From: an uncultured Dehalococcoidia bacterium | GTDB lineage: Bacteria; Chloroflexota; Dehalococcoidia; Lucifugimonadales; UBA3495 | Direction of reading: 5' to 3' | DNA length: 64,000 nt | Assembly (NCBI GenBank): GCA_958296385.1 | Contig: OY282494.1 | Coordinates: forward strand, 2,810,981 to 2,874,980 | Shown: piece by piece, positions 1-64,000 of the stretch | Layout: the number at the start of each line of letters is the position of its first letter | Position numbering within the stretch: position 1 is the stretch's first letter | Made by a program: the position numbers and the translations under genes | The notes under the pieces: generated by a model | Databases searched by the model: none | What the model was told of the DNA's origin: nothing | What the model saw: the letters and a program-made list of their open reading frames with translations, nothing else

Positions 1-75
1 AAACTCGGCATCGTTCTCCGTATCCACATCCGCATAAACCACCAGCAAAGCAGCCCCTTTCCTCTCAACCATCAT
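1..75 (-). CDS. Hypothetical protein, 5' end only
   Basis: The first 25 codons of a minus-strand gene run off the left edge of the window. The translation starts MMVERKGAALLVVYADVD and continues with TENDAEF. Two ATG codons are adjacent, and a strong Shine-Dalgarno (GAGGGAGG) lies at about 80-88. The pattern of a hydrophobic strand followed by a Y-x-D-V-D-x-E-x-(D/E)-A-E-F stretch resembles the start of small ferredoxin-fold (dimeric alpha/beta barrel) proteins, but too little is visible to name it. The ATG overlaps the TAA of a weak upstream reading frame. Confidence 0.6.
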   Translation of the reverse strand, partial: MMVERKGAALLVVYADVDTENDAEF

Positions 76-341
76 TACACCTCCCTCTCAATCGCCGCCA
101 TTAAACCACACTTTGCCCCGCAATAGGACAGCCGGGGCTTGTAGTCCCGTGTAAAATAGGCGGTGCCCAGACAGCCAGCTGATTGTTCTACGAAATACGT
201 AGAAATCTGCTGGATTACGGCGGTTCGTTTGGTGACGTAGTTCGTCGCTTTTGCGTGGCAACCCAGCGTTGCACTGATTAGTAAGCTGGCCGCTCCGTTG
301 ACCGCTACCGGCCAGCAAAGTGAAAATTTCTGTGGGCTCAC
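75..341 (-). CDS. Doubtful small reading frame downstream of the helicase remnant
   Basis: An 88-codon frame with a GTG start lies between the end of the helicase remnant and the partial gene at the window edge. Its TAA overlaps the ATG of that partial gene (TAATG), which would fit translational coupling. The product is cysteine-rich, matches no family I recognise, and has no clear ribosome binding site. It may simply be open intergenic sequence left by the decay of this region. No other feature is visible in this stretch. Confidence 0.2.
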   Translation of the reverse strand: MSPQKFSLCWPVAVNGAASLLISATLGCHAKATNYVTKRTAVIQQISTYFVEQSAGCLGTAYFTRDYKPRLSYCGAKCGLMAAIEREV

Positions 342-348
342 CTTCGCA

Positions 349-2986
349 TTATGCAGCGACGATGCCCATTGAGCAGACTATGTGCACGCCACCAGTTGGT
401 GGCCGCCGGGTTTCGCCGCTGTCATTCGGTTTGGGCAGTTCGGATGCCATTGCTGACAGGGCGTTGAGCAGTTGCCGGCCGATGGTGCCGTCGCGCATCA
501 GTGCGCTAATCCGTTCGTTGATGCTGATGGGCAGTTCGGCGGCGGCGGCTTACCCGTCCAGACGCAGTTGGCCCAGCTGAGTATTGACGTACCGCACTAT
601 CCGGTCGGCGCGGCGGTGCGGTTCCGGATTGGCCGGCGGCGCCAGTTTATCAAGCAGGGCCGCCACCGCCGCACTGACGCGGATGTTGGTATCCGACGGC
701 AGCGGAACCGCCGGCGTGTCCGGTTCACATTCTACCTGCCGCACCAGTTCAGCGAGGGCAAGCTCGGCAACGCTGCCCTCAGAGTTGACGGCGTAGCCCT
801 GTCTGACGTCGTTGCGGGCAAGCAGCGTGATGGTTGCGCCGGCGTTGGGCTGATTGCCGGCCGTCATTGCAGCGCGCAGGCCGTCGGGCATCAGCAACAG
901 CCGCTGCCACAGTTCGGGCTGCTCCCGGCGGATACGGTTCAGCAGGGCGTTGGCCTGCTGCGCCAGCGCCAGACTGTCGGTGACGTCATCCTGCTCCTCC
1001 GGCATTTCGCCGTCGTAGATGGAGTAGATGGATTCGGGGTTGACCCGTTCGCCGTTCTCCAAAACTACGTTGTCCAGGCCAATCAGGTCGTGAAACGCCT
1101 GCACCCGGCTCCCGACGGTTTCCCGGATGCTGATTTTGTCCTCCACGGCGGGGTCAGGCATCATATTGTGCAGGTAGATTTCGGCGTGTTCGGTGGTGAT
1201 GCGGTCCACCCGCCCGTGGCGCTGGATGAGCGTTACCGGGTTCCAGTGCAGGTCGTAGCTGACGACCCGGTTGCAGTCTTGCAGGTTTTGCCCCTCGGCG
1301 ATGACGTCGGTGGCAATCAGGATGCGGGTTTGCTCGCCATCCGGCAGGCTCGGCTGGTCGTTGCTGCGGGGCGAGAACCGGGCTACCTTGTCGGCGCTGC
1401 GGCGGTCGCCGCCCATCAGCAAGTCAACGTTGACGCCGAGGTTATCGGCCTTGAGCTGGCGGGACAGGTAGTTGGCGGTCACTTTGGACTCCGTGAATAT
1501 CAGCAGCTTTTCGCCGGCCACGCCGGGCAACTTGACGAAGCTCTTGATCTCGTGGAGTTTGGCGTCGTCGCTGGCGTCACCGTCGGGGTCGGCTTTGATG
1601 CCTTGCAGCGCGTCGGCAACGGCGTTCAGGATGCAGTCGTCGGCATCCAGGTCGTCCAGCCACGCCGAGCAGTCAAAGTCGCTGGCGGCGTAGGATTGCT
1701 CCTTGATCGTGATGCGCGCCTCATCCCGGTCCAGCTCGTCGGTGTCCGGCTCCTCATCGTTGGGCTGGTCGATGGTCAGGATTTCCTCGCTGTCCGTAAC
1801 GCCGTCGTCTTTGTTGACGCCGCCGTTGAGTATCTGATTGCGGAAGTTGCGGTTGCTGTCAATCAGCACCGCCAGCGTGCTGCGAAAAGCGGGGATGGAT
1901 GATTCCAGCCGTTTCCACAGGTTGGTGGTCATAATGCCGGCCAGGTTGCCCCGGTTGCTGCGCACGATGTTGGCGTACTCCGGCTGCTCTCTGGCGTCCT
2001 CGTTCAGGTACTTGGCCGGACGGTAGCGCGCCGCCTGGTACTGTTTCAGCAAGTCGGCGATGCGCTGGATGCCGCCGGCCTTGCGGTACACGTGGTCCAG
2101 GCTGTACTCCCGGTTGGACAGCCTGGCCTGCGGAAAGCGGATGGGCCGCCCGTTCAGGGCGCTGTCCGGGTAGTTGCGCCGGATGTCCTGCCGCCGCCGC
2201 CGTATCAGCACGTGCTGGAGCACGCTGGCAACCTGCGCCGGGTCAGCCCGGCCGATGTCCGATGGGAAGTAGTCGAACAGGCTTCCGGACACGCCGGGCA
2301 GCCCGTGCCCGTGCCGGCTGGGGTCGAGGAACAGCACCAGCTGGTTCAGGATGTCCGTAGGCGCCAGGTTTTGCGGCGTGGCCGACAGCAGGATGACCTT
2401 GTGCCGCCTGGCGCCTTTCAGCAGGTTCAGCAGCACGCGGCGGCGCTGGCTGTTGTTGCGGAACCCGTGGGCCTCGTCAATCAGCACCGGCCCGGCGTGG
2501 CGCAGCATCTTTTGCAGGCTGCGGTCATCAGCGACGCTGGCCTCGGTGAGCCGCCCCCGGCTCAGCACGTCGGCGTCGTGCAGGCCAAATCGGTTGCAGG
2601 CGCGCTCCCACATCTGCCGCAGGCTGGCGGGGCAAATTATCAGCGGATCGCCGGCATCCCGCTCGGCGATATACAAACGGCGCAGGATTTCCGCGCCGAC
2701 GTAAGTCTTGCCCATCCCCATTCTGAGCGGCATGGTAGCCATCCGCAAACTTATGAGGACTATATCCGGCCAGAATCTCCGCACGGGTAGGCGAGTCAGT
2801 CCGGCCAATCAGAATACGCACCCTGCCCGGCCGCACCCCCAGCAAATCCGCAACCTGCGCAAAGCCGGAAAGACAAAAATAACCAACAGCAATATCCACA
2901 CTATGCGGCCGGTCATTAGCCTCAGCAAGTACAGAGCGCAAATGCTCCGCTAACTGCGGGGCGCTATGGGCGTGGAGGATGGTCAT
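349..2986 (-). pseudogene. Degraded PLD-domain SNF2/DEAH helicase
   Basis: The intact ancestor would be a phospholipase-D-like N-terminal domain fused to a SNF2/RapA-like helicase, a type common in defence islands. The N-terminus starts at 2986 (MTILHAHSAPQLAEHLRSVL) and has the PLD-like core AVGYFCLSGF and VRILIGRTDS. Near 2720-2795 the sequence changes frame and jumps directly to the Walker A region (RMGMGKTYVG). The HKD part of the PLD domain and the helicase Q motif are missing, so several hundred bases appear deleted. The helicase frame then contains the DEAH box (VLIDEAHGF), the SATPQN motif and motif VI (QRHGRVDR). A TAA at 550-552 interrupts the frame, and about 66 further plausible codons (AELPISINERISALMRDGT onward) follow in the same frame to a TAA at 349-351. 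Two independent lesions argue for a dead gene. Confidence 0.8.
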
Positions 2987-2997
2987 AGGATACTCAT

Positions 2998-3473
2998 TCA
3001 GATTGCCGTGTCGTCCGTCTCCGGGACTGGCCTTGGTGGTTGAGGTCTCCATCTGGCCATATTGGCTAGATCAAATGCGTATTGTTCCTGCTTCTCCTGA
3101 TTCTCCATCGCCGAATCCGGCAACACGATGTCGGCGTGCTACGGATTGTCGAGCAAAGGCGACTGTTCTACACCGCAACCTGCCTTCCGTACCTGTTCCG
3201 CGCCGACCACTGCCCATCCATAAAAATTGCGCGCCAGGCTGCGTTGCACTCCAACCAAGCGCGCTTTTGCAGCGGCTTCATCCGGCGTTGTGCGATTAAG
3301 CAGGTCAACCGAAATTTTGCACTCGCCAACTCGTTCAAAAAAACCTGATACGGTATCACCCCGGTATTGGCCGCTTTGCGTCACTGGGAGTCCGAGAATA
3401 CGCACCGTCCCAACTCCTCCCATTCGCTTACCGGGCCAAGACCACTGGCAGCATCCGAATCCGCCGATGTCAT
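2998..3473 (-). pseudogene. Broken second gene of a small two-gene unit
   Basis: The start ATG at 3473 overlaps the TGA of the upstream 132-residue gene (ATGA). The first codons read MTSADSDAASGLGPVSEWEE. After about 23 codons the plausible frame moves by one base (near 3400-3405) into GLPVTQSGQYRGDTVSGFFE and then DLLNRTTPDEAAAKARLVGV. A TAG at 3139-3141 interrupts this frame, after which it continues in phase (HADIVLPDSAMENQEKQEQY and on) to a TGA at 2998-3000, only 11 bases before the helicase start. One frameshift plus one nonsense codon indicate inactivation. I do not recognise the family with certainty. The organisation suggests a three-gene operon with the upstream small protein and the PLD helicase. 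Confidence 0.6.
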
Positions 3474-3868
3474 AGGGCCGGTTTCGTATCCAGCGCGGTC
3501 AGCGCTTCGCGGATAAAGCCGTCGGGCAATTCGCGCGCCGTTGAATACCGGGCCCGTCGGTACTCGCCGTCAATGGTGACCATGCAGAGCGCGCCACCGT
3601 CGGAATCGCACGTCACTACCGCTCCACGATCGTTAAGGCCACGAGTATCAATGGCAATGCGGTCACCGGACACCGGATATACGACGAAGCGCCGTGGAAA
3701 GTCGTGGTACATCGCTTGCAACAGGCGTTCAGCGTTGGCAAAGGCCGTCTCAGACGGCACTTCCAGCCCGTCCTCCTCCGCATCCGCAGGCACTTCGTCA
3801 AGTTCCTGCAAAGCATCCGCCAAATCGTCAGGCAGCGCTACTTTACCCCAAACAGCCAATTTGACCAC
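3470..3868 (-). CDS. Conserved-looking small protein, first gene of the helicase unit
   Basis: This encodes an intact 132-residue acidic soluble protein, MVKLAVWGKVALPDDLADAL and on. The middle has an alpha-helical stretch (ETAFANAERLLQAMYHDFPR), followed by beta-rich sequence with CDSDGGALCMVTIDGEYRRA and the end ELPDGFIREALTAL. There is no membrane segment and no catalytic signature I can name. It overlaps the start of the broken downstream gene by four bases, so the pair was translationally coupled. From memory, similar small proteins sit next to helicase or toxin-antitoxin-like genes, but I cannot assign a function. It is the only intact member of its operon. Confidence 0.6.
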   Translation of the reverse strand: MVKLAVWGKVALPDDLADALQELDEVPADAEEDGLEVPSETAFANAERLLQAMYHDFPRRFVVYPVSGDRIAIDTRGLNDRGAVVTCDSDGGALCMVTIDGEYRRARYSTARELPDGFIREALTALDTKPAL

Positions 3869-3922
3869 ACCCCCTTACCGGCTTGCAGCGATTGTACCAT
3901 ACACACCCGCCCCTTGCGGTCG

Positions 3923-4030
3923 CTACCCGGATTCGCTAAGCCGTGGCATATTCCGCTCATTGGCCTCGGCGAGAACGGAACGCAAATGCTCGTTGAACTG
4001 CGGGGCGCTGTGGGCGTGGAGGATGGCCAA
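3923..4030 (-). pseudogene. Leftover start of a second PLD-helicase copy
   Basis: A 35-codon frame starts with TTG immediately after the TAA of the TIR gene and ends at a TAG at 3923-3925. Its protein begins MAILHAHSAPQFNEHLRSVL followed by AEANER. This is almost identical to the start of the helicase at 2986 (MTILHAHSAPQLAEHLRSVL, AEANDR), and the DNA is also closely similar. The similarity stops abruptly, and the following sequence is unrelated. This looks like the stump of a duplicated PLD-helicase gene that once followed the TIR gene in the same operon. Confidence 0.75.
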
Positions 4031-4975
4031 TTACGGCAGTCTCCGAGTCGGTTGATATTGAGAGGCGCTACATCTGTTCAGCTGGTGGCTTTCCCAACAT
4101 CGGTCGCACAGGTCTTGACCGCAAGGTTGGTGGATAACAGTCCACTGCCCCCCTCTGCCGCATCTTTGGCATCTGTCTAGCATGGTCGTACCCCTTTGTG
4201 ACGGCGCGTTTACTTCGGCGGTTCGTTGCTTATCGACGGCGTCGACGGTTTCCTGCTGCGTATCACCATACGGTATGACTGTGCGGATTTCCCGTATCAG
4301 TTTGGTTCGCCATTCGCCTGTTAACTCGATGTAGGCAAGGCCGAGCAAGTTTGTCGGAATCGTAACGCCGGGTTCAACTAGGATTGCCATCCGGCCTTTG
4401 TATTGTTGCAATGCCATGCCTGTTTCCATGTAAGCGTTGAGGCGAGCTCTTTTCTCCCCCTCGAATTCCTCATCTGCCGTCAATACGGCAATGAAAAAAT
4501 CGTTTGCGGCCATGGTTGACAGGAGTTTTTCGGGCAAAGTTTGCCCTTGATTGGGTTGCTCCATCATACGCACGGGGGTAATACCTATCATACGGCAAGT
4601 TTCCTCGACTTGCGGTACGTACCCGTTGGGATCGCTCCCGTGTGCGATGAATGCTGTTGGGTCGGTTTTGGATGGATGCGCCATGCCGACATTCTCATCT
4701 AGCAGGGCGCGGCCATCATCCGTAAGGTTATAGGCATATATGCCTAGGGGGGTGATGTGGCTACTAGGATCCCAGAAAGGGTCGGGGTGGCTAATCAGTC
4801 CATATCTGTGGAGAGTCACGGTATCCTGTCTCTCCTGGCTAGTCATATCGAAATTGAAGGACCGATAGTGATTATGAGCTGCATCCGTAGCATCGGGATC
4901 TCCTGCTTCGTAATCCGCCAGTTGTTGGAGTAGTTCAATCAAGCGACGCATTTGCGTATCAGGGATTTGAAACAT
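4031..4975 (-). CDS. TIR-like nucleotide-binding effector with C-terminal zinc finger
   Basis: This encodes a 314-residue protein starting at MFQIPDTQM, chosen because AAGGAG lies about ten bases upstream; an upstream in-frame start lacks a site. Residues 1-100 look like a winged-helix or helical module (ITPLGIYAYNLTDDGRALL). Residues about 110-225 match the predicted nucleotide-binding TIR-like family (PF10137, CAP12/Pycsar TIR type). They have a strand FIAHGS, then VEETCRMIGITPVRMMEQPN, a TLPEKLL helix carrying the family glutamate, and MAILVEPGVTIPTNLLGLAY. Family members cleave NAD+ in CBASS- or Pycsar-type antiphage defence. The C-terminus has CxxC, CxxxLCxxCW and HxxNRC, a probable treble-clef or B-box-like zinc site. 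No cyclase partner is visible in the window, so the trigger is unknown. It appears intact amid decayed neighbours. Confidence 0.75.
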   Translation of the reverse strand: MFQIPDTQMRRLIELLQQLADYEAGDPDATDAAHNHYRSFNFDMTSQERQDTVTLHRYGLISHPDPFWDPSSHITPLGIYAYNLTDDGRALLDENVGMAHPSKTDPTAFIAHGSDPNGYVPQVEETCRMIGITPVRMMEQPNQGQTLPEKLLSTMAANDFFIAVLTADEEFEGEKRARLNAYMETGMALQQYKGRMAILVEPGVTIPTNLLGLAYIELTGEWRTKLIREIRTVIPYGDTQQETVDAVDKQRTAEVNAPSQRGTTMLDRCQRCGRGGQWTVIHQPCGQDLCDRCWESHQLNRCSASQYQPTRRLP

Positions 4976-5077
4976 TTTGTCTAGTCTCCTTGAAGTGTTG
5001 GAGTCGCGGAGCATTTGCCCCGGCGTCTGCTAGCGGTTGCCTACCAGTTTCGCAAAGCCATTATACACTATATCCCC

Positions 5078-5308
5078 CTACCCGGAGCGCCCCAACCACT
5101 CTGCAATCGCGTCCTGTTCGGTTTCGGTTACGCCGTAAGTATCGTAGATTATAGCATCAATCCGATGCTCCAGGTCGGCTATGTTGCCGGCTTGCTTTTC
5201 GCGGTTTGCTACCAGTTGCGCCAGTTCGGGCATCTCAGCTGCATCCGGGAAAATTATCGGCAGTTCGCGCAGCCCGGACAGCGTTACCTGCCTGAAATCA
5301 TCCTTCAC
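5078..5308 (-). pseudogene. C-terminal fragment of a DNA methylase or type IIG/BREX-like enzyme
   Basis: About 75 residues remain, from DFRQVTLSGLRELPIIFPDA through the coiled-coil LVANREKQAGNIADLEHRID to YGVTETEQDAIAEWLGRSG. This pattern (a target-recognition end, then a Glu/Arg-rich helix, then a D-A-x-I-Y-x-x-YGVT-x-x-E motif) is typical of the extreme C-terminus of Eco57I/PglX-like adenine-specific methylases. No catalytic NPPY domain is present upstream; the similarity ends near 5308, where different sequence begins. It is therefore the 3' stump of a lost restriction-modification gene. Confidence 0.6.
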
Positions 5309-5537
5309 TGCCTCCCCCTCTCCGCAAGCGGCGGTCCTACCATCCGCAGCTGCCACGCCCCGTGCCACGCCGCAGGTTCAACCCTTTCCGACGGTAACCA
5401 CCCCGGCGCGCTACACGCCGTCGCCCCGGCCCCAGCCGATTCCCACGGCGCTGCCCGACGCTGCGCCGTCGATCGCTTCCTGCGGGGTGCCCCTAATCTC
5501 GCCGCCGCCGTTTCGGAGCGGCAACCCCATCCCCTAA
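5309..5537 (+). other. Pro/Thr-rich reading-frame remnant
   Basis: A plus-strand frame with no start nearby reads through proline-rich sequence such as TPRATPQVQPFPTVTTPARY and RPQPIPTALPDA to a TAA at 5535-5537. It resembles the tail of a secreted or surface protein and abuts the methylase stump, so it may mark a deletion junction. It could equally be chance open sequence in GC-rich DNA. Nothing else is visible in this 220-base stretch. Confidence 0.25.
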
Positions 5538-5836
5538 GTCTCCGGCCCCCCCTCGTCCTCTTTCCCCTCCCGCCGCGTAGCGCGGCTGCGGATTTGCTGC
5601 ACCACGTTAGTCACCAGGTTCGCTATTTCGCTGCCGAAGTTGACTATGCCGGCGATCCGGGCCGTCGTTTCCAGCATTATCCGCGACGTCATCTCAAAGT
5701 TCCGGCTGCCGCGTTTCAGCGACGGGAAAACTTTCAGCAGCATCACCAGCGCCGTTATTGACAGCGCGAATACTGCTATCGCCATCAGGATGATGGCTAT
5801 GTCGCGAATCAGTTCCACTATTTCCGGTACGCTCAT
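5534..5836 (-). CDS. Small membrane protein with one TM helix
   Basis: A 100-residue protein starts MSVPEIVELIRDIAIILMAI, has one transmembrane helix at about residues 8-36, and then an amphipathic region reminiscent of DUF948-like proteins (MTSRIMLETTARIAGIVNF). The C-terminus is charged (RSRATRREGKEDEGG). Its ATG overlaps the TGA of the giant glycosyltransferase gene (ATGA), so the two are co-translated. It may assist or stabilise that membrane enzyme; this is inference from position only. Confidence 0.7.
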   Translation of the reverse strand: MSVPEIVELIRDIAIILMAIAVFALSITALVMLLKVFPSLKRGSRNFEMTSRIMLETTARIAGIVNFGSEIANLVTNVVQQIRSRATRREGKEDEGGPET

Positions 5837-8800
5837 TTTCGCTCAACTACCTTGTAAATCGTCGTGCCTTGATTACTGAATACCCTTTCCAGCATCCCCC
5901 GCTCGGCCATCGCCGCAAACTTGGCGATACCGGCGGGGCGATAATAGATGCGCTCCAAATCTCCCACCACGATATATGCTACCCCATATTGCGCCAGCCG
6001 GCGCAGCGCCCCCTCCGCATCCGGCGTGTTGTACACCCGCGCAACGTCGGACGCCCGCTGCTGCACCGCATCCCGGTCGTTGCGCTGCTGCGTCTGATGC
6101 CACGGCCAGCCGATTACCGTCGGCAGGCCAGTGTACACCGCGATGCGCCCGTTCCAGCGATACTGGTCGCCATGGGCCTCCAGCGCTACCGGAGCGCCGG
6201 CCACGTTGTCTTGCAGCCATCGGATGGCCTCCGCGTCCCACTTCAGCTCGATGGGCGTATCCCGCTCCCAGTGCACCGCCGCCGGCATCCACGCCGTCCC
6301 GTCCAGCGTCAGCGGTGTATCGCCAAAGCGGTCGTTGACGCGCACCGGCGTGGCCAGCGCCGGATAGACCAGCGCCCCGGCTGCCACGATTACCACGACC
6401 ACGCCGCCGGCCAGCCGGACGCCGCGCCGCCACGATGCCGGCCAGCCCCCTGACGCCGTCCAGCCGCGCCAGAACCCGTACCCGGCAACGACGGCGTAAA
6501 GCAGCCACGCTACCAGATAATACTTGAACAGCGTGTTCATCCGCGCGATGTCGCCCTCCACCCGCACGATTTCCACCCCGATGCCGATACCCAGCGCCAG
6601 CGCCAGCAGCGCCAGCGCCAGCACGTCCGGCCGCCGCGCCGCCGTCTCCGGCCCCGACAGCGCCGCCAGCAATGCCCCGCCGGTCAGCGCCAATGCGAGA
6701 GTAAGCAGCCCGGCGGTGGCCAACCCGGCGGCCAGCAGGTACACCCCCGCCAGCCCGACGGCGCCCAGCATCGCCAGCGTCCATTGCCCCGATGCCGCCG
6801 CTGACGCCCGCCCCGGCCGGATGCGCGGCCAGACTTTCGGCAAAGTTGCCGTCAACAGCGCCGCCGCCCCCAGCAGCAGCAGCCCGTGAATCAGCAGATA
6901 GTTGGCAATTGGCGTCCGCCAGCGCGTCGGTTCAATCCCGGTGCCAAACGTTTCGGTGGCGGCGTGAAACGGGATAAATGCGACGTAGCTAACCGCCAGC
7001 GCCAACGCCGCCAGCCCGATGCCCCGGCACAGCCGCCGCCGGGCCGTCCCCGGCCCCAGCCACGCTCCGGCGAGGCACAGCCCGGCCATCAGCATAGCGT
7101 AGGCTGGATACTCCCACGAGTTAATCGCCCACAGCGACCCCACCGTCAGGCCCAGCCCGGCGGCGCAAACCCAGGGCCAGGGCCGCCGCCATACCTTGCC
7201 CCCGGCCAGCCCCAGCAGCAGGCTCAGCCCCAGCGCCAGCCCCAGCGCGGCAAAGGGCATCGCCATCATGTGCGCGTGCAAGTCGGCAAACAGGAACGTA
7301 AAGAACGGAAACTCGGTGATGTGAAACCCGCTTTCCACCCAATGCCGCGTTTCAATCCACGGCGTCAACCGGGAGGGCTCAAAGTCGTCGAGGACGGGTA
7401 TGGCCCGGCTGCTGCGCCAGAAGTCAAAGTTCGCCAGCGTAACCCCCACGCCGTCCATCCGGGATTTCGCCAGCTGCGCCAGCTGCACCACGCCGTCCAG
7501 ATTGCCGGCGATGACCGCCATTCCCGCCGCCGCAACGCCCGCGCCCGCCGCCGCTCCCGGCACCCAACGCCGCCAGCGCTTTGATGATTGCTTGTCCGAT
7601 GGCCTGTCCGATTGCTGATTCGCCGCCGGCTTATCCGACGCCCGCCCGCCCTCGCCTCTGGCCGCCGCAACCAGGTTGTACGCCAGCGAACCGACCCCGG
7701 TTGCCGTCAGCGCAAACAGCAGCGGCACCGCCAGGTTGAACGCCGTCGTAATCGGAATCGCCGTAATCCGCAGCGGCAGCGACAGGATGAAGTACCCCCA
7801 ATAGTAGTAGTTCAGGTAGCCGCCGGAGAACCACGGGTCGTAGGGCGGCAGCGTTGACGAGCGGGCTACCGCCGTGAAGTAGGCCAGTTCCATCGGCTTT
7901 TCGCCCCCCCGCCAGGGGTGCCACAAGTCGGGATTCGCCGCCCGGATGAGCAGGAATCCCAGATAGGCCAGCAGGAATAACGCCTCCATCGTGGCCGCCA
8001 TCCGCCAGTGCCCGCGCAGCCACGCCAGCAGGGGCCGCCATTGCCGCCACAGCACGAACCCCGACGGGATGGCCGCAATCAACAGCCCCAGCCACGCCGT
8101 GCCCGCCGAGAATTGCACCAGCCCGCTGCTTACCAGAATCCACGCGGCCCAGGCCGCCAGCAGCAGCCCCAGCGGGCGCGCGAACAGGATGCCCCGGTCC
8201 GGCAGTGGCCGCAGCAGCCACCACGTAAGCGGAAACGCCGCCAGCCCAATCAGCTGCACCGCCAGCAGCCACGCCAGCCCCGGAAACCGGGCCGGCCAGC
8301 CGTCGCGGTTGAACACGTCGGCCCATGTCCCCCCGGCCCGCTGCGCCGCCAAGTCCTCCGGGGACAGCAGCAGCGCCGGCGTTGTTTCGTCCGGCGATAT
8401 GCCGGCGTTGATTCGCCCCCTCATCTCATCGGCCGGCAGCCCGTCAACGTTGCGGAATACCAGCACCTGCGGATGGTCATACGCGATAACGTTCTCGTCG
8501 GCGTAGCCCAGGTTGATAACGAAACCGCCCGGCTGCCCGTCGTCGGCCTCCGGCCCGGCCAGCGGCGGCGGCGGCAATCCCGCCCGCCCGTAGGGGTCAT
8601 CCCGCAGCGACACCCCCGCCAGCGACGGGTAAGACGTGAAACCCCGCTCCAGCCGGTAGCCCAACTCCCCGGCGAACAGCTGCCGGTAAAACGCCGCACT
8701 CTGCGGGTAGCGTTCCGGCAGACGCGACACCGCGCCGTAAGCCCGGTTGGAGTAAAACACCAGATAATCGCCGGACGCCAGCCGCCCGGCCAGTTCGGGA

Positions 8801-10659
8801 ATCTTGGTAGGGTCGTCATCAGGATGATACGCCGGGAAAGTCCAAACGTCATAGCGGCCAAAATTAGGTATGCGCTCATCCCAAAGCGAGCCGCCGTTGA
8901 TGATTTGCGACCCGTAGGGAACGTTGCCGTTTATCCATTCCGACGCCGCCACCGCCGGATGCGGACGCGCATAAACGCCGGCAAAAGCCACCGCATACAA
9001 AACCGCCCCCAAAACCACTGCCACCAAAACGGCAACGCTGACCGGCAGCGCCCACCGATTGACCGCCGCCATCGCCAGCCCTGCGCTGCGATTCCGGATG
9101 CCGGATGGGGTGGCAGAGACAACACTCCCGGTTGATGGCATCGGATGGCCGGCCAGCGGCGGCGTAGCGTGCCACTCCTCCGAGAACGGCGCATCCGAGA
9201 ACGGCGCATCATCCCCCGCCAGCGGTTCGTCAAAGATGATGTCGTCCCCCACCGTCGGCGGCGTAGCGTGCCATTCCTCCGAAAACGGCGCATCCTCAAA
9301 TGTCACGTCATCCGGCGCAAGTTCCGATTCAATCCGCGTGCCGGCCGAACGCTGTTGCCGCCGCCGCCGTCCCCATTCAACAAACGCAACCAGCATCCGG
9401 GCCGTCATCAACAGATAGAACGGCGTCAGCGGGAATACGTAGCGCAGGAATTTGACCTCAAACAGCTCCAGGAACACAAAGGCCGGCACGGCCCACGCCA
9501 GCAGCAGCAGGTCGGCCCGCTGCGCTGCGCCGCCGCGCCACGCCAGCCACGCCGCAGCCGGCGCCGCCAGCCAGAACGCAATGCCCAGCGGCAGCCCCAC
9601 GCCCCAAACCGCCAGCTGCCGCATCTGATACGCCAGCGCCGGCGTGTCAATGTACTGCCGCGCGAAGGGGAATAGCCATGCGTCCCGGGCCATCGCCGTC
9701 TGCTGCTGGAGGTTGCCGGTGAAAGTCGCAAAATCAATCAGGGCATAGGGCGTAGCGACGGCAAAAACCGCCAGCGCCGCCGCCCCGGCCGCCAGCGCCA
9801 GCGGCAGCGCCCGGACGGCCGCCCCCACCGTCAAGTCGGCCCAGCGTCCCCCGGCCCGGTCTTTTGCCACCCACAGCAGCGACAGCGCCAGCGGCGCCAG
9901 AATCGGCGCCACCGACACCTTGAACGCCATCGCCAGTCCCACCAGCACGCCCAGCAATGCGGCATCCCGCAGCCGCCCCCGCTCAATAAACCGCAGCATC
10001 ATCCAAAGCGACGCCAGCGACGCCAGCACGGTGAACGGTTCCGGGCGGTAAAAGTGGGCGTGCTGGATGTGCGTTACCGCAAAGGCCGCCAGCGTTGCCG
10101 CCAGCAGCCCCGTCCAGCGCCCGTACATTCGCCGGCCGACGACGTACAGCAGAGCCACCGAACCCACGTCGGCCAGCGCCGCCAGCGTCCGCCCGGCAAA
10201 CCGCAAGTCCAGCGCCCCCCAGTCGGTGAACAGCTCGGCCACCGACCGGATGGCCACCAGCGCGTAGATTAGCACGCTGCCCAGAGGGAACCAGTGCGGG
10301 TTGAGCGGGCTGCGCTCCGCCGACCAGAAAGCGCCCCATCCGGGCAGGCCCGTTTCCATTGCCGGCCATTCCGCCAGCCAAAGCTCCGGCCCCGGCGGCC
10401 CCGTCAGCGTCCGGAACATATCGTCGGCGCGCAGGTAAAACGACCGCTCGTCCGGGTGAAACCCGTAGCCCGCGTCCCAGTCTATCCCGTAAAACCGCAG
10501 CGCTAATGCCGCCAGCAGCGCCGCCGCCAGCAGCAAGTCGGGCCCCCGCCGGCGGCGCAGGGAGGCCGGAATACCCGCTAAAACCCGGCGCAAGTCCGTC
10601 AGCCGCCGTCCGCGCCCACCAAACAGCACAGGTCGGCGGTGCGGCAGGAATAACCCCAC
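5833..10659 (-). CDS. Giant membrane glycosyltransferase: GT39-like domain fused to DUF2298 domain
   Basis: This encodes a 1,608-residue polytopic membrane protein. The N-terminal half has GT39/PMT (ArnT-like) features: a first TM helix, then GYGFHPDERSF at about 63-73 with the acidic residue expected at the first extracytoplasmic loop, and YRPEPFTVLASLASLWMM. The C-terminal half from about residue 890 is a DUF2298 domain (TIGR03662, Chloroflexota and Archaea), with WFSGGYLNYYYWGYF and FHITEFPFFTFLFADLHAHM. The end contains LFKYYLVAWLLYAVVAGYGF and a soluble tail. Both halves are usually separate proteins that use lipid-linked sugars. The region around residues 450-520 is a low-complexity acidic linker with a direct repeat (DAPFSEEWHATPP twice). 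The GTG start gives a 61-base overlap with gap; a GTG at 10629 is an alternative. It is probably co-transcribed with the downstream small membrane gene. Confidence 0.8.
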   Translation of the reverse strand: MGLFLPHRRPVLFGGRGRRLTDLRRVLAGIPASLRRRRGPDLLLAAALLAALALRFYGIDWDAGYGFHPDERSFYLRADDMFRTLTGPPGPELWLAEWPAMETGLPGWGAFWSAERSPLNPHWFPLGSVLIYALVAIRSVAELFTDWGALDLRFAGRTLAALADVGSVALLYVVGRRMYGRWTGLLAATLAAFAVTHIQHAHFYRPEPFTVLASLASLWMMLRFIERGRLRDAALLGVLVGLAMAFKVSVAPILAPLALSLLWVAKDRAGGRWADLTVGAAVRALPLALAAGAAALAVFAVATPYALIDFATFTGNLQQQTAMARDAWLFPFARQYIDTPALAYQMRQLAVWGVGLPLGIAFWLAAPAAAWLAWRGGAAQRADLLLLAWAVPAFVFLELFEVKFLRYVFPLTPFYLLMTARMLVAFVEWGRRRRQQRSAGTRIESELAPDDVTFEDAPFSEEWHATPPTVGDDIIFDEPLAGDDAPFSDAPFSEEWHATPPLAGHPMPSTGSVVSATPSGIRNRSAGLAMAAVNRWALPVSVAVLVAVVLGAVLYAVAFAGVYARPHPAVAASEWINGNVPYGSQIINGGSLWDERIPNFGRYDVWTFPAYHPDDDPTKIPELAGRLASGDYLVFYSNRAYGAVSRLPERYPQSAAFYRQLFAGELGYRLERGFTSYPSLAGVSLRDDPYGRAGLPPPPLAGPEADDGQPGGFVINLGYADENVIAYDHPQVLVFRNVDGLPADEMRGRINAGISPDETTPALLLSPEDLAAQRAGGTWADVFNRDGWPARFPGLAWLLAVQLIGLAAFPLTWWLLRPLPDRGILFARPLGLLLAAWAAWILVSSGLVQFSAGTAWLGLLIAAIPSGFVLWRQWRPLLAWLRGHWRMAATMEALFLLAYLGFLLIRAANPDLWHPWRGGEKPMELAYFTAVARSSTLPPYDPWFSGGYLNYYYWGYFILSLPLRITAIPITTAFNLAVPLLFALTATGVGSLAYNLVAAARGEGGRASDKPAANQQSDRPSDKQSSKRWRRWVPGAAAGAGVAAAGMAVIAGNLDGVVQLAQLAKSRMDGVGVTLANFDFWRSSRAIPVLDDFEPSRLTPWIETRHWVESGFHITEFPFFTFLFADLHAHMMAMPFAALGLALGLSLLLGLAGGKVWRRPWPWVCAAGLGLTVGSLWAINSWEYPAYAMLMAGLCLAGAWLGPGTARRRLCRGIGLAALALAVSYVAFIPFHAATETFGTGIEPTRWRTPIANYLLIHGLLLLGAAALLTATLPKVWPRIRPGRASAAASGQWTLAMLGAVGLAGVYLLAAGLATAGLLTLALALTGGALLAALSGPETAARRPDVLALALLALALGIGIGVEIVRVEGDIARMNTLFKYYLVAWLLYAVVAGYGFWRGWTASGGWPASWRRGVRLAGGVVVVIVAAGALVYPALATPVRVNDRFGDTPLTLDGTAWMPAAVHWERDTPIELKWDAEAIRWLQDNVAGAPVALEAHGDQYRWNGRIAVYTGLPTVIGWPWHQTQQRNDRDAVQQRASDVARVYNTPDAEGALRRLAQYGVAYIVVGDLERIYYRPAGIAKFAAMAERGMLERVFSNQGTTIYKVVERK

Positions 10660-11618
10660 TCGTTGTCGTACCAGCCCATCACTTTCACCATACTGTTGTC
10701 CAGCACCATCGTGCTCAGCCCGTCAAAAATGCAGCTGTGCGTGTTGCCCCGGATGTCCGAGCTGACGATTGGATCCTCGGTGTACTCCAGTATGCCGTTG
10801 AGCGGCCCGGCGGCGGCGGCCTGAAACGCCTCGTTCACCTCATCCCGGCTGACGTCCCGCCGCAAGTCGGCCACAAAGTCGGTAACCGAACCTACCGACG
10901 TGGGTATCCGGTAGGCGATGCCGTGCAGCTTGCCCGCCAGCTCCGGCAGCACCACCCCCACCGAGCGCGCCGCCCCGGTACTCGTCGGTATGATGTTCTG
11001 CCCCGCCGCCCGGGCCCGCCGCAAATCCCGGTGATTCCGGTCCAGGATGCTCTGGTCGTTGGTGTAAGCGTGGATGGTGGACATCAGCCCCCGCTCCACG
11101 CCAAAAGCATCGTGCAGCACCTTAACCATCGGCGCAAAGCAGTTGGTGGTGCAAGACGCGTTAGAGATGATGTGATGCTCCCGCCCGTCGTACACGTCAT
11201 CGTTGACGCCCAGCACAATCGTAGCATCAGCCCCCCGCGCCGGCGCCGAGATGATGACCTTGCCCGCGCCGCCGCTGTCAATGTGCGCCGCCGCCTTTGC
11301 CGCGTCCGTGAACCGCCCGGTGCTCTCCACCACAACGTCCACGCCCATTTCAGACCAGGGAATGTTCGCCGGCTCATCCTCCTGAAACATTCGCACGGCC
11401 CGGCCGTCAATGACGATGTTGCCGTTGTCGGTACTCACGGCGCCGGCGTAAGGCCCATAGGTGCTGTCGTACTTGAATAGATGCGCCGCCGTCGCCGCCT
11501 CGCCCCGTCCGTTCACCGCCACCAAATCCAGCCGGCCCTGATAAGCCGGCGACAAAGCCGCCCGTGCCACCAGCCGCCCAATCCGGCCAAAGCCGTTGAT
11601 TCCGATGCGCGTCGCCAT
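10599..11618 (-). CDS. gap: Glyceraldehyde-3-phosphate dehydrogenase
   Basis: This encodes a 339-residue type I GAPDH, which oxidises glyceraldehyde 3-phosphate to 1,3-bisphosphoglycerate with NAD(P) in glycolysis. The start at MATRIGINGFGRIGR was chosen because GGGAGG lies nine bases upstream. The Rossmann motif NGFGRIGR is at residues 7-14, the catalytic cysteine is in SNASCTTNC, the histidine-containing segment is STIHAYTNDQ, and the substrate loop is STGAARSVG. The C-terminal NEWGYS is present, followed by an unusual cysteine-containing end (CRTADLCCLVGADGG). The last 61 bases overlap the start proposed for the giant glycosyltransferase. Confidence 0.95.
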   Translation of the reverse strand: MATRIGINGFGRIGRLVARAALSPAYQGRLDLVAVNGRGEAATAAHLFKYDSTYGPYAGAVSTDNGNIVIDGRAVRMFQEDEPANIPWSEMGVDVVVESTGRFTDAAKAAAHIDSGGAGKVIISAPARGADATIVLGVNDDVYDGREHHIISNASCTTNCFAPMVKVLHDAFGVERGLMSTIHAYTNDQSILDRNHRDLRRARAAGQNIIPTSTGAARSVGVVLPELAGKLHGIAYRIPTSVGSVTDFVADLRRDVSRDEVNEAFQAAAAGPLNGILEYTEDPIVSSDIRGNTHSCIFDGLSTMVLDNSMVKVMGWYDNEWGYSCRTADLCCLVGADGG

Positions 11619-11772
11619 CCCGGTGTGCCTCCCGTCAGCAGTAGCAAATATGAAAGGCCAAACAATACCAACAGCCGGCCCAACCCAACGCAGCAACCTC
11701 AGGACAAGCCCCCGGATTGGTTCCCCGGCGACGGCGATTATACCACCGGCAAAGGCAACGTGGGGCAACACT

Positions 11773-12873
11773 TTACCCGGTCATTCTGGCGCGGCGCTCA
11801 GCAGGACAGCACGCTTGATCCGGCAGCCCCGGCTGCCGCAGCGCGGCGATAACCCTTTCCGCAGCTGCGTCGCAATAATCCCGGCTAATGTCCATCCCAA
11901 CACCGCTCCGCCCCTCCAGCGCCGCCGCAACCATCGTTGAGCCGCTGCCCAGATAAGGGTCCAGCACCAACCCCTCCGGCGGGCAAAGCAGACGTATAAT
12001 CTCCCGTACCACCCGCACCGGGAATATGGCCGGATGGCCGTTGCCCGGCAAGCTTTCCACGGGGCTTTCGATAACATCCCGTTTCATCTTTTCCCCGTAA
12101 ATGCGGATGATGGTAAAGCCGTGCCGTGCAATGTGCATTTTGCGCCCGCCGTCCTGCCCGCCGTAGGCCGGGGCGTGAATCCCCCGAATTTTCATCCGAA
12201 AACTCCGGATGCGCCCCTCCCAAACGTCCGCAATCGCATCGTCCAGCGCCTGATGCGCGGCATGGCGTTCGGCTGCCGTCAATTCCGACCCGTCAATCAG
12301 GCCCCGATAGCGGCTGCCCAGCCTGGCGGTAGGCTTGCGCCGGGGCGTTTCTGCGCCGGGCTGAAACGCCGCCCGGTCGTAGTAATAGTCACTGCCCCGC
12401 GCAAAATGAAAGAACGGTTCGGTGCTCACCGTCAGCCGCCGGCTAAACTGGTGCGGCGTCGGATTCCGCTTGACCCACGTTATGTCGTTGACCAGCCGCA
12501 GGTTAAACTCATCCAGCGCCCTGACCGCAAACCGATACGGAATCAGCTGCAAACTGCCGTCCCTTATCTTGTCGCCCATGTTGTACACGATGCTGCCCGT
12601 CGGTTTCACCACCCGCACCAGCTGGGCGAAAGTCTCCATAATGTTGTCGAGATATTCGTCAACGGACGCCTCATTGCCCAACCCCGGCGCAGCATACTCC
12701 CGCTGCCCAAAGTACGGCGGCGAGGTAACCACCAAATCCACCGAACCGGCGTCCAGCGTCGGCAGCCGCTGGCGGTTGTCGGCGCAGACAACCCGGTACT
12801 GCGCGCTGCCGGCGTCAAGAATACGCCCGTCAGCCGGCAACGACCGTTCCCGATTTTCGGGATAGTCAGGCAT
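11773..12873 (-). CDS. Site-specific DNA methyltransferase, N4/N6 beta-class
   Basis: This encodes a 366-residue PF01555-type methylase that transfers a methyl group from SAM to an exocyclic amino group in DNA. Catalytic motif IV is TSPPYFGQREY at about residues 49-59, near the N-terminus. SAM-binding motif I (LDPYLGSGSTMVAAALEGR) is near the C-terminus. This order (IV before I) is the beta class. The TSPPY form is more frequent in N4-cytosine enzymes, so the modified base is uncertain. A central insert of about 100 residues (RYRGLIDGSELTAAERHAAH) may be the target-recognition part. No restriction gene is adjacent, so it is probably an orphan regulatory or protective methylase. Confidence 0.85.
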   Translation of the reverse strand: MPDYPENRERSLPADGRILDAGSAQYRVVCADNRQRLPTLDAGSVDLVVTSPPYFGQREYAAPGLGNEASVDEYLDNIMETFAQLVRVVKPTGSIVYNMGDKIRDGSLQLIPYRFAVRALDEFNLRLVNDITWVKRNPTPHQFSRRLTVSTEPFFHFARGSDYYYDRAAFQPGAETPRRKPTARLGSRYRGLIDGSELTAAERHAAHQALDDAIADVWEGRIRSFRMKIRGIHAPAYGGQDGGRKMHIARHGFTIIRIYGEKMKRDVIESPVESLPGNGHPAIFPVRVVREIIRLLCPPEGLVLDPYLGSGSTMVAAALEGRSGVGMDISRDYCDAAAERVIAALRQPGLPDQACCPAERRARMTG

Positions 12874-12919
12874 AACGACCCGTCTGATTTTTGCGGATTC
12901 TGCGCCCGGCGTCCGTCGT

Positions 12920-13981
12920 TCAGTCCAATGTCGCCCGCACTTTCTCCGGCGCGCAGGCTTGCATCACGGCTTGCGTAGATGCGATTTCCGGGCGGGCGGC
13001 GATGACCCTTACCAGTGCCACGTCCAGCCCCTCGGCCAGCTGGCCAAAGGCGGCGGCGGCCCCCTCCGGCTTGCCGTAATACCCCACCGCCAGCAGCGCG
13101 TCCGACGGGTAGGCGTCGGCCACCTCGTCCATGTCGCCCCCCCGCGTGCGGATGGCGTCGGCGCCGGCCAGTTCCTCGGTGTAGCCCATCCGCTCAAAGT
13201 GGGCGCGGTAGCCAAACGCCCGCTCCCGCTCCGTCGGCACGGCGCCGCCCAGCGGGTAGCCCAGGCAGTTCTTGGCAAACGCCCGCCGCGCCACGTCCTC
13301 GTCGTCGTCAACGCAGATGCGGATGTACTCAACCACCTTGACCTCCGACGGGTCGCGGCCCACCCGTTCCGCGCCCTCGGCGATGCGTTCCCGGCTCCAG
13401 GCGATTTGCGCCGGCGTGCACCAGTTCAGGCAAACGCCGTCGGCCACCTCGCCGGCCAGCCGCAGCATCTCCGGCCCCAGCGTCCCCAGGTACACCGGCG
13501 TATTGGGCGCCGGCCGGATGGCCAGCCGGATGTTCTGATAATTGATGTGTTCGCCCTGATAACTCACCCGCTCGCCCCGCACCAGCCCGCGCACGGTAGT
13601 CAGGTAATCCCGCATCAGATTGAGGGCCGACACCCGCGGAAACCCCAAGTCCCGCCGGTTGGCCGGACGATACGCGCTGCCGGCGCCAATGCCCATGATG
13701 AACTTGCCGCCCGTTTGTTGGCTGACCGTGCCGCCGGACATTGCAAACCCCACGGGCGTGCGGTACATCACCGGCGACACGCCGATGCCGGTAGTCAGGC
13801 CCCCCGGCACCACCTCCGCGCTGGCCTCCCACCGCCGCGCACACACCTGAAACGAATCGGTGCCGATATTCTCCGGCGTCCAGATGCTCTCGTACCCCAG
13901 CTGCGCCGCCTCCCGCGACAAGTTCACCTGGTCAGCCCAACCCATCCCCAAAGTGTGGTCCAGTCCAACTCCAATCTCCAT
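12920..13981 (-). CDS. LLM-class F420/FMN-dependent oxidoreductase
   Basis: This encodes a 353-residue luciferase-like monooxygenase-family protein. The start at MEIGVGLDHTLGMGWADQVN follows GGAGGGG. The TIM-barrel signature is visible in EAAQLGYESIWTPENIGTDS, TTGIGVSPVMYRTPVGFAM, GKFIMGIGAGSAYRP and RLAIRPAPNTPVYLGTLGP. The family includes F420-dependent alcohol, sugar-phosphate and methylene-tetrahydromethanopterin enzymes. The substrate cannot be told from sequence alone. It reads toward the methyltransferase with a 46-base gap and lies divergent from the MFS pair. Confidence 0.85.
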   Translation of the reverse strand: MEIGVGLDHTLGMGWADQVNLSREAAQLGYESIWTPENIGTDSFQVCARRWEASAEVVPGGLTTGIGVSPVMYRTPVGFAMSGGTVSQQTGGKFIMGIGAGSAYRPANRRDLGFPRVSALNLMRDYLTTVRGLVRGERVSYQGEHINYQNIRLAIRPAPNTPVYLGTLGPEMLRLAGEVADGVCLNWCTPAQIAWSRERIAEGAERVGRDPSEVKVVEYIRICVDDDEDVARRAFAKNCLGYPLGGAVPTERERAFGYRAHFERMGYTEELAGADAIRTRGGDMDEVADAYPSDALLAVGYYGKPEGAAAAFGQLAEGLDVALVRVIAARPEIASTQAVMQACAPEKVRATLD

Positions 13982-14108
13982 AAAACCCCTCCGGCGGCAA
14001 GCATCCGCAAGCAAAAATCAACCACCGGATTGTACCACGCACCCGCCCCGGCCATTGGGATGCCGGCCGGATGTCCCGTCGGATGCCGGCCTGATGCCCC
14101 GCCGGTGC

Positions 14109-14114
14109 TATAAT
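14109..14114 (+). promoter_or_regulatory. Extended -10 promoter of the first MFS gene
   Basis: The sequence GGTGCTATAAT gives a perfect TATAAT with the TGN extension 32 bases before the TTG start. No -35 is obvious. The same GGTGCTATAATC motif precedes the second MFS copy. Confidence 0.6.
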
Positions 14115-14145
14115 CAGCCCCGGTTTGCGAGGGAGGACTAGGCAG

Positions 14146-15423
14146 TTGGCCACACGTCTGGGCGCCCGCGCGACGGAAACCTTTGGGTCTTTCCGCTTGC
14201 GCGATTTCACGCTGGTCTGGGTTTCGGGCAACATCGCCATGGCCGGGCGCCAGATGGAGGTCATCGCCGTGCTCTGGCTGGTGCTGGAGCTCACCGGCGA
14301 CCCCCTGCTGGTCGGCCTGGCCGGCGCCGCCCCCCTCAGCCTGGCCTTCATCTCCGTATTCGCCGGCGCCGTCGTCGACCGCCTCCCTCGCCATCTGCTG
14401 ATGGCCGCCAGCCACGTCGTCGCCGCAGCGCTGGCCTTCGTCCTGATGTTCCTGCTGCTGTCCGACGGCCTGAAAGTCTGGATGATTTTCGTCGTCATCA
14501 TCGGCGGCGGTATGTTCCGCACCATTGATTTGCCCGTAACCAACGCGCTGATTATTGACACCGTGCCGCGCCGCCGCCTCAACAACGCCGTTGCGATGCT
14601 CGGATTGGGGCAAAACCTGATGCAGTTCGTCGGCCCCATCGCCGCCGGTTTCCTGTTCACCCCGCTAACGCCCGCCGGCCTGTTCGGATTCATCGGCGCC
14701 CTGTACCTCGCCGGCGCCGCCCTGGCCCTGCTGGTGCGCACGCGCAACACCGCCGCCGGCCGCACCACGCCCCGCGAAATCATCATCGGAGTAGCCGACG
14801 GACTCCGCCACGTCTGGCAGCGCAAAGAGCTGTTCATGTCCCTGCTGATTGCCGCCATGTACAACGTAACCGGCTTCCCCTTCTCCACCGCCCTGATGCC
14901 CATTTTCGCCAAAGAAACCCTGAACTCCGGCCCGGAGGTGCTAGGATTGCTCAACGGCGCAATGGGCGCCGGCGCCGTCATCGGCGCATTGGTAGTAGCC
15001 GGATTGGGCAACGCCATCGGCCCCGGTTCCCACCGGCAAGGCTGGTGGCTGGTCTGGGCCGTCAACGGCGGCTGGCACGCCTCAATGATACTGTTCGCCA
15101 TTAGCGTAATAACCCTCCCCGCCCTGCTCCCTTTCACCGCAGTGCTGGCCATACTGCTGGCCATCAAAGTGCTAACCGGCATCGGCCGCGCCGGCTCACT
15201 GGTACTGGTAATGACCGTCCTGATGGGCAACTCCAACCCCGAATACCGGGGCCGCATGGGCGGAATGAGGGTACTCTCCATCCAGGCCCACTTCCCGGCC
15301 AGCGCGCTAAACGGCTGGATGGTAACCCAAGTCGGCGCCCCCCTGACCGCCCTGACGCTAGGCATCGGCGGCTCAATAGCAGTATTCCTCTGCCTGCTGT
15401 CCCGCCGCCTCCGCGAAGCCTGA
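14146..15423 (+). CDS. MFS transporter, first of a tandem pair
   Basis: This encodes a 425-residue membrane transporter of the enterobactin-exporter/macrolide-efflux-like MFS type (MFS_3). The TTG start was chosen because GGGAGGA lies nine bases upstream; the protein begins MATRLGARATETFGSFRLRD. Features include the N-terminal ETFGSFRLRDFTLVWVSGN, a cytoplasmic loop with the MFS charge motif (VVDRLPRHLLMAASH), a second-half loop GLRHVWQRKELFMSLL, and PEYRGRMGGMRVLSIQ. About 12 hydrophobic helices are expected. The substrate is unknown; relatives export drugs or siderophores. It is a clear tandem duplicate of the next gene, with near-identical length and shared upstream DNA. Confidence 0.85.
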   Translation: MATRLGARATETFGSFRLRDFTLVWVSGNIAMAGRQMEVIAVLWLVLELTGDPLLVGLAGAAPLSLAFISVFAGAVVDRLPRHLLMAASHVVAAALAFVLMFLLLSDGLKVWMIFVVIIGGGMFRTIDLPVTNALIIDTVPRRRLNNAVAMLGLGQNLMQFVGPIAAGFLFTPLTPAGLFGFIGALYLAGAALALLVRTRNTAAGRTTPREIIIGVADGLRHVWQRKELFMSLLIAAMYNVTGFPFSTALMPIFAKETLNSGPEVLGLLNGAMGAGAVIGALVVAGLGNAIGPGSHRQGWWLVWAVNGGWHASMILFAISVITLPALLPFTAVLAILLAIKVLTGIGRAGSLVLVMTVLMGNSNPEYRGRMGGMRVLSIQAHFPASALNGWMVTQVGAPLTALTLGIGGSIAVFLCLLSRRLREA

Positions 15424-15455
15424 CCACCGTATCGTATCACGCACCCGGCCGGTGC

Positions 15456-15461
15456 TATAAT
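15456..15461 (+). promoter_or_regulatory. Extended -10 promoter of the second MFS gene
   Basis: GGTGCTATAATC is repeated here, 44 bases before the TTG start. The following leader has GGTTTGCGAG twice, where the first copy has it once; this is a small local duplication within the duplicated upstream region. Confidence 0.6.
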
Positions 15462-15505
15462 CGGCGCCGGTTTGCGAGGCTGGTTTGCGAGGGAGGACTA
15501 GGCAG

Positions 15506-16783
15506 TTGGACACACGTCTGAGCACCCGCGTGACGGAAACCTTTGGGTCTTTCCGCTTGCGCGATTTTAGGCTGGTCTGGGTTTCCAGCAACATCGCCAT
15601 GGCCGGGCTCCGGATGGAGCTCATCGCCGTGCTCTGGCTGGTGCTGGAACTCACCGGCAACCCCCTGCTGGTCGGGCTGGCCGGCTCCGCCCACTTCGGC
15701 CTGGCGTTCGTCTCCCTGTTCACCAGCGCCATCATCGACCGCCGCCCCCGCCATCTGCTGATGGCCGCCAGCCACACCGTCGCGGCAGCCATGGCCTTCC
15801 TTCTGATGTTCCTGCTGCTGTTCGACGGACTGCAAGTCTGGATGATATTCGTCATCGTCATCGGCGGCGGTATGTTCCGCACCATCGAATGGCCCGTCGC
15901 CGACGCGCTGATTATTGACAGCGTGCCGCCCGACCGCCTCAACAACGCCGTTGCGCTGCTCGGATTCGGGCAAAACCTGATGCAGTTCGTCGGCCCCGTC
16001 GCCGCCGGTTTCCTGTTCACCCCGCTAACGCCGGCCGGCCTGTTCGGATTTATCGGCGCCCTGTACCTCGTCGGCGCCGCCCTGGCCCTGCAAGTGCGCG
16101 CGCGCAACAGCACCGCCGGCCGCCTCGCCACGCCCCGCGAAACCATCATCCAGGTAGCCAGCGGAATGCGCCACGTCTGGCATCGCAAAGAGCTGTTTAT
16201 GGCGCTGCTGATTTCGGTGCTATACCACATAACCGGCTTCCCCTTCACCAACGCCCTGATGCCCATTTTCGTCAAAGATACGCTGAACTCCGGCCCTGAG
16301 GTGCTAGGATTGCTCAACGGCGCAATGGGCGCCGGCGCCGTAATCGGCGCATTGGTCGTAGCCGGATTAGGCAGCGCCCTCGGCCCCGGCTCCCACCGGC
16401 GGGGCTGGTGGCTGGTCTGGGCCGTCAACGGCTGGCACACCTCAATGATACTATTCGCCATCAGCATAATAACCCTCCCCGGCCTACTCCCCTTCACGGC
16501 AGTGCTGGCAATACTACTGGCCATAAAAGTCCTGACCGGCATCGGCCGCGCCGCCTCCCTGGTACTGGTAACAACCGTACTAATGGGCAACTCCGACCCC
16601 GAATACCGGGGCCGCATGGGAGGAATGCGCGTACTCTCCATCCAGGCCCTCCTCCCCGCCAGCGCGCTAAACGGCTGGATGGTAACCCAAGCCGGCGCCC
16701 CCCTAACCGCCCTAACCCTGGGCATAGGCGGCTCAATAGCAGCATTCCTATGCCTGTTGTCCCGCCGCCTCCGCGAAGCCTAA
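15506..16783 (+). CDS. MFS transporter, second of a tandem pair
   Basis: This encodes a 425-residue paralogue of the preceding transporter. It begins MDTRLSTRVTETFGSFRLRD from a TTG codon behind the same GGGAGGACTAGGCAG leader. Long stretches are identical (PLTPAGLFGFIGALYL; LNSGPEVLGLLNGAMGAGAV). Differences concentrate in the first helices (EWPVADALIIDSVPP against DLPVTNALIIDTVPR) and in the mid-protein helices, which could alter substrate range. It carries its own promoter. The copies have kept identical length, which argues that both are functional. Confidence 0.85.
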   Translation: MDTRLSTRVTETFGSFRLRDFRLVWVSSNIAMAGLRMELIAVLWLVLELTGNPLLVGLAGSAHFGLAFVSLFTSAIIDRRPRHLLMAASHTVAAAMAFLLMFLLLFDGLQVWMIFVIVIGGGMFRTIEWPVADALIIDSVPPDRLNNAVALLGFGQNLMQFVGPVAAGFLFTPLTPAGLFGFIGALYLVGAALALQVRARNSTAGRLATPRETIIQVASGMRHVWHRKELFMALLISVLYHITGFPFTNALMPIFVKDTLNSGPEVLGLLNGAMGAGAVIGALVVAGLGSALGPGSHRRGWWLVWAVNGWHTSMILFAISIITLPGLLPFTAVLAILLAIKVLTGIGRAASLVLVTTVLMGNSDPEYRGRMGGMRVLSIQALLPASALNGWMVTQAGAPLTALTLGIGGSIAAFLCLLSRRLREA

Positions 16784-16791
16784 CCACCTGC

Positions 16792-16797
16792 TATACT
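16792..16797 (+). promoter_or_regulatory. Extended -10 promoter of the DUF262-HEPN pair
   Basis: CCTGCTATACT (TGN plus TATACT) lies 30 bases upstream of the DUF262 start, immediately after the MFS stop. The two genes therefore form their own transcription unit. Confidence 0.5.
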
Positions 16798-16827
16798 GGT
16801 GAATATCCGGCGGGGAGGAACGGTAAA

Positions 16828-17955
16828 ATGACCACTGCTAATGAGCTGGAACCGAAAATTCGCAACGCTGGCATCACAGCCGACCCCAATGTCCACGATG
16901 ATGCCGAAGACGACATCCCCGAATCTGTGAGCTACCGCATCACCAGCTTTGGCGTAGATTTCGACGTTGCCGGGTTAGTGCGTCGCATCAATGACGGCGA
17001 CATATTCGTTCCCGATTTCCAGCGCGGATTCGTATGGACGCAAAAGCAAGCATCACAATTCATTGAATCCCTGCTGCTGGGCCTCCCTGTTCCGGGCATA
17101 TTCCTCACTACGGAGCCGGAAACGGAAAAACTGATGGTCATAGACGGCAACCAACGGCTGAGAACACTGCAATTTTTTTACGGTGGTGAAATCACCGGCC
17201 TTGCCGGCGTCGCGGGAAAAGCAACCAAGTTCGCATTGCAAGGCGTTGACGAGGCCTTCGAGGGGAAAACATATCCTGAACTACGCCAGCCCGACCGACG
17301 CCGCCTCGACAACTCTTTGCTTCATGCTACCACTACCCGGCAGCTGTTCCCAGAAGAGGGTATGAGTAGCGTATTCCATATTTTCCAGCGTCTCAACAGC
17401 GCCGGCCAACAACTAACGCCGCAGGAAATCCGGCAGGCAATATATCGTGGCCCACTACTGGACAACATCAGGGAACTCAACCGGAATCAGGATTGGCGAG
17501 ACATATTCGGGCCGCCGCATCCCCGGCAAAAAGACCAGGAGTTGATATTGCGCTTTTGGGCGCTGTATCTGCAATCCGGGGGATATAAACGCCCGATGCT
17601 GGGTTTCCTCAACGATTTCGCTGAATCCAATCGCAACCCTGACAATGCGTTTCTGCAAAACGGCGCAAATCTATTTGCTGAAACTATGCAAATGTTTAAC
17701 GCTGCTTTGGGCCGGAAAGCCTTTCGTACCGAAAACGGTCGTCAATTGAACGCTGCCGTCTTTGACTCTATGTCCGTAGCGTTGGCCTGCCGTATGCAAC
17801 AGGCCGTGTTCCCGAAAATTAAAGCCGTCAAAGACGTGCATCACTCCTTGCTTCAGGACGCAGAATACCTTGCCAGCGTTTCCGGCGGCACGGCCCGCGA
17901 GGATTCTGTCCGTACCCGTATGGGCAAGGCCGCTGCTCTTTTTGGGAGCATATAA
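16828..17955 (+). CDS. DUF262 domain protein (GmrSD N-domain-like)
   Basis: This encodes a 375-residue soluble protein. The start follows GGGGAGGAA by seven bases. The DUF262 (ParB/Srx-like nucleotide-binding fold) signature is clear at about residues 40-115: INDGDIFVPDFQRGFVW, then FIESLLLGLPVPGIFL, then LMVIDGNQRLRTLQFFYGG with the D-G-x-Q-R-(L) motif. Later FHIFQRLNSAGQQLTPQEIR also matches the family. The DUF1524 HNH nuclease domain that completes GmrSD type IV restriction enzymes is absent. The next gene encodes a HEPN protein that overlaps it, so the nuclease activity may be supplied in trans. The gene's moderate GC and codon use differ from the very GC-rich MFS genes, which fits horizontal acquisition. 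Confidence 0.8.
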   Translation: MTTANELEPKIRNAGITADPNVHDDAEDDIPESVSYRITSFGVDFDVAGLVRRINDGDIFVPDFQRGFVWTQKQASQFIESLLLGLPVPGIFLTTEPETEKLMVIDGNQRLRTLQFFYGGEITGLAGVAGKATKFALQGVDEAFEGKTYPELRQPDRRRLDNSLLHATTTRQLFPEEGMSSVFHIFQRLNSAGQQLTPQEIRQAIYRGPLLDNIRELNRNQDWRDIFGPPHPRQKDQELILRFWALYLQSGGYKRPMLGFLNDFAESNRNPDNAFLQNGANLFAETMQMFNAALGRKAFRTENGRQLNAAVFDSMSVALACRMQQAVFPKIKAVKDVHHSLLQDAEYLASVSGGTAREDSVRTRMGKAAALFGSI

Positions 17956-18434
17956 TGCAAAACACCTCTCTCCAAAATCAGTTGCAGCAGATAAACGACC
18001 TTTTATCAGTACCAATAACCGATCCCGCCGTGCAAGGTCATTGGGGACGCTATACTTGCATCGTAGCGGCCGGTTTTGTAGAAAACGCCCTCCAAGCGGT
18101 TTATAAAGACTATGTGGATAAATCCGCTAATCCTGACGTCGCCGGCTATACTAGCAGGCATATAGAGCGCATTACTAATCCGAATGCTGACCGTTTTATC
18201 GTAACTGCCCGGTCATTTAATCGGGATTGGGGCAGAGAATTGCGCAATTTCATTAGGCTTCAGAATCGCAACGTTGCCTTAGATACGATAATGGAAAACC
18301 GTAATAAAATCGCGCACGGTGCCCCGTCGACAATCTCGGTAGATAACGTAAAGCAATACCTCCCCAAATGTGTTGAGGTAATCGACTTCATCGAAAGTCA
18401 ATGCCTGGCCTCGCTCAATCCCCCCGCTAACTAA
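17955..18434 (+). CDS. HEPN-domain protein, partner of DUF262
   Basis: This encodes a 159-residue mainly helical protein beginning MQNTSLQNQLQQINDLLSVP. Its ATG overlaps the DUF262 stop (TAATG), so translation is coupled. The sequence GRYTCIVAAGFVENALQAVY and the motif ENRNKIAHG (R-x4-H, with N) fit the HEPN superfamily of the RiboL-PSP/MAE_28990 type. Active members are metal-independent RNases that use the R-x4-6-H motif. Context suggests an antiphage or toxin-like pair in which the DUF262 protein senses or controls the RNase. Function is inferred from the motif and coupling, not shown. Confidence 0.75.
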   Translation: MQNTSLQNQLQQINDLLSVPITDPAVQGHWGRYTCIVAAGFVENALQAVYKDYVDKSANPDVAGYTSRHIERITNPNADRFIVTARSFNRDWGRELRNFIRLQNRNVALDTIMENRNKIAHGAPSTISVDNVKQYLPKCVEVIDFIESQCLASLNPPAN

Positions 18435-18466
18435 TCACGATATTCCAGCCATCACGGAGGAAACCA

Positions 18467-19402
18467 ATGACTACGCCAACCATCCCCACCGAATCCGAAG
18501 TTCTGGCCTGGTTTGATTCGCTGAGCAATTGGGGCCGTTGGGGTGCCGATGATGAGTTGGGCACGCTGAATCTCATTACCGAGGCCAAGCGCAAGCAGGC
18601 TGTTGCCACCGTCACCGAGGGCATTACCGTTACCTGCTCCCGCCTGCTGGTGCCTGAAATCGCCCCCGACGTCACCAGCATCCCGCCCCTGCACTACATG
18701 GTCTCCACCGGCGAATCCGCCCCGGCGGAGGGCGGCGGCGGCGCCAGCGACTTCATTGGCGTATCCTTTCACGGCCTCACCGTCACCCACCTGGACAGCC
18801 TCTGCCACCAGTTTTGGAACGGCAAGATGTACAACGGCAAGGACGCACGCCTCGTCAACAACGCCCAGAAAGCCGGCGCCGGCGCCATCGATGCCGTGCG
18901 CAACGGCGTCGTAACGCGCGGCGTCCTGCTGGACATCGCCGCCGTCAAGGGCAAGGACTGGCTGGAGGCCGGCGAGCCGGTGTTCACCGCCGACCTGGAG
19001 GCCGCCGAAGCCGCCCAGAGTGTGCGCGTCACCGAGGGCGATGCCCTGCTGGTCCGGTTGGGCTGGTACCGGCGCCGTCAGCAAGTCGGCCCGCCCAGCG
19101 CCGCCGATGGACGCCCCGGCCTGCACGCCGAAACCCTGCCCTGGCTGCGGGAGCGCGGCATCTCCATCGCCGCCTGCGACGCCTCGTGGGACGTTGCCCC
19201 CAGCGAGTACCCCTACGTCGGCCTGCCCATTCACAAAGTAGGCATCGTCGGCATGGGCCTCTGGCTCATCGACGCCGCCAACTTCGACGAAGTCGCCCCC
19301 GTCTGCCGCCGCCTCAACCGCTGGGAGTTCATGTTCACCGTCGCCCCCCTGCGCTGGCACAACGCCACCGGCTCCCCCGTCAACCCCATCGCAACCTTCT
19401 AA
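18467..19402 (+). CDS. Cyclase-family hydrolase (kynurenine-formamidase-like)
   Basis: This encodes a 311-residue PF04199 protein that probably hydrolyses an amide or lactone bond. GGAGGAAACC precedes the ATG. The metal-binding motif appears as HGLTVTHLDSLCH at about residues 103-115, a variant of HxGTHxDxPxH. Other family features are the N-terminal WGRWGADDELGTLNLITEAK, the TEGDALLVRLGWY strand and an acidic substrate region (CDASWDVAPSEYPYVGLPIH). This long W-G-x-x-D-E-x-G-x-L-N subtype is common in Chloroflexota and Actinobacteria; the natural substrate is generally unknown. Confidence 0.85.
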   Translation: MTTPTIPTESEVLAWFDSLSNWGRWGADDELGTLNLITEAKRKQAVATVTEGITVTCSRLLVPEIAPDVTSIPPLHYMVSTGESAPAEGGGGASDFIGVSFHGLTVTHLDSLCHQFWNGKMYNGKDARLVNNAQKAGAGAIDAVRNGVVTRGVLLDIAAVKGKDWLEAGEPVFTADLEAAEAAQSVRVTEGDALLVRLGWYRRRQQVGPPSAADGRPGLHAETLPWLRERGISIAACDASWDVAPSEYPYVGLPIHKVGIVGMGLWLIDAANFDEVAPVCRRLNRWEFMFTVAPLRWHNATGSPVNPIATF

Positions 19403-19452
19403 CCCGCCAACCGAACCGCCGTCGCTGCTGGCGCACAACGAGCAATAATTCG

Positions 19453-19482
19453 CCCCGCTCCCCAAACAAACGGGGAGCGGGG
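19453..19482. terminator. Hairpin between convergent cyclase and pnp genes
   Basis: CCCCGCTCCCC (19453-19463) and GGGGAGCGGGG (19472-19482) form a perfect 11-base-pair stem with an 8-base loop AAACAAAC. The downstream bases on either strand are not a long U run, so it probably acts as a bidirectional stem-based terminator or mRNA end protector. Confidence 0.7.
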
Positions 19483-19506
19483 CAAGTTTCGGCCCGTCGC
19501 TAACGG

Positions 19507-22182
19507 TTAGCGGCGTCCGCCGCCACCACCACCGCCGCCGAGGAACCGCCGGTCGGAGGGGTTGCCGCGTCCGGCGTCCCGGTTCGGCGGACGCCGCCCG
19601 CCCCGGTCCCGATCGCCGGGCTCGCTGCCCAGCATCGAGTTGCGATCCCGGTCACCGTCGCGCCCCCGCTCACCACCGCCACCGCCGCCGTAGCCGCCCC
19701 GGCCCCGGTCACCGCCGCCGCTGCCACCACCGCCGCCGCGCGGCCCCCGATCCCGGTCACCGTAGCCACCACGACCACCGCCTCCGCCGCCACCGCCGCC
19801 GCTGCGTCCCCGGTCACCGCCGCCGCCACCACCGCCGCCGTAGCCGCCACGCCCGCCGCGGTCACCACCACCGCCACCGCCGCCGTAACCACCGCGTCCG
19901 CCGCGGTCACCACCCCGGTCACCGCCGCGATCGCCGCCGCCGCCGTAACCGCCCCGACCACCCCGGTCACCACCACGATCGCCGCCCCGGTCACCGTAGC
20001 CTCCGCGTCCGCCGCGGTCACCGCCCCGGTCGCCAAAGCCGCTGCGTTCCGGGCGGGGCGGCGCCGGTTCGGTGTCGCCCATCAGCGCCCGCCGCGACAT
20101 ATTGATGCGGCCCATGTGGTCAATCTCGTGAATCATCACCGTGATTTCCTGGCCCATCCCGATGTCGTCGTTGGCCAGGTCGCCCAGCTCTTCGTTCCGC
20201 ACCAGCCCGTCTTTGCCGCCCGGCGTCAGCTCGACGAACACGCCGAAGTTAGTCGTGCGGGTAATCTTGCCGGTGATGATGTCGCCCACCTCCGGGCTGC
20301 GGGTCAGCCCGTCCACCCGGCTGGACGCCAGTTCAATCATCGCCTGGTCGTTGGAACCAATCGTCACCGAACCGTCGTCCGACACGTCAATTGAGCAGCC
20401 CGTTTCTTCCTGGATGCCGCGTATGACCCGGCCTCCCGGCCCGATGAGCGCGCCGATTTTATCTACCGGAATCTGCATCCGCACCAGCTTGGGCGCGTAC
20501 CGGCTCATCTGCACGCGCGGCTCGGTGATGGCCTCCGCCATCCGATCCAGGATGTGCAGCCGGCCCACCCGCGCCTGTTCCAGCGCCTCGCTGAGCAATT
20601 CCTGCGTCAGGCCGTCAATCTTGACGTCCATCTGCAAGGCGTTGATGCCGGCCTCGGTGCCGGCAACCTTGAAGTCCATGTCGCCCAGAAAGTCCTCAAT
20701 CCCCTGGATGTCGCTCAGGATGGCGTACTGCCCGTCGGCGTCATCGGTAATCAGCCCCATGGCGATGCCGGCCACCGGCGCCCGCAGCGGCACGCCCGCG
20801 TCCATCAGCGCCAGCGACGACCCGCACACGCTGCCCATTGACGTTGACCCGTTGGACGCCAGCACTTCGCTGACCACCCGCAGCGTGTAGGGGAACTCGT
20901 CATCCGGTGGCAGCGCGGCCAGGATGGCCCGTTCCGCCAATGCCCCGTGGCCAATCTCCCGGCGGCCCGGCGAACCTACCCGGCGCGCCTCGCCCACGCT
21001 GTACGGCGGGAAGTTGTAGTGGTGCATAAACTGCTTGGTGTTGTCCGGCCCCACCGTGTCCAGCGTCTGCTTCATCGTCAGCGACGCCAGCGTAGCCACC
21101 GACAGCACCTGCGTTTGACCCCGCGTGAACAGCCCGCTGCCGTGCGCCCGGGGCAGTTCCCCCACGCTGCACGTTATCGGACGGATTTCGTCCAGACCCC
21201 GACCGTCGGGCCGCACTTTCCGGTCCAAAATCCGGCTGCGTACCTGTCCCTTGACCAGATTCTTGAACGCACCGGCAACGGCGCCGGCCGAGTAGTCATC
21301 GGACAGCTGCGCCGCAATCTCCGACTCCACCGCGTCCAGGCTGGCGTCCCGCTCACTCTTGAACGAGTTGCCCTCCAGCACCTCGGCAATCCGCCCGTTC
21401 ACCAGCGCGTCAACCCGCGTTTCACATTCCTGCGCCGCCGAGTAATCCTCGGAGACAACGATTTTCTCCTTGCCCCGCTCGGCCACCAGCTGGTCAATCA
21501 GCTCAATGGTCTGCACGTTGCTCTCGTGGGCCAGCCGGATGCCCTCCAGAATGACCTCCTCCGCAACCTCCACGGAGCCGGACTCCACCATCATAATGGC
21601 GTCCCGGTTGCTGGCCACGACCATGTTCAGCCGCGCCGCCGCCGCGTCCTTGTACCCGGCGTTGATGCGGTAATCGTCGCCGCCGTCCCAGGTGATGCGG
21701 CAGGCGCCGATTGGCCCGGCAAAGGGTATCTGGCTGAGCGACAGCGCCGCCGACGCCGCTACCATCCCCAGCGTTTCCGGCGGGTGGTTCTCGTCCACCG
21801 ACAGCGTGGTGATGATAACCTGCACTTCGTTATGCAGGCTCTTGGGAAACAGCGGCCGGATGCTGCGGTCGGTAAGCCGCGCCGACAGAATAGCCTCGGT
21901 GCCCGGCCGCCCTTCCCGTCGGAAAAAGCTGCCCGGAATCTTGCCTACCGAGTAAAGCCGCTCCTCAAACTCAACGGTCAGCGGCAAAAAGTCAATGCCC
22001 TCCCGGGCTTGTTCGGACATCACGGCGGTGGCCAGTACGATGGTATCGCCGCAGGTCAGGGTAACCGCGCCGTGGGCTTGCTGCGCCAGCCGCCCCGTTT
22101 CCATCACAATCGGCTGCCCGCCTATATCGCCGTCCACGGCAAAGGGGTTCATCAGTGCGCTAATAGCGTCAGTAGTCGTCAT
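19507..22182 (-). CDS. pnp: Polynucleotide phosphorylase with long RGG/GGY-rich C-terminal tail
   Basis: This encodes an 891-residue 3'-5' phosphorolytic exoribonuclease; the usual length is about 700. The first RNase PH domain begins near DIGGQPIVMETGRLAQQAHG, and the second has RGRGLDEIRPITCSVGELPR-like sequence (residues about 325-345) and SNGSTSMGSVCGSSLALMDA. The KH domain contains IGALIGPGGRVIRGIQEETG, and the S1 domain DIITGKITRTTNFGVFVEL. From about residue 710 the protein is disordered: roughly 180 residues with about 17 RGG motifs and several RGGYG units, ending in a poly-glycine RR tail. Such tails bind RNA and can drive condensate formation. Overlap or frame artefact is unlikely because the frame is open throughout. 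It lies downstream of rpsO, the standard order. Confidence 0.95.
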   Translation of the reverse strand: MTTTDAISALMNPFAVDGDIGGQPIVMETGRLAQQAHGAVTLTCGDTIVLATAVMSEQAREGIDFLPLTVEFEERLYSVGKIPGSFFRREGRPGTEAILSARLTDRSIRPLFPKSLHNEVQVIITTLSVDENHPPETLGMVAASAALSLSQIPFAGPIGACRITWDGGDDYRINAGYKDAAAARLNMVVASNRDAIMMVESGSVEVAEEVILEGIRLAHESNVQTIELIDQLVAERGKEKIVVSEDYSAAQECETRVDALVNGRIAEVLEGNSFKSERDASLDAVESEIAAQLSDDYSAGAVAGAFKNLVKGQVRSRILDRKVRPDGRGLDEIRPITCSVGELPRAHGSGLFTRGQTQVLSVATLASLTMKQTLDTVGPDNTKQFMHHYNFPPYSVGEARRVGSPGRREIGHGALAERAILAALPPDDEFPYTLRVVSEVLASNGSTSMGSVCGSSLALMDAGVPLRAPVAGIAMGLITDDADGQYAILSDIQGIEDFLGDMDFKVAGTEAGINALQMDVKIDGLTQELLSEALEQARVGRLHILDRMAEAITEPRVQMSRYAPKLVRMQIPVDKIGALIGPGGRVIRGIQEETGCSIDVSDDGSVTIGSNDQAMIELASSRVDGLTRSPEVGDIITGKITRTTNFGVFVELTPGGKDGLVRNEELGDLANDDIGMGQEITVMIHEIDHMGRINMSRRALMGDTEPAPPRPERSGFGDRGGDRGGRGGYGDRGGDRGGDRGGRGGYGGGGDRGGDRGGDRGGRGGYGGGGGGGDRGGRGGYGGGGGGGGDRGRSGGGGGGGGGRGGYGDRDRGPRGGGGGSGGGDRGRGGYGGGGGGERGRDGDRDRNSMLGSEPGDRDRGGRRPPNRDAGRGNPSDRRFLGGGGGGGGRR

Positions 22183-22625
22183 AACAGGAGTATTTTCTAC
22201 CTCTCTCGTTCCGTTTCGTGTCTCTTGCGTTGCGGATTTCGGCCCGCCGTTCCCGCCTTCTCAGCGGTTCCCCGTCCGGCTCTCTCTGCCCCTCCTCCGG
22301 TATCGGGTTTGTTACGTTTAGTGTTTGCCGTCAGTAGATTGCCCGTCCATAAATCAACGTCGGGCGCCACGACCTTTTTTTGGGCCGGACTATGGGCCTT
22401 ACGCCGGCAGATTGCGTTCAGATTGCAGCGCTACGTGCGCTAATCCCGTCAGCGCCGGCGGATTGCTTTTTTTCAGAGATAACGACCGCCCGTGTAGTGC
22501 CCGCCGGCGTTGCGGATTTGACCCGAACCGGCCCTGCCCCGGCGTTTTCCCGCCCGGCGCAAACGCCGCTCAACGCCCCGTTCCGAGCAGATTGCAACCA
22601 TCCGGACGCCAGGCCGCCGCCGACT
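22183..22625 (-). other. Long rpsO-pnp intergenic region, possible pnp leader
   Basis: There is no convincing coding frame in this 443-base gap between rpsO and pnp, which is longer than usual. A short hairpin can form from AGCGC and GCGCT around 22428-22442. Related GCAATC(T/C)GCCGGCG segments occur near 22405 and 22458. No ribosome binding site is evident directly before the pnp ATG. It could be an autoregulated leader as in other PNPase operons, but this is inference. Confidence 0.3.
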
Positions 22626-22892
22626 TTACCGGCGCAGGCCCAGCCGCCCGATTAAACTCTGATAGCGTCCCACGTCCTCCCGGCTCAGAAAATTGAGCAG
22701 CCGCCGCCGCTTGGACACCATCGTAACCAGCCCCCGCCGGGAGTGCACGTCCTTGCGGTGTGTGCGGAGATGGTCCGTAACCTGCCGGATGCGCTCGGTA
22801 AGCATTGCTACCTGCAACTCGGTAGAGCCGGTATCCAGTTCGTGGGTGCGATATTCCGCGATGATTCGTTGCTTAACGTCAGCGTCCAACAT
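22626..22892 (-). CDS. rpsO: 30S ribosomal protein S15
   Basis: This encodes an 88-residue primary 16S rRNA-binding protein of the small-subunit platform. The typical core is present: [20 protein letters not shown], then [20 protein letters not shown], then [20 protein letters not shown]. Length and end (LIGRLGLRR) are standard. It precedes pnp, the conserved bacterial arrangement, and a TTGACA-containing stretch lies just upstream of its start. Confidence 0.97.
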
Positions 22893-23014
22893 TACCCGTT
22901 GTCAACCCTTTCCCTTTCCATTCGTTCCCAATTCATCCAGTCAATCTGCATTCATCGCCAACCAGCCTAACACACCCCGCCCCAATAGGCAACCAACCAA
23001 TCGTCACCATCTGA

Positions 23015-23053
23015 GGGGGTCTGGGGGAAATCATTTCCCCCAGCGGCACCCCC
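23015..23053. repeat. REP-like palindrome
   Basis: CTGGGGGAAAT (23021-23031) and ATTTCCCCCAG (23033-23043) are perfect inverted arms around a single C. An outer pair GGGGGT (23015-23020) and ACCCCC (23048-23053) extends it. The form resembles an extragenic palindromic repeat or a terminator; copies elsewhere in the genome would confirm the former. Confidence 0.6.
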
Positions 23054-23558
23054 CTGCCTCCAAATCCCCGCCAAATCCCAAAAATCAATGACACCGCCCA
23101 CTTGCCAACTGCACGTTCGTTCGCCATAATAACCATATCGGGCAAATCGGTCAAACCCCACCGCTAGCACAACCGCCGGAGATTCAAGTCACCACGGCCA
23201 CCCCGTCAGCATCCAAATCGCAATCGGCCAGGCCGACCCATCGACGCATCCACGGCGTGGGCGGTACTCCGCAGGGTATCGAGCTTCAGCCCGCGCGCTG
23301 CTCCCCCAAAGGGCAGGACACGTAAAATGAAGGTCCGTAATAGTTGCGTAAAAACCTTCCGGCCGTAAGGGCTGACAACGACTTGAATCTCCGACAACCA
23401 ACACCAAATCCAAACCGAACCACCCGATACCGATAGTCCGATACCACACCCGCCCGATACAACGGAGAATCCATCATGCCACCGTACAGCCGCGCACCCC
23501 CCGTTATCCTCCGCTCATTGCGCGCCCTCCCGTCATACCGGCCCACCCCGCAAGCGGG

Positions 23559-23564
23559 TATAAT
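23559..23564 (+). promoter_or_regulatory. -10 box of the MaoC gene
   Basis: A perfect TATAAT lies 29 bases before the ATG at 23594, and AGGAGG lies between them. No TGN extension and no clear -35 are seen. Confidence 0.5.
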
Positions 23565-23593
23565 TGTGCTGCTTGTCGACAGGAGGTTCCACG

Positions 23594-24610
23594 ATGACCC
23601 AGCAGAACGTTACCCAAACCGAACGGCTGTGGACTTACGACGCGGTTCGCAAAGGGCAGTCCGGCGGCGAAACCCGCGTTGTCATCTCCGATGCCGACGT
23701 TGGCGAATACGCCGCCTGCGCCCAGAACCCCGACCCCCGCTACCGGATGCCCAACGCCGGCCCCAATGCCGGCCCCGGCGCCGCGCCCCTGATGGCCATG
23801 CCCACCATGGCCCTTACCTACGCCCCCCTGCTGCGCGAGGAAATCGCCGCCGCCAACGGCTTTGTCGCCCAGGAGCGGTCAACCGCCGCCCGCCGCCAAA
23901 CGCCTTTCGCCAAGTGCGAACTGCGCTGGTATCGCCCGGTTCACGCCGGCGAAACCATCACTGCCACCCGCCGCGTTCACGACAAATACGAACGCCGGGG
24001 CAGCAAGTTCGTCACTTTTCGCGTCTCCGCCTTTGACGCCGCCGGCGCCGTCGTCGCCAGCTACGATTACACCTGCATCTTTGAATACGCCAGCGGCCAG
24101 CGCGCCGCACCCGCCGGCAACCCCGCCGCCGCCATACGACCGGACACCGACGCCGTGCCGAACCCGGCCCAATTCCTCACGTGGCACGATGCCAAAGTAG
24201 GAACCCCCTTGCCCCGCACCCTGGCCGTCGGCGAAACCACCGAGAACATCCTGCGCAAAAACGCCCAGCGTCTGGCCGGACGCCCCAGCCCCAGCAACAT
24301 CCACACCGACGAGGAATTCGCCCGCCAAAACATCTTTGGCGGCGCCGTCAACGCCGGCCCGGCCACCCTGTCCTACGTCGACCGCTTTCTCGGCCTCAAC
24401 TTTTCGCCCCTGGCCCTTTACAACGGCGGCAGCCTGCTGATGCGGGCCATCACCCCGTTCCGCGCCGGCGACGTCGTAACCTTCCGGGGCGAAATCACCG
24501 GCGCCGGCGGCAATCTCTACGGCCAGCGCAAAGCCCAATGCCGCATCCGGGGCGTCAACCAGCGCGACGAACTCGTCTGCCTCGCCGACGCCACGCTAAC
24601 CCTGGGGTAA
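23594..24610 (+). CDS. MaoC-like double hot-dog hydratase/dehydratase
   Basis: This encodes a 338-residue protein whose start follows a perfect AGGAGG. Residues 1-165 resemble the MaoC N-terminal (FAS1-like dehydratase) hot-dog domain: DVGEYAACAQNPDPRYRMPN, MALTYAPLLREE and ELRWYRPVHAGETITATRRV. Residues about 195-338 form a second MaoC fold with NIHTDEEFARQNIFGGAVNA, which carries the Asn-His/Asp-type hydratase region, and RAITPFRAGDVVTFRGEITG. It probably hydrates an enoyl-CoA or related thioester in a catabolic pathway. It is followed at six bases by a YbaK-like gene, suggesting one operon. Confidence 0.8.
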   Translation: MTQQNVTQTERLWTYDAVRKGQSGGETRVVISDADVGEYAACAQNPDPRYRMPNAGPNAGPGAAPLMAMPTMALTYAPLLREEIAAANGFVAQERSTAARRQTPFAKCELRWYRPVHAGETITATRRVHDKYERRGSKFVTFRVSAFDAAGAVVASYDYTCIFEYASGQRAAPAGNPAAAIRPDTDAVPNPAQFLTWHDAKVGTPLPRTLAVGETTENILRKNAQRLAGRPSPSNIHTDEEFARQNIFGGAVNAGPATLSYVDRFLGLNFSPLALYNGGSLLMRAITPFRAGDVVTFRGEITGAGGNLYGQRKAQCRIRGVNQRDELVCLADATLTLG

Positions 24611-24616
24611 CCGACA

Positions 24617-25165
24617 ATGAGCATAACTGATGACGCCGCCGCCAGCGCCGCTATGGAACAGCGCGTGCGCGCCGCCCTGTCCCATCTGTCCATCGCCGGT
24701 TGGGAATGGATTGCCATTGACCCCCAATTTGGCGATACCGCCGACTTTTGCGCCGAGTACGGCTACGACCTGCCCCACTCTGCCAACACCATCGTCGTCG
24801 CCAGCAAGCGCGGCCCCGCCGCCTACGCCGCCTGCATCGTCCGCGCCAGCGACCGCCTCGACGTCAACCGACGCGTCCGCCGGCTCATGGGCGTCTCCCG
24901 CGCCTCCTTCGCCGACCCCGACGAAACCCGCACCGTAACCGGCATGATGATTGGCGGCGTAACCGCCCTCGCCCTCCCCGACAACCTCCCCATCTACGCC
25001 GACCGGCGCCTCCTCGAAATGGACTACGTCATACTAGGCGCCGGCAGCCGCTCCGCCAAACTGGCAATGCCCCCCGCCGAACTAAACAAAATCCCCAACC
25101 TCCAATTCATCGACGGCCTCTCCATCGCCGCCGATGCTGCCGATGCTGCCGATGCTGCCGAATGA
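24617..25165 (+). CDS. YbaK/EbsC-like aminoacyl-tRNA deacylase family protein
   Basis: This encodes a 182-residue protein. The PF04073 (tRNA_edit) core covers residues about 55-165: NTIVVASKRGPAAYAACIVR, then RVRRLMGVSRASFADPDETR, TVTGMMIGGVTALALPDNLP and YADRRLLEMDYVILGAGSRS. Members deacylate mischarged tRNAs such as Cys-tRNA(Pro) or act on related ligands. The C-terminus ends in a short Ala-Ala-Asp repeat encoded by a 9-base tandem repeat (GCCGATGCT, about four copies at 25129-25160), a site prone to slippage. The N-terminal extension is not conserved in the family as I know it. Confidence 0.75.
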   Translation: MSITDDAAASAAMEQRVRAALSHLSIAGWEWIAIDPQFGDTADFCAEYGYDLPHSANTIVVASKRGPAAYAACIVRASDRLDVNRRVRRLMGVSRASFADPDETRTVTGMMIGGVTALALPDNLPIYADRRLLEMDYVILGAGSRSAKLAMPPAELNKIPNLQFIDGLSIAADAADAADAAE

Positions 25166-25191
25166 CCGCGCCCGGCAGTGACACTAGCCCG

Positions 25192-25221
25192 TTGACCCGC
25201 CAGCCGGTTCCCCCCTACAAT
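25192..25221 (+). promoter_or_regulatory. Sigma70-like promoter of the rhodanese gene
   Basis: TTGACC at 25192-25197 and TACAAT at 25216-25221 are separated by 18 bases, one of the few complete -35/-10 pairs in this window. CAGGAG lies before the ATG at 25285. Confidence 0.5.
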
Positions 25222-25284
25222 CCGCCCTACGCCTAATCCTCTCATGTAATCCTCTGATGAGATACCCCATTCAGGAGACACCCC

Positions 25285-26118
25285 ATGACTTCCCCCGACG
25301 CCTACGCCCATCCCGAATACCTGACCGACCCCGATTGGGTTGCCGCCCATCTGGACGACCCCAACGTAGTCGTCCTCGACTGCAACAACAACGACGCCTG
25401 GCAGCGCGGCCACATCCCCGGCGCCGTAATAGTTCCCGACAACTGGGCCAAAGACCCCGACACCGGCCGCCGCCACGTAATGACCCCGGCCCAGTTCAAG
25501 GCCATGGCCGAGGGCATGGGCATCGGCGACGCTACCACCGTCGTCACCTACGACCACGCCCAGGGCCTCACGTCGGCGCGGATGTGGTGGGTGTTCAACT
25601 ACTACGGCCACCGCAGCGTTATGGTGCTCAACGGCGGCTGGCGGCGCTGGGTTGCCGCCGGCCAAACCGTAAGTTTCGACCGCCCCAAGCCCGCCGCCGC
25701 CGTAACTTTCACCCCCCAGGCCGACGCGTCCTACATCGTCACCGGCGATGCGCTCAAGGCCGCCTGCACCCTGGACAACGTAGTAGTGTGGGACGTCCGC
25801 AGCGACGCCGAGTGGGACGGCACGGCGCAGAACTACCCCAATCAACGCCCCGGACACGTCCCCGGCGCCGCCCACCTGGAATGGTTCCATCTGATGGACC
25901 GGCACACCCATATGTTCAAGCCCGCCGCCGAAATCCGCCGCATCCTCGCCGAACACGGCATCACCCCCGACAAAACCGCCTATTCCTATTGACAGGCCGG
26001 CATCCGTGCGGCGCACGGCAACTTCGTACTCCGCCTCGTCGGTTTCGAGAACGCCCGCAACTACGACGCCTCCATGGGCGAATGGGCCAACCGGGAGGAC
26101 ACGCCCCTAACGGTATAA
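25285..26118 (+). CDS. Two-domain rhodanese (thiosulfate sulfurtransferase) with in-frame UGA at the catalytic Cys
   Basis: Read through UGA, this is a 277-residue tandem rhodanese. The inactive N-domain contains WQRGHIPGAVIVPDNW and VVTYDHAQGLTSARMWW, with Asp in place of Cys. The C-domain contains VVWDVRSDAEWDGTAQNY and RPGHVPGAAHLEWFHLM. The active-site loop at codon 236 reads YSY-UGA-QAGIRAAHGNF, whereas family members have Cys at that exact position (CxxGxR). The frame then stays open for 41 normal codons (LRLVGFENARNYDASMGEWA) to a TAA at 26116-26118. UGA at the catalytic residue, flanked by conserved sequence, fits selenocysteine; a nonsense mutation is the alternative. If translation stops at UGA, the product has 235 residues and no catalytic residue. 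Confidence 0.75.
26004..26018 (+). promoter_or_regulatory. Candidate bacterial SECIS hairpin
   Basis: CCGTGC and GCACGG form a perfect 6-base-pair stem with the loop GGC starting 18 bases after the UGA at 25990-25992. As I recall the bacterial SECIS rules, the apical loop should lie about 16-37 bases after UGA and have a G in its first two positions; this hairpin meets both. GC-rich hairpins are common in this DNA, so on its own it is weak evidence. Confidence 0.4.
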
Positions 26119-26145
26119 GACTGCCCATCGGTGTGAGCGGATAAA

Positions 26146-26706
26146 TTGGCGCAAACGCGGCGGGTTTCAGTCCGGCGGGTCGTTGACGGCGATTCCGTCG
26201 AGGTCAGGTACTCCGGCCTGTTCAGCTTTCTCCGCCGCCCCTTCCCGGTGCGCCTGTATGCCATTGACGCCCCGGAACTGGCCCAGCCTTTCGGCGCAGA
26301 ATCCCGGGCCCAACTGGCCTCTCTGCTCGGCCGCGGCCGCATCCGCCTGGCCGTCGTCAACCGCGACCGCTACGGCCGGCAAGTCGGCCTGCTCTACCGC
26401 CGCCGCCGGGGACGCCAGGAACTAGTCAACCTGACAATGGTGCAATCCGGTATGGCCTACTGGTACCAACGCTACGGCGGCCGGGAACTCGGCTTCCCCG
26501 AAGCCCAGGCCCACGCCAAACGCCGCCGCCTCGGAGTCTGGCAAGGCGGCAACCAGCGCCAGCGCCCCTGGGATTACCGCGCCGACCAACGGCGCGGCCG
26601 CCGCCGGGGTTTCCCCCTGCGCCGCCTGCTCTGGTGGACGGCGGCGGTACTCGTGATAGCAGCGGCGGCCGCGTTCTACGCCTTTTGGAACGGCTGGCTG
26701 GAGTAG
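26146..26706 (+). CDS. Thermonuclease-like nuclease with C-terminal membrane anchor
   Basis: This encodes a 186-residue SNase-fold (PF00565) protein from a TTG start. Typical residues are visible: RRVVDGDSVEVRY, FPVRLYAIDAPELAQPFGAE with the catalytic Arg and Asp, VNRDRYGRQVGLLY with the second catalytic Arg, and VQSGMAYWYQRYG. Instead of an N-terminal signal peptide it has an Arg-rich linker and one transmembrane helix near the C-terminus (LLWWTAAVLVIAAAAAFYAF), so it is probably tethered to the membrane. It follows the rhodanese by 27 bases. Confidence 0.85.
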   Translation: MAQTRRVSVRRVVDGDSVEVRYSGLFSFLRRPFPVRLYAIDAPELAQPFGAESRAQLASLLGRGRIRLAVVNRDRYGRQVGLLYRRRRGRQELVNLTMVQSGMAYWYQRYGGRELGFPEAQAHAKRRRLGVWQGGNQRQRPWDYRADQRRGRRRGFPLRRLLWWTAAVLVIAAAAAFYAFWNGWLE

Positions 26707-26720
26707 CCGGCGCAGTACGT

Positions 26721-28943
26721 TCAGGGCGCAGTTTGCCGCAGCGGGCTGCTGGTCACCCGGCTTACCGACGTCACCCCCCGGATGCCCTCTATCCGGGAGA
26801 ATACCCGGTTCAATTCGGTAAGCCCGGTAATGTGTATCGTCAGTTCCATGCTAACGGTAGCGTCCGCGTTCTCCCGCGTCACCACCCACGCAATGTTGAT
26901 TTTGTCCTCCGACACCTTGGTAGTAACGTCCCGCAGCAGCCCTACCCGGTCGATGGCCTCGATGCGCAAGCGCACCGGGTAAAGCTCCTGCTTTTGCCCC
27001 CACGACACCGGCACCAGCCGCTCCTTTTCGTCCTCGTTCCGCACGTTGATACATTCGGCTTTATGGACGCTAACCCCCCGTGAGCGGGTAACAAACCCGA
27101 GGATGGCATCCCCTTGTATCGGACTGCAACAAGCCGCAATTCGCGTCAGCAAGTCGCCCACGCCCAGCACCGTGATACCCGACGACGGGCTGTCCAGCGG
27201 CACCTTGCCGGTCATGCGCGGCATCCAGTGGTCGTCTTCGGCGCCGCCTCGCAGCTGCGTCAGCCGGTGCGACAGTGCGGAGTCGCTCAGCTCGCCGGAG
27301 CCCAGCGCGGCCAGCAGGTCTTCCATCGTTTCGTACCGGCACAACGCCAGCACTTCCCGGTCGCCCAGCTTCAGCCCCATCCGGTGCATCTCCCGCCGCA
27401 GCAGCTCCCGCCCCCGCGTCACGTTGGCGCTGCGGGCCTGCCGGTTGAACCACGACCGAATCTTCTGCCGCGCGCTGTTCGTCGCCACGTACCCCCGCGA
27501 CGGATTCAGCCAGTCCGGGGACGGCCCCCGCCCCGTCTTGCCCGCCACCACCTCAACCGTATCTCCGTTCTGCAAAGGCGAGTCCAGCGACACCAGCCGT
27601 CCGTTGACCTTGGCCCCGGAGATGCGATGCCCCAAATCGGTGTGAATCTTGTAGGCAAAATCTATGGGCGTAGCCCCGGCCGCCAGCTCCATAATGTCGC
27701 CTTTCGGCGTGTACACAAAAACCTGGTCGTGGAACAAATCCTCCCGCACCGACTCCAGAAACTCGTTGGTGTCCGGCGTTTCCCGCTGCCATTCCAGCAG
27801 CTGCCGCAGCCAGGTCATCCGCTCCTCAAACCGCTCGCTGCTGCCGTTCGCCCCCGCCCGTTCCTTGTAGCGCCAGTGCGCCGCCACGCCGTACTCGGCG
27901 ATGCGGTGCATCTCCGCAGTCTTAATCTGCACCTCCAGCGGATGCCCGCCGTCGCAAATCACGGTGGTATGCAGCGACTGGTACAGGTTCTTTTTCGGCG
28001 TGGCGATATAGTCGTCAAACTGCCCGGGCATCGGGTTCCACATCCGGTGCGCAATCCCCAGCGCCTTGTAGCAGTCGGCAACGTCATCCACAATCACCCG
28101 CAGCGCGTACAGGTCATAAATATCGCCGAGTTCTTTCCCCTCAGCGGCATATTTCTCAATCTTGTTATGGATGGAGTAAATCCCCTTGGGCCGCCCGCTA
28201 ACCTCTGCGTTCAGCCCGTTGACGGCCAACTCGTCGCTCAGATGGACGGCTACCTGGGCAACGTAGGTTTCCCGCTCCGAACGCCGCACCGCCAGCATCC
28301 GCGACAGCTCCCGATACCGGGCCTCGTTCAGATGACGAAACGCCAAATCATCCAGCTGCCATTTCAACTCCCAGATGCCCAGCCGATGGGCCAGCGGCGA
28401 ATAAACGTCCAGAGTTTCCTGAGCGATGCGCCGTCGTTTGTCCTCCGGCAGCGCGTCCAGCGTCCGCATATTGTGCAGCCGGTCGGCCAGCTTAATCAGC
28501 ACCACGCGGATGTCCTCCGCCATTGACACCAGCATTTTGCGCAGGCTTTCGGCGTACAGATTCTCCACGTCGTTATCGGCGGCCAGCGGGTGCGGCCGAG
28601 GACGGTAATCAACCCTGGTCAGCTTGGTGACGCCGTCCACCAGACGGGCTACGTCTTTGCCAAAGCGCCGTTCCAGTTCGTCCAGCGTAACGCCGCAATC
28701 CTCAACGACGTCGTGCAGCAAAGCGGCGATGATGGTATCCGGGTCCAGGTGCAAGTCGGCCAGTATCACGGCGGCCGCCAGCGGATGGACGATGTACGGC
28801 TCCCCCGACAGCCGCCGCTGTCCGTCGTGGCTCCGGGCCGCAAACTCGTAAGCGTCCTGTATCTTGCCCAGCTGGCCCGGCTCGTCAACGTACTCCGACA
28901 CCCGGCCAATAAGATCGGTAGATTCGCTGGCAACGGCAACCAT
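26721..28943 (-). CDS. rel: Bifunctional (p)ppGpp synthetase/hydrolase, RelA/SpoT family
   Basis: This encodes a 740-residue stringent-response enzyme. ATG at 28943 was chosen because GGAGG lies six bases upstream. The HD hydrolase domain contains AARSHDGQRRLSGEPYIVHP and LLHDVVED. The synthetase domain contains DIYDLYALRVIVDDVADCY and YQSLHTTVICDGGHPLEVQI. The TGS domain spans about residues 395-460 (DQVFVYTPKGDIMELAAGAT), then the helical and conserved-cysteine regions (ACCSPIQGDAILGFVTRSRG), and a C-terminal ACT domain (RLRIEAIDRVGLLRDVTTKV). The HDxxED motif is intact, so hydrolase activity is expected. Confidence 0.95.
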   Translation of the reverse strand: MVAVASESTDLIGRVSEYVDEPGQLGKIQDAYEFAARSHDGQRRLSGEPYIVHPLAAAVILADLHLDPDTIIAALLHDVVEDCGVTLDELERRFGKDVARLVDGVTKLTRVDYRPRPHPLAADNDVENLYAESLRKMLVSMAEDIRVVLIKLADRLHNMRTLDALPEDKRRRIAQETLDVYSPLAHRLGIWELKWQLDDLAFRHLNEARYRELSRMLAVRRSERETYVAQVAVHLSDELAVNGLNAEVSGRPKGIYSIHNKIEKYAAEGKELGDIYDLYALRVIVDDVADCYKALGIAHRMWNPMPGQFDDYIATPKKNLYQSLHTTVICDGGHPLEVQIKTAEMHRIAEYGVAAHWRYKERAGANGSSERFEERMTWLRQLLEWQRETPDTNEFLESVREDLFHDQVFVYTPKGDIMELAAGATPIDFAYKIHTDLGHRISGAKVNGRLVSLDSPLQNGDTVEVVAGKTGRGPSPDWLNPSRGYVATNSARQKIRSWFNRQARSANVTRGRELLRREMHRMGLKLGDREVLALCRYETMEDLLAALGSGELSDSALSHRLTQLRGGAEDDHWMPRMTGKVPLDSPSSGITVLGVGDLLTRIAACCSPIQGDAILGFVTRSRGVSVHKAECINVRNEDEKERLVPVSWGQKQELYPVRLRIEAIDRVGLLRDVTTKVSEDKINIAWVVTRENADATVSMELTIHITGLTELNRVFSRIEGIRGVTSVSRVTSSPLRQTAP

Positions 28944-29202
28944 CGCCACCCTCCTGGCGCAGCCGCCCTACCCCTGGCGCGTGCGGCGCGGCTAACCTGT
29001 TCACTGATACCCTGTTGCAAGGATGATAACCACTAGCGCCAGCAATGTCTAGCGCACCCAACCCCAACCCTCGCCCCTTTCCACCCATCACAGACATCGC
29101 AACGCCATACAAAATCCTGCCGCCATACTGCTAGAATAGGACGGGTGGATTAGGATGGGCAATCAGGCTAACCCGACTTGGCGTTGCTAACGCCCGGAGA
29201 TT

Positions 29203-29784
29203 ATGAACGACCGCAGTTGGCTGCGTGAACTTGTTGAGGCTGCGCTGATTGGGGTGGCGGTTTTTGTCGCCATCCAGTTTGCGCTGGTCAACTTCCGCGT
29301 TGAGGGCTCCAGTATGCGCCCCACCCTGCTGCCTGGCCACTACCTGATGGTGGACAAGCTGGTGTACTTCCAGCTGGACACCGCCCGCGCGGGCCGCATC
29401 ATCCCCTTCTGGCAGCCCCGGGCCCCGGACCAAATCTACGTAATGCGCCCCCCGGCCCGCGGCGACGTCATCGTGTTTGACTACCCCGGAGACCCCCAGC
29501 GCCAGTTCGTCAAACGCATCATCGGCGAACCCGGCGATACCGTAGCCATCACCGACGGCGAAGTAAGCATCAACGGCGCCACCCTCCACGAACCCTACCT
29601 CGACGCCATCGGCCGCACCGATATGCACCCGATACGGCTGCAAACCGACGAGTACTTCGTCCTCGGCGACAACCGCACCGGCAGCCAGGATTCCCGGCAC
29701 TGGGGCCCGCTGGCCGCCGGCCACATCATCGGCAAAGTATGGGCAATCTACTGGCCCCAATCCGCCTGGGGCTTCCCGGAGTAA
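29203..29784 (+). CDS. lepB: Signal peptidase I
   Basis: This encodes a 193-residue membrane-anchored Ser/Lys protease that removes signal peptides from secreted proteins. It has an N-terminal TM helix (LIGVAVFVAIQFALVNFRVE), the catalytic serine in EGSSMRPTLLPG, the catalytic lysine in QRQFVKRIIGEPGDTV, and the conserved box FVLGDNRTGSQDSRHWGPL. CGGAG lies before the ATG. It is transcribed divergently from rel across about 260 bases that hold a TAGAAT -10-like element near 29133. Confidence 0.95.
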   Translation: MNDRSWLRELVEAALIGVAVFVAIQFALVNFRVEGSSMRPTLLPGHYLMVDKLVYFQLDTARAGRIIPFWQPRAPDQIYVMRPPARGDVIVFDYPGDPQRQFVKRIIGEPGDTVAITDGEVSINGATLHEPYLDAIGRTDMHPIRLQTDEYFVLGDNRTGSQDSRHWGPLAAGHIIGKVWAIYWPQSAWGFPE

Positions 29785-29800
29785 GCGGCAACCCCACAAT

Positions 29801-29830
29801 GTCATTCTGAGCGCAGCGAAGAATCTCGAT
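29801..29830. repeat. Dispersed short repeat (GTCATTCTGAGCGCAGCGAA type)
   Basis: The sequence GTCATTCTGAGCGCAGCGAA followed by GAATCTCGAT lies between lepB and the Rieske gene. A variant occurs at 41119-41146. Repeats of this wording are scattered in intergenic regions of many bacteria; their role is unclear. Confidence 0.5.
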
Positions 29831-29870
29831 GAGGTAGTGCAGACGGTTTGGCGCAAGCATCCGCAGCCGG

Positions 29871-30200
29871 CTAGTCATCCGCCGCGATAACCGGCCCCAC
29901 CATAACGTCGTCGCCGTCAACGCGGATTGCGAACTTGCGCAGAGCCTCCGTAGCCGGCGGGGTAACCGGCCTGCCGCTGGCAACGTCAAAGACGGCGCCG
30001 TGCAGCGGGCAAACAATCTCGCCCTCCTCCAGGTCGCCCTCCGACAGGTTGGCGTAGGCGTGGCTGCAAATGTCATCGCAGGCGTGCAGGTCGCCATCCA
30101 GGTTCACCAGCAAAACCTCATCCGCCCCCACCGTAACCGATACCATATCGCCGGGCGGGATGTCGCTGAGTGAGGCAACTTTCACAAATTCGTCGGCCAT
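29871..30200 (-). CDS. Rieske-type [2Fe-2S] ferredoxin
   Basis: This encodes a 109-residue soluble Rieske protein. The start at MADEFVKVASLSDIPPGDMV has AAGGAGC upstream. The cluster ligands are C-S-H (DDICSHAYANLSEGD) and C-P-L-H (EIVCPLHGAVFDV), giving CxH and CxxH. The end PVTPPATEALRKFAIRVDGD is typical of ferredoxin components of dioxygenases or NirD-like proteins. No oxygenase is adjacent, so its partner is unknown. Confidence 0.9.
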   Translation of the reverse strand: MADEFVKVASLSDIPPGDMVSVTVGADEVLLVNLDGDLHACDDICSHAYANLSEGDLEEGEIVCPLHGAVFDVASGRPVTPPATEALRKFAIRVDGDDVMVGPVIAADD

Positions 30201-30392
30201 TGGGGATGCTCCTTGATTGATGCCGGTTGGCAAGTTTCGCAGTCGGGCGTTTCCAGCGCCGGCATAACGCCGGCAATACATTATATGACAAAACAGCCAA
30301 AACGGAACTTGCCGATAACGGAACTTGCCAATAGATGGGGCTGACTGCGAAACGCTGAGCTATCCCGAAATGGCCGGCGTTCCCCCCGGTGT

Positions 30393-30398
30393 TATACT
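30393..30398 (+). promoter_or_regulatory. Extended -10 promoter of the dehydrogenase gene
   Basis: GGTGTTATACT (TGN plus TATACT) lies 36 bases upstream of the ATG at 30435. TGGAG provides the ribosome binding site. Confidence 0.5.
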
Positions 30399-30434
30399 CC
30401 CCGCAATCAACCTGCAATGGAGTGACTGTACAGT

Positions 30435-31388
30435 ATGGAAACGGTAGGATTTATCGGATTGGGCAACATGGGCGGCGGTATGTCCGCCAACATCCAGCGC
30501 GCCGGCTACCCCATGGTCGTCTATGACCTGCGCGAGGAAGCGGCCCTGCCCCTCCTGGAGGGCGGCGCCCGCCTCGCCAACACCCCCGCCGAAGTTGCCG
30601 CCGCCAGCGACGTAACTTTTACCTCTCTGCCCGGCCCCTACGAAGTTGAAACCGTATCGCTGGGCGCATCCGGCGTGCTGGAGGGCATCCGTCCCGGCGC
30701 GGTGTACATTGACTTGTCGTCCAGCCGCCCCACGCTAATCCGGGAGATTGAACCCCGATTCCGGGCCAAGGGCGCCCACGTCCTGGACGCCCCGGTAAGC
30801 GGCGGCAAGACCGGCGCGGCGTCCGGCAATCTGGCCGTGATGGTTGGCGGCGACCGGGAGATATTCGACCGCATCAAGCCCGTACTGGACGCCTTTGGCG
30901 ACAAGGTGTTTTACGCCGGCGAAATCGGCGCCGGCAGCGTGGCCAAGCTGGTGCACAACATGATTGGACACAGCGTCCGCCAGGCCATCGCCGAGGGCTT
31001 GACCCTGGGCGTCAAGGCCGGCGTTGACCCCGAACCCCTGTGGGAATGTGTGCGGCGCGGCGCGCTGGGCCGTATGTCATTCCTGCACGAGGGATTGGTA
31101 CGCACGATGTTCCAGGGCGAGTACGAGCCGGCCAGCTTTGCCCTCAATCTGGCCCACAAGGACATCTCCCTGGCCACCGAACTGGCCCGCGAGTACGACG
31201 TGCCGATGCCCATGTCCACCCTGGCGCAGCAAATCTCGCTAACGGCGATGAACCGGGGCTGGGGCAACGCCGACAGCAGCAGCACCGTGCGCCTGCAAGA
31301 GGAACAAGCCGGCGTAGAAGTCCGCGCCCCCCAAGTCGACCCCGACCGCGCCGCCCGCTTCATCACCACCCACCCCAACGCCGAGTAA
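30435..31388 (+). CDS. NAD(P)-dependent 3-hydroxyisobutyrate dehydrogenase-like oxidoreductase
   Basis: This encodes a 317-residue beta-hydroxyacid dehydrogenase. The nucleotide-binding motif is VGFIGLGNMGGGMSANIQRA at the N-terminus. The substrate-binding loop is LDAPVSGGKTGAASGNLAVM, and the catalytic lysine lies in GSVAKLVHNMIGHSVRQAIA. The C-terminal all-helical domain includes FALNLAHKDISLATELAREY. Family members act on 3-hydroxyisobutyrate, tartronate semialdehyde or related acids; the substrate is not fixed by these motifs. Confidence 0.9.
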   Translation: METVGFIGLGNMGGGMSANIQRAGYPMVVYDLREEAALPLLEGGARLANTPAEVAAASDVTFTSLPGPYEVETVSLGASGVLEGIRPGAVYIDLSSSRPTLIREIEPRFRAKGAHVLDAPVSGGKTGAASGNLAVMVGGDREIFDRIKPVLDAFGDKVFYAGEIGAGSVAKLVHNMIGHSVRQAIAEGLTLGVKAGVDPEPLWECVRRGALGRMSFLHEGLVRTMFQGEYEPASFALNLAHKDISLATELAREYDVPMPMSTLAQQISLTAMNRGWGNADSSSTVRLQEEQAGVEVRAPQVDPDRAARFITTHPNAE

Positions 31389-31405
31389 GCCCGCCGCCGC
31401 CGCAG

Positions 31406-32764
31406 TCAAAAAACCCGGCCCGCCCCCAAACGCAGCGCACCCGGCGGTATCAGCCCCGCCAGCGCTGCCGGGCTGTAAGAATCTGATTCATCGGATTGTT
31501 CCAGCCACGACAGCGCTTGCGCCGCCACGCTCGCCGGCAGCCCTTTCGCCTGCACCAGCGCCCGGAAATCGCCCAAGCCGCCGGGACGGATGAGATGCGT
31601 CAAGGCCGTTAGCCAAGCCCGGCTTGCGTCGGAACCGGCATCTAATCCGCCGCCGTCAAATCCGTCCGGCAAAAATTCGGGCAGCCCACCGGACGCGTCC
31701 GGCGCCAGCGTTTGCCAGCCGCCGGCCATACCCGATGCCGGCGGCCCCTTGCGGCGCAGCGTTTGCAGCCCCAACCGCTGCAACAGCCACCCCTGCGCAA
31801 CGTTGCCGACGGTAGTCAAACCGGCCCGTTCACCCGCCCGCTGCGCCGACGTGAAATCAACCTGCGCGGTAATATCCTGCCGCCCGGCATCCCACAGTGG
31901 CGCATCGGTTTGGACGTGATTACGATACGTCACCAGCGAACCATCCGGACGCTGTGCCGAATCGTAAAGGTCGGCGGCCGCCCGTCCGTAGTCAATAGTG
32001 ATAACAAACCCCGACGACAGCGCCCCAGCCACCGACTGCGCCCAATCATCGTACCGGATGCACAGCTCAGCAGTCTGCCCCTCAACCAGCGCAACGCCGG
32101 CCTCCGACAGCCGCCCGGCCAGCGCCGGCGTTGACGGCTCCCCCGCCCGCTCCACCAGAGCGCCCTCATAGCCATCGGCAACATCCGGCGCAATGTCCAC
32201 GTACAACTCCCGCAAACGCCCACCCTCCATCCGCACCCGGTGCACCGGCAAAGCATCCAGCAATTCGTTAGATATGACACATCCAACACCCGCCCGCACC
32301 GGCAAACGCAAAGCATCCCCAGTAACCCGCCGCACATTGCCCAAACCCGACTCCCACCCCGCGCCGCGCCGGACGTCAACGGCAACATACCGGACAGCCC
32401 TGGCAAACCCATCGGGCAAGTAAGCGGCGGCGGCCAGAATATCCCGGCACAGCAGCCCGTCCCCCGCGCCGGGTTCAACCACCACAAACGGCACGGGCCG
32501 CCCCAGCAGCGCCCAGCAGCGAAACAAAGCCACCGCCAGCAGCGCGCCAAAAGCCGGATGCACCTGCGGACTGGTGTAGTAATCGTCCAGCGGCGAATAG
32601 TCGGCCCGCGTGTAATAACCGCCGGAGCCGTACAGGGCCAGGCCCATATACTCCGCAAAAGTAACCGGCCCACGCCGCGCAATCCGCCGCCGAATAACCC
32701 GCTCCGCCAGCGTAGGCGCTAACGGCGGGCCAGCGGTATTCATCCGAGCATCCCGCCCTGCCAT
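31406..32764 (-). CDS. MidA/NDUFAF7-like SAM-dependent methyltransferase
   Basis: This encodes a protein of up to 452 residues, PF02636 family. A second in-frame ATG at 32743 (MNTAGPPLAP) is equally plausible. Typical features are GPVTFAEYMGLALYGSGGYY near the N-terminus, the SAM motif FVVVEPGAGDGLLCRDILAA, SNELLDALPVHRVRMEGGRL and FVITIDYGR. The mitochondrial homologue methylates an arginine of complex I. The bacterial role is not established. Confidence 0.85.
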   Translation of the reverse strand: MAGRDARMNTAGPPLAPTLAERVIRRRIARRGPVTFAEYMGLALYGSGGYYTRADYSPLDDYYTSPQVHPAFGALLAVALFRCWALLGRPVPFVVVEPGAGDGLLCRDILAAAAYLPDGFARAVRYVAVDVRRGAGWESGLGNVRRVTGDALRLPVRAGVGCVISNELLDALPVHRVRMEGGRLRELYVDIAPDVADGYEGALVERAGEPSTPALAGRLSEAGVALVEGQTAELCIRYDDWAQSVAGALSSGFVITIDYGRAAADLYDSAQRPDGSLVTYRNHVQTDAPLWDAGRQDITAQVDFTSAQRAGERAGLTTVGNVAQGWLLQRLGLQTLRRKGPPASGMAGGWQTLAPDASGGLPEFLPDGFDGGGLDAGSDASRAWLTALTHLIRPGGLGDFRALVQAKGLPASVAAQALSWLEQSDESDSYSPAALAGLIPPGALRLGAGRVF

Positions 32765-32798
32765 ACCGAGAGGATACGCCGTTCAGAGGATACGCCGT

Positions 32799-33155
32799 TC
32801 AGCGGTACAGCGGCTTAAAGAAGCTGTGCAGAAAGTTGTTGCGGTGCGCCCACGAGTGCGCCCGTTTCAGCACGGCGTCGGGTATGGTCTCGGCCCGGCG
32901 ATGCGTGATGCGGAGGGTTTCGTGGTCCGACAACTCCGGCGGGGCGTCGGCAGTGTACAGCAGTTCGCACTCGGCGGCCTCGGCGTAAAGCTTAAGGCTG
33001 TCAAAACCCTTAACCCGACGGCCCGGCGTCTGATAGACGTAAAACTCGGTGCTGCCCACCAGCTCGTCAAAGTGGTCGTTGCCGTTGCCCCGGCCGCCCC
33101 CCTGCCGCAGCCGGTCACGCCCAATGCCGTAGTTGCTCAACCGCCGGTTCTGCAT
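32799..33155 (-). CDS. Hypothetical protein
   Basis: This encodes a 118-residue basic protein with the start MQNRRLSNYGIGRDRLRQGG behind CCGGAGG. The middle reads VGSTEFYVYQTPGRRVKGFD, and the end HRNNFLHSFFKPLYR. There is no signal peptide, TM helix or motif I recognise. It is tucked between the MidA-like and SMP-30 genes on the same strand and ends 34 bases before the MidA-like start. The composition and ribosome binding site support it being real. Confidence 0.65.
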   Translation of the reverse strand: MQNRRLSNYGIGRDRLRQGGGRGNGNDHFDELVGSTEFYVYQTPGRRVKGFDSLKLYAEAAECELLYTADAPPELSDHETLRITHRRAETIPDAVLKRAHSWAHRNNFLHSFFKPLYR

Positions 33156-33220
33156 CGCAATATGCCTCCGGTTACCGTTCCCATCAGGCCCGGTTCCCGC
33201 CCCGTTTATGGCCGTCCCCT

Positions 33221-34132
33221 TTATGGGTAGATAGCCCAGCCCACCCGGTCGGTTTTGGCGTGGAAAAAGTGGCCGTCGGTGGACGTAACGAACACCTCGG
33301 TAAGGTCGGCGCCGCCAAAGCAGACGTTGGTCGGACGCGTGGCCGCCACCGGATGCGTTTCCAGCACCCGGCCGGTTGGGGAGAACACGTACAGCATCGG
33401 CCCCGGGCCGGCGGTAGGCCAGCCGGCGGTGGCGATGATATTCCCGTCAGCGTCCAGGCACATCCCGTCAATCCCCCGATGCACCTGGCTGGCATCCCGC
33501 CCGAAAGTATGCAGCGTAGTGTAATCGCCCAGCGTGCCGTCGCCCGTGATGGGATAAGCCCGCAACTCCCGGTCAATGTCAATGCGGTCGCTGTTACTTT
33601 CCGCAACATAAAGCGTGCTGCCGTCCGGCGATACCAGAATGCCGTTGGGCATGGTGGTGTCGGTAGTAGAGCGCACTGTGCGATAAGACCCGTCATCCTG
33701 CGGCACGGCGCACAGCACGGAGCGATGGTCCAGCTGCTCAACCTCGTCCGGATCGATATTGCCGGCGTTCCACGGATTGGTGAACCAGATGCGTCCGTTG
33801 GCGTCGATGGCCAGGTCGTTGGGCGTATTCAGCGGCGCCCCGTCCAGATTATCAGCCACCGTCACCATACTGCCGTCGGGGTCAAACCGGACGATGGCCC
33901 GCCCGTTCTGGCAGCAGCCAAACAGCCGCCCCTGTGCGTCAAAAGCCAGCCCGTTGGTGCGGTTGGTATTCTCCCGATAAACGGAAAACTCGCCCGACTT
34001 GGGGTTATAGCCGTAAATGCGGCTGGCGTGAATGTGCGTGAACAGCAGCAGCTCCCCATTCCAGGCGGGGCCCTCGGTGATACCGCCGGGCGGGTCATCA
34101 AATCGGTTCATCAAACTGAAACGCCAACTCAT
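33221..34132 (-). CDS. SMP-30/gluconolactonase-family protein
   Basis: This encodes a 303-residue six-bladed beta-propeller lactonase (PF08450). Metal and structural motifs: GGITEGPAWNGELLLFTHIH with the metal-binding glutamate, NRTNGLAFDAQGRLFGCCQN, APLNTPNDLAIDANGRIWFT with the N-D-L pair, TTMPNGILVSPDGSTLYVAE, and GIDGMCLDADGNIIATAGWP with the catalytic aspartate region. GAGGAG precedes the ATG. It likely hydrolyses a sugar lactone. Confidence 0.9.
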   Translation of the reverse strand: MSWRFSLMNRFDDPPGGITEGPAWNGELLLFTHIHASRIYGYNPKSGEFSVYRENTNRTNGLAFDAQGRLFGCCQNGRAIVRFDPDGSMVTVADNLDGAPLNTPNDLAIDANGRIWFTNPWNAGNIDPDEVEQLDHRSVLCAVPQDDGSYRTVRSTTDTTMPNGILVSPDGSTLYVAESNSDRIDIDRELRAYPITGDGTLGDYTTLHTFGRDASQVHRGIDGMCLDADGNIIATAGWPTAGPGPMLYVFSPTGRVLETHPVAATRPTNVCFGGADLTEVFVTSTDGHFFHAKTDRVGWAIYP

Positions 34133-34243
34133 AACGACAATCTCCTCAAAATGCCAAAGTCAACTGCGCAACTCCGGATATTACCCGGCGGATTGTAACA
34201 GGCCCGCCGCAACCCGACAAACCGGGCCGGCTGTCGGCCCGTC

Positions 34244-35431
34244 CTACCCCTGCCGCCGGTTTTGCGTGCGCACCGGCAAGCCGTAAATATCGATAAACCC
34301 TTTGGCCGCGTTGTGGTCAAACTCGTCAGCCCGGTCGTAGGTAGCCAGGCCGTAGTCGTAGAGAGGCCGTTCCGCACGGCGGCCGGCTACCACGCACGTG
34401 CCTTTGTGCAGCCGCAGCCGCACCTCGCCGGTTACGTGCTGCTGCGTGGCTGCAACGTAGGCGTCCAAATCGCGCCGGTGCGCCGTGTACCACAGGCCGT
34501 TGTACACCAGCTCCGCGTATTCCTGCGCCACCCGTTCCTTGAACCGGCTCTGCTCCCGCGACAGGGTCATCGTCTCCAGACCCCGATGGGCGGCGTGCAG
34601 CGCAACGGCGGCCGGCGATTCGTACACCTCCCGGCTCTTGATACCCACCAGCCGGTTCTCCACGTGGTCAATCCGCCCCACGCCGTGCGCGCCGGCCAGA
34701 CGGTTCAGATGGGCAATCAAGTCCACGCCGCCCATGCTTTCGCCATCGACGGCGGTCGGCACGCCCTCGTCAAAACGGATTTCAACGTAGGCCGGCGCAT
34801 CGGGCGCGGCGGCGGGGTTGATCGTCCACTCGTAGGCGTCTTCGGGCGGCTCCGCCCAGGGGTCTTCCAGCTCACCCGCCTCGGCGCTGCGCCCCCACAG
34901 GTTCTCATCGGTGCTGAACTTGCTGTTAGATGGTGCGATGGGCAGATTACGCTCCCGCGCGTACTCCACCTCATCCTGCCGGTTCATCCCCCAATCGCGG
35001 ATAGGCGCAATGACTTCCACCCCCTGAGTCAACGCCGCCACGCCCACCTCAATGCGCACCTGGTCGTTGCCCTTGCCAGTGCAGCCGTGAGCGATAGCCT
35101 CAGCCCCATGCGCTGCCGCCACCTCCGCCAGATACCGCGCAATGAGAGGACGCCCCAAAGCGGTAGCCAAAGGATACTGCCCCTCGTAGATAGCGCCGGC
35201 CCGCAGCGCCGGCCACAAAAACTCGTTCACCAGCGTATCCCGGCCATCCACCGTAACCGCCTCAACAGCGCCCACGTCATAGGCCCGCTGCCGGATAGTT
35301 TCCAAATCCACCATCCCCAGGTCGATGGTGCAGGTAATAATGTCGGCGTCGTAATTTTCCTTAAGCCACGGCACCGCCACCGAGGTATCAAGGCCGCCCG
35401 AATAGGCGAGAACAATCTTCTTGCGGGGCAT
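34244..35431 (-). CDS. argG: Argininosuccinate synthase
   Basis: This encodes a 395-residue enzyme that joins citrulline and aspartate using ATP in arginine synthesis. The N-terminal PP-loop is VLAYSGGLDTSVAVPWLKEN. Other conserved parts are HGCTGKGNDQVRIEVGVAAL, the SKFSTDENLWGRSAEAGELE box, VGRIDHVENRLVGIKSREVY and RLHKGTCVVAGRRAERPLYD. Length is standard. No other arg genes lie nearby. Confidence 0.97.
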   Translation of the reverse strand: MPRKKIVLAYSGGLDTSVAVPWLKENYDADIITCTIDLGMVDLETIRQRAYDVGAVEAVTVDGRDTLVNEFLWPALRAGAIYEGQYPLATALGRPLIARYLAEVAAAHGAEAIAHGCTGKGNDQVRIEVGVAALTQGVEVIAPIRDWGMNRQDEVEYARERNLPIAPSNSKFSTDENLWGRSAEAGELEDPWAEPPEDAYEWTINPAAAPDAPAYVEIRFDEGVPTAVDGESMGGVDLIAHLNRLAGAHGVGRIDHVENRLVGIKSREVYESPAAVALHAAHRGLETMTLSREQSRFKERVAQEYAELVYNGLWYTAHRRDLDAYVAATQQHVTGEVRLRLHKGTCVVAGRRAERPLYDYGLATYDRADEFDHNAAKGFIDIYGLPVRTQNRRQG

Positions 35432-35495
35432 CGGCTAAATGTTAGCTCCTGTAAGGTGAGTTGCGGATTGATTTCAGACAGCAAAGGCCAGCCCG

Positions 35496-36104
35496 TCAGT
35501 GCGCGTCGGGCGGCGACTTGCTGCCATTGTTAAGTTCCTCCAACCGCTGGATAAGGGCCTTGGTAGCGTTCTCATACTCAATACGCAAGCGATTGAGCTC
35601 AGTTGAGGCATGGTCAGCCCGCGCCCGCTCCGATTCGGCCCGCTCCCTTTCCGACTTGGCCCGCTCGCGCTCCCCATCAGCCCGCGCCCGTTCCAATACG
35701 GCCTGCTCCGCTGCCGACTTGGCCCGTTCCCGCTCATCGTCAGCCCGCGCCCGTTCCAATGCGGCCCGTTCCGATTCTGACTTGGCCCGGTCTGATTCTG
35801 ATTTGGCCCGTTCCGATTCTGACTTGGCCCGTTCCCGTTCATCGTCGGCCCGCGCACGCTCCGATTCGGCCCGTTCCCGTTCCGATTCGGTGTGCTTGCG
35901 TTCCTGCGCAAGGCGGCTGTCTCTGAGAAAACCGATTACCATAATTAGACCTCCCAGGGTTATTCCGGACAAGTTAGCGGCGAGAATGCCGGCCGGATGC
36001 CCCATAGGGAATTGCGCTTCCAACAGCTGCAATCCCGTTGAAACCAGAACGCCGGCAACCATTATAACGTAGGCCAGCAAATAGAATTTTACGTTTTCCC
36101 ACAC
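35496..36104 (-). CDS. Membrane protein with long charged coiled coil, copy A
   Basis: This encodes a 202-residue protein from a GTG start (MWENVKFYLLAYVIMVAGVL). Two transmembrane helices occupy about residues 6-25 and 41-62. A highly repetitive Glu/Arg/Ser coiled coil follows, with units like ERERAESERARADDERERAK, running to about residue 170. The end LIQRLEELNNGSKSPPDAH is shared with copy B. I do not recognise a family. The paired copies differ mainly in coiled-coil length, so repeat expansion is likely. The topology suggests a membrane-tethered cytoplasmic rod. Confidence 0.75.
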   Translation of the reverse strand: MWENVKFYLLAYVIMVAGVLVSTGLQLLEAQFPMGHPAGILAANLSGITLGGLIMVIGFLRDSRLAQERKHTESERERAESERARADDERERAKSESERAKSESDRAKSESERAALERARADDERERAKSAAEQAVLERARADGERERAKSERERAESERARADHASTELNRLRIEYENATKALIQRLEELNNGSKSPPDAH

Positions 36105-36222
36105 GTGAATACACCTACCGGCCCCATCCGCAGCCGATTGACGCCGGGGCGGATATGGCGTCCGCAGCTATTCTACCAGCATAGCGAAGGTGACTTGCAC
36201 TGATGTATGGTGGCCAGCGCCG

Positions 36223-36579
36223 TCAGTGTGCCTCGGGTGGCGGCTTGCTGCCGTTGTTGAGTTCCTCCAACCGCTGGATGAGAGCTTTGGTAGCGTTCTC
36301 GTAATCCACACGCAGGCGATTGAGATCAGCTATGGCCTGGTCGGCCCGCTCCCGTTCCCGGTCGGCCCGCTCCCGTTCCTGCACTAGACGGCTGTCTCTG
36401 AGAAAACCAATTACCATGATTAGACCTCCTAGGGTTATTCCGGACAAGTTAGCGACGAGAACCCCTGCCGGATGCCCCATGGGAAATTGTGTTTCCAACA
36501 ACTGCAAGCCCGTTGAGGCCAAAACGCCAGCGACTACTATGACGTAGGCCAGCAAGTAAAATTTTACATTCTGCCACAA
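36223..36579 (-). CDS. Membrane protein with short coiled coil, copy B
   Basis: This encodes a 118-residue paralogue from a TTG start aligned with the GTG start of copy A (MWQNVKFYLLAYVIVVAGVL). The two TM helices and the tail (ENATKALIQRLEELNNGSKP) match copy A almost exactly, but the charged coiled coil is only about 25 residues. Flanking noncoding DNA is also similar, consistent with a tandem duplication followed by expansion or contraction of the repeat. Confidence 0.75.
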   Translation of the reverse strand: MWQNVKFYLLAYVIVVAGVLASTGLQLLETQFPMGHPAGVLVANLSGITLGGLIMVIGFLRDSRLVQERERADRERERADQAIADLNRLRVDYENATKALIQRLEELNNGSKPPPEAH

Positions 36580-36715
36580 GTGGATACATTCCCCAGACGG
36601 TTGACGCCGATGCTGATATGGTGCCAGCAATCATTTTATCAGCACCGCGCGGCAACCTGCCACCCGGCAGCGTTACGCAATTAGCTACCGCTACGCTGCC
36701 GGGTGCGGCCCCCGC

Positions 36716-38692
36716 CTACTGCACGTCGCGGCGCACGTGGGTTAGGTTGCCGAAGGGGTCTTCGGTTTGCAGCCTTTGGTGGGCTGCTTCGTCGCCCTTC
36801 AGGTACCAGTCGAACCAGGCGCGGGCGTACCAGTCGCGGATTAGGTGGGGCAGATAGACTTCGCCGGCGTCGGGTATGGTGGCCCAGTCCATCTGATAGT
36901 AGGCTTCGCCGGGCGCTCCGGGCGGGGCGAACGCGGCCTCTCCGGTGGGTTTGCGGTTGCGTATCGGCGTCTGCGCAAAGGGGATTTCGCCGTCGTGGTA
37001 GGCCAGCCAGGAGTAATCACGGGCAAAGTCGTCAACGATGGTGCCGTGGTCGGCGTCGCGGACGATGGCCAGGATGCGGTCGCCGGTGCCCCGCCGGTAC
37101 GCGCTGAGGGCAACCGGCTGCGGATTCTCCATCCGTTCCGGCAGGGCGCGTTCCGGTTCCAGCGGAAAGGCCAGCGTCGGGTCGCCGCCGGCCGCCGCCA
37201 GCGTGGCCTGGAACAGCGATACGAACACGAACTGCACGAAGTCGTCCTCATCGCCAATCATGTTCAGCACGGGCTTATGGCTGCCCACCGGCAGGCCCTC
37301 GGCGGTTTCGCCGGCGCCGTACATCTCCTCCGGCGTCCAGGTGAACGGCGGGGCGTTGTTGATGCCCAGCGCGGCTTGCACGCCCGGTAGATGATTCGCC
37401 CCCAGCTGCGCCGTCATCGAGCCCAGCGAGTGGCCGGAAAGCCCGGCCGACGCCCCGTCAACGCGCCCGGCCAGCCGGCCGCACAATCCGTCGGCGGCCG
37501 TCGTCGCCCCCATCGCGGTCAGCGCGGCGCGGCAGTCGGCGGCGTCCTCGCCCAGCAGGCGGACGGTTTGCAGCACCAGGCCCACGTCGGCCACGCGCTG
37601 CCGGAACAGGTTGCGCATCATCGTAGTGGCCCGCTCCACGCCGCCGGGAATGACCTGCGCCGTCGTCGGGTCAAAGCTGCCCACCGCGTCAAATCCGGCC
37701 GAGGCGTCAAAGCCGAACATGGACATATAAAACTGCGGTATGACTTTGGACTCGGTCAGCAGCGTCCGGTACGCATCCTGCAATTCCTGCGGAGTAGCCC
37801 CCTGCACGAAAGGCGATGCGGGGTCGTGAAAGACCATCGGCAGCGTGCCGTCGGAGATGAAAGTCGGCGCGGCGACGATGTAACCGTGCGAGGCCAGAAA
37901 CTCGGCGTAGTTGCGCCACATACTGTGGTGGCCGCCCAGCCCGTGCGCGACGACGATGACGGGGAACTTGCCGTCGGCCGGCGTAGCATCCCGCCAGGAG
38001 TTCAGCGGCTGCGTCATACTGCGGCGGGTAATTTCTCCGACGACGGCGTTCTGCCGTTCCGGTGCAGCCTCCGACAGCGGCAGCCCGTCATCGGCGTAGA
38101 TGGTTTGCAGATTAAAGAACCCCCCGCCGCCGCCGGTAGCGGAGTACAGCGCATCATCCCGCAGAAAGAAATCCAGCCGGTCGGCCCGCTCCCCGTCGGC
38201 GGACGGGTAAGGCGAGCGCTGGCCGTCCAGCCGTCCGGCGGCGGTGTCCGGCGTTGCCGGATACCACAGCTGGAAAATCACCGTGCGCGTCTGGCCGGCG
38301 GCCTCTACCTTGCGCAGCAGTTCCCGGTAGCCTGGGCTGGCGTAGGCGGTGTTCCAGGGGTCAAACCGCTGCCGGTTGTCCACCGCAAAAGTGGTCGCCG
38401 TGCCAACGGCGTAATCGCCATAGGCGGCCTCCGGCGGGAAAGCGTCCAGTGTGTGCGGATTCGTCATATGGGCCATATCGGAAGGCTCCGGTTGGGACAT
38501 TGCGGCAGTTGGTTCCGGCATCGCGGCGGTGGGTTCCGGCGCAATGTCGGATGATGGGCTGTCCGCAGCCGGCGGCGGTTCGGTCAGGGCCAGCGGCGGC
38601 GCAGTCAGCGGCGGGCCGCCGACGCAGGCCGCAGCAAGGACGGCCAGCATCGTCGCAGCGGCCAGGGGCAGCAGTATGGCTGATTTGAACAA
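36716..38692 (-). CDS. Secreted lipoprotein alpha/beta hydrolase
   Basis: This encodes a 658-residue protein from a TTG start preceded by GGGAGAAG. The signal peptide ends in a lipobox LAAAC at about residues 19-23, predicting lipid anchoring outside the membrane, followed by a Pro/Ala/Glu linker with a repeated PEPTAAM element. The hydrolase fold has VIVVAHGLGGHHSMWRNYAE, the nucleophile elbow GLSGHSLGSMTAQLG (GHSLG), and a late aspartate/histidine region (IVRDADHGTIVDDFARD). It is similar in layout to platelet-activating-factor acetylhydrolase/dienelactone hydrolase relatives; the substrate is unknown. Confidence 0.85.
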   Translation of the reverse strand: MFKSAILLPLAAATMLAVLAAACVGGPPLTAPPLALTEPPPAADSPSSDIAPEPTAAMPEPTAAMSQPEPSDMAHMTNPHTLDAFPPEAAYGDYAVGTATTFAVDNRQRFDPWNTAYASPGYRELLRKVEAAGQTRTVIFQLWYPATPDTAAGRLDGQRSPYPSADGERADRLDFFLRDDALYSATGGGGGFFNLQTIYADDGLPLSEAAPERQNAVVGEITRRSMTQPLNSWRDATPADGKFPVIVVAHGLGGHHSMWRNYAEFLASHGYIVAAPTFISDGTLPMVFHDPASPFVQGATPQELQDAYRTLLTESKVIPQFYMSMFGFDASAGFDAVGSFDPTTAQVIPGGVERATTMMRNLFRQRVADVGLVLQTVRLLGEDAADCRAALTAMGATTAADGLCGRLAGRVDGASAGLSGHSLGSMTAQLGANHLPGVQAALGINNAPPFTWTPEEMYGAGETAEGLPVGSHKPVLNMIGDEDDFVQFVFVSLFQATLAAAGGDPTLAFPLEPERALPERMENPQPVALSAYRRGTGDRILAIVRDADHGTIVDDFARDYSWLAYHDGEIPFAQTPIRNRKPTGEAAFAPPGAPGEAYYQMDWATIPDAGEVYLPHLIRDWYARAWFDWYLKGDEAAHQRLQTEDPFGNLTHVRRDVQ

Positions 38693-38752
38693 TTGAACTT
38701 CTCCCGTGTGTCGGTTGAGTCACATGACTAGTCAAGTATGGTGAAAAGTGTA

Positions 38753-39856
38753 TCAGGCTACCGGCGATACTTTGACGTGGGGTGCGCCCTTGAAGTGGGG
38801 CATCACCTCGGTGGCGAACAGCTCGATGGAACGCATCACTTTGGCATGGGGCAATCCGGCGAACCCGAAGTTGCCGAACACGTGGTTGATGCCCGCCTCC
38901 TGGCACTGCTTCAGCCGTTCAATCACCACCTCCGGCGTGCCGCGCAGGGGCGGCAGCCCGGCGTGGCCGGGGTCGTCGCGCCGCTCCCGATCCTGCTGGC
39001 GATTGGCCCAGTGTTCGTATCCTTTGGCAATGTTGCCGTCCTTGTCCATCGGCATCCCGATGGGCGCGCCGCCGCTGCCGATGGAACGCAGCACGCGGGA
39101 CGAGAAATCCTCCAGGCCAATCGGGTCGCGCTCCGCCTCCTCCATAGTAGGCGCCACGTAAATTGACTTGGACATGGGCGGGTCAAGATGAGCATGAGGA
39201 TGCCCGTAGTAGTCCATCCGCTCCCGCCACTGCCGGATGACGTCGGGCGCCTGCCCCAGAATGTCGGTTGGCCCGCCGGTAATGACCTGGATTTGACGGC
39301 TGGCGGCAAAGTCAATGCTGGCCGGGCTGGTGCTGACGGCCTGAAACAGCGGCGGATGCGGCGTCTGCACCGGCTTGGGCAGCACCCAAACGTCATCAAC
39401 GCTGGTGTATTCCCCGTGATAAGTGAGCGTTTCCTCCGTCCACGCCTTTAAGATGACGTCAACCGCCTCCTGAAAGCGCGCCCGGCTGGTGTCAATATCC
39501 ACGCCCACGCCGTCAAATTCCTGCCGCTGATAGCCGGCGCCGATGCCAAAGTTGAACCGCCCGCCGCTGATGACGTCCAGCATCGCCACCTCCTCGGCCA
39601 CCAGCACCGGGTTGTGCAGCGGCAGCACGATAACGGCGGTGCCGATGCGGATATTCCGCGTGCGCCCGGCCACGCTGCCCAGAAAAGACCAAATCCCGGA
39701 AAGCAGCCCATGCCGGGAGAACCGATGCTCCCCCAGCCAAGCCTCGTCAATGCCGGCCTCATCCGCAAACGCAATCTGCTCCAGCGCATCGTTCAGCGCC
39801 TGGCGGGGTGTAAAGTCCTCGTGATACGGCACAATGGTAAAGATTCCAAACTGCAT
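38753..39856 (-). CDS. LLM-class flavin-dependent oxidoreductase
   Basis: This encodes a 367-residue luciferase-like monooxygenase. GGAGG precedes the ATG. Characteristic segments are AFADEAGIDEAWLGEHRFSR, IRIGTAVIVLPLHNPVLVAE, MLDVISGGRFNFGIGAGYQR and LPKPVQTPHPPLFQAVSTSP. It belongs to the FMN-dependent branch close to bacterial luciferase alpha/alkanal monooxygenase-like proteins; the substrate is unknown. It is not a close paralogue of the LLM enzyme at 12920-13981. Confidence 0.85.
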   Translation of the reverse strand: MQFGIFTIVPYHEDFTPRQALNDALEQIAFADEAGIDEAWLGEHRFSRHGLLSGIWSFLGSVAGRTRNIRIGTAVIVLPLHNPVLVAEEVAMLDVISGGRFNFGIGAGYQRQEFDGVGVDIDTSRARFQEAVDVILKAWTEETLTYHGEYTSVDDVWVLPKPVQTPHPPLFQAVSTSPASIDFAASRQIQVITGGPTDILGQAPDVIRQWRERMDYYGHPHAHLDPPMSKSIYVAPTMEEAERDPIGLEDFSSRVLRSIGSGGAPIGMPMDKDGNIAKGYEHWANRQQDRERRDDPGHAGLPPLRGTPEVVIERLKQCQEAGINHVFGNFGFAGLPHAKVMRSIELFATEVMPHFKGAPHVKVSPVA

Positions 39857-39973
39857 AACGGCCTCCGCTGCGGCTCCGGTAGTTTCAGGATTGGGCGTTC
39901 TGGCGTCGTGATGGCCCGGTTCCGGATTGCGGCAACTTTACTACACGGGCCGCCGGCGGGAAAGGGCATAATG

Positions 39974-40013
39974 TCACTCCGGAGAATAACCAAGTTCACT
40001 CCGGAGAATGACC
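39974..40013. repeat. Short direct repeat
   Basis: TCACTCCGGAGAATAACC and TTCACTCCGGAGAATGACC lie three bases apart in the gap between the LLM and lactonase genes. They contain TCCGGA palindromes and resemble the dispersed GTCATTC-type repeats seen elsewhere in the window. Confidence 0.5.
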
Positions 40014-40016
40014 GCC

Positions 40017-41048
40017 CTAAACCTCAAAAATCAGCACCCACATCGGCCCGTTGCCCACGTCGTAAATCCGCAGCGGCTCCAAGCCCCCGCTGTCCGGGTT
40101 GACACGGTATGACGCCAGCCGGCCCGATTCCAGCCCGGCGACGTACAGATAGCTGCCCGACGGGTCAAGGCTGAAAGCCCGCGGAATCGGTTCGGTGGGT
40201 GTCCATCCGATTGGCGTCAAACTGCCGTCGGCATCGCTCACCGCAAACCCGGCGATGCTGTTGTGACCCCGGTTGGGCGCGTAGAGGAACCGGCCCGACG
40301 GCGTAACCTGGATTTGCGAGCACGAGTTTTGCCCGTCGTACCCGTCGGGCAGCGTAGGCACGGTCTGAAAGGGCGCCAGCGTGCCATCGTCGGGGTTAAA
40401 GCGGTAAGCCGTTACGCTGCACCCCTGTTCGTTGGACGAATAAACCACGTTCCGATTGGGGTTAAAGCAGATGTGCCGCGGCCCCTCGGCGTCATTTGGA
40501 ATTACCCGGTCGGGCTCATTCGGCGTCAACCCACCCGACGCCGCATCAAACCGGAACTGAAAGATTGCGTTCAATCCCGTCTGCGACCCCTCGGCAATAT
40601 GCGGCACAAAAGCGTAGCGGTTAGACGGGTCAGTCTGGACATAATGGGCGCCAATGCCCGTCTCCCGCCATTCGGTAGGCGTGTCGTTCAGCATCCCGCC
40701 CCCGTCAAACCCATGCACGCCCACGCGGGACTGATAATAGTAAGCCGACAGCAAGTGCTTGCCCGTCTTATCCACCGACAGATGCACCGGATCGCCATCC
40801 AGCCGCACGCTGTTTTGCCGGATGAGCGCCCCGGAATCAGCATCAACCCGAAACCCGGTCAGTCCAAACTCTCCCGGACGGCGTCGCCCCGCAAAAACAA
40901 ACCGCCCCTGCGGGTCAACCGCCAGCGGCGCCGGCATCCCATCCAGCGCAAAATCCGCCAAATGCCGCAACTCGCCCGTATCCGGCGCCACCGCATACTG
41001 CACAATGCGGTCATCCCGCTGGAGAGAAACATACATAAAAACGCTCAT
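40017..41048 (-). CDS. Lactonase-family seven-bladed propeller protein
   Basis: This encodes a 343-residue PF10282 protein, related to 6-phosphogluconolactonase of the YbhE/Pgl type. The start at MSVFMYVSLQRDDRIVQYAV has TTGGAG upstream. Repeated blades are seen, such as APLAVDPQGRFVFAGRRRPG, DAEGPRHICFNPNRNVVYSS and SQIQVTPSGRFLYAPNRGHN. Such enzymes open sugar-phosphate lactones, but many relatives are uncharacterised. No pentose-phosphate gene is adjacent. Confidence 0.85.
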   Translation of the reverse strand: MSVFMYVSLQRDDRIVQYAVAPDTGELRHLADFALDGMPAPLAVDPQGRFVFAGRRRPGEFGLTGFRVDADSGALIRQNSVRLDGDPVHLSVDKTGKHLLSAYYYQSRVGVHGFDGGGMLNDTPTEWRETGIGAHYVQTDPSNRYAFVPHIAEGSQTGLNAIFQFRFDAASGGLTPNEPDRVIPNDAEGPRHICFNPNRNVVYSSNEQGCSVTAYRFNPDDGTLAPFQTVPTLPDGYDGQNSCSQIQVTPSGRFLYAPNRGHNSIAGFAVSDADGSLTPIGWTPTEPIPRAFSLDPSGSYLYVAGLESGRLASYRVNPDSGGLEPLRIYDVGNGPMWVLIFEV

Positions 41049-41118
41049 CCAACAACTCCAAGCCAAACAGCTAACCCCCATCCTACCACCCCCGGCCATT
41101 CTCATCCCCCTCCAACAC

Positions 41119-41146
41119 CACTCCGAGCGCAGCTAAGAATCCCGAT
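41119..41146. repeat. Variant of dispersed short repeat
   Basis: ACTCCGAGCGCAGCTAAGAA followed by TCCCGAT is a degenerate copy of the element at 29801-29830. It lies between the lactonase and Uma2 genes. Confidence 0.45.
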
Positions 41147-41191
41147 AGCGCAGCAAATGTTGGGGGGATGATAGCAACAGCAAAAGCCCGT

Positions 41192-41197
41192 TATAAT
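41192..41197 (+). promoter_or_regulatory. -10 box of the Uma2 gene
   Basis: CCGTTATAATGC gives a perfect TATAAT 38 bases upstream of the ATG at 41236; AGAGG lies before the start. Confidence 0.5.
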
Positions 41198-41235
41198 GCG
41201 CTGCACCGTGCCCCGCCAAACCCCAGAGGTTCAGC

Positions 41236-42054
41236 ATGACCACCACCACCATCACCACCACCGCAAACACCGCCGCCATCGCCGTCAAAACGCCGCCGGC
41301 AGCCGCGCCGGCCCGTTTCCGGTTCCCCGACCCACCCGAACGTGAGCTTGATGAGGCAATGACTAATTACCAGTATGTGCACTTGGTGGGCAGCCCCCTG
41401 CATCTCAGCCGGCACCTGGGCAGCCGGGATACCACCCTGGTGGGCGCCGACTTTTGGCTGGCCCGCGGGCCACGCCCCGGCACTACCGGCCTGCGCTGCC
41501 CCGATTTGCTCATCGCCTTTGACGTTGACCCGGCGGCTTACTTTGCCACCGGGGGTTATCTGATAACGGAGCAGGGCAAGCCGCCGGATTTTGTGCTGGA
41601 GGTGGCGTCGAAAAGCACCGCCCGCGTGGATGTGGATCAGAAACCGGCCGACTACGCTGGGTTAGGCATCCCGGAGTACTGGCGCTTTGACAAAACGGGG
41701 GAGTTTCACGACACGCGGCTGGCCGGCGGCCGTTTGGTGGATGGGCGGTATGAGCCTATTCCGATTGAGGAACTGCCGGATGGGTCTTTGCAAGGATATA
41801 GCGCGGTGTTGAACCTGTACCTGCGGGCGGAGCAGGACGGGTTGGGGTGGTACGACCCGGAAACGGGGCAGCACATCCCGACGTTTGACGACAAGCATGA
41901 AGCCCAACTCCGAGCCGAGGCCCGTGTTGAGCAGGCTGAAGCCCACATTGAGCAGGCTGAGGCCCGTGCGGAGCAGGAGCGCGCCGCCCGCCTCCAGGCT
42001 GAGGCGCAGGTGCTTGCGTTGCAGGAGGAGTTGCGGCAGCTCCGCGACGGTTAA
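41236..42054 (+). CDS. Uma2-family (DUF820) putative endonuclease
   Basis: This encodes a 272-residue PD-(D/E)xK-fold protein. After a Thr/Ala-rich start, the core spans about residues 35-195: LRCPDLLIAFDVDPAAYF, the catalytic region GKPPDFVLEVASKSTARVDV with D, E and K, and KPADYAGLGIPEYWRFD. The C-terminus is a coiled coil of repeated EQAEAHIEQAEARAEQERAA units. The family is very abundant in Cyanobacteria and Chloroflexota; its role is unknown, though mobile-element links are suspected. Confidence 0.85.
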   Translation: MTTTTITTTANTAAIAVKTPPAAAPARFRFPDPPERELDEAMTNYQYVHLVGSPLHLSRHLGSRDTTLVGADFWLARGPRPGTTGLRCPDLLIAFDVDPAAYFATGGYLITEQGKPPDFVLEVASKSTARVDVDQKPADYAGLGIPEYWRFDKTGEFHDTRLAGGRLVDGRYEPIPIEELPDGSLQGYSAVLNLYLRAEQDGLGWYDPETGQHIPTFDDKHEAQLRAEARVEQAEAHIEQAEARAEQERAARLQAEAQVLALQEELRQLRDG

Positions 42055-42104
42055 CTCCCGCTAATCTGCCGCCGCCGCCGTCAGGTTGACGGCCGCCTTT
42101 GTGC

Positions 42105-42110
42105 TAAAAT
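42105..42110 (+). promoter_or_regulatory. Probable extended -10 promoter of the surface-protein gene
   Basis: TTTGTGCTAAAAT has a TGN extension and TAAAAT, 75 bases before the ATG at 42186. That ATG has an excellent TTTGGAGG site eight bases upstream. A TTGACG lies 13 bases upstream of the -10, too close for a normal -35. Confidence 0.4.
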
Positions 42111-42185
42111 GTTGCGCTGTGTGCGGCGTGGCTTTGATTGGATAATGCGCTGCGCTGCATTGTTACTGCTTTGGAGGTTTTGCCG

Positions 42186-45100
42186 ATGTTGGGCCGGTTT
42201 GGACGCGCTCCGTTGCACAGGTTTAACAGCATGAATACTCGGGGGGGGGGGGGGGTAGAATGATGGGCCGCCGCCGCATCCGCATCTCCATCGCCCTGGC
42301 CGGCGCTGCTCTGGCCCTGTTTGTCGTGCTGGGTGGGCTGGCTGGTGCGCTGCTGCCTGAATCCACCCGGCCTCGGCTAACTCGAACCGCGTCACCGCTG
42401 TCAGCATTACCAGCGCCCCCGCTGCGGGTGATATTTACAGAACCACCGAAACCATCACCGTGCGGGTGACCTTCGCTGAATCTGTCACCAGTATCGTCGC
42501 TGGCAATCTGCGACTTGGCATTGGCCCCAACATCCGCAGCGCCACCCCGGACAGCATCAGCCCAAACAGCACGGACGTTGACTTCTCTTATGAGATCTTT
42601 GGCGCTGACTCGGACTCCGACGGCATCACTGTGGCCACCAACGCCCTCTCCGGCACTTTTACGCACCAACACGACAGCACTAATGACGTCAGCGCCAACC
42701 TTGCCCTCCCCAACACGCTGGCTACTGCGCAGGCCGGGCACAAGGTCAACGCTCCTACTACCGATTACGACGCCGATGACGACAACCTCATCGACATCAC
42801 CACGCTAGACCAGCTCAACGCCATCCGGTATGACCTGGACGGCAACGGCGATCCCACGGCCACCACCACTTACAACGTCGCTTTTCCGGGCCGCAATGCC
42901 GGCGCCACCGGACGGATGGGCTGCCCCGACGCCTGCGCCGGCTACGAGCTGCTGAACGACCTGGACTTTGACACCGACGGCGATGACGTCGCCGACGCGC
43001 CCTACGCCAGCTTGTCGCCCCTCGGCAATTACACGTCCACCTTTAACGGCAACGGCCATACCATCGCCAACCTGTCCGCATCGGCCACCGGCACTAATAC
43101 CAGAGGGGGACTGTTTGCGGAATTGGGCAGCGGCGGCGCCATCTCCGCAGTGGGACTGGTCAACCCCACGGTAAGCTCTACGGGCAATCTTAGCCGCACC
43201 GGCGGACTGGTGGGCGAAAGCAATGGCACAATCAGCGCCGTTTTTGTCAGTGGCGGCACTGTTACCTCCAACGGTGAGGACGCTTTCACCGGCGGGGTGG
43301 TCGGCCGGAACAACGGCACAATAAGGGCCGCCTATGCCACCGCCAGCGTCTCCAACAGCAACCGGGAATACAGTGACGCCGGCGGGCTGGTGGGCAACAA
43401 TCAAAACGGCACCGTCATTGCCAGCTACGCGGCCGGCTCCGTTACCGGCGGCGGCAACGGCACTGAACTCGGCTGTCTGGTGGGCAAAAACACCGGCGGA
43501 GGCTTGAACGGCACCATAACCAACAGCTATTGGGACTCTACCCTCTGCACCCACACCGGCGGCGGCGGCGCGGGCCATTCCACCACCGACCTGCAAACCC
43601 CCACCGGCTACACCGGCATCTACTCCCTCTGGAACCTGAACCTGGACGGCGTAACCGGGGGCGATGACCCCTGGTACTTCGGCGGCGCATCCGACTACCC
43701 CGTCCTGCAATACGGCCTGAACGCCGTGGCCACCTACCGGCTCAGAAACCCCGGCGCGGCCACCAAAGACTACGACGACGACAACAACAATCTGATTGAC
43801 GTCAAGACGCTGGCCCAGCTGGACGCCATCCGCTATGACCTGAACGGCGACGGGGCCGTGATTGGGGCGGGCGCCGTCGCCTACGGGGAGGCGTTCCCCG
43901 GCCTGACGACGGGGATGGGCTGCCCCGACGCCTGCATGGGCTACGAACTGCTGCAAAACCTGGACTTTGACAACGACAACAGCGGCGCCGTGGACAGCGA
44001 CGACGACTACCCTAATTGGGTGCCCATCGGAACTACCGCCGTGCCGTACACCGCTGCGTTCGACGGCAACAACCACACCATCTCCAACCTGACCATCGCC
44101 GCCGAGAGCCTCGGCACGGTGGGTCTGTTTGGCACGGTTCGCGGCGCCATCTCCGGCATCGGCCTGCCCGACGCTACCCTGACCGGGGGGGCGGCCAATG
44201 TCGCGATTGGCGCGCTGGTCGGCTCGCTGGAGACGGCCGGCACGGTAACGTCCAGCTGGACCACGGGCAGCGTGAGTTCCACCTTCACCGGCGCCGACGA
44301 AAAATCGGCCGGCGGGCTGGTGGGCTATAACCAGGGCGCGGTGCGGGCCAGCTATTCCGAGGCAACGGTGAACGTGACCAATACGGCCACGACGGTGCGG
44401 GCCGGCGGCCTGGTAGGGCGGCTGCACGGCGGCACGGTAACCGCCAGCTATGCCACCGGCGATGTAACCGGCGGCACCGGCAACACCACTTACGTCGGCG
44501 GCCTGGCGGGTTATCTCTCCGGCACGTCGCCCACCATCACGGCGTCCTACTCGACGGGAACGCCGCAGGCCGGCGGCACCGCCAACATCGGCGGGCTGAC
44601 CGGCAATACTGCCAGCGGCGTAACCGCCAGCTACTGGGACACCACCACCACCAGCCGCACCAGCGGCGGCGCCGGCACGGGCCAAACCACCGCGCAGCTG
44701 CAAGCGCCCATCGCCTACGGAACTACCGGCATCTACTCCACCTGGAACGCGGACATTGACAACGCCGATAACGACAACGACCTTACTACCGGAACCGACG
44801 ACCCCTGGAACTTCGGCACCGCCAGCGAGTATCCGGCGCTGCAATACGACGGCCTGGAACTTTACCGGCAGGAACGCGCTTTCGCTTTCAACCCCGCCGG
44901 GGTGACCGTAACCGAGGGCGACGCCGCCGGCGCAACCTACACCGTTGCGCTGAGCCGCCAGCCCTCCGGCACGGTAACCGTCGCCATCGCTAATACCGAC
45001 GGCAAAGCAACCACAACCCCGGCCTCCCTGACGTTCAACGCCGGCAACTGGAACACGCCGCAGAGGGTAACGGTCAAGCCGGTGTCCGACGCCGACCTTG

Positions 45101-46770
45101 CCGACAACACCGACACCATAACGCACACGCCCACCGGAACCGGCTACGGCGCCGGCGACGCGGCCAGCCTGTCCGTAAGCGTCCTCGACACCACCGCACC
45201 GGGCATCACCTTTGCGCCAATGAGCCTGTCCATCGCGGAGGGCACCGACGGCACCGAGTACACGGTGATATTGGATGACCCGCCCGCGGATGACACCACC
45301 ATCGCCATCACCACCGACATCGCCGGCGTCACCGTTGACTTGCCGAGCATCACCTTTACGACCGGCCTCTACAACGTCGCCCAGACGATAACGGTTGACA
45401 CGGAGGCCGACACCGCCACTGACCACGTAGCGTCCAGTCTGACGCACACCCCCACCATCCGGGGCATTGCCAGCGCCGCCGAGCTGCTGCCCGTGCTGCT
45501 GCACGAACCCGGCAACTCAACCTCAACCCCAATCGAGTTCAGAGCGCCGCCCCCCGGCCAGTCCTTCACCTACACCTTTGGCTCCCCGGGCGAGACGGTG
45601 ACGTACACGATAGACAGCGCGGCCGGCGTCCCCGCGGGCGTAACGGCCCGGACGACGGAGCTCCAGGGGTCGAGCGTGGACGCAACCTTCAGGTTCAGCG
45701 TGCCAGCTCACCCCGGCGGGCGCTCCGGCTACACCCTGGACCGGGATACGCTGGTGGACATCAGCTTAACGCGGACGGGAACAACCACGCCGCTAACGCT
45801 GCCCGGCAGTCTGGAAATCTGCCTGCCCCTGCCGGCCCACGGCAGCAACCCGCCCCTGCTGATGCACTACACGTCAGGCAGCTGGCGGACGGTAGGAACC
45901 ACCGTGCGCGGCAGCCAAGTCTGCGGCACGGTAAGCAGCCTCTCCCCATTCATCACCGGCCGCCTAACCGCCAGCACCCAACCCACCACCCCGCCGCCGC
46001 CGCCCGACGAGGGGGATGAGGACGACGACGAGGAACCGACGACCGGCACCGGCACTCCCAGCGGCGGCGGCTCCGGCGGCGGCGGTGGCGGCGGCGGTGG
46101 CAGCTTCGGAGGCGGCACAACGCCCAAGCCAACGCCAACCCCGACCCCCAGGGCGACGCCAACGCCAACGCCGGCCGCACCTACTCCGGCGCCAACCGCG
46201 ATGCCGACAGCAGTACCGGCCACGCCAACCCCAGCCCGTCCCACGCCAACGCCGGCGCCAACACCTGTGCCGACAGTAGCCCCAACGCTGGCCCCGGCCC
46301 CGCCGACGGCCACACCGCCAACACAACCGCCCCCGGTAGCGGCCCTAGTTCCGCAGCCGCCGGTAATCGGAGACATTACGTTCAGCAACGCTAACCCGCA
46401 ACCCGGCAGCGGCCTGACGGTAGAGTTCCCGGTAACCAACCCCGGAGCGGTAGCCACCGAGTACCAACTGGCGCTGGAAGTAGCCGGCGAGGTAGTCCAA
46501 CGCCAAACGCTAACCGTCGCACCCGGCGCAACGCAGGATTTGCAGCTGCCCATCGTAGCCCCGGATAGCCAGTCCGAGGTAACCGTTCGGGTAGATGAGC
46601 AATCCAAGACGGCAACCCTCACGCCGGCCGCATCCGAAACCGGAACGACGGCTGTTGGTGAGCAGGATGCTGGCGGTGGAGCGCCCTGGCTGATAATCGG
46701 CATTATCGCCGTAGTAGCCCTGGCCATCATCGGCGGCGCCATCGCCCTGCTGCGGCGGCGGCGCGGCTGA
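42186..46770 (+). CDS. GLUG-repeat membrane-anchored surface protein, frame broken near the N-terminus
   Basis: The best start is ATG at 42186 (GGAGG eight bases upstream). That frame runs into the poly-G tract and stops at 42261. One extra G would join it to a signal peptide frame (MMGRRRIRISIALAGAALAL at 42260 onward). Near 42355-42365 a second one-base shift leads into the mature frame, open to 46770. The mature part contains two GLUG-repeat arrays (about residues 190-390 and 540-760 of the 1,436-codon frame; for example GGLVGESNGTISAVFVSGGT), Calx-beta-like repeats (VTVTEGDAAGATYTVALSRQ), a Pro/Thr-rich stalk (TPTPTPRATPTPTPAAPTP), a CARDB-like domain, one TM helix (WLIIGIIAVVALAIIGGAIA) and RRRRG. 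It is a stalked adhesin-like protein held in the membrane at its C-terminus. Both shifts could be population variation or sequence error. Confidence 0.75.
42241..42255. repeat. Poly-G tract of 15 bases, candidate phase-variation switch
   Basis: Fifteen consecutive G sit between the ATG at 42186 and the signal-peptide frame. With 15 G the upstream frame ends at TGA 42261-42263; with 14 it ends at TAG; with 13 or 16 it reads into MMGRRRIRISIALAG. This is the arrangement of a translational contingency locus. Confidence 0.75.
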
Positions 46771-46792
46771 TAGCGGCGGCGGCCAGATCGCA

Positions 46793-46829
46793 AATAGCCG
46801 GGGCTGATTACGAACCAGGCCCGGCTATT
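46793..46829. terminator. Bidirectional hairpin terminator
   Basis: AATAGCCGGG (46793-46802) and CCCGGCTATT (46820-46829) form a perfect 10-base-pair stem between the convergent surface-protein and sugar-nucleotide dehydrogenase genes. A CTCTGCTAAAAAGTC stretch follows. Confidence 0.65.
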
Positions 46830-46847
46830 CTCTGCTAAAAAGTCTGA

Positions 46848-48173
46848 CTAATCCCGCCGGTTTTCGTCTCGTCTGGCCAGGCCCAGGGCCTCGTAGTCAA
46901 ACCCCAGCGCGTCCATAGTCTGCGGGTCATAAATACGCCGCCCATCCACAATCAGCGGCGACGCCATTGCGGCCCGCAGGCGGGTCAGGTTGGCGCTGCG
47001 GTAGTCGTCCCACTCGGTAATTACCAGCAAGGCTTGGCTGCCGGTGGCGGCCTGGTACATATCGGGGCAGTAGCGCAGGTTGGGGTGCGGGCCGAAAGTT
47101 TGCTGGAAACTGGCGATGGCCACCGGGTCGTGGCCGGTTACGCGGGCGCCGGCATCCAGCAGCAGCCGCACTACTTCCAGGCTGGGCGCGCTGCGCACGT
47201 CGTCGGTGCCGGGCTTGAACGACAGGCCCCAGACGGTTACCGGCCGGCCGTGCATCGGGTCGAGGCGGCGCCGGGCTTTGGCTACTATCCGGGCCGGCCG
47301 GCGCTGGTTTATCCGCTGCACCTCGGCCAGCAGCGCGGCGTCAACGCCGGCGCCGGTGGACAGGTGGTAGAACGCCTGCATATCTTTGGGCAGGCAGCTG
47401 CCGCCGTAACCGGCGCCGGGATTGAAAAACGACCGCCCGATGCGCGAATCGCTGCCCACGCCCTCCAGCAGCTGCCCCAGGTTGGCGCCGGTGGCCTCGC
47501 TCACGTCGGACAGCAGGTTGGCGTAGGATATTTTCAGCGCCAGAAACGCGTTGGACGCGTACTTGATTAGCTCGGCGGTGCCCGGGTCAGTCCACACTTT
47601 CGGGCAGTCAAACGAACCGTAAAGGTCATCAATCAATCGCTGGCTGCGTGCTCCGGCGGCGCCGATGATGATGCGGTCGGGATTGAAAAAATCGCGGACG
47701 GCGTTGCCCTCGCGCAGAAACTCCGGGATGCAGGCCAGGTCAAACTCGGCGTCCGGCCCGGCCCGGTTGCGGATGATGCGGGCAATCTGCCGGTGCGTGC
47801 CGATGGGGACGGTGCTTTTCTCGACCAGCAGCCGGTAGCCGGGCAGCTCGTCGGCGATTTCCGCGGCGGCGCTTTCCATCTGCGACAAATCGGCCACGCC
47901 GTCCGCGCCCTCCGGGGTGCCCACGCAGATGAGAACCACCGTAGCAACCTGCATCGCCTCCCGCAGATTGCCGGTGAAACGCAGCCGCCCCTGGCCAACG
48001 CCCTGGGCCACCAACTCCTGCAAGCCGGGCTCGTAGAACGGAACTTTGCCGCCGGCCAGCTGCTCCAACCGGCGGGGGTCGTTCTCGACGCAGACCACTT
48101 CGTGGCCCAGCGCACAAAAGCCGGCCGCAGTGACCAGCCCCACCGGGCCGCTGCCAATTATCCCCAAAATCAT
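46848..48173 (-). CDS. UDP-glucose/GDP-mannose 6-dehydrogenase family protein
   Basis: This encodes a 441-residue enzyme that oxidises a nucleotide sugar twice, to the uronic acid, with NAD. The Rossmann motif is GIIGSGPVGLVTAAGFCALG. Conserved parts are CVGTPEGADGVADLSQMESA, VEKSTVPIGTHRQI, IPEFLREGNAVRDFFNPDRI, and the catalytic cysteine in NPGAGYGGSCLPKDMQAF. The C-domain has VWGLSFKPGTDDVRSAPSLE. It lies directly downstream of the glycosyltransferase fusion and probably supplies UDP-glucuronate or a related donor for surface polysaccharide. Confidence 0.93.
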   Translation of the reverse strand: MILGIIGSGPVGLVTAAGFCALGHEVVCVENDPRRLEQLAGGKVPFYEPGLQELVAQGVGQGRLRFTGNLREAMQVATVVLICVGTPEGADGVADLSQMESAAAEIADELPGYRLLVEKSTVPIGTHRQIARIIRNRAGPDAEFDLACIPEFLREGNAVRDFFNPDRIIIGAAGARSQRLIDDLYGSFDCPKVWTDPGTAELIKYASNAFLALKISYANLLSDVSEATGANLGQLLEGVGSDSRIGRSFFNPGAGYGGSCLPKDMQAFYHLSTGAGVDAALLAEVQRINQRRPARIVAKARRRLDPMHGRPVTVWGLSFKPGTDDVRSAPSLEVVRLLLDAGARVTGHDPVAIASFQQTFGPHPNLRYCPDMYQAATGSQALLVITEWDDYRSANLTRLRAAMASPLIVDGRRIYDPQTMDALGFDYEALGLARRDENRRD

Positions 48174-48185
48174 CGGGGTATCACG

Positions 48186-50453
48186 TCAACCCTTTCCGGC
48201 CCGGCGCGCCGGAATAAAGAAGCCGATTCCCCAACTGAGGTGCATCGCCGCCAGCACGATGGGCATGATGATGGCCGACGGCTCCCGGCGGCGCAGCCCG
48301 CTGGCCGCCGAACCCAGCGCCAGCACGGCCAGGTACAGCAGCGGCAGCGCCAATGCCCACCAGAGCATCCCCATTACGGCGACGCCCACCGATGCCGCCA
48401 GCCCCAGCGCCAGCAGCGGGGCGGCCAGGTGCCGCAGCCGCAGCGAACCCGGATGCGTCAGCAGCATCGCCGACTTCCACCGGCCAAAGTTGAAATACTG
48501 CTGCGCCAGCGACGCCATGTTGCTGCGGGGGCGATACTCCGCCGCCAGCTCCGGGTCAAACCACACCGTTTCGCCTTGCGCGCGCAGCCGCCAGTTGAAC
48601 TCGTAATCCTGATTCCGTTTCAGCCGGGTATCAAACCCGCCGCTGGCCGCCAGGGTTTCCCGACGCCACGCGCCCAGGTACACCGTGTCGGTTGGCCCCG
48701 GAGCGTTGCTCACCCGGTAGAGCGCGCAGCCCGAACCCAGCCGCGAGTTCATCGCCAGCGCCACCGACCTGCTGAAAAACGTCGTCCCAACCGACCGCTG
48801 CCGTCCGCCCACGTTGGCGGCGCCGGTGCGGTCCAGCATCGCCACGGCCCGCCCGACGTACCCCGGCGGCAGCGTAGCGTGGGCATCGCAGCGCACGATG
48901 ACATCGCCGGACGCCTCCCTGATGGTGCGGTTGAGCCCGGTAGGCACGATGCCCTCCGGGTTAGGCACGATGCGAACATCGGGATACGACGCCTGAATTA
49001 CTCCCGCCATCGCCGGAGAATCCGAGCCGTCAGCCACGATGACCTCGCTTATCCCCGGATAATCCTGCGCCAGCACCGAGTCCAGCGTAGCCGCTATCGT
49101 CGCCTCCTCGTTGCGCGCCGGTATGATTACCGAAACGTTGCCGGGGCCGGCCGGCGCGCCGGGCAAGGGCGCCGGTTCGGATGCGTTATCCTTTACGTTC
49201 GCCCCGCTGCCGCGCGCGCCGGCATCCGTCCAAACCCGGCGATACTCGGCGATGTAGCGTTCGGCAACGGTGCGGTCGTCGTACTCGGCGGCAACCTTGC
49301 GGCGCCCGGCGGCCCCGTACCGGCGGCGCAGCTCGGCATCCGCCAGCAAACCCTCAATCGCCGCCGCCAACTTACCAGCGTCACGCGGCGGCACCACAAC
49401 CCCGTTCCCGCCGTCCTCCACAATCTCCGCAACCCCCGGCACCGTAGTCGCCACCACCGGCTTACCCATCGCCGCCGCCTCAATCAGCACGCGCGGCACG
49501 CCCTCCGGGTAGTAAGTCGGGTGCGCCACCACGTCGGATATGGCAAAGATGGACTGAACGTCGCTGCGATAGCCAAGATGCTTGACCGAACCCCCGTCAA
49601 CCCACGACGCTAAATCCGCTCCGGATACCGAATCCCGATTGCCCGGATCCGGCTCGCCGGCAATGATAAAACACGCGTCCGGCTGCCGGCTGCGTACCAG
49701 GCGCGCCGCCGCTGCGTACTCCGCAACGCCCTTGTCGTACAGCAAGCGCGACGCCATGCTGACCACCGGCGCCCCCGGCGCTATCCCCAGCTCTGCCCGC
49801 ACCTGCTCCCGGCCCGCCGCGGAAACCAGCTCCGGATTGAACGCCGCCAGGTCGATGCCAGACCCGCCCTTGATAACCCGCGCCTTGCGCCGCAGCGAAC
49901 TCGCCCCCAGCAGAGTGTCGCAGTCGTGTTCGGTCTGGAAAGTCAGGCAGTCGCTCAGCGACGCGGCCAGGCGATACAGCAGCATTGCGTATGACCGCAG
50001 GAACTGGCGGCTGCGCCCCGCCCGTGAGAAAGCATACCCCAGGCCGGTAACCCCGCCGAAAACCGCCGGCACGCCGGCCAGCCGGGCCGCAACCGCGCCG
50101 TACACATTCGGCTTGATGGTAAAATGATGCACCAAATCCGGCCGGAGCCGCCGGTAGATTCGCGCCAGCGCGATTACCTGCCCGGCGGCGGTCAACAGGT
50201 TCAGCCCCCGACGGTTCACGTGCCACGGAATGAACACCGCGCCCATCTGCTCGATGTCGGCCACAAACCGTCCGGGCGGCGCCACCGCGTACACGGTGAC
50301 GCCCAAATCCAGCAGCCGGCGCATAATCGGCGCACGAAACCGCAACAGGTTGGCATCACTATTGGCGACTATGGCCACCGACCGGGGAAAGTCGTCCATT
50401 TCGGGCTCTAATCTTGCAGGCTGCTGAAACATTGCCAAAATCTTGGCTTTCAC
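48186..50453 (-). CDS. Bifunctional glycosyltransferase: GT4 fused to GT2
   Basis: This encodes 755 residues from a GTG start; MDDFPRSVAIVANS at 50399 is a possible alternative. Residues about 20-415 form a GT4 (GT-B) enzyme: RPDLVHHFTIKPNVYGAVAA, APVVSMASRLLYDKGVAEYA, and YYPEGVPRVLIEAAAMGKPV with the E-x7-E region. After a Pro/Gly linker, residues about 440-690 form a GT2 (GT-A) enzyme: VSVIIPARNEEATIAATLDS, EASGDVIVRCDAHATLPPGY and NQDYEFNWRLRAQGETVW. Two or three TM helices end the protein. The fusion would add two sugars in sequence during exopolysaccharide assembly. Confidence 0.88.
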   Translation of the reverse strand: MKAKILAMFQQPARLEPEMDDFPRSVAIVANSDANLLRFRAPIMRRLLDLGVTVYAVAPPGRFVADIEQMGAVFIPWHVNRRGLNLLTAAGQVIALARIYRRLRPDLVHHFTIKPNVYGAVAARLAGVPAVFGGVTGLGYAFSRAGRSRQFLRSYAMLLYRLAASLSDCLTFQTEHDCDTLLGASSLRRKARVIKGGSGIDLAAFNPELVSAAGREQVRAELGIAPGAPVVSMASRLLYDKGVAEYAAAARLVRSRQPDACFIIAGEPDPGNRDSVSGADLASWVDGGSVKHLGYRSDVQSIFAISDVVAHPTYYPEGVPRVLIEAAAMGKPVVATTVPGVAEIVEDGGNGVVVPPRDAGKLAAAIEGLLADAELRRRYGAAGRRKVAAEYDDRTVAERYIAEYRRVWTDAGARGSGANVKDNASEPAPLPGAPAGPGNVSVIIPARNEEATIAATLDSVLAQDYPGISEVIVADGSDSPAMAGVIQASYPDVRIVPNPEGIVPTGLNRTIREASGDVIVRCDAHATLPPGYVGRAVAMLDRTGAANVGGRQRSVGTTFFSRSVALAMNSRLGSGCALYRVSNAPGPTDTVYLGAWRRETLAASGGFDTRLKRNQDYEFNWRLRAQGETVWFDPELAAEYRPRSNMASLAQQYFNFGRWKSAMLLTHPGSLRLRHLAAPLLALGLAASVGVAVMGMLWWALALPLLYLAVLALGSAASGLRRREPSAIIMPIVLAAMHLSWGIGFFIPARRAGKG

Positions 50454-50498
50454 TTTATCACTGTTACTAAATGCGTGCCACTAGTTGAGCTGCCATCC

Positions 50499-51638
50499 TT
50501 ACGGCAATATCCCACCGCCGCCGGCCGCCCCCTTAAGCAGTTTGCGGAACAGGGTTTCCCACTGGTCGAGCACGCTCTCGGTCGAGAATTCGGCGCAAAC
50601 CCGACGATACCCGGCATCGCCCAGGCCGTTCCGCTCCCGTTCGGAAAGCCGCATCATTCGCTCCATCCCCGCCGCCAGCGCCTGATGGTCGCCCGGCGGC
50701 ACGACGATACCCGTTTCGCCATCGGAAACCAGCTCCGGAACGGCGCCCACGGCAGTGGCCACCACCGGCCGCCGCGACGCCATCGCCTCCAACACTACCA
50801 CCGGCATACCCTCCCACGCCGAGGACAGCGCCAGCGCATCGCAGGCCGCAAACAGCTCCGGCATATCCCGCCGCAACCCCAGCAGCGCAACCCGCCCCGA
50901 CAACCCCAGCCGCCCAATCAATGCCCGCACCTCATCCTCCAACGGCCCCGCCCCGGCGATAACAAGCTGCGCCTCCGCCCGCCGCCGCGCTACCTCAGCA
51001 AAGGCGCGCAGCAGATTCGGATAATCTTTCTGAACATCAAGCCGTCCCGCCGCCAGCCATAGAAACCGCCCCTCCGCGATGCCCAGGCTCCGGCGCATAC
51101 GCTCACGGCTCTCAATCGGCTCAAACCGGGCAATGTCAATGGCGTTGGGTATGACGTGCGTATGGGACGGCTTGATGACTCCCCGGCGGCAGAGCTCGTT
51201 TCCGATGCTATGCGACTGCACGGTCACCGCATCCGCCAGCCAATCCGTAAGGCCCAGCAGCCGGCCTCTTATCGCCCCATCCCGTTCGTTACGAACCGAC
51301 GACACCGACGATGCCGACGACAGCAGCGACAGCAGCCGCGCCGTCATCATACCGTGAAACATAAACCCAACCAGCAAGTCCGGTCGGGCCTGCCGGACAA
51401 CCGCCGCCGCCCGGAACAGGCTTGCATATTTTCGGATGCCATTGGGCGAGTTAAGAGTCACAGCGAGCATCCCCGGCCCGCGCAGTTCCGAGCGTAGGGA
51501 TGCCTCCGAGAAAGGCAGATACGAAACCACCGTCACCCGCCAGCCTCGCCCGGCCAAGCCGTTGGCCAGTCCAACCAGCTGGTTCTCAGCGCCGCCCCGT
51601 TCCAGGCCGCTGATGATGAACATTACGTGGTCGGACAT
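50499..51638 (-). CDS. GT4-family glycosyltransferase
   Basis: This encodes 379 residues from MSDHVMFIISGLERGGAENQ, a typical GT4 N-terminus with the GGAE motif. Other features are IRGRLLGLTDWLADAVTVQS, FLWLAAGRLDVQKDYPNLLR, and SSAWEGMPVVVLEAMASRRP, which holds the E-G-x-P-x-x-x-x-E nucleotide-sugar site. The chosen start lies 20 bases after the stop of the O-antigen-ligase-like gene, whereas upstream in-frame starts would overlap it. It is part of the polysaccharide operon. Confidence 0.88.
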   Translation of the reverse strand: MSDHVMFIISGLERGGAENQLVGLANGLAGRGWRVTVVSYLPFSEASLRSELRGPGMLAVTLNSPNGIRKYASLFRAAAVVRQARPDLLVGFMFHGMMTARLLSLLSSASSVSSVRNERDGAIRGRLLGLTDWLADAVTVQSHSIGNELCRRGVIKPSHTHVIPNAIDIARFEPIESRERMRRSLGIAEGRFLWLAAGRLDVQKDYPNLLRAFAEVARRRAEAQLVIAGAGPLEDEVRALIGRLGLSGRVALLGLRRDMPELFAACDALALSSAWEGMPVVVLEAMASRRPVVATAVGAVPELVSDGETGIVVPPGDHQALAAGMERMMRLSERERNGLGDAGYRRVCAEFSTESVLDQWETLFRKLLKGAAGGGGILP

Positions 51639-51657
51639 CCGCTCAACGCCCCGCCGG

Positions 51658-54459
51658 CTACCCATCGACCGGCGCGCCGGCCGGTTCACCCGGCGTTTGA
51701 CGCGCGGCTACGATGCGCTGGAGGCTGAACACCAGCCCGATGACAAAGAAGTGACTCCAGTCAACCCGGAATGGGCCGGTCGAAGCAAAAAGGGTGGCGA
51801 TGGTATAAGCGGCCAACGCCCCGACCACGGCCAGGCCGAGGAAATAGAGGTTCCAATCCCGCGTGCGCAGGATGTAACGACCGGAGTAAATCAACGACCA
51901 CAGTACCAGCGCGTAGAACAGCAGCAGCAGAATCAGGCCGGGAAATCCGTAAGCCGTCAGGATGTACAGAAAATGATTGTGCGGGTCGTAGGCATATAGC
52001 AGGTCCAACAGGATGGGGTCCACTCCTTCACTCACGTGCGCCGCGGTGGGAGCATATACGCCGGTCCCCAGCGGGTAGTCAAGAGAGTAGCGCAATGCCG
52101 TGTTCGCCAGGTGGATTCGGCTTTGAGCCGACTCGCCGGAAATATTGAAAATGCGGCTGTTCCAGGCCAGCCGGGATTCGGAAAAGTGGAGCGCAATGCG
52201 CGCCGCTATTATTCTCCGCTGCCGGTTGCGGCTCGTCAGGGTGTCAAAGTCCTGCCATTGGCGCCATACGTCTTTGGCGTGGTCCCACACCCGGAACTGG
52301 TAGCCGGTGATGCCGGACGGGTTGTCCGGTTCGCGCCAGGCCAGCATCAGGCTGCCGTTCCGGGTGGTCATTCCGGCAATCTCAATCTCGGGGCCATAGC
52401 CGTATTCGTTTTGCGCCCGCAGCTGCGTCGGATGCTCCATATTGGGAATCAAGTCAGGCACATCGTCAATCGTGCGCTGGCGGATGCCCGGGCTGTTGCC
52501 GGCGTTGGCCCCGGAGGACTCCGGCGGCGCGGCGGCCAGCGCCGGGCCTCGGCTGCTCAAATCCGGCTCGAACCCCAACCATCGCAGCCACTTGGTGCCG
52601 TCTTTCTTTCGTATCCGGAACTGGTTGCCGGTAATACTGGCCGGGTCGTCCGGTTCGCGCCAGGTCAAGGTCAGGCTGCCGTCGCTCTCCGACCTGGCCG
52701 CAATCGCGCGTAGCCCGGCCAACCTATTTTGGTAATCCCGCGTAACCAGAGAGTTTAGGGTACGCAGTTGCACCACGTACTCTTCCGACCGGGGCAGCCC
52801 CCCAAAGGTATGGCCGATGACGGCGTGGCCGCCATCGCCGGCGAGCGCGCCGGTGCCATCGGAAAGTTCGTCAAAGATTCCGGTGACCGCTATCACCGTA
52901 GGGGTGAAGTCGCGCCACTCGCTCCATTCGGCTTGCCCGATCCGGCGGAAGCGCAGTTGGTAGCCGTCGACATCGGCCCAGGCGACGGCGAGGTAGTCGT
53001 ATGGATCATCGCCCGGGTCGTTGAGCAGGTTGTAGGCCGGGTCGTCGGGCGGTACCCAGGTCAGGGTCAGGCTGCCGTCGTCATCGGCCCGCCCGCCCGC
53101 CGGGCTGGGCGAGCTGTACCCGTACTCGCTGCGGGTCCGCAACCGCGTCTGATACCGGCCTCCCGGCTCCAGCCCGGTAATGGCGTGGTTGAGAGTATAG
53201 CCGGTGACGTCGCCAACAAAGAGGTCGTAGATAATCGGCGACCGGTTGCTCAGGTAAAAACATTGCCCCGTGGTACAGAAGTCCTGCCACGGCCCCCACT
53301 GCGCCACATCGTCCGGTTTCAACCGGAAATGATAAGCTGAGCCAATGGTGTGGCCATCGGGTTCAGGCCAAACCAGCGTGGTGCTGCCGTCGACCTCCAG
53401 AGTCACCACGGAGGCCCGTATTGCCGCCGCCGCGCCGTCCGCCGCACGAACCTGCGCGGTAAATCGTTGCGACGGCGGCACCTCCTCGAGCGTATGGCCG
53501 ACGGCCGGCTCATCAATACCGGCAAAGACGTTAAACCCGGGGCCTCTGAATAAATCGCGGATACTGTCGGGAATGTCGGCGACATTGTACGTGGGATTGA
53601 AAATCGCAATCAGCCAGAACGCCATCAGCGGAACAATGATAACCAGACGCAGCCACGAACGCGGCAATCTCAGCGACAGCAAAGCAACGCTGACGCTGCC
53701 CACCAGCACGCCCAGAACGGCGGCGCGCCCGGAGCTGTCCACCAGCAGCGTTACCATAGTCATCAACATGACAAACAGGGCCAAGCTGTAGGCCGTTCTG
53801 GAGGCTATTCCCCGCCGGAACGGGTTGCACAGCAGCGCGGCCAGGGCCATGGGGATACCGGCCGCCAGTTGATAATTAAAGGTGCTTATGCCCACGGCAA
53901 GCCCGGCTATCCGGCCGTAAGTAAGAATAACCTCCAGGTTTTTATCCCTGACCTCGGCAATAGACAGCCAGATCGTTATGAATGGCTCGCCAATCAGGAC
54001 TATGGCGGCGCCGAACAGCGCCGACACAAAGGTTGCAAAGATTATCGCCAGCGCCATCAGCTGCGCCCGCGTCACGCCGGTCACCGCCAGATACACCGCA
54101 AACAGCACGCCGATGCCCAAGACCATCTGCCCCAGCCGCGTCGCATCCAGCGTGCCGGTGAACAGATAAACCGCCAGCGCCCACACCACCAGCAGCGCCG
54201 ACACCGCGATTACCGGAATCACGGGCCGAAAGTCCGCAACCAGAGTCGGGATTATCGCGGAGCGTTCCTCAATCCGCACCACCCTCCACAGCACGCAACC
54301 CGCCGCCAGCAAAACCGCTGCGCCGGCCAGCCATACGTTTGGCCCGCCCAGCGGCAGCGGGGTGCTGGCAAACCAAATCTGCCCGAAAATGGCCGCCAGC
54401 AGCAGGACGAATATCAGCCCCGTCAGCGGGGTATGCCGGAGATACGATAGCAGGCGCAA
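51658..54459 (-). CDS. O-antigen-ligase-like (Wzy_C) protein with four inserted FN3-like units
   Basis: This encodes 933 residues from a TTG start (MRLLSYLRHTPLTGLIFVLL). About nine N-terminal hydrophobic helices (residues 10-300) precede a large hydrophilic region. The C-terminal part has the ligase/polymerase signature LDYPLGTGVYAPTAAHVSEG, YDPHNHFLYILTAYGFPGLI and more helices. Inside the outer loop (about residues 330-730) are four related units with a DGSLTLTW strand, a Pro-rich turn, G(Y/N)QFR and W-x-x-WxDF, resembling fibronectin type III domains. Such insertion is not usual for this family. The product probably joins or polymerises lipid-linked glycans outside the membrane. A shorter paralogue with one unit is at 54947-56767. 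Confidence 0.8.
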   Translation of the reverse strand: MRLLSYLRHTPLTGLIFVLLLAAIFGQIWFASTPLPLGGPNVWLAGAAVLLAAGCVLWRVVRIEERSAIIPTLVADFRPVIPVIAVSALLVVWALAVYLFTGTLDATRLGQMVLGIGVLFAVYLAVTGVTRAQLMALAIIFATFVSALFGAAIVLIGEPFITIWLSIAEVRDKNLEVILTYGRIAGLAVGISTFNYQLAAGIPMALAALLCNPFRRGIASRTAYSLALFVMLMTMVTLLVDSSGRAAVLGVLVGSVSVALLSLRLPRSWLRLVIIVPLMAFWLIAIFNPTYNVADIPDSIRDLFRGPGFNVFAGIDEPAVGHTLEEVPPSQRFTAQVRAADGAAAAIRASVVTLEVDGSTTLVWPEPDGHTIGSAYHFRLKPDDVAQWGPWQDFCTTGQCFYLSNRSPIIYDLFVGDVTGYTLNHAITGLEPGGRYQTRLRTRSEYGYSSPSPAGGRADDDGSLTLTWVPPDDPAYNLLNDPGDDPYDYLAVAWADVDGYQLRFRRIGQAEWSEWRDFTPTVIAVTGIFDELSDGTGALAGDGGHAVIGHTFGGLPRSEEYVVQLRTLNSLVTRDYQNRLAGLRAIAARSESDGSLTLTWREPDDPASITGNQFRIRKKDGTKWLRWLGFEPDLSSRGPALAAAPPESSGANAGNSPGIRQRTIDDVPDLIPNMEHPTQLRAQNEYGYGPEIEIAGMTTRNGSLMLAWREPDNPSGITGYQFRVWDHAKDVWRQWQDFDTLTSRNRQRRIIAARIALHFSESRLAWNSRIFNISGESAQSRIHLANTALRYSLDYPLGTGVYAPTAAHVSEGVDPILLDLLYAYDPHNHFLYILTAYGFPGLILLLLFYALVLWSLIYSGRYILRTRDWNLYFLGLAVVGALAAYTIATLFASTGPFRVDWSHFFVIGLVFSLQRIVAARQTPGEPAGAPVDG

Positions 54460-54503
54460 AGTTTCACAGCGATATGATGGTCAAGCCCGACCGTAACGGG
54501 CGC

Positions 54504-54863
54504 TCAGATGGGGCGGGCACGATACTCGGCCGGCCGCAGCCGCTGCCCTGCTGGGTCGACGGTCAGTCTGAAAATCTCCAGCGTGGTTGCGCCCAGCAGG
54601 TATTCGTCGTCGGGGCCAAAAATGACCGGGCAAGGCCATTCGCGGCCGTCAATGCCAAACCGGGCCATACCATACCCATATTCCACTACCCGCCCGTCGG
54701 CAAGCGCATAGCCCGCCTGCTCCAGTGGCGCCATACTGAGCTGCCGCAGCAGGGATTCAGGCATCATAGAATGTGCGGCCCCGGTATCCACCGTCGCCGA
54801 TACCGGCACCAAATCCCCGCCGCCCGGATGTCCCACGCCAATCGTAACCGCAAATATTCCCAT
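54504..54863 (-). CDS. Retropepsin-like clan AA aspartic protease, copy 1
   Basis: This encodes 119 residues from MGIFAVTIGVGHPGGGDLVP, chosen to match its paralogue. The active-site motif is SATVDTGAAHSMMPESLLRQ (DTGA). A second strand reads VIFGPDDEYLLGATTLEIFR, with the GATTLE typical of the family. It is the size of one retropepsin lobe, so it should act as a homodimer. It has no signal peptide and is cytosolic. It ends 44 bases before the ligase-like gene. The target is unknown. Confidence 0.8.
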   Translation of the reverse strand: MGIFAVTIGVGHPGGGDLVPVSATVDTGAAHSMMPESLLRQLSMAPLEQAGYALADGRVVEYGYGMARFGIDGREWPCPVIFGPDDEYLLGATTLEIFRLTVDPAGQRLRPAEYRARPI

Positions 54864-54946
54864 GTCGCCCCCGTCTAATGCCACCATTATTCTAGCATAC
54901 CAACTAAACGCATCCCCCGCCGGCCATTCCAAGCCATGAAAAGCCC

Positions 54947-56767
54947 CTAGTCCTGCGCCGCCGCCGGTTCACCGGACGCGTTACGCTCAACCGCAATTCT
55001 CTCGATGCTGAACGCCAGCCCAATTATAAAGAAGTGGCTCCAGCCCAATATAAACGGCCCAACGGGAACAAACATGGTGACGGTAGTATAGGCCGCCAGC
55101 GCTCCGGCTGCGGCGGCGGTGAGGAATACCGGCATCCCGTCCGGCGCGCCTTTGCTAAACTTTGCGGAGCGAATTAGCGACCGCACCACCAGCGCGTAGA
55201 ACAGGATGAGCAGAATCAGGCCGGGAAACCCGAATAGCACCAGCACGTGCAGAAACTGGTTGTGCGGCCATTCCCCCAACACCTCAGCCTTTGTTTCGGG
55301 ATACAGTCCGGCGCTGACGTGCGCATCGGTTGGCGCATATACGCCGGTTCCCAGGGGGTAATCCAAAGAGTAGCGCAACGCCGTAACTATCAGTAGTAGC
55401 CGGATTTGGGCCGACGGGTTGGCAATCAGAAAGATGCGGTCGCTTACTCCCACGATGCCGTCGGGCCAGTAACCGACCGCGCGGATGATGTCGGTCCGGT
55501 CGCCGGTGTTTGATTCGGGAACGAAGTCCTGCCACATCCGCCACTGGGTTTCCGGGACGCCGCGCAATCGGAACTGGTAACCGATGACTCCGGCCGGTTC
55601 GTCGGGCGGGCGCCAGGTCAGGGTCAGGCTGCCGTCGTCCGCGCCCCAGCTGGCCGTCGCGCTGGGCGTGCCGTACCCCTCCGCACTGCGGGCGCGCACC
55701 TGCGCCTCGTACCATACTCCCGGCGTCAGCCAGCCAATAGTGTAGCGTAAAGTGTTGCCGTCGTCAGCCGCGCCGACCGCCAGGCCGTGGATGGGCAGGC
55801 CATCGCCATCGCCGCTGTGCGCGTCAACTTGCTGCGCCGCCGGCCGCCCCGCAGCAACACCGCCGTCAGCGCCGGCAAGGTCGTTGACGGTGTACACCGG
55901 GTTGAAAAACGCCAGCACCCACAGCGCCAGCAGCGGAACGGCTATCGCCAGCCGGCACCGCGCCGACGGCATCCCGATGGACGGCAAGGCAACCACGACG
56001 CTGCCCACCAGCACGCCCAGAATGGCCGAGCGGGAGGCATTCATCACCAGCGCCGTTACCATGGTTATCAGGATGACGAACAAAATTGCGCGATACGCCC
56101 GTCGGGACATCCGGCCTGTCCCCAAGGCCGGCAGGTACAGCAGGGCGGCCCAGGCCAGCGGAATCCCCACCGCAACTTGATAAGAGAACGTGGCGGTATG
56201 CGACGTAAGCCCGGCAATCCGCCCCGAAGTCAAGATTAGGTTCAGGTTATGTTGGGCCGGCGTGGCCAGATACAGCCAGATTGTCCGAAAGGGATCGCCG
56301 ATGACTACTACCGCAAGCCCGAACAGCGCCGACACAAAAGTTGCGCCGATTATCGCCAGCGTCATCGTCCGGGCCCGCGGCGCGCCGGTCACCGCCAGAT
56401 ACATCGCAAACAGCACGCCGATACCCAGCGCCATCTGCCCCAGCCGCGTCGCATCCAGCGTGCCGGTGGACAGATAAACCGCCAGCGCCCACATCACCAG
56501 CAGCGCCGACACCGCAATTACCGGAATTACCGGCCGAAAGTCCGCAACCAGAGTCGGAATTACAGCAGAGCGTTCCTCAATCCGTACTACCCTCCACAAC
56601 GCACAACCCGCCGCCAGCAGAACCGCTGCCCCGGCCAGCCATATATTCGGCCCGCCCAGCGGCAGCGGCGTGCTGGCAAACCAGATGCTGGCAAAAACCG
56701 CCGCCAGCAGCAGCACGAACAGCAGCCCCGTTAGCGGGGTTTGCCGGAGATAAGATAGCAGGCGCAA
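54947..56767 (-). CDS. O-antigen-ligase-like (Wzy_C) protein with one FN3-like unit
   Basis: This encodes a 606-residue paralogue of the 51658-54459 gene. The N-terminal helices are nearly identical (MRLLSYLRQTPLTGLLFVLL), as is the C-terminal ligase region (LRYSLDYPLGTGVYAPTDAH; EWPHNQFLHVLVLFGFPGLI). The outer loop has one FN3-like unit (ADDGSLTLTWRPPDEPAGVI, then GYQFRLRGVPETQWRMWQDF). The difference in number (one against four) suggests gain or loss of units after duplication. It pairs with aspartic protease copy 2 directly upstream. Confidence 0.8.
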   Translation of the reverse strand: MRLLSYLRQTPLTGLLFVLLLAAVFASIWFASTPLPLGGPNIWLAGAAVLLAAGCALWRVVRIEERSAVIPTLVADFRPVIPVIAVSALLVMWALAVYLSTGTLDATRLGQMALGIGVLFAMYLAVTGAPRARTMTLAIIGATFVSALFGLAVVVIGDPFRTIWLYLATPAQHNLNLILTSGRIAGLTSHTATFSYQVAVGIPLAWAALLYLPALGTGRMSRRAYRAILFVILITMVTALVMNASRSAILGVLVGSVVVALPSIGMPSARCRLAIAVPLLALWVLAFFNPVYTVNDLAGADGGVAAGRPAAQQVDAHSGDGDGLPIHGLAVGAADDGNTLRYTIGWLTPGVWYEAQVRARSAEGYGTPSATASWGADDGSLTLTWRPPDEPAGVIGYQFRLRGVPETQWRMWQDFVPESNTGDRTDIIRAVGYWPDGIVGVSDRIFLIANPSAQIRLLLIVTALRYSLDYPLGTGVYAPTDAHVSAGLYPETKAEVLGEWPHNQFLHVLVLFGFPGLILLILFYALVVRSLIRSAKFSKGAPDGMPVFLTAAAAGALAAYTTVTMFVPVGPFILGWSHFFIIGLAFSIERIAVERNASGEPAAAQD

Positions 56768-56811
56768 AGTTTCACAGCCAGCTGATGGTCAAACCCGACC
56801 GCGGCAGGTGG

Positions 56812-57171
56812 TCAGATGGGGCGGGCATGATACTCCACCGGCAAAAGCCGCTGGCCTGACGGGTCAACGGTCAGTCTGAAAATCTCCAGCGTGGTTGCCC
56901 CCAGCAGGTATTCGTCGTCGGGGCCAAAAATGACCGGGCAAGGCCATTCGCGGCCGTCAATGCCAAACCGGGCCATACCATACCCATATTCCACCACCTG
57001 CCCGTCGGCAAGCGCATAGCCAGCCTGCTCCCGTGGCGTCATACTGAGCTGCCGCAACAGGGATTCGGGCATCATAGAATGTGCGGCCCCGGTATCCACC
57101 GTCGCCGATACCGGAACCAAATCCCCGCCGCCCGGGTGCCCCACGCCAATCATAACCGCAAACGTTCCCAT
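56812..57171 (-). CDS. Retropepsin-like clan AA aspartic protease, copy 2
   Basis: This encodes 119 residues, almost identical to copy 1 (start MGTFAVMIGVGHPGGGDLVP; same SATVDTGAAHSMMPESLLRQ and GATTLEIFRLTVDP). AGGGGAC precedes the ATG. It heads the duplicated protease-ligase module and lies 44 bases upstream of its ligase-like gene. High identity suggests recent duplication or gene conversion. Confidence 0.8.
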   Translation of the reverse strand: MGTFAVMIGVGHPGGGDLVPVSATVDTGAAHSMMPESLLRQLSMTPREQAGYALADGQVVEYGYGMARFGIDGREWPCPVIFGPDDEYLLGATTLEIFRLTVDPSGQRLLPVEYHARPI

Positions 57172-57380
57172 GTCCCCTATGCCTGGTGCCGTCGCTATTC
57201 TAGCACACCAACTAAACGCATCCCCGCGATAAACACGGGCGCGCGCTACAGCCTCACCTCCGAAAACCGAGTCTAGATTAACTATAAATAATCACCGCAC
57301 AAACTGAGAATACCCGGCAAATGCCGTTCCGATAGACGCCGCCCCGTCATCGTCAAAATCGGGTGCTAAGCGGGCGCCGG

Positions 57381-58799
57381 TCACGAAACGGGCGGGCGAT
57401 GTTGGGCCCAGGGCCGGGCTTCCTCAAAGGCGGCCATGGCGCGCAGGACTTTGGCCTCGGCGCCGGACGGGCCGACGATGTGCAGGCCGACCGGCAGGCC
57501 CGCCGCCGAGAACCCGCAAGGCACGCTGGCGGCGGTTTGCCCGCTCATGTTGATGGGGAAAGTGAAAGGCAGATAGCCCCACCAGGGTTCCACGGCGCGG
57601 CCGGCGATGCTGGTGGGATGCTGCCCGATGGGGAAAGCCGTAACCGCCATCGCCGGCGTCAGCAGTAGGTCGTAGTCGTTAAAGAAATCGGCAAACCGCC
57701 GCTTGTGCCGGTCAACGTAGGCCAGCGCGCGGGAAAGGTCGGCGGCCGTCAGCTGCGACGCCATGTCAAAAGTGGCCTGCACGTAGTGAGTCAGCTCGTC
57801 CCGCCGTTCCGGGTAGAGATTCTGGTAAGACGTATAAGACGCCGTACCGAACACGGCGGCGAACGCCGGGAAAGGGTCGCCCTCGATTTCAGGAGCGGCC
57901 TCGACCACGTGCGCGCCCATCTGCTGGAAAACCTGCGCGGCGGCCTGGGTAATTTGAGCAACCTCCGGGTCAACGGCGGCGTAGCCCAAATCCGGACTCC
58001 ACGCCACGCGCCAGCCTTGAACGCCGCCCTCCAGCCCGGCCAGGTAGTCGGGCGGGTCGTCGGTCAGCGTGTTGGCATCGCGGGAATCGGGGCCGGCCAG
58101 CGCCTGGAGCAGCAAGGCGGTATCGCGCACGGTGCGGCTCAGCGGGCCGGACTGGGAGAAGTGATTGACCGCCGGGCCGCCGTAGCCGCCGTAGCGCGGC
58201 ACCCGCCCCTGCGTGGGCTTGATGCCGGTGATGCCGCTGAAACTGGACGGGATGCGGATGCTGCCGCCGCCGTCGCTGCCGGTGGCCAGAGTACACAGCC
58301 CGGCGGCCAGAGCCGCAGCCGCGCCCCCACTGCTGCCGCCCGCCGTGTAGTCAAGATGCCACGGATTGCGGCAAGGTTCGCTAACCAGATTCTCAGTCGT
58401 ACCCGACTGGCCAAACTCCGGCGTGTTGGTTTTCCCCAGAATGATAGCGCCGGCCGCCTTGACCCGCTCCACCACGATGGAATCCAGATCCGGCACACGC
58501 TCCCGAAATACCGCTGAGCCCATAGTAGTAGTCAACCCGCTGGTGAGTTCCAAATCCTTGATGGAAATGGGCACGCCGTGCAGCGGGCCAAGAGTATCAC
58601 CGTTGCGCACGGCAGCATCGGCAGCCTGAGCATCCCGCCGCGCCTGCTCCGGGCACAAGGCCAGGTAAGCGCTCAACTGCGGGTTGAACTGCGCGATGCG
58701 CTGATAGAACAGATCAGTAAGTTCAACAGCGGAAATCTCCCGTTCGGCAATCATACGCTGCACAACGGCAGCCGGAGCAAACGCCAACTCGTTATCCAT
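57381..58799 (-). CDS. Amidase (amidase signature family)
   Basis: This encodes 472 residues from MDNELAFAPAAVVQRMIAER, chosen because AGGAG lies seven bases upstream. The Ser-cisSer-Lys triad is complete: lysine in LHGVPISIKDLELTSG, the GGSSGGAAAALAAG stretch with the cis-serine, and the nucleophile in ATGSDGGGSIRIPSSFSGI. The C-terminal part PINMSGQTAASVPCGFSAAG fits the family. It hydrolyses an amide of unknown structure. It is not GatA in context, since no gatB or gatC is adjacent. Confidence 0.9.
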   Translation of the reverse strand: MDNELAFAPAAVVQRMIAEREISAVELTDLFYQRIAQFNPQLSAYLALCPEQARRDAQAADAAVRNGDTLGPLHGVPISIKDLELTSGLTTTMGSAVFRERVPDLDSIVVERVKAAGAIILGKTNTPEFGQSGTTENLVSEPCRNPWHLDYTAGGSSGGAAAALAAGLCTLATGSDGGGSIRIPSSFSGITGIKPTQGRVPRYGGYGGPAVNHFSQSGPLSRTVRDTALLLQALAGPDSRDANTLTDDPPDYLAGLEGGVQGWRVAWSPDLGYAAVDPEVAQITQAAAQVFQQMGAHVVEAAPEIEGDPFPAFAAVFGTASYTSYQNLYPERRDELTHYVQATFDMASQLTAADLSRALAYVDRHKRRFADFFNDYDLLLTPAMAVTAFPIGQHPTSIAGRAVEPWWGYLPFTFPINMSGQTAASVPCGFSAAGLPVGLHIVGPSGAEAKVLRAMAAFEEARPWAQHRPPVS

Positions 58800-58808
58800 A
58801 ACCAACTC

Positions 58809-59138
58809 CTATTTCAACAACAACCACATCGTGCGTAACACATCTGAGAAACTGCGCTTGGATACGAAACAAGGCGGCTCCAATGCGGCCTCATCATCCA
58901 AAACCTGGGCAATCTCCGGGGTAAGCACAACGCCAAGCTCCGCCAGTTCCTTCTTGATGCGTGCGCGCTCCGCAAGAACGCCCTCCCGGTAACCCACTTC
59001 CCACCGAGCCCGTCTCAAGCCTTCCTGCCGGCCTAGTTCCATGGCCTTTCGTTCGACAGATTCTTTTGCGGCAAAAAACACTTTGACCCCTTCCTTTGCC
59101 GCAGTGAGGCGGCACGGCAGTGCGGAAAGTAGCGACAA
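58809..59138 (-). CDS. Small helical protein related to the next gene
   Basis: This encodes 109 residues from a TTG start, which is uncertain. The central and C-terminal helix (FAAKESVERKAMELGRQEGL; RIKKELAELGVVLTPEIAQV) matches the end of the 122-residue protein upstream, but the N-terminal membrane helices are missing. The end (PPCFVSKRSFSDVLRTMWLL) is unrelated. It may be a partial duplicate or a soluble relative. It ends nine bases from the amidase start. Confidence 0.5.
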   Translation of the reverse strand: MSLLSALPCRLTAAKEGVKVFFAAKESVERKAMELGRQEGLRRARWEVGYREGVLAERARIKKELAELGVVLTPEIAQVLDDEAALEPPCFVSKRSFSDVLRTMWLLLK

Positions 59139-59161
59139 CGACCGGGGGGAACCGGGCGCGC

Positions 59162-59530
59162 CTATTTGGTTTTCTCGCGCAGGGCTTGGGCGATTTCCGG
59201 AGTAAGCGTAACGCCAAGCTCCACCAGTTCCTCTTTGATGCGCTTGCGCTCCAAATCGCGGCCTCGCGCCTCGGCCTTTTTCTCAACGGCTTCTTTTGCG
59301 GCAAAGTACATTCTTAAACCTCCGTAAAGCGCCAGCGCCGTGGGGAACAGCAGCAGCGTCGCCACTATTATAACCCCATCGTCCCGGCTAGTCAGCATCC
59401 CCAGGTAACCCAGCAGCGGCAAGCCGCCGCAGGCGCACCCGGAGAGCAGTATGGCCAGCAGCATACTGGCGCTAATTGATACCGACCCGTCAAAAAACCG
59501 CCACACCGGGCGATTGCTGCTGTCATCCAT
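59162..59530 (-). CDS. Small membrane protein with charged C-terminal helix
   Basis: This encodes 122 residues from MDDSSNRPVWRFFDGSVSIS behind CAGGAC. Two transmembrane helices follow (SMLLAILLSGCACGGLPLLG; VIIVATLLLFPTALALYGGL), then a charged amphipathic helix ending in ELVELGVTLTPEIAQALREK. The layout resembles the coiled-coil membrane proteins at 35-36.6 kb (two helices then a charged helix), but the sequence is not clearly related. Function is unknown. Confidence 0.6.
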   Translation of the reverse strand: MDDSSNRPVWRFFDGSVSISASMLLAILLSGCACGGLPLLGYLGMLTSRDDGVIIVATLLLFPTALALYGGLRMYFAAKEAVEKKAEARGRDLERKRIKEELVELGVTLTPEIAQALREKTK

Positions 59531-59843
59531 TGCGTTGTCCTGCGTATTGCCCTGGCATAAAGTTGCGAATCCTCGCCTTGCCGCCGTTATTTCCGGCACG
59601 GTTAATGAATAACAGCAGATAAGACCGAATTTTGCAACCATCGTTTGTCACTAGAAAATTGCGAACCCGGTCTTGCTGCCTTTCCGTCGGCTGCCTGTTA
59701 TCGGGAAAGAAAGGGCACGGTATGAACATCCCATAGCCTTACCATACTGCTCCAAAATCAGTGCCTCATAAACCAACCCACCCAAAACGAAACGCTATCT
59801 ATCCGGCCTACCATCCCCCCAACGGGCCGCCCTTGCCCCGTGC

Positions 59844-59849
59844 TATAAT
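59844..59849 (+). promoter_or_regulatory. Extended -10 promoter upstream of tRNA-Ser
   Basis: CCGTGCTATAATGC contains TGN and a perfect TATAAT 73 bases before the tRNA. The 280 bases between the small membrane gene and the tRNA hold no other recognisable feature. Confidence 0.5.
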
Positions 59850-59922
59850 GCCTATCCGTCCGCAGTAGCCGGCCATGCTGATGCAATGCGCCGCTCCGGA
59901 TGGATGGATGTCCACGGTTTGC

Positions 59923-60012
59923 GGAGAGGTGCCAGAGTGGACGAATGGGCGCGACTGGAAATCGCGTAGGGGTTAACGCCTCTCGCGGGTTCGAATCCCG
60001 CCCTCTCCGCCA
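59923..60012 (+). tRNA. tRNA-Ser (anticodon GGA)
   Basis: The acceptor stem GGAGAGG (59923-59929) pairs with CCTCTCC (60002-60008), followed by G and an encoded CCA. The anticodon stem CGCGA/TCGCG encloses the loop CTGGAAA with GGA at 59957-59959. A long variable arm (type II) and the T-loop GGTTCGAATCC are present. It is convergent with the following minus-strand gene, 24 bases away. Confidence 0.95.
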
Positions 60013-60036
60013 TATCGCGTTGCGCCGAGCGCAGCT

Positions 60037-61815
60037 TTACCCCCGGCTCGCCCCCGTCAGGTACTGGTGCATTTCGCAGGCGAACCATAGCGCCAGGCTG
60101 CCGGTGCGGTCGTCGTGGCCGCTCAGGGCGCTGCGGTTCAGGTACGCCCGCGTGTCCGGCATTACGCCCGTGCTGATGCAGCCGTCAACTACGCCCCCGG
60201 AGTCGTCAATCCGTTCGCCCAGCGCGCGCCAGCAGGATGCCAGGCCGTCGGCGTAGCCGGCGCCCGTGCTGTCGTCGGATGGCAGCCACCCCTCGCGCAG
60301 TCCCCGGGCCAGCGCGTAGCCCACCATGCACGTTGACGTCAGCTCGCCCCACGCTCCCGGCACGTCAATCAGCTCCCCGAAAGTTCCCCAGGGCTGCTGG
60401 CGGCGCAGCAGGGCGGCCAGATGGCTGCGGTGCCGCTGTTCCAATTCCGGGCGTGATGGGTGATTTGCCGGCAGATAGGTCAGCGCCTCGGCGTAGCCCA
60501 GCGCGGCGAAACCATTGCCCCGGCTCCAGTAAAAGGGCGCCGTGCGGTCGTGATGGAAAAGCCCGTTGTCCTGCTGCACGTCGCCGCCGTCAAGCAGGAA
60601 AGTCGCCAGCAAATCGGCATACCCGCCGTCGCCGGTGATGCGAAATGCCCGCCCCAGCATCGCCCCGCACATAAACATATCCTCCACCCGAAACTGCGGG
60701 TCGCAGGGCGCCGGCGCCATGCCGGGGCCACGAGCGACAAAGCGGTCGGCGGCATCCAGAAACAGCCGGCGGTACGACGCATCGCCGGTGACGTCGGCCA
60801 GCCGGGCCGCCCAGACCACGCCGGCCAGCGCCGCCCCGCCGGCGTTGGCCAGATGCGTCTCCGGGTCGGCGACGATTGGCGCCACCAGACTGGCAATATC
60901 GGCGGCCGGGTTCGGCGCCGTATCGTCCAGCGCAAACCGGCGCAGCCGCCCGCTGATGCCCACGCCCTGCGTGTAGTTGACCGGATTGAGGGCGTGTCCA
61001 TAACGACCTGCCAGGATGCGCGCCAGTTCCAGCGGCGTGCGCTCCCGCCGGGCGTGCAGCGCGATGCTGCCCGCCGCTGCCGGCACGTCGGCGCCTTTGC
61101 CCGTGAGCGCCCACAGCGCGCCCAATGCGCTGCTGAGCCCCGTCCAGTGCGTAGTCAAACGCAGTCCGGGGATAGTTCCCGGCGCATCGTCGGCCGGACG
61201 GCCCACCGCCGCCAGCAGCGAGTCGTCGTCCGCCCCCGGAATCGCATCCAGCGCGGCGGCCGCCGGCGAACTGATGGCGGCGGCGTTGGCCTCCCACCGG
61301 GCCGGGCCGTCGTCGTCATCCGACAGCGCCACCTCCACCAGCAAGTCGGGCGCCTGATAGGTAATCCAGCGCCACAGATAGCGGCGTTCCGGGGCGGTTT
61401 CGTCAAAGTAAAACCCATCTTGCGGCGGGTAGCCGGCCGACAGATTCACCCGCTGCGGCGCCAGCGGTTCCCAATCGCCGCCGGCCAGCGCGTCCGGGTT
61501 GGCCGCAACCACCGCCGACAGCGCAACCCCGTTGGCCATCGCCGCCGCAGATTGGGCGAACCGATCCAAAGCCGCCAGCAGCCGGGGCGTGTCCGCCGGA
61601 TTCCCCCGCAGCCCGCCCACCAGCAAAACCGCCGGCCGGTGATTCGCCCCGGACGCCGGCCCGGATGATGCCATAGACCGGGTATCCAGCAGGGCCAGAA
61701 TCGGGCGGAGCGCCGGGGTCAATCCGATGGCCGCCGTCTGCCAGTAGGCGGGGCTGCGCTTGCGCACCAGGTTCACCAGCGCGGCGTTAATATCGGTAGG
61801 GTGCATCGTCGTCAT
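60037..61815 (-). CDS. Fusion protein: unknown N-domain plus GH88/GH105-like six-hairpin domain
   Basis: This encodes 592 residues from MTTMHPTDINAALVNLVRKR. Residues about 1-260 include RPAVLLVGGLRGNPADTPRL, SAVVAANPDALAGG and APDLLVEVALSDDDDGPARW. They resemble a peptidase- or deacylase-like alpha/beta domain (M14-like appearance), but no complete active site is clear. Residues about 290-590 have the alpha/alpha toroid of unsaturated glucuronyl/rhamnogalacturonyl hydrolases: FMCGAMLGRAFRITGDGGYA, GLFHHDRTAPFYWSRGNGFA and TSTCMVGYALARGLREGWLP. No signal peptide is evident. It may degrade uronate oligosaccharides in the cytoplasm. Confidence 0.7.
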   Translation of the reverse strand: MTTMHPTDINAALVNLVRKRSPAYWQTAAIGLTPALRPILALLDTRSMASSGPASGANHRPAVLLVGGLRGNPADTPRLLAALDRFAQSAAAMANGVALSAVVAANPDALAGGDWEPLAPQRVNLSAGYPPQDGFYFDETAPERRYLWRWITYQAPDLLVEVALSDDDDGPARWEANAAAISSPAAAALDAIPGADDDSLLAAVGRPADDAPGTIPGLRLTTHWTGLSSALGALWALTGKGADVPAAAGSIALHARRERTPLELARILAGRYGHALNPVNYTQGVGISGRLRRFALDDTAPNPAADIASLVAPIVADPETHLANAGGAALAGVVWAARLADVTGDASYRRLFLDAADRFVARGPGMAPAPCDPQFRVEDMFMCGAMLGRAFRITGDGGYADLLATFLLDGGDVQQDNGLFHHDRTAPFYWSRGNGFAALGYAEALTYLPANHPSRPELEQRHRSHLAALLRRQQPWGTFGELIDVPGAWGELTSTCMVGYALARGLREGWLPSDDSTGAGYADGLASCWRALGERIDDSGGVVDGCISTGVMPDTRAYLNRSALSGHDDRTGSLALWFACEMHQYLTGASRG

Positions 61816-62003
61816 AGCAACTCTCTCGGCAATTAGGATGTAGATGTAACGGATGGTAGCGGCGGCCATTATATCCGCCGGACGCCGGCGGCGCGCATTT
61901 AATTTCCGCCCCCCCCATTAAAAGGATGACCGGGAGGGCAGGACAACCCGGCAAAAGGTGTGCTATTCTGTGCCCCGACACCAACCTTACGGGCGGATTG
62001 CCG

Positions 62004-62333
62004 ATGATTACTTTCAACTGCACCATTCAGGAGGGGATGATTCCCCCGGAGCTGCGCCCCCGGCTGGCCGCGGAGCTGGCCCGCATCTGCGCGTCCGTCT
62101 TGGGCGAGCCGCCCGACGACGTGTCGGTAGATTGGACGGAAATCCCCCACGGATTCGGCTTTCGCGGCGGCAAACTGTCCACTACGTCGGCGGTGCGCGG
62201 CCGCATCCCCCCCGGCTGCCCGCAGGAAACCCGCGTCCGGCTGATGCAGGAAATCCAGGATACCTGGATGGCCCTCACCGGCTGCACCACCGACGAACTC
62301 GTCGTTTCCGCCCGCGACCGCCGCCCGGAATGA
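62004..62333 (+). CDS. Tautomerase-fold protein lacking Pro-1
   Basis: This encodes 109 residues beginning MITFNCTIQEGMIPPELRPR. The ferredoxin-like beta-alpha-beta layout and the D-D-V-x-V-x-(W/F)-x-E-I segment (DDVSVDWTEIPHGFGFRGGK) fit the tautomerase superfamily. Residue 2 is isoleucine, whereas catalytic tautomerases have proline there as the general base. It may be catalytically inactive as a tautomerase or use other chemistry. It pairs with the next gene. Confidence 0.65.
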   Translation: MITFNCTIQEGMIPPELRPRLAAELARICASVLGEPPDDVSVDWTEIPHGFGFRGGKLSTTSAVRGRIPPGCPQETRVRLMQEIQDTWMALTGCTTDELVVSARDRRPE

Positions 62334-62378
62334 CCCGGCCTTGACGCCAATCCGACCCCCATTAAAAGGAGTATCAAA

Positions 62379-62786
62379 ATGCCGCACTACCGTTGCATCA
62401 TCCCGCAGGATTCCGTTTCCTTTGAGCAGCGCCAGCAAATCGCCCTGGCCTTTACCGACATCCACTGCGGCTCCACCGGCGCCCCCCGCAGCTTTGTGTC
62501 GGTAACCTTTATCGAAACGCCCCCCGGCGCAGCCTCCGAGTTCGCCTCCCCTTACTACCTGGACGGCGCCAACCGGGCCGGCCGCTCCGAGGAAGTCAAG
62601 CAGCAGCTCTTGTCCGATTTGACCGGCGCGTTCTGCCAGATTGCCAACGTGCCCCCGGACGACATCGCCGGCCGCATCACCGAGAACCCGGCGTCCTGGA
62701 CCATGGAAGGCGGATTCGTCCTGCCGGAACCCGGACAGGAAGGCCCCGAGTGGTACGCCGCCGCCGCCGCATCCGCCGCCGACTAA
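62379..62786 (+). CDS. Tautomerase-superfamily protein (cis-CaaD/MSAD-like)
   Basis: This encodes 135 residues starting MPHYRCIIPQDSVSFEQRQQ behind AAAAGGAG. Proline follows the initiator Met, as needed for the N-terminal catalytic Pro. The middle SFVSVTFIETPPGAASEF and ANRAGRSEEVKQQLLSDLTG resemble cis-3-chloroacrylate dehalogenase or malonate semialdehyde decarboxylase relatives. It lies 45 bases after the Pro-1-lacking paralogue, so the two may form a heteromer as in trans-CaaD; this is inference. Confidence 0.75.
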   Translation: MPHYRCIIPQDSVSFEQRQQIALAFTDIHCGSTGAPRSFVSVTFIETPPGAASEFASPYYLDGANRAGRSEEVKQQLLSDLTGAFCQIANVPPDDIAGRITENPASWTMEGGFVLPEPGQEGPEWYAAAAASAAD

Positions 62787-62815
62787 CCCCGCCGGCATCC
62801 CATCGGCAACCTTGC

Positions 62816-62821
62816 TATACT
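62816..62821 (+). promoter_or_regulatory. Extended -10 promoter of secA
   Basis: CCTTGCTATACT has the TGN extension and TATACT 52 bases before the secA ATG. GTGAGGGG is the ribosome binding site. Confidence 0.5.
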
Positions 62822-62873
62822 GTAACGGCAGCCCGCATCCCTTTGCATTATCAGGGACGGGTGAGGGGTTCCG

Positions 62874-64000
62874 ATGGTCACTTTTCTGAAAAAAATCGTG
62901 GGCGATACGCCCGAACGCGCCGCCGAACGGCTGCGCGGCAACCTCGTGCCGCAGGTCAACGCCCTGGAGGATTCGGTACGCCGACTTGACGATGCCGCCC
63001 TGCGGGGCCAAACCGCCGAGTTTCGCCGCCGCATCGCCGACGGCGCCGCGCTCAGCGACCTGCTGCCCGAGGCTTTTGCGGTGGTGCGCGAGGCCGCCCG
63101 CCGCACGCTGGGCCAGCGTCATTACGACGTCCAGCTCATCGGCGGCGCGGTGCTCAACGACGGCAAAATCGCCGAGATGAAAACCGGCGAGGGCAAAACG
63201 CTGGTCGCTACCCTGCCCGCCTATCTCAACGCCCTCACCGGCGACGGCGTGCACGTCGTAACCGTCAACGACTATCTCGCCCGCCGCGACCCCGTCTGGA
63301 TGGGCCCCGTCTATCATCTATTGGGCCTCACCGTCGGCTGCCTCCAGCACGACGCCGCCTACCTCTATGACCCCGAACTTACCAACGTAGGCAAGGGCGG
63401 CTTTGAGCATCTGGCCCCGGCCCGCCGCGCCGACGCTTACCAGGCCGACATCCTCTACGGCACCAACAACGAGTTTGGCTTTGACTACCTGCGCGACAAC
63501 ATGGCCACCGACGCCATCTCGCAGGTGCAGGCCGGCCGCCGCCATTTCGCCATCGTTGACGAAGTGGACAACATCCTGATTGACGAAGCCCGCACGCCGC
63601 TAATCATCAGCGGCCCGGCGCAGCAGCCCGTTGACCACTACTACACCTGCGCGCGCGTGGCGCCCCGCCTGCGCGAGTACGACGACTACACCATTGACGA
63701 GCGCACGCAGGCCATCTCCCTCACGCAGGAAGGCATCGCGCGGATGGAGCGCCAGTTAAAGGTAAGCAACCTTTACGACCCGGAGAATTTCCACCTGGTG
63801 CAGTACGTCGAGAACGCCGTCGTCGCGCAGGTGCAAAAGGTCAAGGATAAGGATTACGTCGTCAGCGACGGACAGGTTGTCATCGTTGACGAGTTCACCG
63901 GCCGCCTCCAGTATGGCCGCCGCTGGTCCGACGGCCTGCATCAGGCGGTGGAGGCCAAAGAGGGGCTGAAAATCCAGCGCGAAAGCGTCACTTACGCCAC
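62874..64000 (+). CDS. secA: Preprotein translocase ATPase SecA, 5' part
   Basis: The first 375 codons are present and the gene runs off the right edge. SecA drives secretory proteins through SecYEG with ATP. The start is [20 protein letters not shown]. Walker A is [20 protein letters not shown], then [20 protein letters not shown], the conserved [17 protein letters not shown], Walker [21 protein letters not shown], and the start of the substrate-binding domain. [20 protein letters not shown] is also standard. It follows the tautomerase pair with its own promoter. Confidence 0.97.

Follow-up and report, generated by a model that had tools for sequence, protein, structure and literature searches.

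This locus raises the question of whether an in-frame UGA, standing where a rhodanese carries its catalytic cysteine, is decoded as selenocysteine (Sec) or interrupts the gene. The first-pass annotation of the window (the whole stretch of 64,000 nucleotides that was analysed, from an uncultured Dehalococcoidia bacterium) had proposed a candidate selenoprotein, and this reading gained support from the conservation of the UGA, the sel genes of the genome and a covarying hairpin. Of the observations named there as contrary to it (a genome without sel genes, sister-strain homologues all with TGC/TGT beside other lesions in this strain, or reads with TGC), none was encountered as far as they were testable. 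Judged from comparative sequence data, the rhodanese at 25285-26118 is very probably a genuine selenoprotein.

Reading frame and domain organization

The features of the locus are as follows.

25285-26118, plus strand: predicted selenoprotein gene, two-domain rhodanese/thiosulfate sulfurtransferase of 277 residues with Sec at codon 236 (open frame on either side of the TGA, Pfam, solved relatives, predicted fold)
25330-25656, plus strand: N-terminal rhodanese domain of the catalytically inactive type, with Asp90 in the nucleophile's place (Pfam, residues 16-124)
25990-25992, plus strand: in-frame UGA where the C-terminal rhodanese domain has its catalytic nucleophile, putatively read as selenocysteine; loop motif UQAGIR (TGA in the window and 80 relatives versus TGC/TGT in 89 Cys homologues)
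26004-26018, plus strand: predicted bSECIS hairpin with a CCGUGC/GCACGG stem and GGC as its apical loop, the loop lying 17 nt from the UGA (pairing in relatives, covariation, published bSECIS constraints)
26116-26118, plus strand: TAA, the genuine stop of the selenoprotein gene (translation)

The translation runs through 235 residues to the TGA and through a further 41 codons to the TAA, the frame being open on both sides as had been claimed, and no lesion other than the in-frame TGA was found in the gene. With the TGA read through, Pfam Rhodanese (PF00581) matched at 1.9e-32 in two stretches; without the 3' part it matched in one stretch only. The TGA was aligned with the invariant catalytic Cys in all aligned Cys homologues (column C236 of alignment A1), which bears out its earlier placement on the catalytic cysteine. 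The active-site loop reads U-Q-A/G-G-I-R, and Asp occupies position 90 in 78 of the 80 TGA relatives, matching two-domain rhodaneses whose first domain is inactive. The protein thus has the organization of a two-domain rhodanese, with two rhodanese domains, the nucleophile in the C-terminal one and a predicted rhodanese fold. Cys161 was considered as a resolving residue and rejected; it is constant in the close group only and replaced by I, V or L in most other TGA relatives, and is therefore not part of a general mechanism. The overlapping open reading frames at 25257-26144 (plus strand) and 25024-26016 (minus strand) were without family match.

The residues after the UGA are strongly conserved as protein, and in each of the 15 close relatives the 3' extension is 41 codons long. 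This bears on the possibility that the UGA is mostly a real stop and that the functional product is a 235-residue regulatory or binding protein lacking the nucleophile and the last helices. Sec insertion is generally inefficient and selenium-dependent, and some truncated product is therefore to be expected. However, conservation of the last 41 codons is high, YDASMGEW being the same in every aligned sequence, and the truncated protein would have no active-site loop. A functional truncation is hence considered very improbable.

Distribution of UGA and Cys codons among relatives

The first-pass annotation had suggested examining codon 236 in close homologues. In the genome collection, TGA was present at this codon in all 15 Chloroflexota relatives (57-86% identity), not TGC or TGT, while TGC/TGT occurred in 66 homologues at 26-38% identity, 64 of them from other phyla (the two rhodanese paralogues L002 and L003 were part of the search behind these 66, and L002 was the one read). 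When the wider class was included, the number of UGA relatives rose to 80, down to 34% identity and from many families of the class, as against 89 Cys homologues with TGC/TGT in the same column.

A homologue at E <= 1e-40 was found in at least 147 of the 294 genomes of the class, and at least 64 of the 294 had a copy with one in-frame TGA, the other listed matches being without TGA. Among the matches listed, selA was found in 60 of the 64 genomes with a TGA copy versus 137 of the other 230 (Fisher p 2e-8, a value that ignores relatedness). The four TGA-copy genomes without selA have a completeness of 71-81%, and in three of the four tRNA-Sec gave a strong match. The TGA form is not confined to this class; copies were present in further classes of the phylum as well. 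When the active-site and SECIS columns were masked before tree building, the resulting tree required at least five changes between TGA and Cys, three of which are forced by well-supported branches. Several genomes have more than one rhodanese copy (e.g., G025, G056 and G029), and G056 and G029 combine a TGA copy with a stop-free copy. In the plasmid search, only homologues of less than 60% identity were found.

The distribution of the codon is decisive for the alternative that the first-pass annotation had itself put forward, namely that a nonsense mutation turned a Cys codon (TGC/TGT) into TGA and made the gene a recent pseudogene. Other apparent nonsense codons in the window had been pointed out there, and the one near 550 does seem to break a longer minus-strand frame. 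However, the TGA of the rhodanese is common to 80 other loci from many families, down to 34% identity, and this conservation in distant relatives refutes a recent mutation. Moreover, the 3' part has been kept as protein and the hairpin as RNA, and the gene in the window carries no other lesion. The probability left to a nonsense mutation is vanishingly small.

The predicted SECIS hairpin

A SECIS-like hairpin had been noted 3' of the UGA and was confirmed at exactly 26004-26018. The sequence CCGTGC-GGC-GCACGG forms 6 bp with a 3-nt loop and an energy of -8.0 kcal/mol for the 15-mer alone. The published bSECIS model calls for a loop of 3-9 nt with a G in its first two positions, a stem of 4-16 bp, a distance of 16-37 nt from the UGA and a minimum free energy (MFE) of -7.5 or lower, and the hairpin agrees with it on all five counts. 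The predicted minimum-energy fold of the window RNA depends on the flanks included: the hairpin was contained in the fold of a 45-nt slice, but a 42-nt slice folded differently.

Comparison with the relatives argues that the hairpin is maintained as RNA. Its nucleotides, including those at synonymous sites, are identical in 15 of 15 Chloroflexota homologues at 57-86% identity; together with the TGA in all of them, this excludes chance. All six stem pairs are formed in 77 of the 81 TGA loci (80 distinct stretches) versus none of the 89 Cys homologues, 30 of which have Gln after the Cys, and the MFE threshold is reached within a 19-nt stretch in 76 of 81 and 0 of 89, respectively. The R-A-A-H residues are encoded by CGT GCG GCG CAC in 75-77 TGA genes; Cys genes that encode this peptide vary their codons among CGC/CGG/CGT, GCC/GCG and CAC/CAT. 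Covariation was seen at the basal pair, which is C-G in 61 loci, G-C in 14 and A-U in 2, while the encoded residues vary (I/V/M/G with G/A/V). Pairing at this position in 77 loci compares with a mean of 51.7 after shuffling, and none of 20000 shuffles, which ignore relatedness, was as high; the type of pair changed at least six times on the masked-column tree.

In six TGA rhodaneses (L161, L165, L182, L183, L185 and L187) the SECIS letters differ, yet a fold forms at roughly the corresponding position. L161 and L182, for instance, have GGCCGC-GUUC-GCGGCC and CGCCGC-GUUG-GCGGCG, and L187 (33.9% identity) has a CGG/GGU-like loop on a bulged stem. The SECIS sequence pattern occurred once in the genome and not at all in viral contigs; nothing thus points to a mobile or repeated element.

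Selenocysteine machinery of the genome

The genome is a single contig of 3.30 Mb, close to Dehalococcoidia/SAR202 judging by its nearest relatives. It was searched for the sel genes, as had been recommended, and all four were present above the curated cut-offs: selA (537 bits, cut-off 268), selB (357, cut-off 242), selD (374, cut-off 125) and the tRNA-Sec gene selC (66, cut-off 47), whose anticodon was identified as UCA by ARAGORN. The selD gene (L103, G000:C1:1766127-1767047, minus strand) carries a TGA in frame close to its N-terminus (HCAG-TGA-AAKL), as is the case in known Sec-containing SelD proteins, and the selenophosphate synthetase of this genome is accordingly predicted to be itself a selenoprotein.

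A further explanation is that UGA has come to mean Cys or some other residue, throughout the genome or by way of a special tRNA, in which case the protein would hold Cys; the occupation of a Cys position by UGA is compatible with this. However, the neighbouring aminoacyl-tRNA-editing gene terminates at TGA 25163-25165, a tRNA-Sec with the anticodon UCA is present (from a non-exhaustive search for UCA tRNAs), and general recoding would need no hairpin, yet the hairpin was found only with the TGA codon. Reassignment is thus highly unlikely, and both it and a nonsense mutation are effectively excluded.

We infer selenocysteine insertion from the UGA at the Cys position, the Sec machinery, the bSECIS with its covarying stem, the conservation of the codon in 80 further loci and the predicted fold. 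SelA and SelD would make Sec-tRNA(UCA); SelB carrying it would bind the hairpin at 26004-26018 just 3' of the UGA, and the ribosome would owing to the bound SelB decode UGA 25990-25992 as selenocysteine. The product would be a two-domain rhodanese with a Sec nucleophile.

Genomic surroundings

The neighbours were compared in 16 loci and offered no functional hint. A relA/spoT-type (p)ppGpp synthetase/hydrolase gene lies downstream (26724-28949, minus strand), a position conserved only in the closest relatives, and since the shared neighbours are common only to close relatives, no functional link is indicated. At the start of the window, a helicase-like frame on the minus strand (2808 to about 550) meets a stop at 550, past which it runs on uninterrupted for some 70 codons, and the stretch 2700-4100 contains broken frames in which the motif HLRSVLAEAN recurs. 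The genes at 1-4100 appear to be degraded, independently of the selenoprotein.

Predicted structure and function

By sequence, the closest solved structures are 1uar, the rhodanese of Thermus thermophilus (4e-42), and thiosulfate sulfurtransferases of mycobacteria such as CysA3 of Mycobacterium tuberculosis. An AlphaFold2 model built with Cys at 236 (pLDDT 88) gave TM scores of 0.89-0.91 to these structures. In the wider set of Cys two-domain rhodaneses (1uar; M. tuberculosis CysA3, CysA2 and SseA, 3aay, 3hwi and 3hzu; Azotobacter vinelandii RhdA, 1e0c), TM scores were 0.85-0.91 at 26-33% identity. Their nucleophile is at the same position but is Cys, there is no UGA, and the loop sequences are different (CRIAER in 1uar).

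The rhodanese nucleophile carries sulfane sulfur, and sulfur transfer via Se-bound sulfane sulfur is the likely function here. By analogy with Cys rhodaneses, Sec would attack the compound that donates the sulfane sulfur, be it thiosulfate, mercaptopyruvate or a persulfide, the sulfur would be held as an Se-S adduct in the UQ[AG]GIR loop, and it may then be passed to a thiol or other acceptor.

Comparison with known systems

Among the 15 families described from the Sargasso Sea in 2005 (PMC1088965) was a rhodanese-related selenoprotein of COG2897; it was found again in the GOS study of 2008 (PMC2398784) and appears in a 2022 review as MQG53192.1 (PMC9312934) and in a 2026 review as 'rhodanese-like form 4' with UxxG, MCY3690685.1 (PMC13188914). 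Compared with the published description, which its motif and fold match, the protein described here resembles this selenoprotein in COG class (SseA type), rhodanese fold, putative Sec in UxxG (here UQAG/UQGG) and a predicted bSECIS downstream. Those reports concern single or few marine sequences, in contrast to the class-wide spread found here, and the texts searched on the COG2897 rhodanese selenoprotein make no mention of Chloroflexota, an invariant SECIS or a class-wide distribution. A literature search combining SAR202 with selenocysteine returned no paper on a Sec rhodanese gene, and no curated model for the COG2897/form 4 rhodanese selenoprotein was found. In one study, SelA and SelB were reported to be common in the genomes of sponge symbionts (PMC5649159).

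The Escherichia coli 3-mercaptopyruvate sulfurtransferase SseA (1urh) is alike in two-domain layout and general chemistry. However, the score against the SseA equivalog NF008557 (101.5 bits versus a cut-off of 250) places the window rhodanese outside that equivalog, and its loop is UQAGIR rather than the CGSGVT of E. coli SseA. Two other models describe rhodanese domains tied to selenium, the ExtH selenite/tellurite-reduction rhodanese (NF040901) and the rhodanese_LYCAU (seleno)protein (NF041203); they differ in model length and were rejected with 82 bits versus 200 and 42 versus 115.

Implications

The rhodanese selenoprotein family was already known or predicted, and the gene in the window is well supported as a selenoprotein and probably a further member of this family. 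What is added is the wide distribution in Dehalococcoidia, the almost frozen SECIS and the repeated switches between Sec and Cys. An unlikely but conceivable extension is that the Dehalococcoidia Sec rhodanese is old and widely inherited, has a near-fixed SECIS (CGUGCG[G/U]CGCAC in most of the 81 loci), which would imply a lineage-particular SelB specificity, and could serve as an Se/S carrier feeding the Sec-containing SelD, not as a cyanide/thiosulfate enzyme. Because standard gene callers will end the gene at the UGA, without the active site, mis-annotation is likely across a large bacterial class. The class also provides a natural experiment, in which one enzyme occurs with Sec or Cys in related genomes and the SECIS is present or absent to match; it is thus suited to the study of Sec retention and loss, of what SelB demands of a SECIS in bacteria other than E. 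coli, and of the benefit of selenium to a sulfurtransferase.

Follow-up and report, generated by a model that had tools for sequence, protein, structure and literature searches.

A poly-G tract ahead of a GLUG-repeat surface protein is one of about 21 candidate contingency loci in an uncultured Dehalococcoidia bacterium (Chloroflexota)

A run of 15 consecutive G residues (42241-42255, + strand) in a 64,000-nucleotide stretch of DNA from an uncultured Dehalococcoidia bacterium, hereafter called the window, is very probably a contingency (phase-variation) locus, one of about 21 that would switch surface, PMT-like, sugar-modifying and methyltransferase genes. Systems of this kind are well known in Campylobacter and Neisseria; in the phylum Chloroflexota, this one is apparently new. 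The original prediction had proposed a layout of slipped-strand phase variation for this tract. Comparison with paralogues and orthologues strongly supports this reading; the window copy of the gene carries an extra frameshift.

The tract lies on the + strand between a leader ORF and a signal-peptide frame. An alignment of ten paralogous 5′ regions brings into register an extended −10-like box, a spacer, GGAGG, the leader ATG, the leader codons, the G run and the signal-peptide start. In the window, the box (TGTGCTAAAAT) is found at 42100-42110 and is a putative promoter element. The Shine–Dalgarno sequence GGAGG of the leader (42173-42177) is shared by nine of the ten paralogues and by the relatives in G006, the genome of a second species. 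The leader ORF (42186-42263) starts at ATG 42186 and ends at TGA 42261-42263, which overlaps the next ATG; with 15 G, it reads MLGRFGRAPLHRFNSMNTRGGGGVE and then stops. At 42260 stands ATGATGGGC (MMGRRRIRISIALAGAALAL), the start of the signal-peptide frame MMGRRRIRISIALAGAALALFVVL, which runs for 69 residues up to a TGA at 42467-42469 (42260-42469). The 15 G and the GGAGG-preceded ATG at 42186 are exactly as predicted, and the predicted frame arithmetic is also correct: tracts of 13 or 16 G place the leader in frame with the signal peptide MMGRRRIRISIALAGAALAL, while 14 G produce a TAG directly 3′ of the tract and 15 G a TGA.

The prediction further assumed that the signal-peptide frame leads into the large surface protein, and this part fails, since the TGA at 42467-42469 closes that frame. 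The body of the protein, an open frame of 1,469 codons plus stop (42361-46770, + strand), opens after a stop at 42358-42360 in a frame other than that of the signal peptide. Comparison of frames with the paralogues 1079533 and 2162631 (genes are named here by position on the single contig of this genome, G000:C1) places a second frameshift, in a zone without homopolymer, between signal peptide and body (42340-42380, + strand). Because of this second frameshift near 42358, no tract length gives the full window protein as assembled; it may reflect either genuine mutation or faulty assembly. Within the body, the best GLUG motif (PF07581, 35 bits, Pfam cut-off 20.5) spans 44398-44469 (+ strand), residues 680-703 of the translation of 42361-46767, and the translation ends in a hydrophobic segment, ...APWLIIGIIAVVALAIIGGAIALLRRRRG (46681-46767, + strand), that would serve as a membrane anchor. 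These GLUG and other repeats, together with the signal peptide and the C-terminal anchor, are what the adhesin label for the window protein draws on, and it should be read as putative.

The 3.3 Mb genome contains 21 G/C runs of 12-27 nt, the window tract among them, against 0.26 expected, and a chance origin of the long runs was rejected on this basis. The expectation was extrapolated from G/C runs counted in 396 kb, where each added base between lengths 4 and 8 lowers the count about 4.5-fold; the genome stretches used were those around tracts and gene starts, and the 396 kb are mostly loci picked around tracts rather than a random sample, with a similar decay in the window alone. A local dinucleotide shuffle was uninformative because it retains the tract’s own GG steps. 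Eight runs of 9-10 nt showed no excess over chance and were excluded from the set. Two G10 runs (G000:C1:434456 and 1868473; L033 and L044) stand 3′ of copies of one interspersed palindromic repeat, GAGATTCTTCGCTGCGCTCAGAATGACATT; this context is unlike that of the long tracts. A G9 run (G000:C1:1639708; L039) is located in what looks like a spacer of a CRISPR-like array whose repeat is GGTCTATCCCCGCGTGTGCGGGGGAATC.

The 21 long tracts were sorted by all-against-all comparison and Pfam. At least 15 of them lie in surface-protein, PMT-like or methyltransferase genes, mostly classes known for phase variation; repeats long enough to slip stand in or before coding sequence and are over-represented in surface, glycan and methylation genes. 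Class A comprises six GLUG-repeat surface proteins (1079533, 2162631, 2500522, 2644669, 2853221, which is the window gene, and 2979167), with the tract between leader ORF and signal peptide. Class B comprises seven large membrane proteins with mutual sequence similarity (372576, 375092, 935558, 1495792, 1899889, 2788615 and 2945847). One of these matches PMT mannosyltransferase (PF02366, 26.9 bits), and the other members tested have no Pfam match; relatedness to that one member suggests that the class may be glycosyltransferases, and we call it PMT-like. Four class B tracts (372576, 375092, 2788615 and 2945847) lie deep inside coding sequence. Class C consists of an LRR surface protein (2682295), a small lipoprotein (2172320), a Type II-like DNA methyltransferase (3008465), an Ig-repeat protein (1679397), a GT4 (1685961) and the region before a glycerate kinase (443123), the tract being upstream of the gene in these last three, and a GT2 (2421250) and a sulfotransferase (1690695), in which it is near the C-terminus and alters the C-terminal tail only. 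GLUG-type surface proteins whose open frames measure some 5,600 to 8,600 codons were also seen at five regions of G000:C1 (near 636000-643900, 1930000-1943500, 2212000-2222400, 2644600-2657600 and 2955700-2971500).

Promoter box, leader and tract are common to all six class A paralogues, with differing tract lengths, and GGAGG is present in all but one. Two are in frame, 1079533 (G13) and 2644669 (G20), and the other four are out of frame; in 1079533, the same signal peptide continues into 1,543 open codons. A change in tract length shifts the leader-to-signal-peptide frame in the window and in most paralogues, the window body being in yet another frame. Just 5′ of the window tract gene lies a Uma2-family gene (PF05685, 51 bits; 41236-42054). 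Ala/Glu/Arg-rich C-termini resembling that of its product are found upstream of L180, L181 and L183, and several class A paralogues are preceded in this way.

Of the eight tract-free or short-run paralogues, five are fused in frame to the leader: 598675, in which GGAGGGGTGG replaces the G run and leader and signal peptide form one frame (MLARFGRVSFNSRIGRRGGRMMGRRRR); 1943510 and 1991556, each with 7 G; and L172 and L167 of G006. The other three (L180, L166 and L168) are unfused, so fusion may be dispensable for expression. L166 and L168, which have no long tract, show a leader stop that overlaps the next ATG, so that reinitiation may allow expression in other frames. Such an arrangement would be expected if the tract were a translational tuner, the leader being an upstream ORF, the protein starting at its own ATGATG, and the G run acting as a Shine–Dalgarno sequence whose length grades the coupling. 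Poly-G could pair with the anti-Shine–Dalgarno sequence, and in the window the leader stop overlaps the ATG at n=15 and falls just before it at n=14. However, the five paralogues fused in frame argue against a tuner, which is moreover inapplicable to the four tracts deep in class B coding sequence and to the methyltransferase; we regard it as possible but rather unlikely. Under the preferred contingency reading, the signal-peptide ATGATG may likewise be reached by reinitiation, and the switch may therefore be graded.

Frame states across the set are mixed. From plausible upstream starts, six genes are ON (1079533, 2644669, 375092, 1495792, 2788615 and 2172320), eight are OFF (the window gene, 2162631, 2500522, 2979167, 372576, 2945847, the LRR gene and the methyltransferase), and for 935558 and 1899889 the state depends on the start chosen; these calls are provisional, because starts were picked from sequence and the assembled length of long homopolymers is error-prone. 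Reversible silencing should leave long open frames in place, and most OFF genes retain them, but 2500522, 2979167 and the window gene are damaged further. This additional damage, namely the second frameshift of the window copy and the frameshifts or stops in 2500522 and 2979167 (two of the six class A genes), is what a decaying gene family would leave, with the window gene a pseudogene and its G run neutral debris. Against decay, the out-of-frame gene 2162631 still has 2,543 open codons downstream (an internal ATG is also in frame), 1079533 and 2644669 are both intact, orthologous sites carry tracts as well, and 21 neutral runs of such length would be unexpected. We judge this explanation very unlikely overall: decay is likely for the window copy taken alone, but not for the whole set.

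Comparison of the tract among related genomes, proposed as a check of the original prediction, came out in its favor: orthologous sites retain tracts and the lengths differ. The sites in 2945847, 1899889/2788615, the LRR gene and the GT2 gene keep tracts of other lengths in G006 and/or G015. At the class A junction, G006 has G tracts in four genes and C tracts in two genes of another subfamily, and the presence of both polarities at one junction points to selection for having a slippery run there. A platform that inserts or inflates G runs could also generate such tracts, and in several draft relatives (G019, G029, G091 and G155) G runs do cluster at contig ends; the many runs so placed in draft genomes are suspect. 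The present genome, in contrast, is a single contig, its runs lie inside conserved genes and have conserved flanks, and genomes assembled independently of it have runs at the orthologous sites too. An artefact is thus extremely improbable and largely refuted for the presence of the tracts, with their exact lengths uncertain. The distribution of long runs is restricted: 83 of 121 genomes in a sample of the phylum have no run of at least 12, none was found in 14 sampled genomes of the same class outside the near-relative group, and G010, of the same genus (one contig, 4.4 Mb), has no G run of at least 12, so that not every member of the genus has the tract set. Two relatives apparently derive from metagenomes of sponges, probably marine ones, which makes a host association of the lineage plausible; the free-living habit assumed in the original prediction is putative.

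The methyltransferase locus extends the set beyond the cell surface. A Type II-like DNA methyltransferase (N6_N4_Mtase ORF by Pfam; G000:C1:3007506-3008492, − strand; L060:6507-7493) contains a C26 tract at its N-terminus (L060:7466-7491; G000:C1:3008465). Orthologues carry C12 in G006, C17 in G015 and C12 in G011, and the next relative, G030, has no such tract. All four tract-bearing genes appear out of frame, an observation that counts against the contingency reading. Among 80 loci from public genomes, a run of at least 9 C at this site occurs only in the G006 and G011 records. No in-frame ATG, GTG or TTG exists between the tract and the conserved residues, so translation must cross the tract, and, as in a phasevarion, the frame of a DNA methyltransferase depends on a repeat of hypermutable type. 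The ORF overlaps a downstream ORF matching ThaI restriction nuclease (PF15514, 110 bits); if a nuclease adjoins a methylase that can be switched OFF, the cell might damage itself in that state.

The long tracts also share a flank. WWWNTC precedes 56%, 62% and 75% of the non-redundant tracts of at least 11 in G000, G006 and G015, respectively; for G runs of 6-8 drawn from the same loci, the share is 0-2%. C stands directly 5′ of 94-100% of long tracts versus 51-56% of those shorter runs. The flank often reads AAAGTC-Gn-TAGAAT (AAAGTC-Gn-YAGAAT-like) whichever strand, G or C, the gene reads, and its 3′ side is AT-rich (for example at L062, L063, L065, L067, L075 and L079). Part of this sharing is due to common descent inside families; related flanks also occur in unrelated genes, such as the methyltransferase (ATTCTC) and the Ig-repeat gene (AAAGTC), and are largely independent of gene family, whereas that of G033 differs (AGTAC). 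A lineage-specific process or factor might create, place or stabilise hypermutable G runs at a recognition sequence WWWNTC-Gn, a speculative proposal that we hold to be unlikely. Two other ideas were discarded. TAGAAT as a −10 box with promoter-spacer variation conflicts with its overlap with the start codon in class A and its wrong direction in C-sense genes, and a hairpin of the G run with an upstream C run, enriched in G000, was weak in G006 and G015. A MutS defect causing general hypermutability was likewise rejected, as MutS_I is present in 17 of 17 genomes.

From the layout, the tract excess, the conservation of sites with changing length and the mixed frames, we infer slippage, switching, surface location and function as follows. 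Ribosomes would load at the conserved GGAGG, begin at the leader ATG and translate through the G run, whose length would be altered by replication slippage. With 13 or 16 G, the leader would be fused in frame to the signal peptide (ON); with other lengths, a stop codon that overlaps or adjoins the second ATG would give an OFF state, or low expression through reinitiation. About 21 such loci may together make sister cells differ in their surface and possibly in DNA methylation. The window gene, with its OFF frame as assembled and its second frameshift, would at present belong to the set as a silent or decaying copy.

The PhasomeIt survey of the Campylobacter poly-G/C phasome described tens of G/C tracts per genome, many in surface or glycan genes (PMC6321876), and the present set is alike in tract number, gene classes and mixed frame states. 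It differs in phylum (Chloroflexota versus Campylobacterota), in the position of tracts at the leader-ORF/signal-peptide junction of giant GLUG proteins and in the common tract flank, and it is known here from genome sequence. In Neisseria, homopolymeric tracts are thought to switch surface genes (PMC5953494), a likeness of tracts and gene type; unlike that phasome, C-sense and G-sense tracts occur here at one junction of a single gene family. Helicobacter canadensis has 29 coding regions with homopolymeric tracts, some affecting the C-terminus only (PMC2823697), as in the GT2 and sulfotransferase genes here, in a different phylum and gene set. Phasevarions, that is, phase-variable DNA methyltransferases, have been reviewed (PMC5149525); the candidate described here resembles them in its long homopolymer near the N-terminus, conserved in three relatives, and, unlike Type III Mod phasevarions, is a Type II-like N4/N6 methylase beside a ThaI-family nuclease. 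Titles and opening parts of abstracts, an incomplete coverage of the literature, yielded no report of phase variation in Chloroflexi or Chloroflexota, the matches looking incidental, and an equally incomplete search found none on homopolymeric tracts in Chloroflexota; the words phase, adhesin and surface are absent from a sponge-Chloroflexi genome paper.

If the contingency reading is true, an uncultured Chloroflexota lineage possesses a phasome of Campylobacter size, including a possible phase-variable methyltransferase, and contingency switching of cell surfaces extends beyond mammalian pathogens. A host, phage or grazers may exert the selection, given the two relatives of apparent sponge origin. 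Annotation based on a single genome would then miscall many surface genes of such organisms as pseudogenes.

Follow-up and report, generated by a model that had tools for sequence, protein, structure and literature searches.

Putative half-swapped FN3-like modules in the outer loop of tandemly duplicated WaaL-type glycan ligases/polymerases of an uncultured Dehalococcoidia bacterium

What are fibronectin type III (FN3)-like units doing in the catalytic loop of a membrane glycan ligase, and does a small aspartic protease encoded next to it have any part in its function? The question is raised by a locus with two such protease and ligase pairs, located in the 64,000-nucleotide stretch analysed here (the window, to which all coordinates refer unless stated otherwise) from an uncultured Dehalococcoidia bacterium. 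The genome (G000) is represented by a single contig of 3.30 Mb, and the relatives identified by sequence are uncultured Dehalococcoidia as well. Wzy/WaaL-type enzymes are the makers of much bacterial surface glycan and, to our knowledge, the determinants of their acceptor choice and chain length are poorly understood.

Layout and duplication of the locus

Four consecutive open reading frames on the minus strand encode protease 1, LigA, protease 2 and LigB (window ORF list), and 44 bp separate the protease stop from the ligase start in both units. The ORF list and Pfam thus bear out the two protease and Wzy_C-type pairs, with their coordinates and gap, as described in the first-pass annotation. 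The features, including the neighbouring glycan genes, are the following.

~57225-54947, minus: unit 1 of the tandem, clan AA protease plus Wzy_C protein with one FN3-like module
57197..57205, minus: candidate extended -10-like element TGCTAGAAT, 5' of protease 1 (sequence and blastn of the copies)
56812..57171, minus: protease 1, clan AA retropepsin-like, 119 aa, DTGA (Pfam gag-asp_proteas, 33.2 bits)
54947..56767, minus: LigA, predicted WaaL/Wzy_C-type membrane glycan ligase/polymerase, 606 aa (Wzy_C 40.6 bits; AlphaFold model similar to 7tpg)
55403..55906, minus: LigA outer-loop insert, residues 288-455 (alignment, insert table, helices, loop charges)
55517..55759, minus: LigA putative half-swapped FN3-like module (profile A4 match 2-83, 114 bits; swapped halves)
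~54917-51658, minus: unit 2 of the tandem, clan AA protease plus Wzy_C protein with four FN3-like modules
54889..54897, minus: second copy of TGCTAGAAT, 5' of protease 2 (blastn of the two copies)
54504..54863, minus: protease 2, clan AA, 119 aa from the conserved ATG (Pfam, 31.4 bits)
51658..54459, minus: LigB, predicted WaaL/Wzy_C-type, 933 aa (Wzy_C 34.5 bits, fn3 41.6 bits; model similar to 7tpg)
52120..53601, minus: LigB outer-loop insert, residues 287-780 (insert table)
53269..53511, minus: LigB module 1 (profile A4, 96.4 bits)
52897..53202, minus: LigB module 2, with ~20 extra residues between B and C (profile A4, 97.6 bits)
52561..52827, minus: LigB module 3 (profile A4, 104.6 bits)
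52240..52479, minus: LigB module 4, the best modelled (profile A4, 112.9 bits)
50499..51689, minus: GT4 glycosyltransferase, overlapping the end of ligB (listed from TTG; Pfam Glycos_transf_1, 128.5 bits)
48186..50453, minus: GT4-GT2 fusion glycosyltransferase (Pfam)
46848..48173, minus: UDP-glucose/GDP-mannose dehydrogenase, uronic acid sugar supply (Pfam)

The element TGCTAGAAT sits 25 bp 5' of each protease ATG, within the duplicated block, and is considered only a candidate promoter, since a sigma-70 scan flagged neither site. Elsewhere in the window (58809-59641), two small adjacent ORFs have diverged repeats of 66 and 63 nt in common.

Inspection of the duplication boundaries by blastn of the two copies places the start of the repeat at ~57225 in unit 1 and at ~54917 in unit 2, with TGCTAGAAT present in both. 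DNA identity is 82% over the protease and the N-terminal part of the ligase, the two proteases share 92% protein identity, and LigA and LigB are sisters in the tree (support 99/97). The ligase cores, however, are just 67% identical, so that the initial description of the units as near-copies is right about the tandem duplication and the proteases but overstates the likeness of the ligases. Along the unit dS climbs from 0.17 between the proteases to 0.31, 0.36 and 0.73 between the ligases (residues 1-100, 100-170 and 170-287, respectively) and 0.77 at their C-terminus, which suggests later gene conversion on the 5' side; the simplest reading would be a single tandem duplication of the protease and ligase unit, followed by such conversion.

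Concerning the proteases, both show gag-asp_proteas and Asp_protease_2 above the Pfam cut-offs together with the DTGA motif, which assigns them to the clan AA aspartic proteases (PF13975). They resemble in this the retropepsin-like families of the clan (PF13975/PF13650; TIGR03698), but fall below the TIGR03698 cut-off (clan_AA_DTGF, 39.2 bits for protease 1 and 42 for protease 2, against 57.35) and adjoin a ligase, while elsewhere they adjoin unrelated genes, as do the other copies in the same genome. Duplication as one unit and retention of DTGA in two highly similar proteases would be compatible with a functional pair in which the protease cleaves or controls the ligase. However, five related ligase loci of the same order have no clan AA protease nearer than ~40 kb (the nearest in genome G025), and 43 of the 60 relatives carry the protease family, most of them lacking this ligase. 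A single genome can contain as many as 25 protease copies, often in tandem; true ligase homologues occur in 6 of the same 60, the present genome counted. The best protease homologue in G006 (82%) lies ~0.97 Mb away from the ligase, and in G025 a homologue pair (60-61%), whose second copy is followed by an SNO/PdxT-like glutamine amidotransferase gene, lies ~71 kb away. Adjacency of protease and ligase is therefore peculiar to this genome among the genomes examined, one of the two outcomes that the first-pass annotation had itself named as speaking against its proposal, and the constant pairing that it assumed does not hold. The 92% identity is weak evidence of joint function, because it accompanies the low dS of the apparently converted 5' side (0.17 versus 0.77). 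Furthermore, inspection of the 119-residue protease by eye reveals no evident signal peptide or transmembrane segment, and access of the enzyme to the outer loop is accordingly improbable. A functional pair appears very unlikely; the best explanation is that the protease is a duplicated bystander out of a widely multiplied family.

Small retropepsin-like proteases of clan AA have multiplied strongly in the order (32 in G025 by Pfam), often as tandem pairs or triplets ~400-500 bp apart (G025, G010, G003 and G028; loci L075 and L074). In the present genome, two copies (L072 2979-3792 and L071 2926-3619) each have a similar small gene 5' of them (86-120 aa, ...GRGPYLIR...), possibly a recurrent pair. 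Another copy directly follows an enoyl-CoA hydratase-like gene both here (L069 2519-3614) and in G006 (L077 2572-3748); the two hydratase-like genes are nearly identical, which makes this a conserved neighbourhood.

The membrane core and its glycan context

Both ligases score above the Wzy_C cut-off of 31.7 bits (LigA 40.6, LigB 34.5; Pfam). AlphaFold models computed from 8-sequence alignments are of moderate confidence (mean pLDDT 61.6 for LigA and 56.2 for LigB), and the best structure match of both is the cryo-EM structure of WaaL, 7tpg, with Z 21.8 over 380 residues for LigA and 22.6 over 371 residues for LigB, followed by RodA with Z ~14 in either case. Comparison of the two predicted structures hence supports a WaaL-fold ligase/polymerase core, in line with the O-antigen-ligase-like (WaaL/Wzy-type) identity given at first pass.

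Taking long helices as transmembrane, the short loops predicted inside are richer in Lys/Arg than the outside ones, which favours an N-in topology with the insert outside. The insert would occupy the TM9-TM10 outer loop, between TM9 and the catalytic-loop helix and beside conserved Arg/His. The loop residues R456, R465 and H502 (numbered as in LigA) show no variation among the 8 sequences; from what is known of the family, they would be the equivalents of the WaaL catalytic residues. With the known WaaL/Wzy_C family (PF04932, GT-C; 7tpg) the ligases thus share the core fold with 12 transmembrane helices (by model and loop charges), the conserved loop Arg/His, a Wzy_C match above cut-off and the glycan gene neighbourhood, and they differ from it in having the TM9-TM10 loop occupied by FN3-like modules or other inserts and in belonging to a genome without LpxC.

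Downstream of ligB lie the GT4, GT4-GT2 and UDP-glucose/GDP-mannose dehydrogenase genes, the ligase loci of the relatives are likewise found among glycosyltransferases, and two flippase-family genes occur elsewhere in the genome. A glycosyl hydrolase family 88 gene is also located near the glycan cluster (60037-61869, 83 bits).

Which acceptor would receive the glycan? No LpxC was found in the genome, which is 99.95% complete (an E. coli control was positive). The organism therefore probably does without lipid A, which makes lipopolysaccharide an unlikely acceptor; identification as an LPS O-antigen ligase, WaaL sensu stricto, was dropped on this account. The same result would favour enzymes that, instead of polymerising the glycan, attach it to proteins in the manner of PglL/PilO, or else to a carrier belonging to an S-layer or the wall, and WaaL-fold proteins do include protein O-oligosaccharyltransferases (PMC3643930). 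On the other hand, none of the Pfam models that are specific for protein O-oligosaccharyltransferases matches the ligases, and sequence does not reveal the acceptor. We regard such attachment as decidedly improbable.

Register of the FN3-like modules

Pfam fn3 is matched above its cut-off of 25 bits by both LigB (41.6) and LigA (27.6). To establish the register, the canonical FN3 units of the clade were placed onto the ligases, in which a set of 11 modules was delimited, restricted to five proteins. All five FN3-bearing ligases show the order E-F-G then B-C-C', strand A being absent, although units of the multi-module proteins might still pair with one another. Spacing from F to B is 31-33 residues in 10 of the 11 modules and 39 in one, B to C measures 11-12, with extra residues in one module, and C to C' is 12 in all; C to the next F, by contrast with these, spans 44-103 residues, corresponding to variable linkers after C'. 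The canonical arrays of this clade instead have ~40 residues from C to F and, in most cases, 41-50 from F to B. The constant stretch thus appears to be shifted, the missing residues corresponding to strand A.

Profile comparison points to the same arrangement. The profile of the 11 modules (A4) scores 96-123 bits with its own members and, among 79 genomes, next best with a surface-protein array at 44 bits. Solved single FN3 domains are matched in the C-terminal half by the start of A4 and in the N-terminal half by its end: positions 4-40 match residues 65-101 of 111 in 1x5l, and positions 45-83 match residues 19-59 of 99 in 8bw6, while positions 34-64 match residues 8-37 of 88 in 1k85. Conserved W, Y and R positions run through all 11 modules. 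Concerning the models, LigB module 4 forms one six-strand unit (strands within 659-738; pLDDT 66-85 for the block 661-740), and modules 1-3 are poorly modelled and not reliable. Against FN3 and Ig-like domains the modelled module gives Z ~4-6, a range that may reflect just a common arrangement.

Altogether, the comparison supports the reading of the 11 modules as phase-shifted FN3 with swapped halves. The collinear match of a swapped unit to FN3-like sandwiches may be explained by the pseudo-twofold likeness of the two halves. Relative to fibronectin type III (PF00041), profile matches are shared and the modelled module may be similar in fold (Z ~4-6), whereas here the halves would be swapped, strand A missing and the linkers located after C' instead of G. 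The FN3 arrays of the same clade that are the nearest non-ligase matches to A4 (L138 and L045) are related, but are long surface proteins in canonical register with an A strand. An FN3-like insert in the catalytic loop, as initially proposed, therefore stands as regards the fn3 matches and the loop position, with a strand order that is not canonical, E-F-G preceding B-C-C'. What goes beyond that proposal is the swapped register and the fact that relatives have different inserts in this position.

The outer loop as an exchange site and the possible role of the modules

LigA and LigB differ mainly in the number of FN3-like units, one and four, within outer-loop inserts of 168 and 494 residues, just as first noted. 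Among the relatives inserts measure 51 (G006), 166 (G057), 184 (Caldilineaceae), 190 (G045), 369 (G049) and 399 residues (G025), and module counts run from 0 to 4. In G006 this core is found without any module, hence modules are dispensable for the core reaction, and G045 and the Caldilineaceae relative bear unrelated inserts in the same loop. A diverged Wzy_C paralogue in the present genome (2,423,877-2,425,931; L046 5878-7932) carries, at the corresponding place in the Wzy_C profile, a 268-residue insert made of an Ig-like pair, two ~100-residue repeats that are 58% identical. In 118 genomes of the class no comparable split was seen among the Wzy_C matches listed outside G000, a search in which very divergent cases could be missed. 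In the module tree, modules 1 and 2 of G025 group together as sisters (99/98), which points to a duplication within the gene, and most other branches are poorly supported. These comparisons support the outer loop as an exchange site, with a variable number of modules and with unrelated inserts in relatives.

The Caldilineaceae insert contains a near-perfect internal repeat of ~25 residues (L053 7956-9845). A PPC domain considered for it was rejected, at 13 bits versus a cut-off of 25.9.

The ligase family is rare and patchy. Of 250 genomes from the order, six yielded it, the present one counted; 399 further genomes, drawn evenly from across the phylum, yielded none, and one more member was found in a Caldilineaceae contig. 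A contig search with LigA alone returned nothing and with the alignment six loci, all in OY282xxx records. A nearby accession, OY282360, is listed as a sponge metagenome (PMC12239599), and sponge symbionts are reported to be rich in FN3 genes and to exchange them laterally (PMC8163846); on these indirect grounds an association of the ligase family with sponges is plausible. Literature searches found no paper combining Wzy_C and fn3 and none on O-antigen ligase and fibronectin in sponge Chloroflexi, and a narrow search of open full texts found none on a natural FN3 permutation of such kind.

The reported enrichment in sponge symbionts, together with a loop that takes unrelated inserts (G045, Caldilineaceae, the paralogue) or none (G006), would also fit modules without any role in the reaction, either adhesive, host-facing display domains borne by an envelope protein, as with other FN3 proteins of such symbionts, or neutral passengers in an insert-tolerant loop. 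But the modules all lie beside the conserved Arg/His, in one register and with W/Y/R kept across 11 copies, which argues against pure neutrality, and adhesins are not usually located in a loop of a membrane enzyme. Modules of this kind remain, to us, a possible but rather doubtful account.

Our preferred explanation for the whole, which we hold with about even confidence, is that of WaaL-fold glycan transferases with a swapped-FN3 arm that guides the acceptor, the protease being a bystander. LigA and LigB, derived from the tandem duplication of the protease and ligase unit, would be 12-TM, WaaL-fold extracytoplasmic glycan polymerases or ligases. Their substrate would be a glycan that is linked to undecaprenyl diphosphate, probably contains uronate and is made by the products of the GT4, GT4-GT2 and dehydrogenase genes downstream; outside the membrane, they would join this glycan to a further chain or acceptor. 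The modules of the TM9-TM10 loop most likely make up an arm at the entrance to the active site, which could dock or guide the acceptor or the growing polymer, and their number and kind would change to tune reach or specificity.

More broadly, and as an unlikely though conceivable extension, the half-swapped FN3 could be a distinct, independently multiplying module of the WaaL-type catalytic loop, whose number sets acceptor reach or polymer length, the loop being a general exchange site for beta-sandwiches in host-associated Chloroflexota. The modules resemble an FN3 domain whose two halves have been permuted in nature and whose strand A has been lost; the pseudo-twofold similarity between B-C-C' and E-F-G agrees with this. 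The natural series of 0-4 modules at a single loop makes the role of this loop directly testable.
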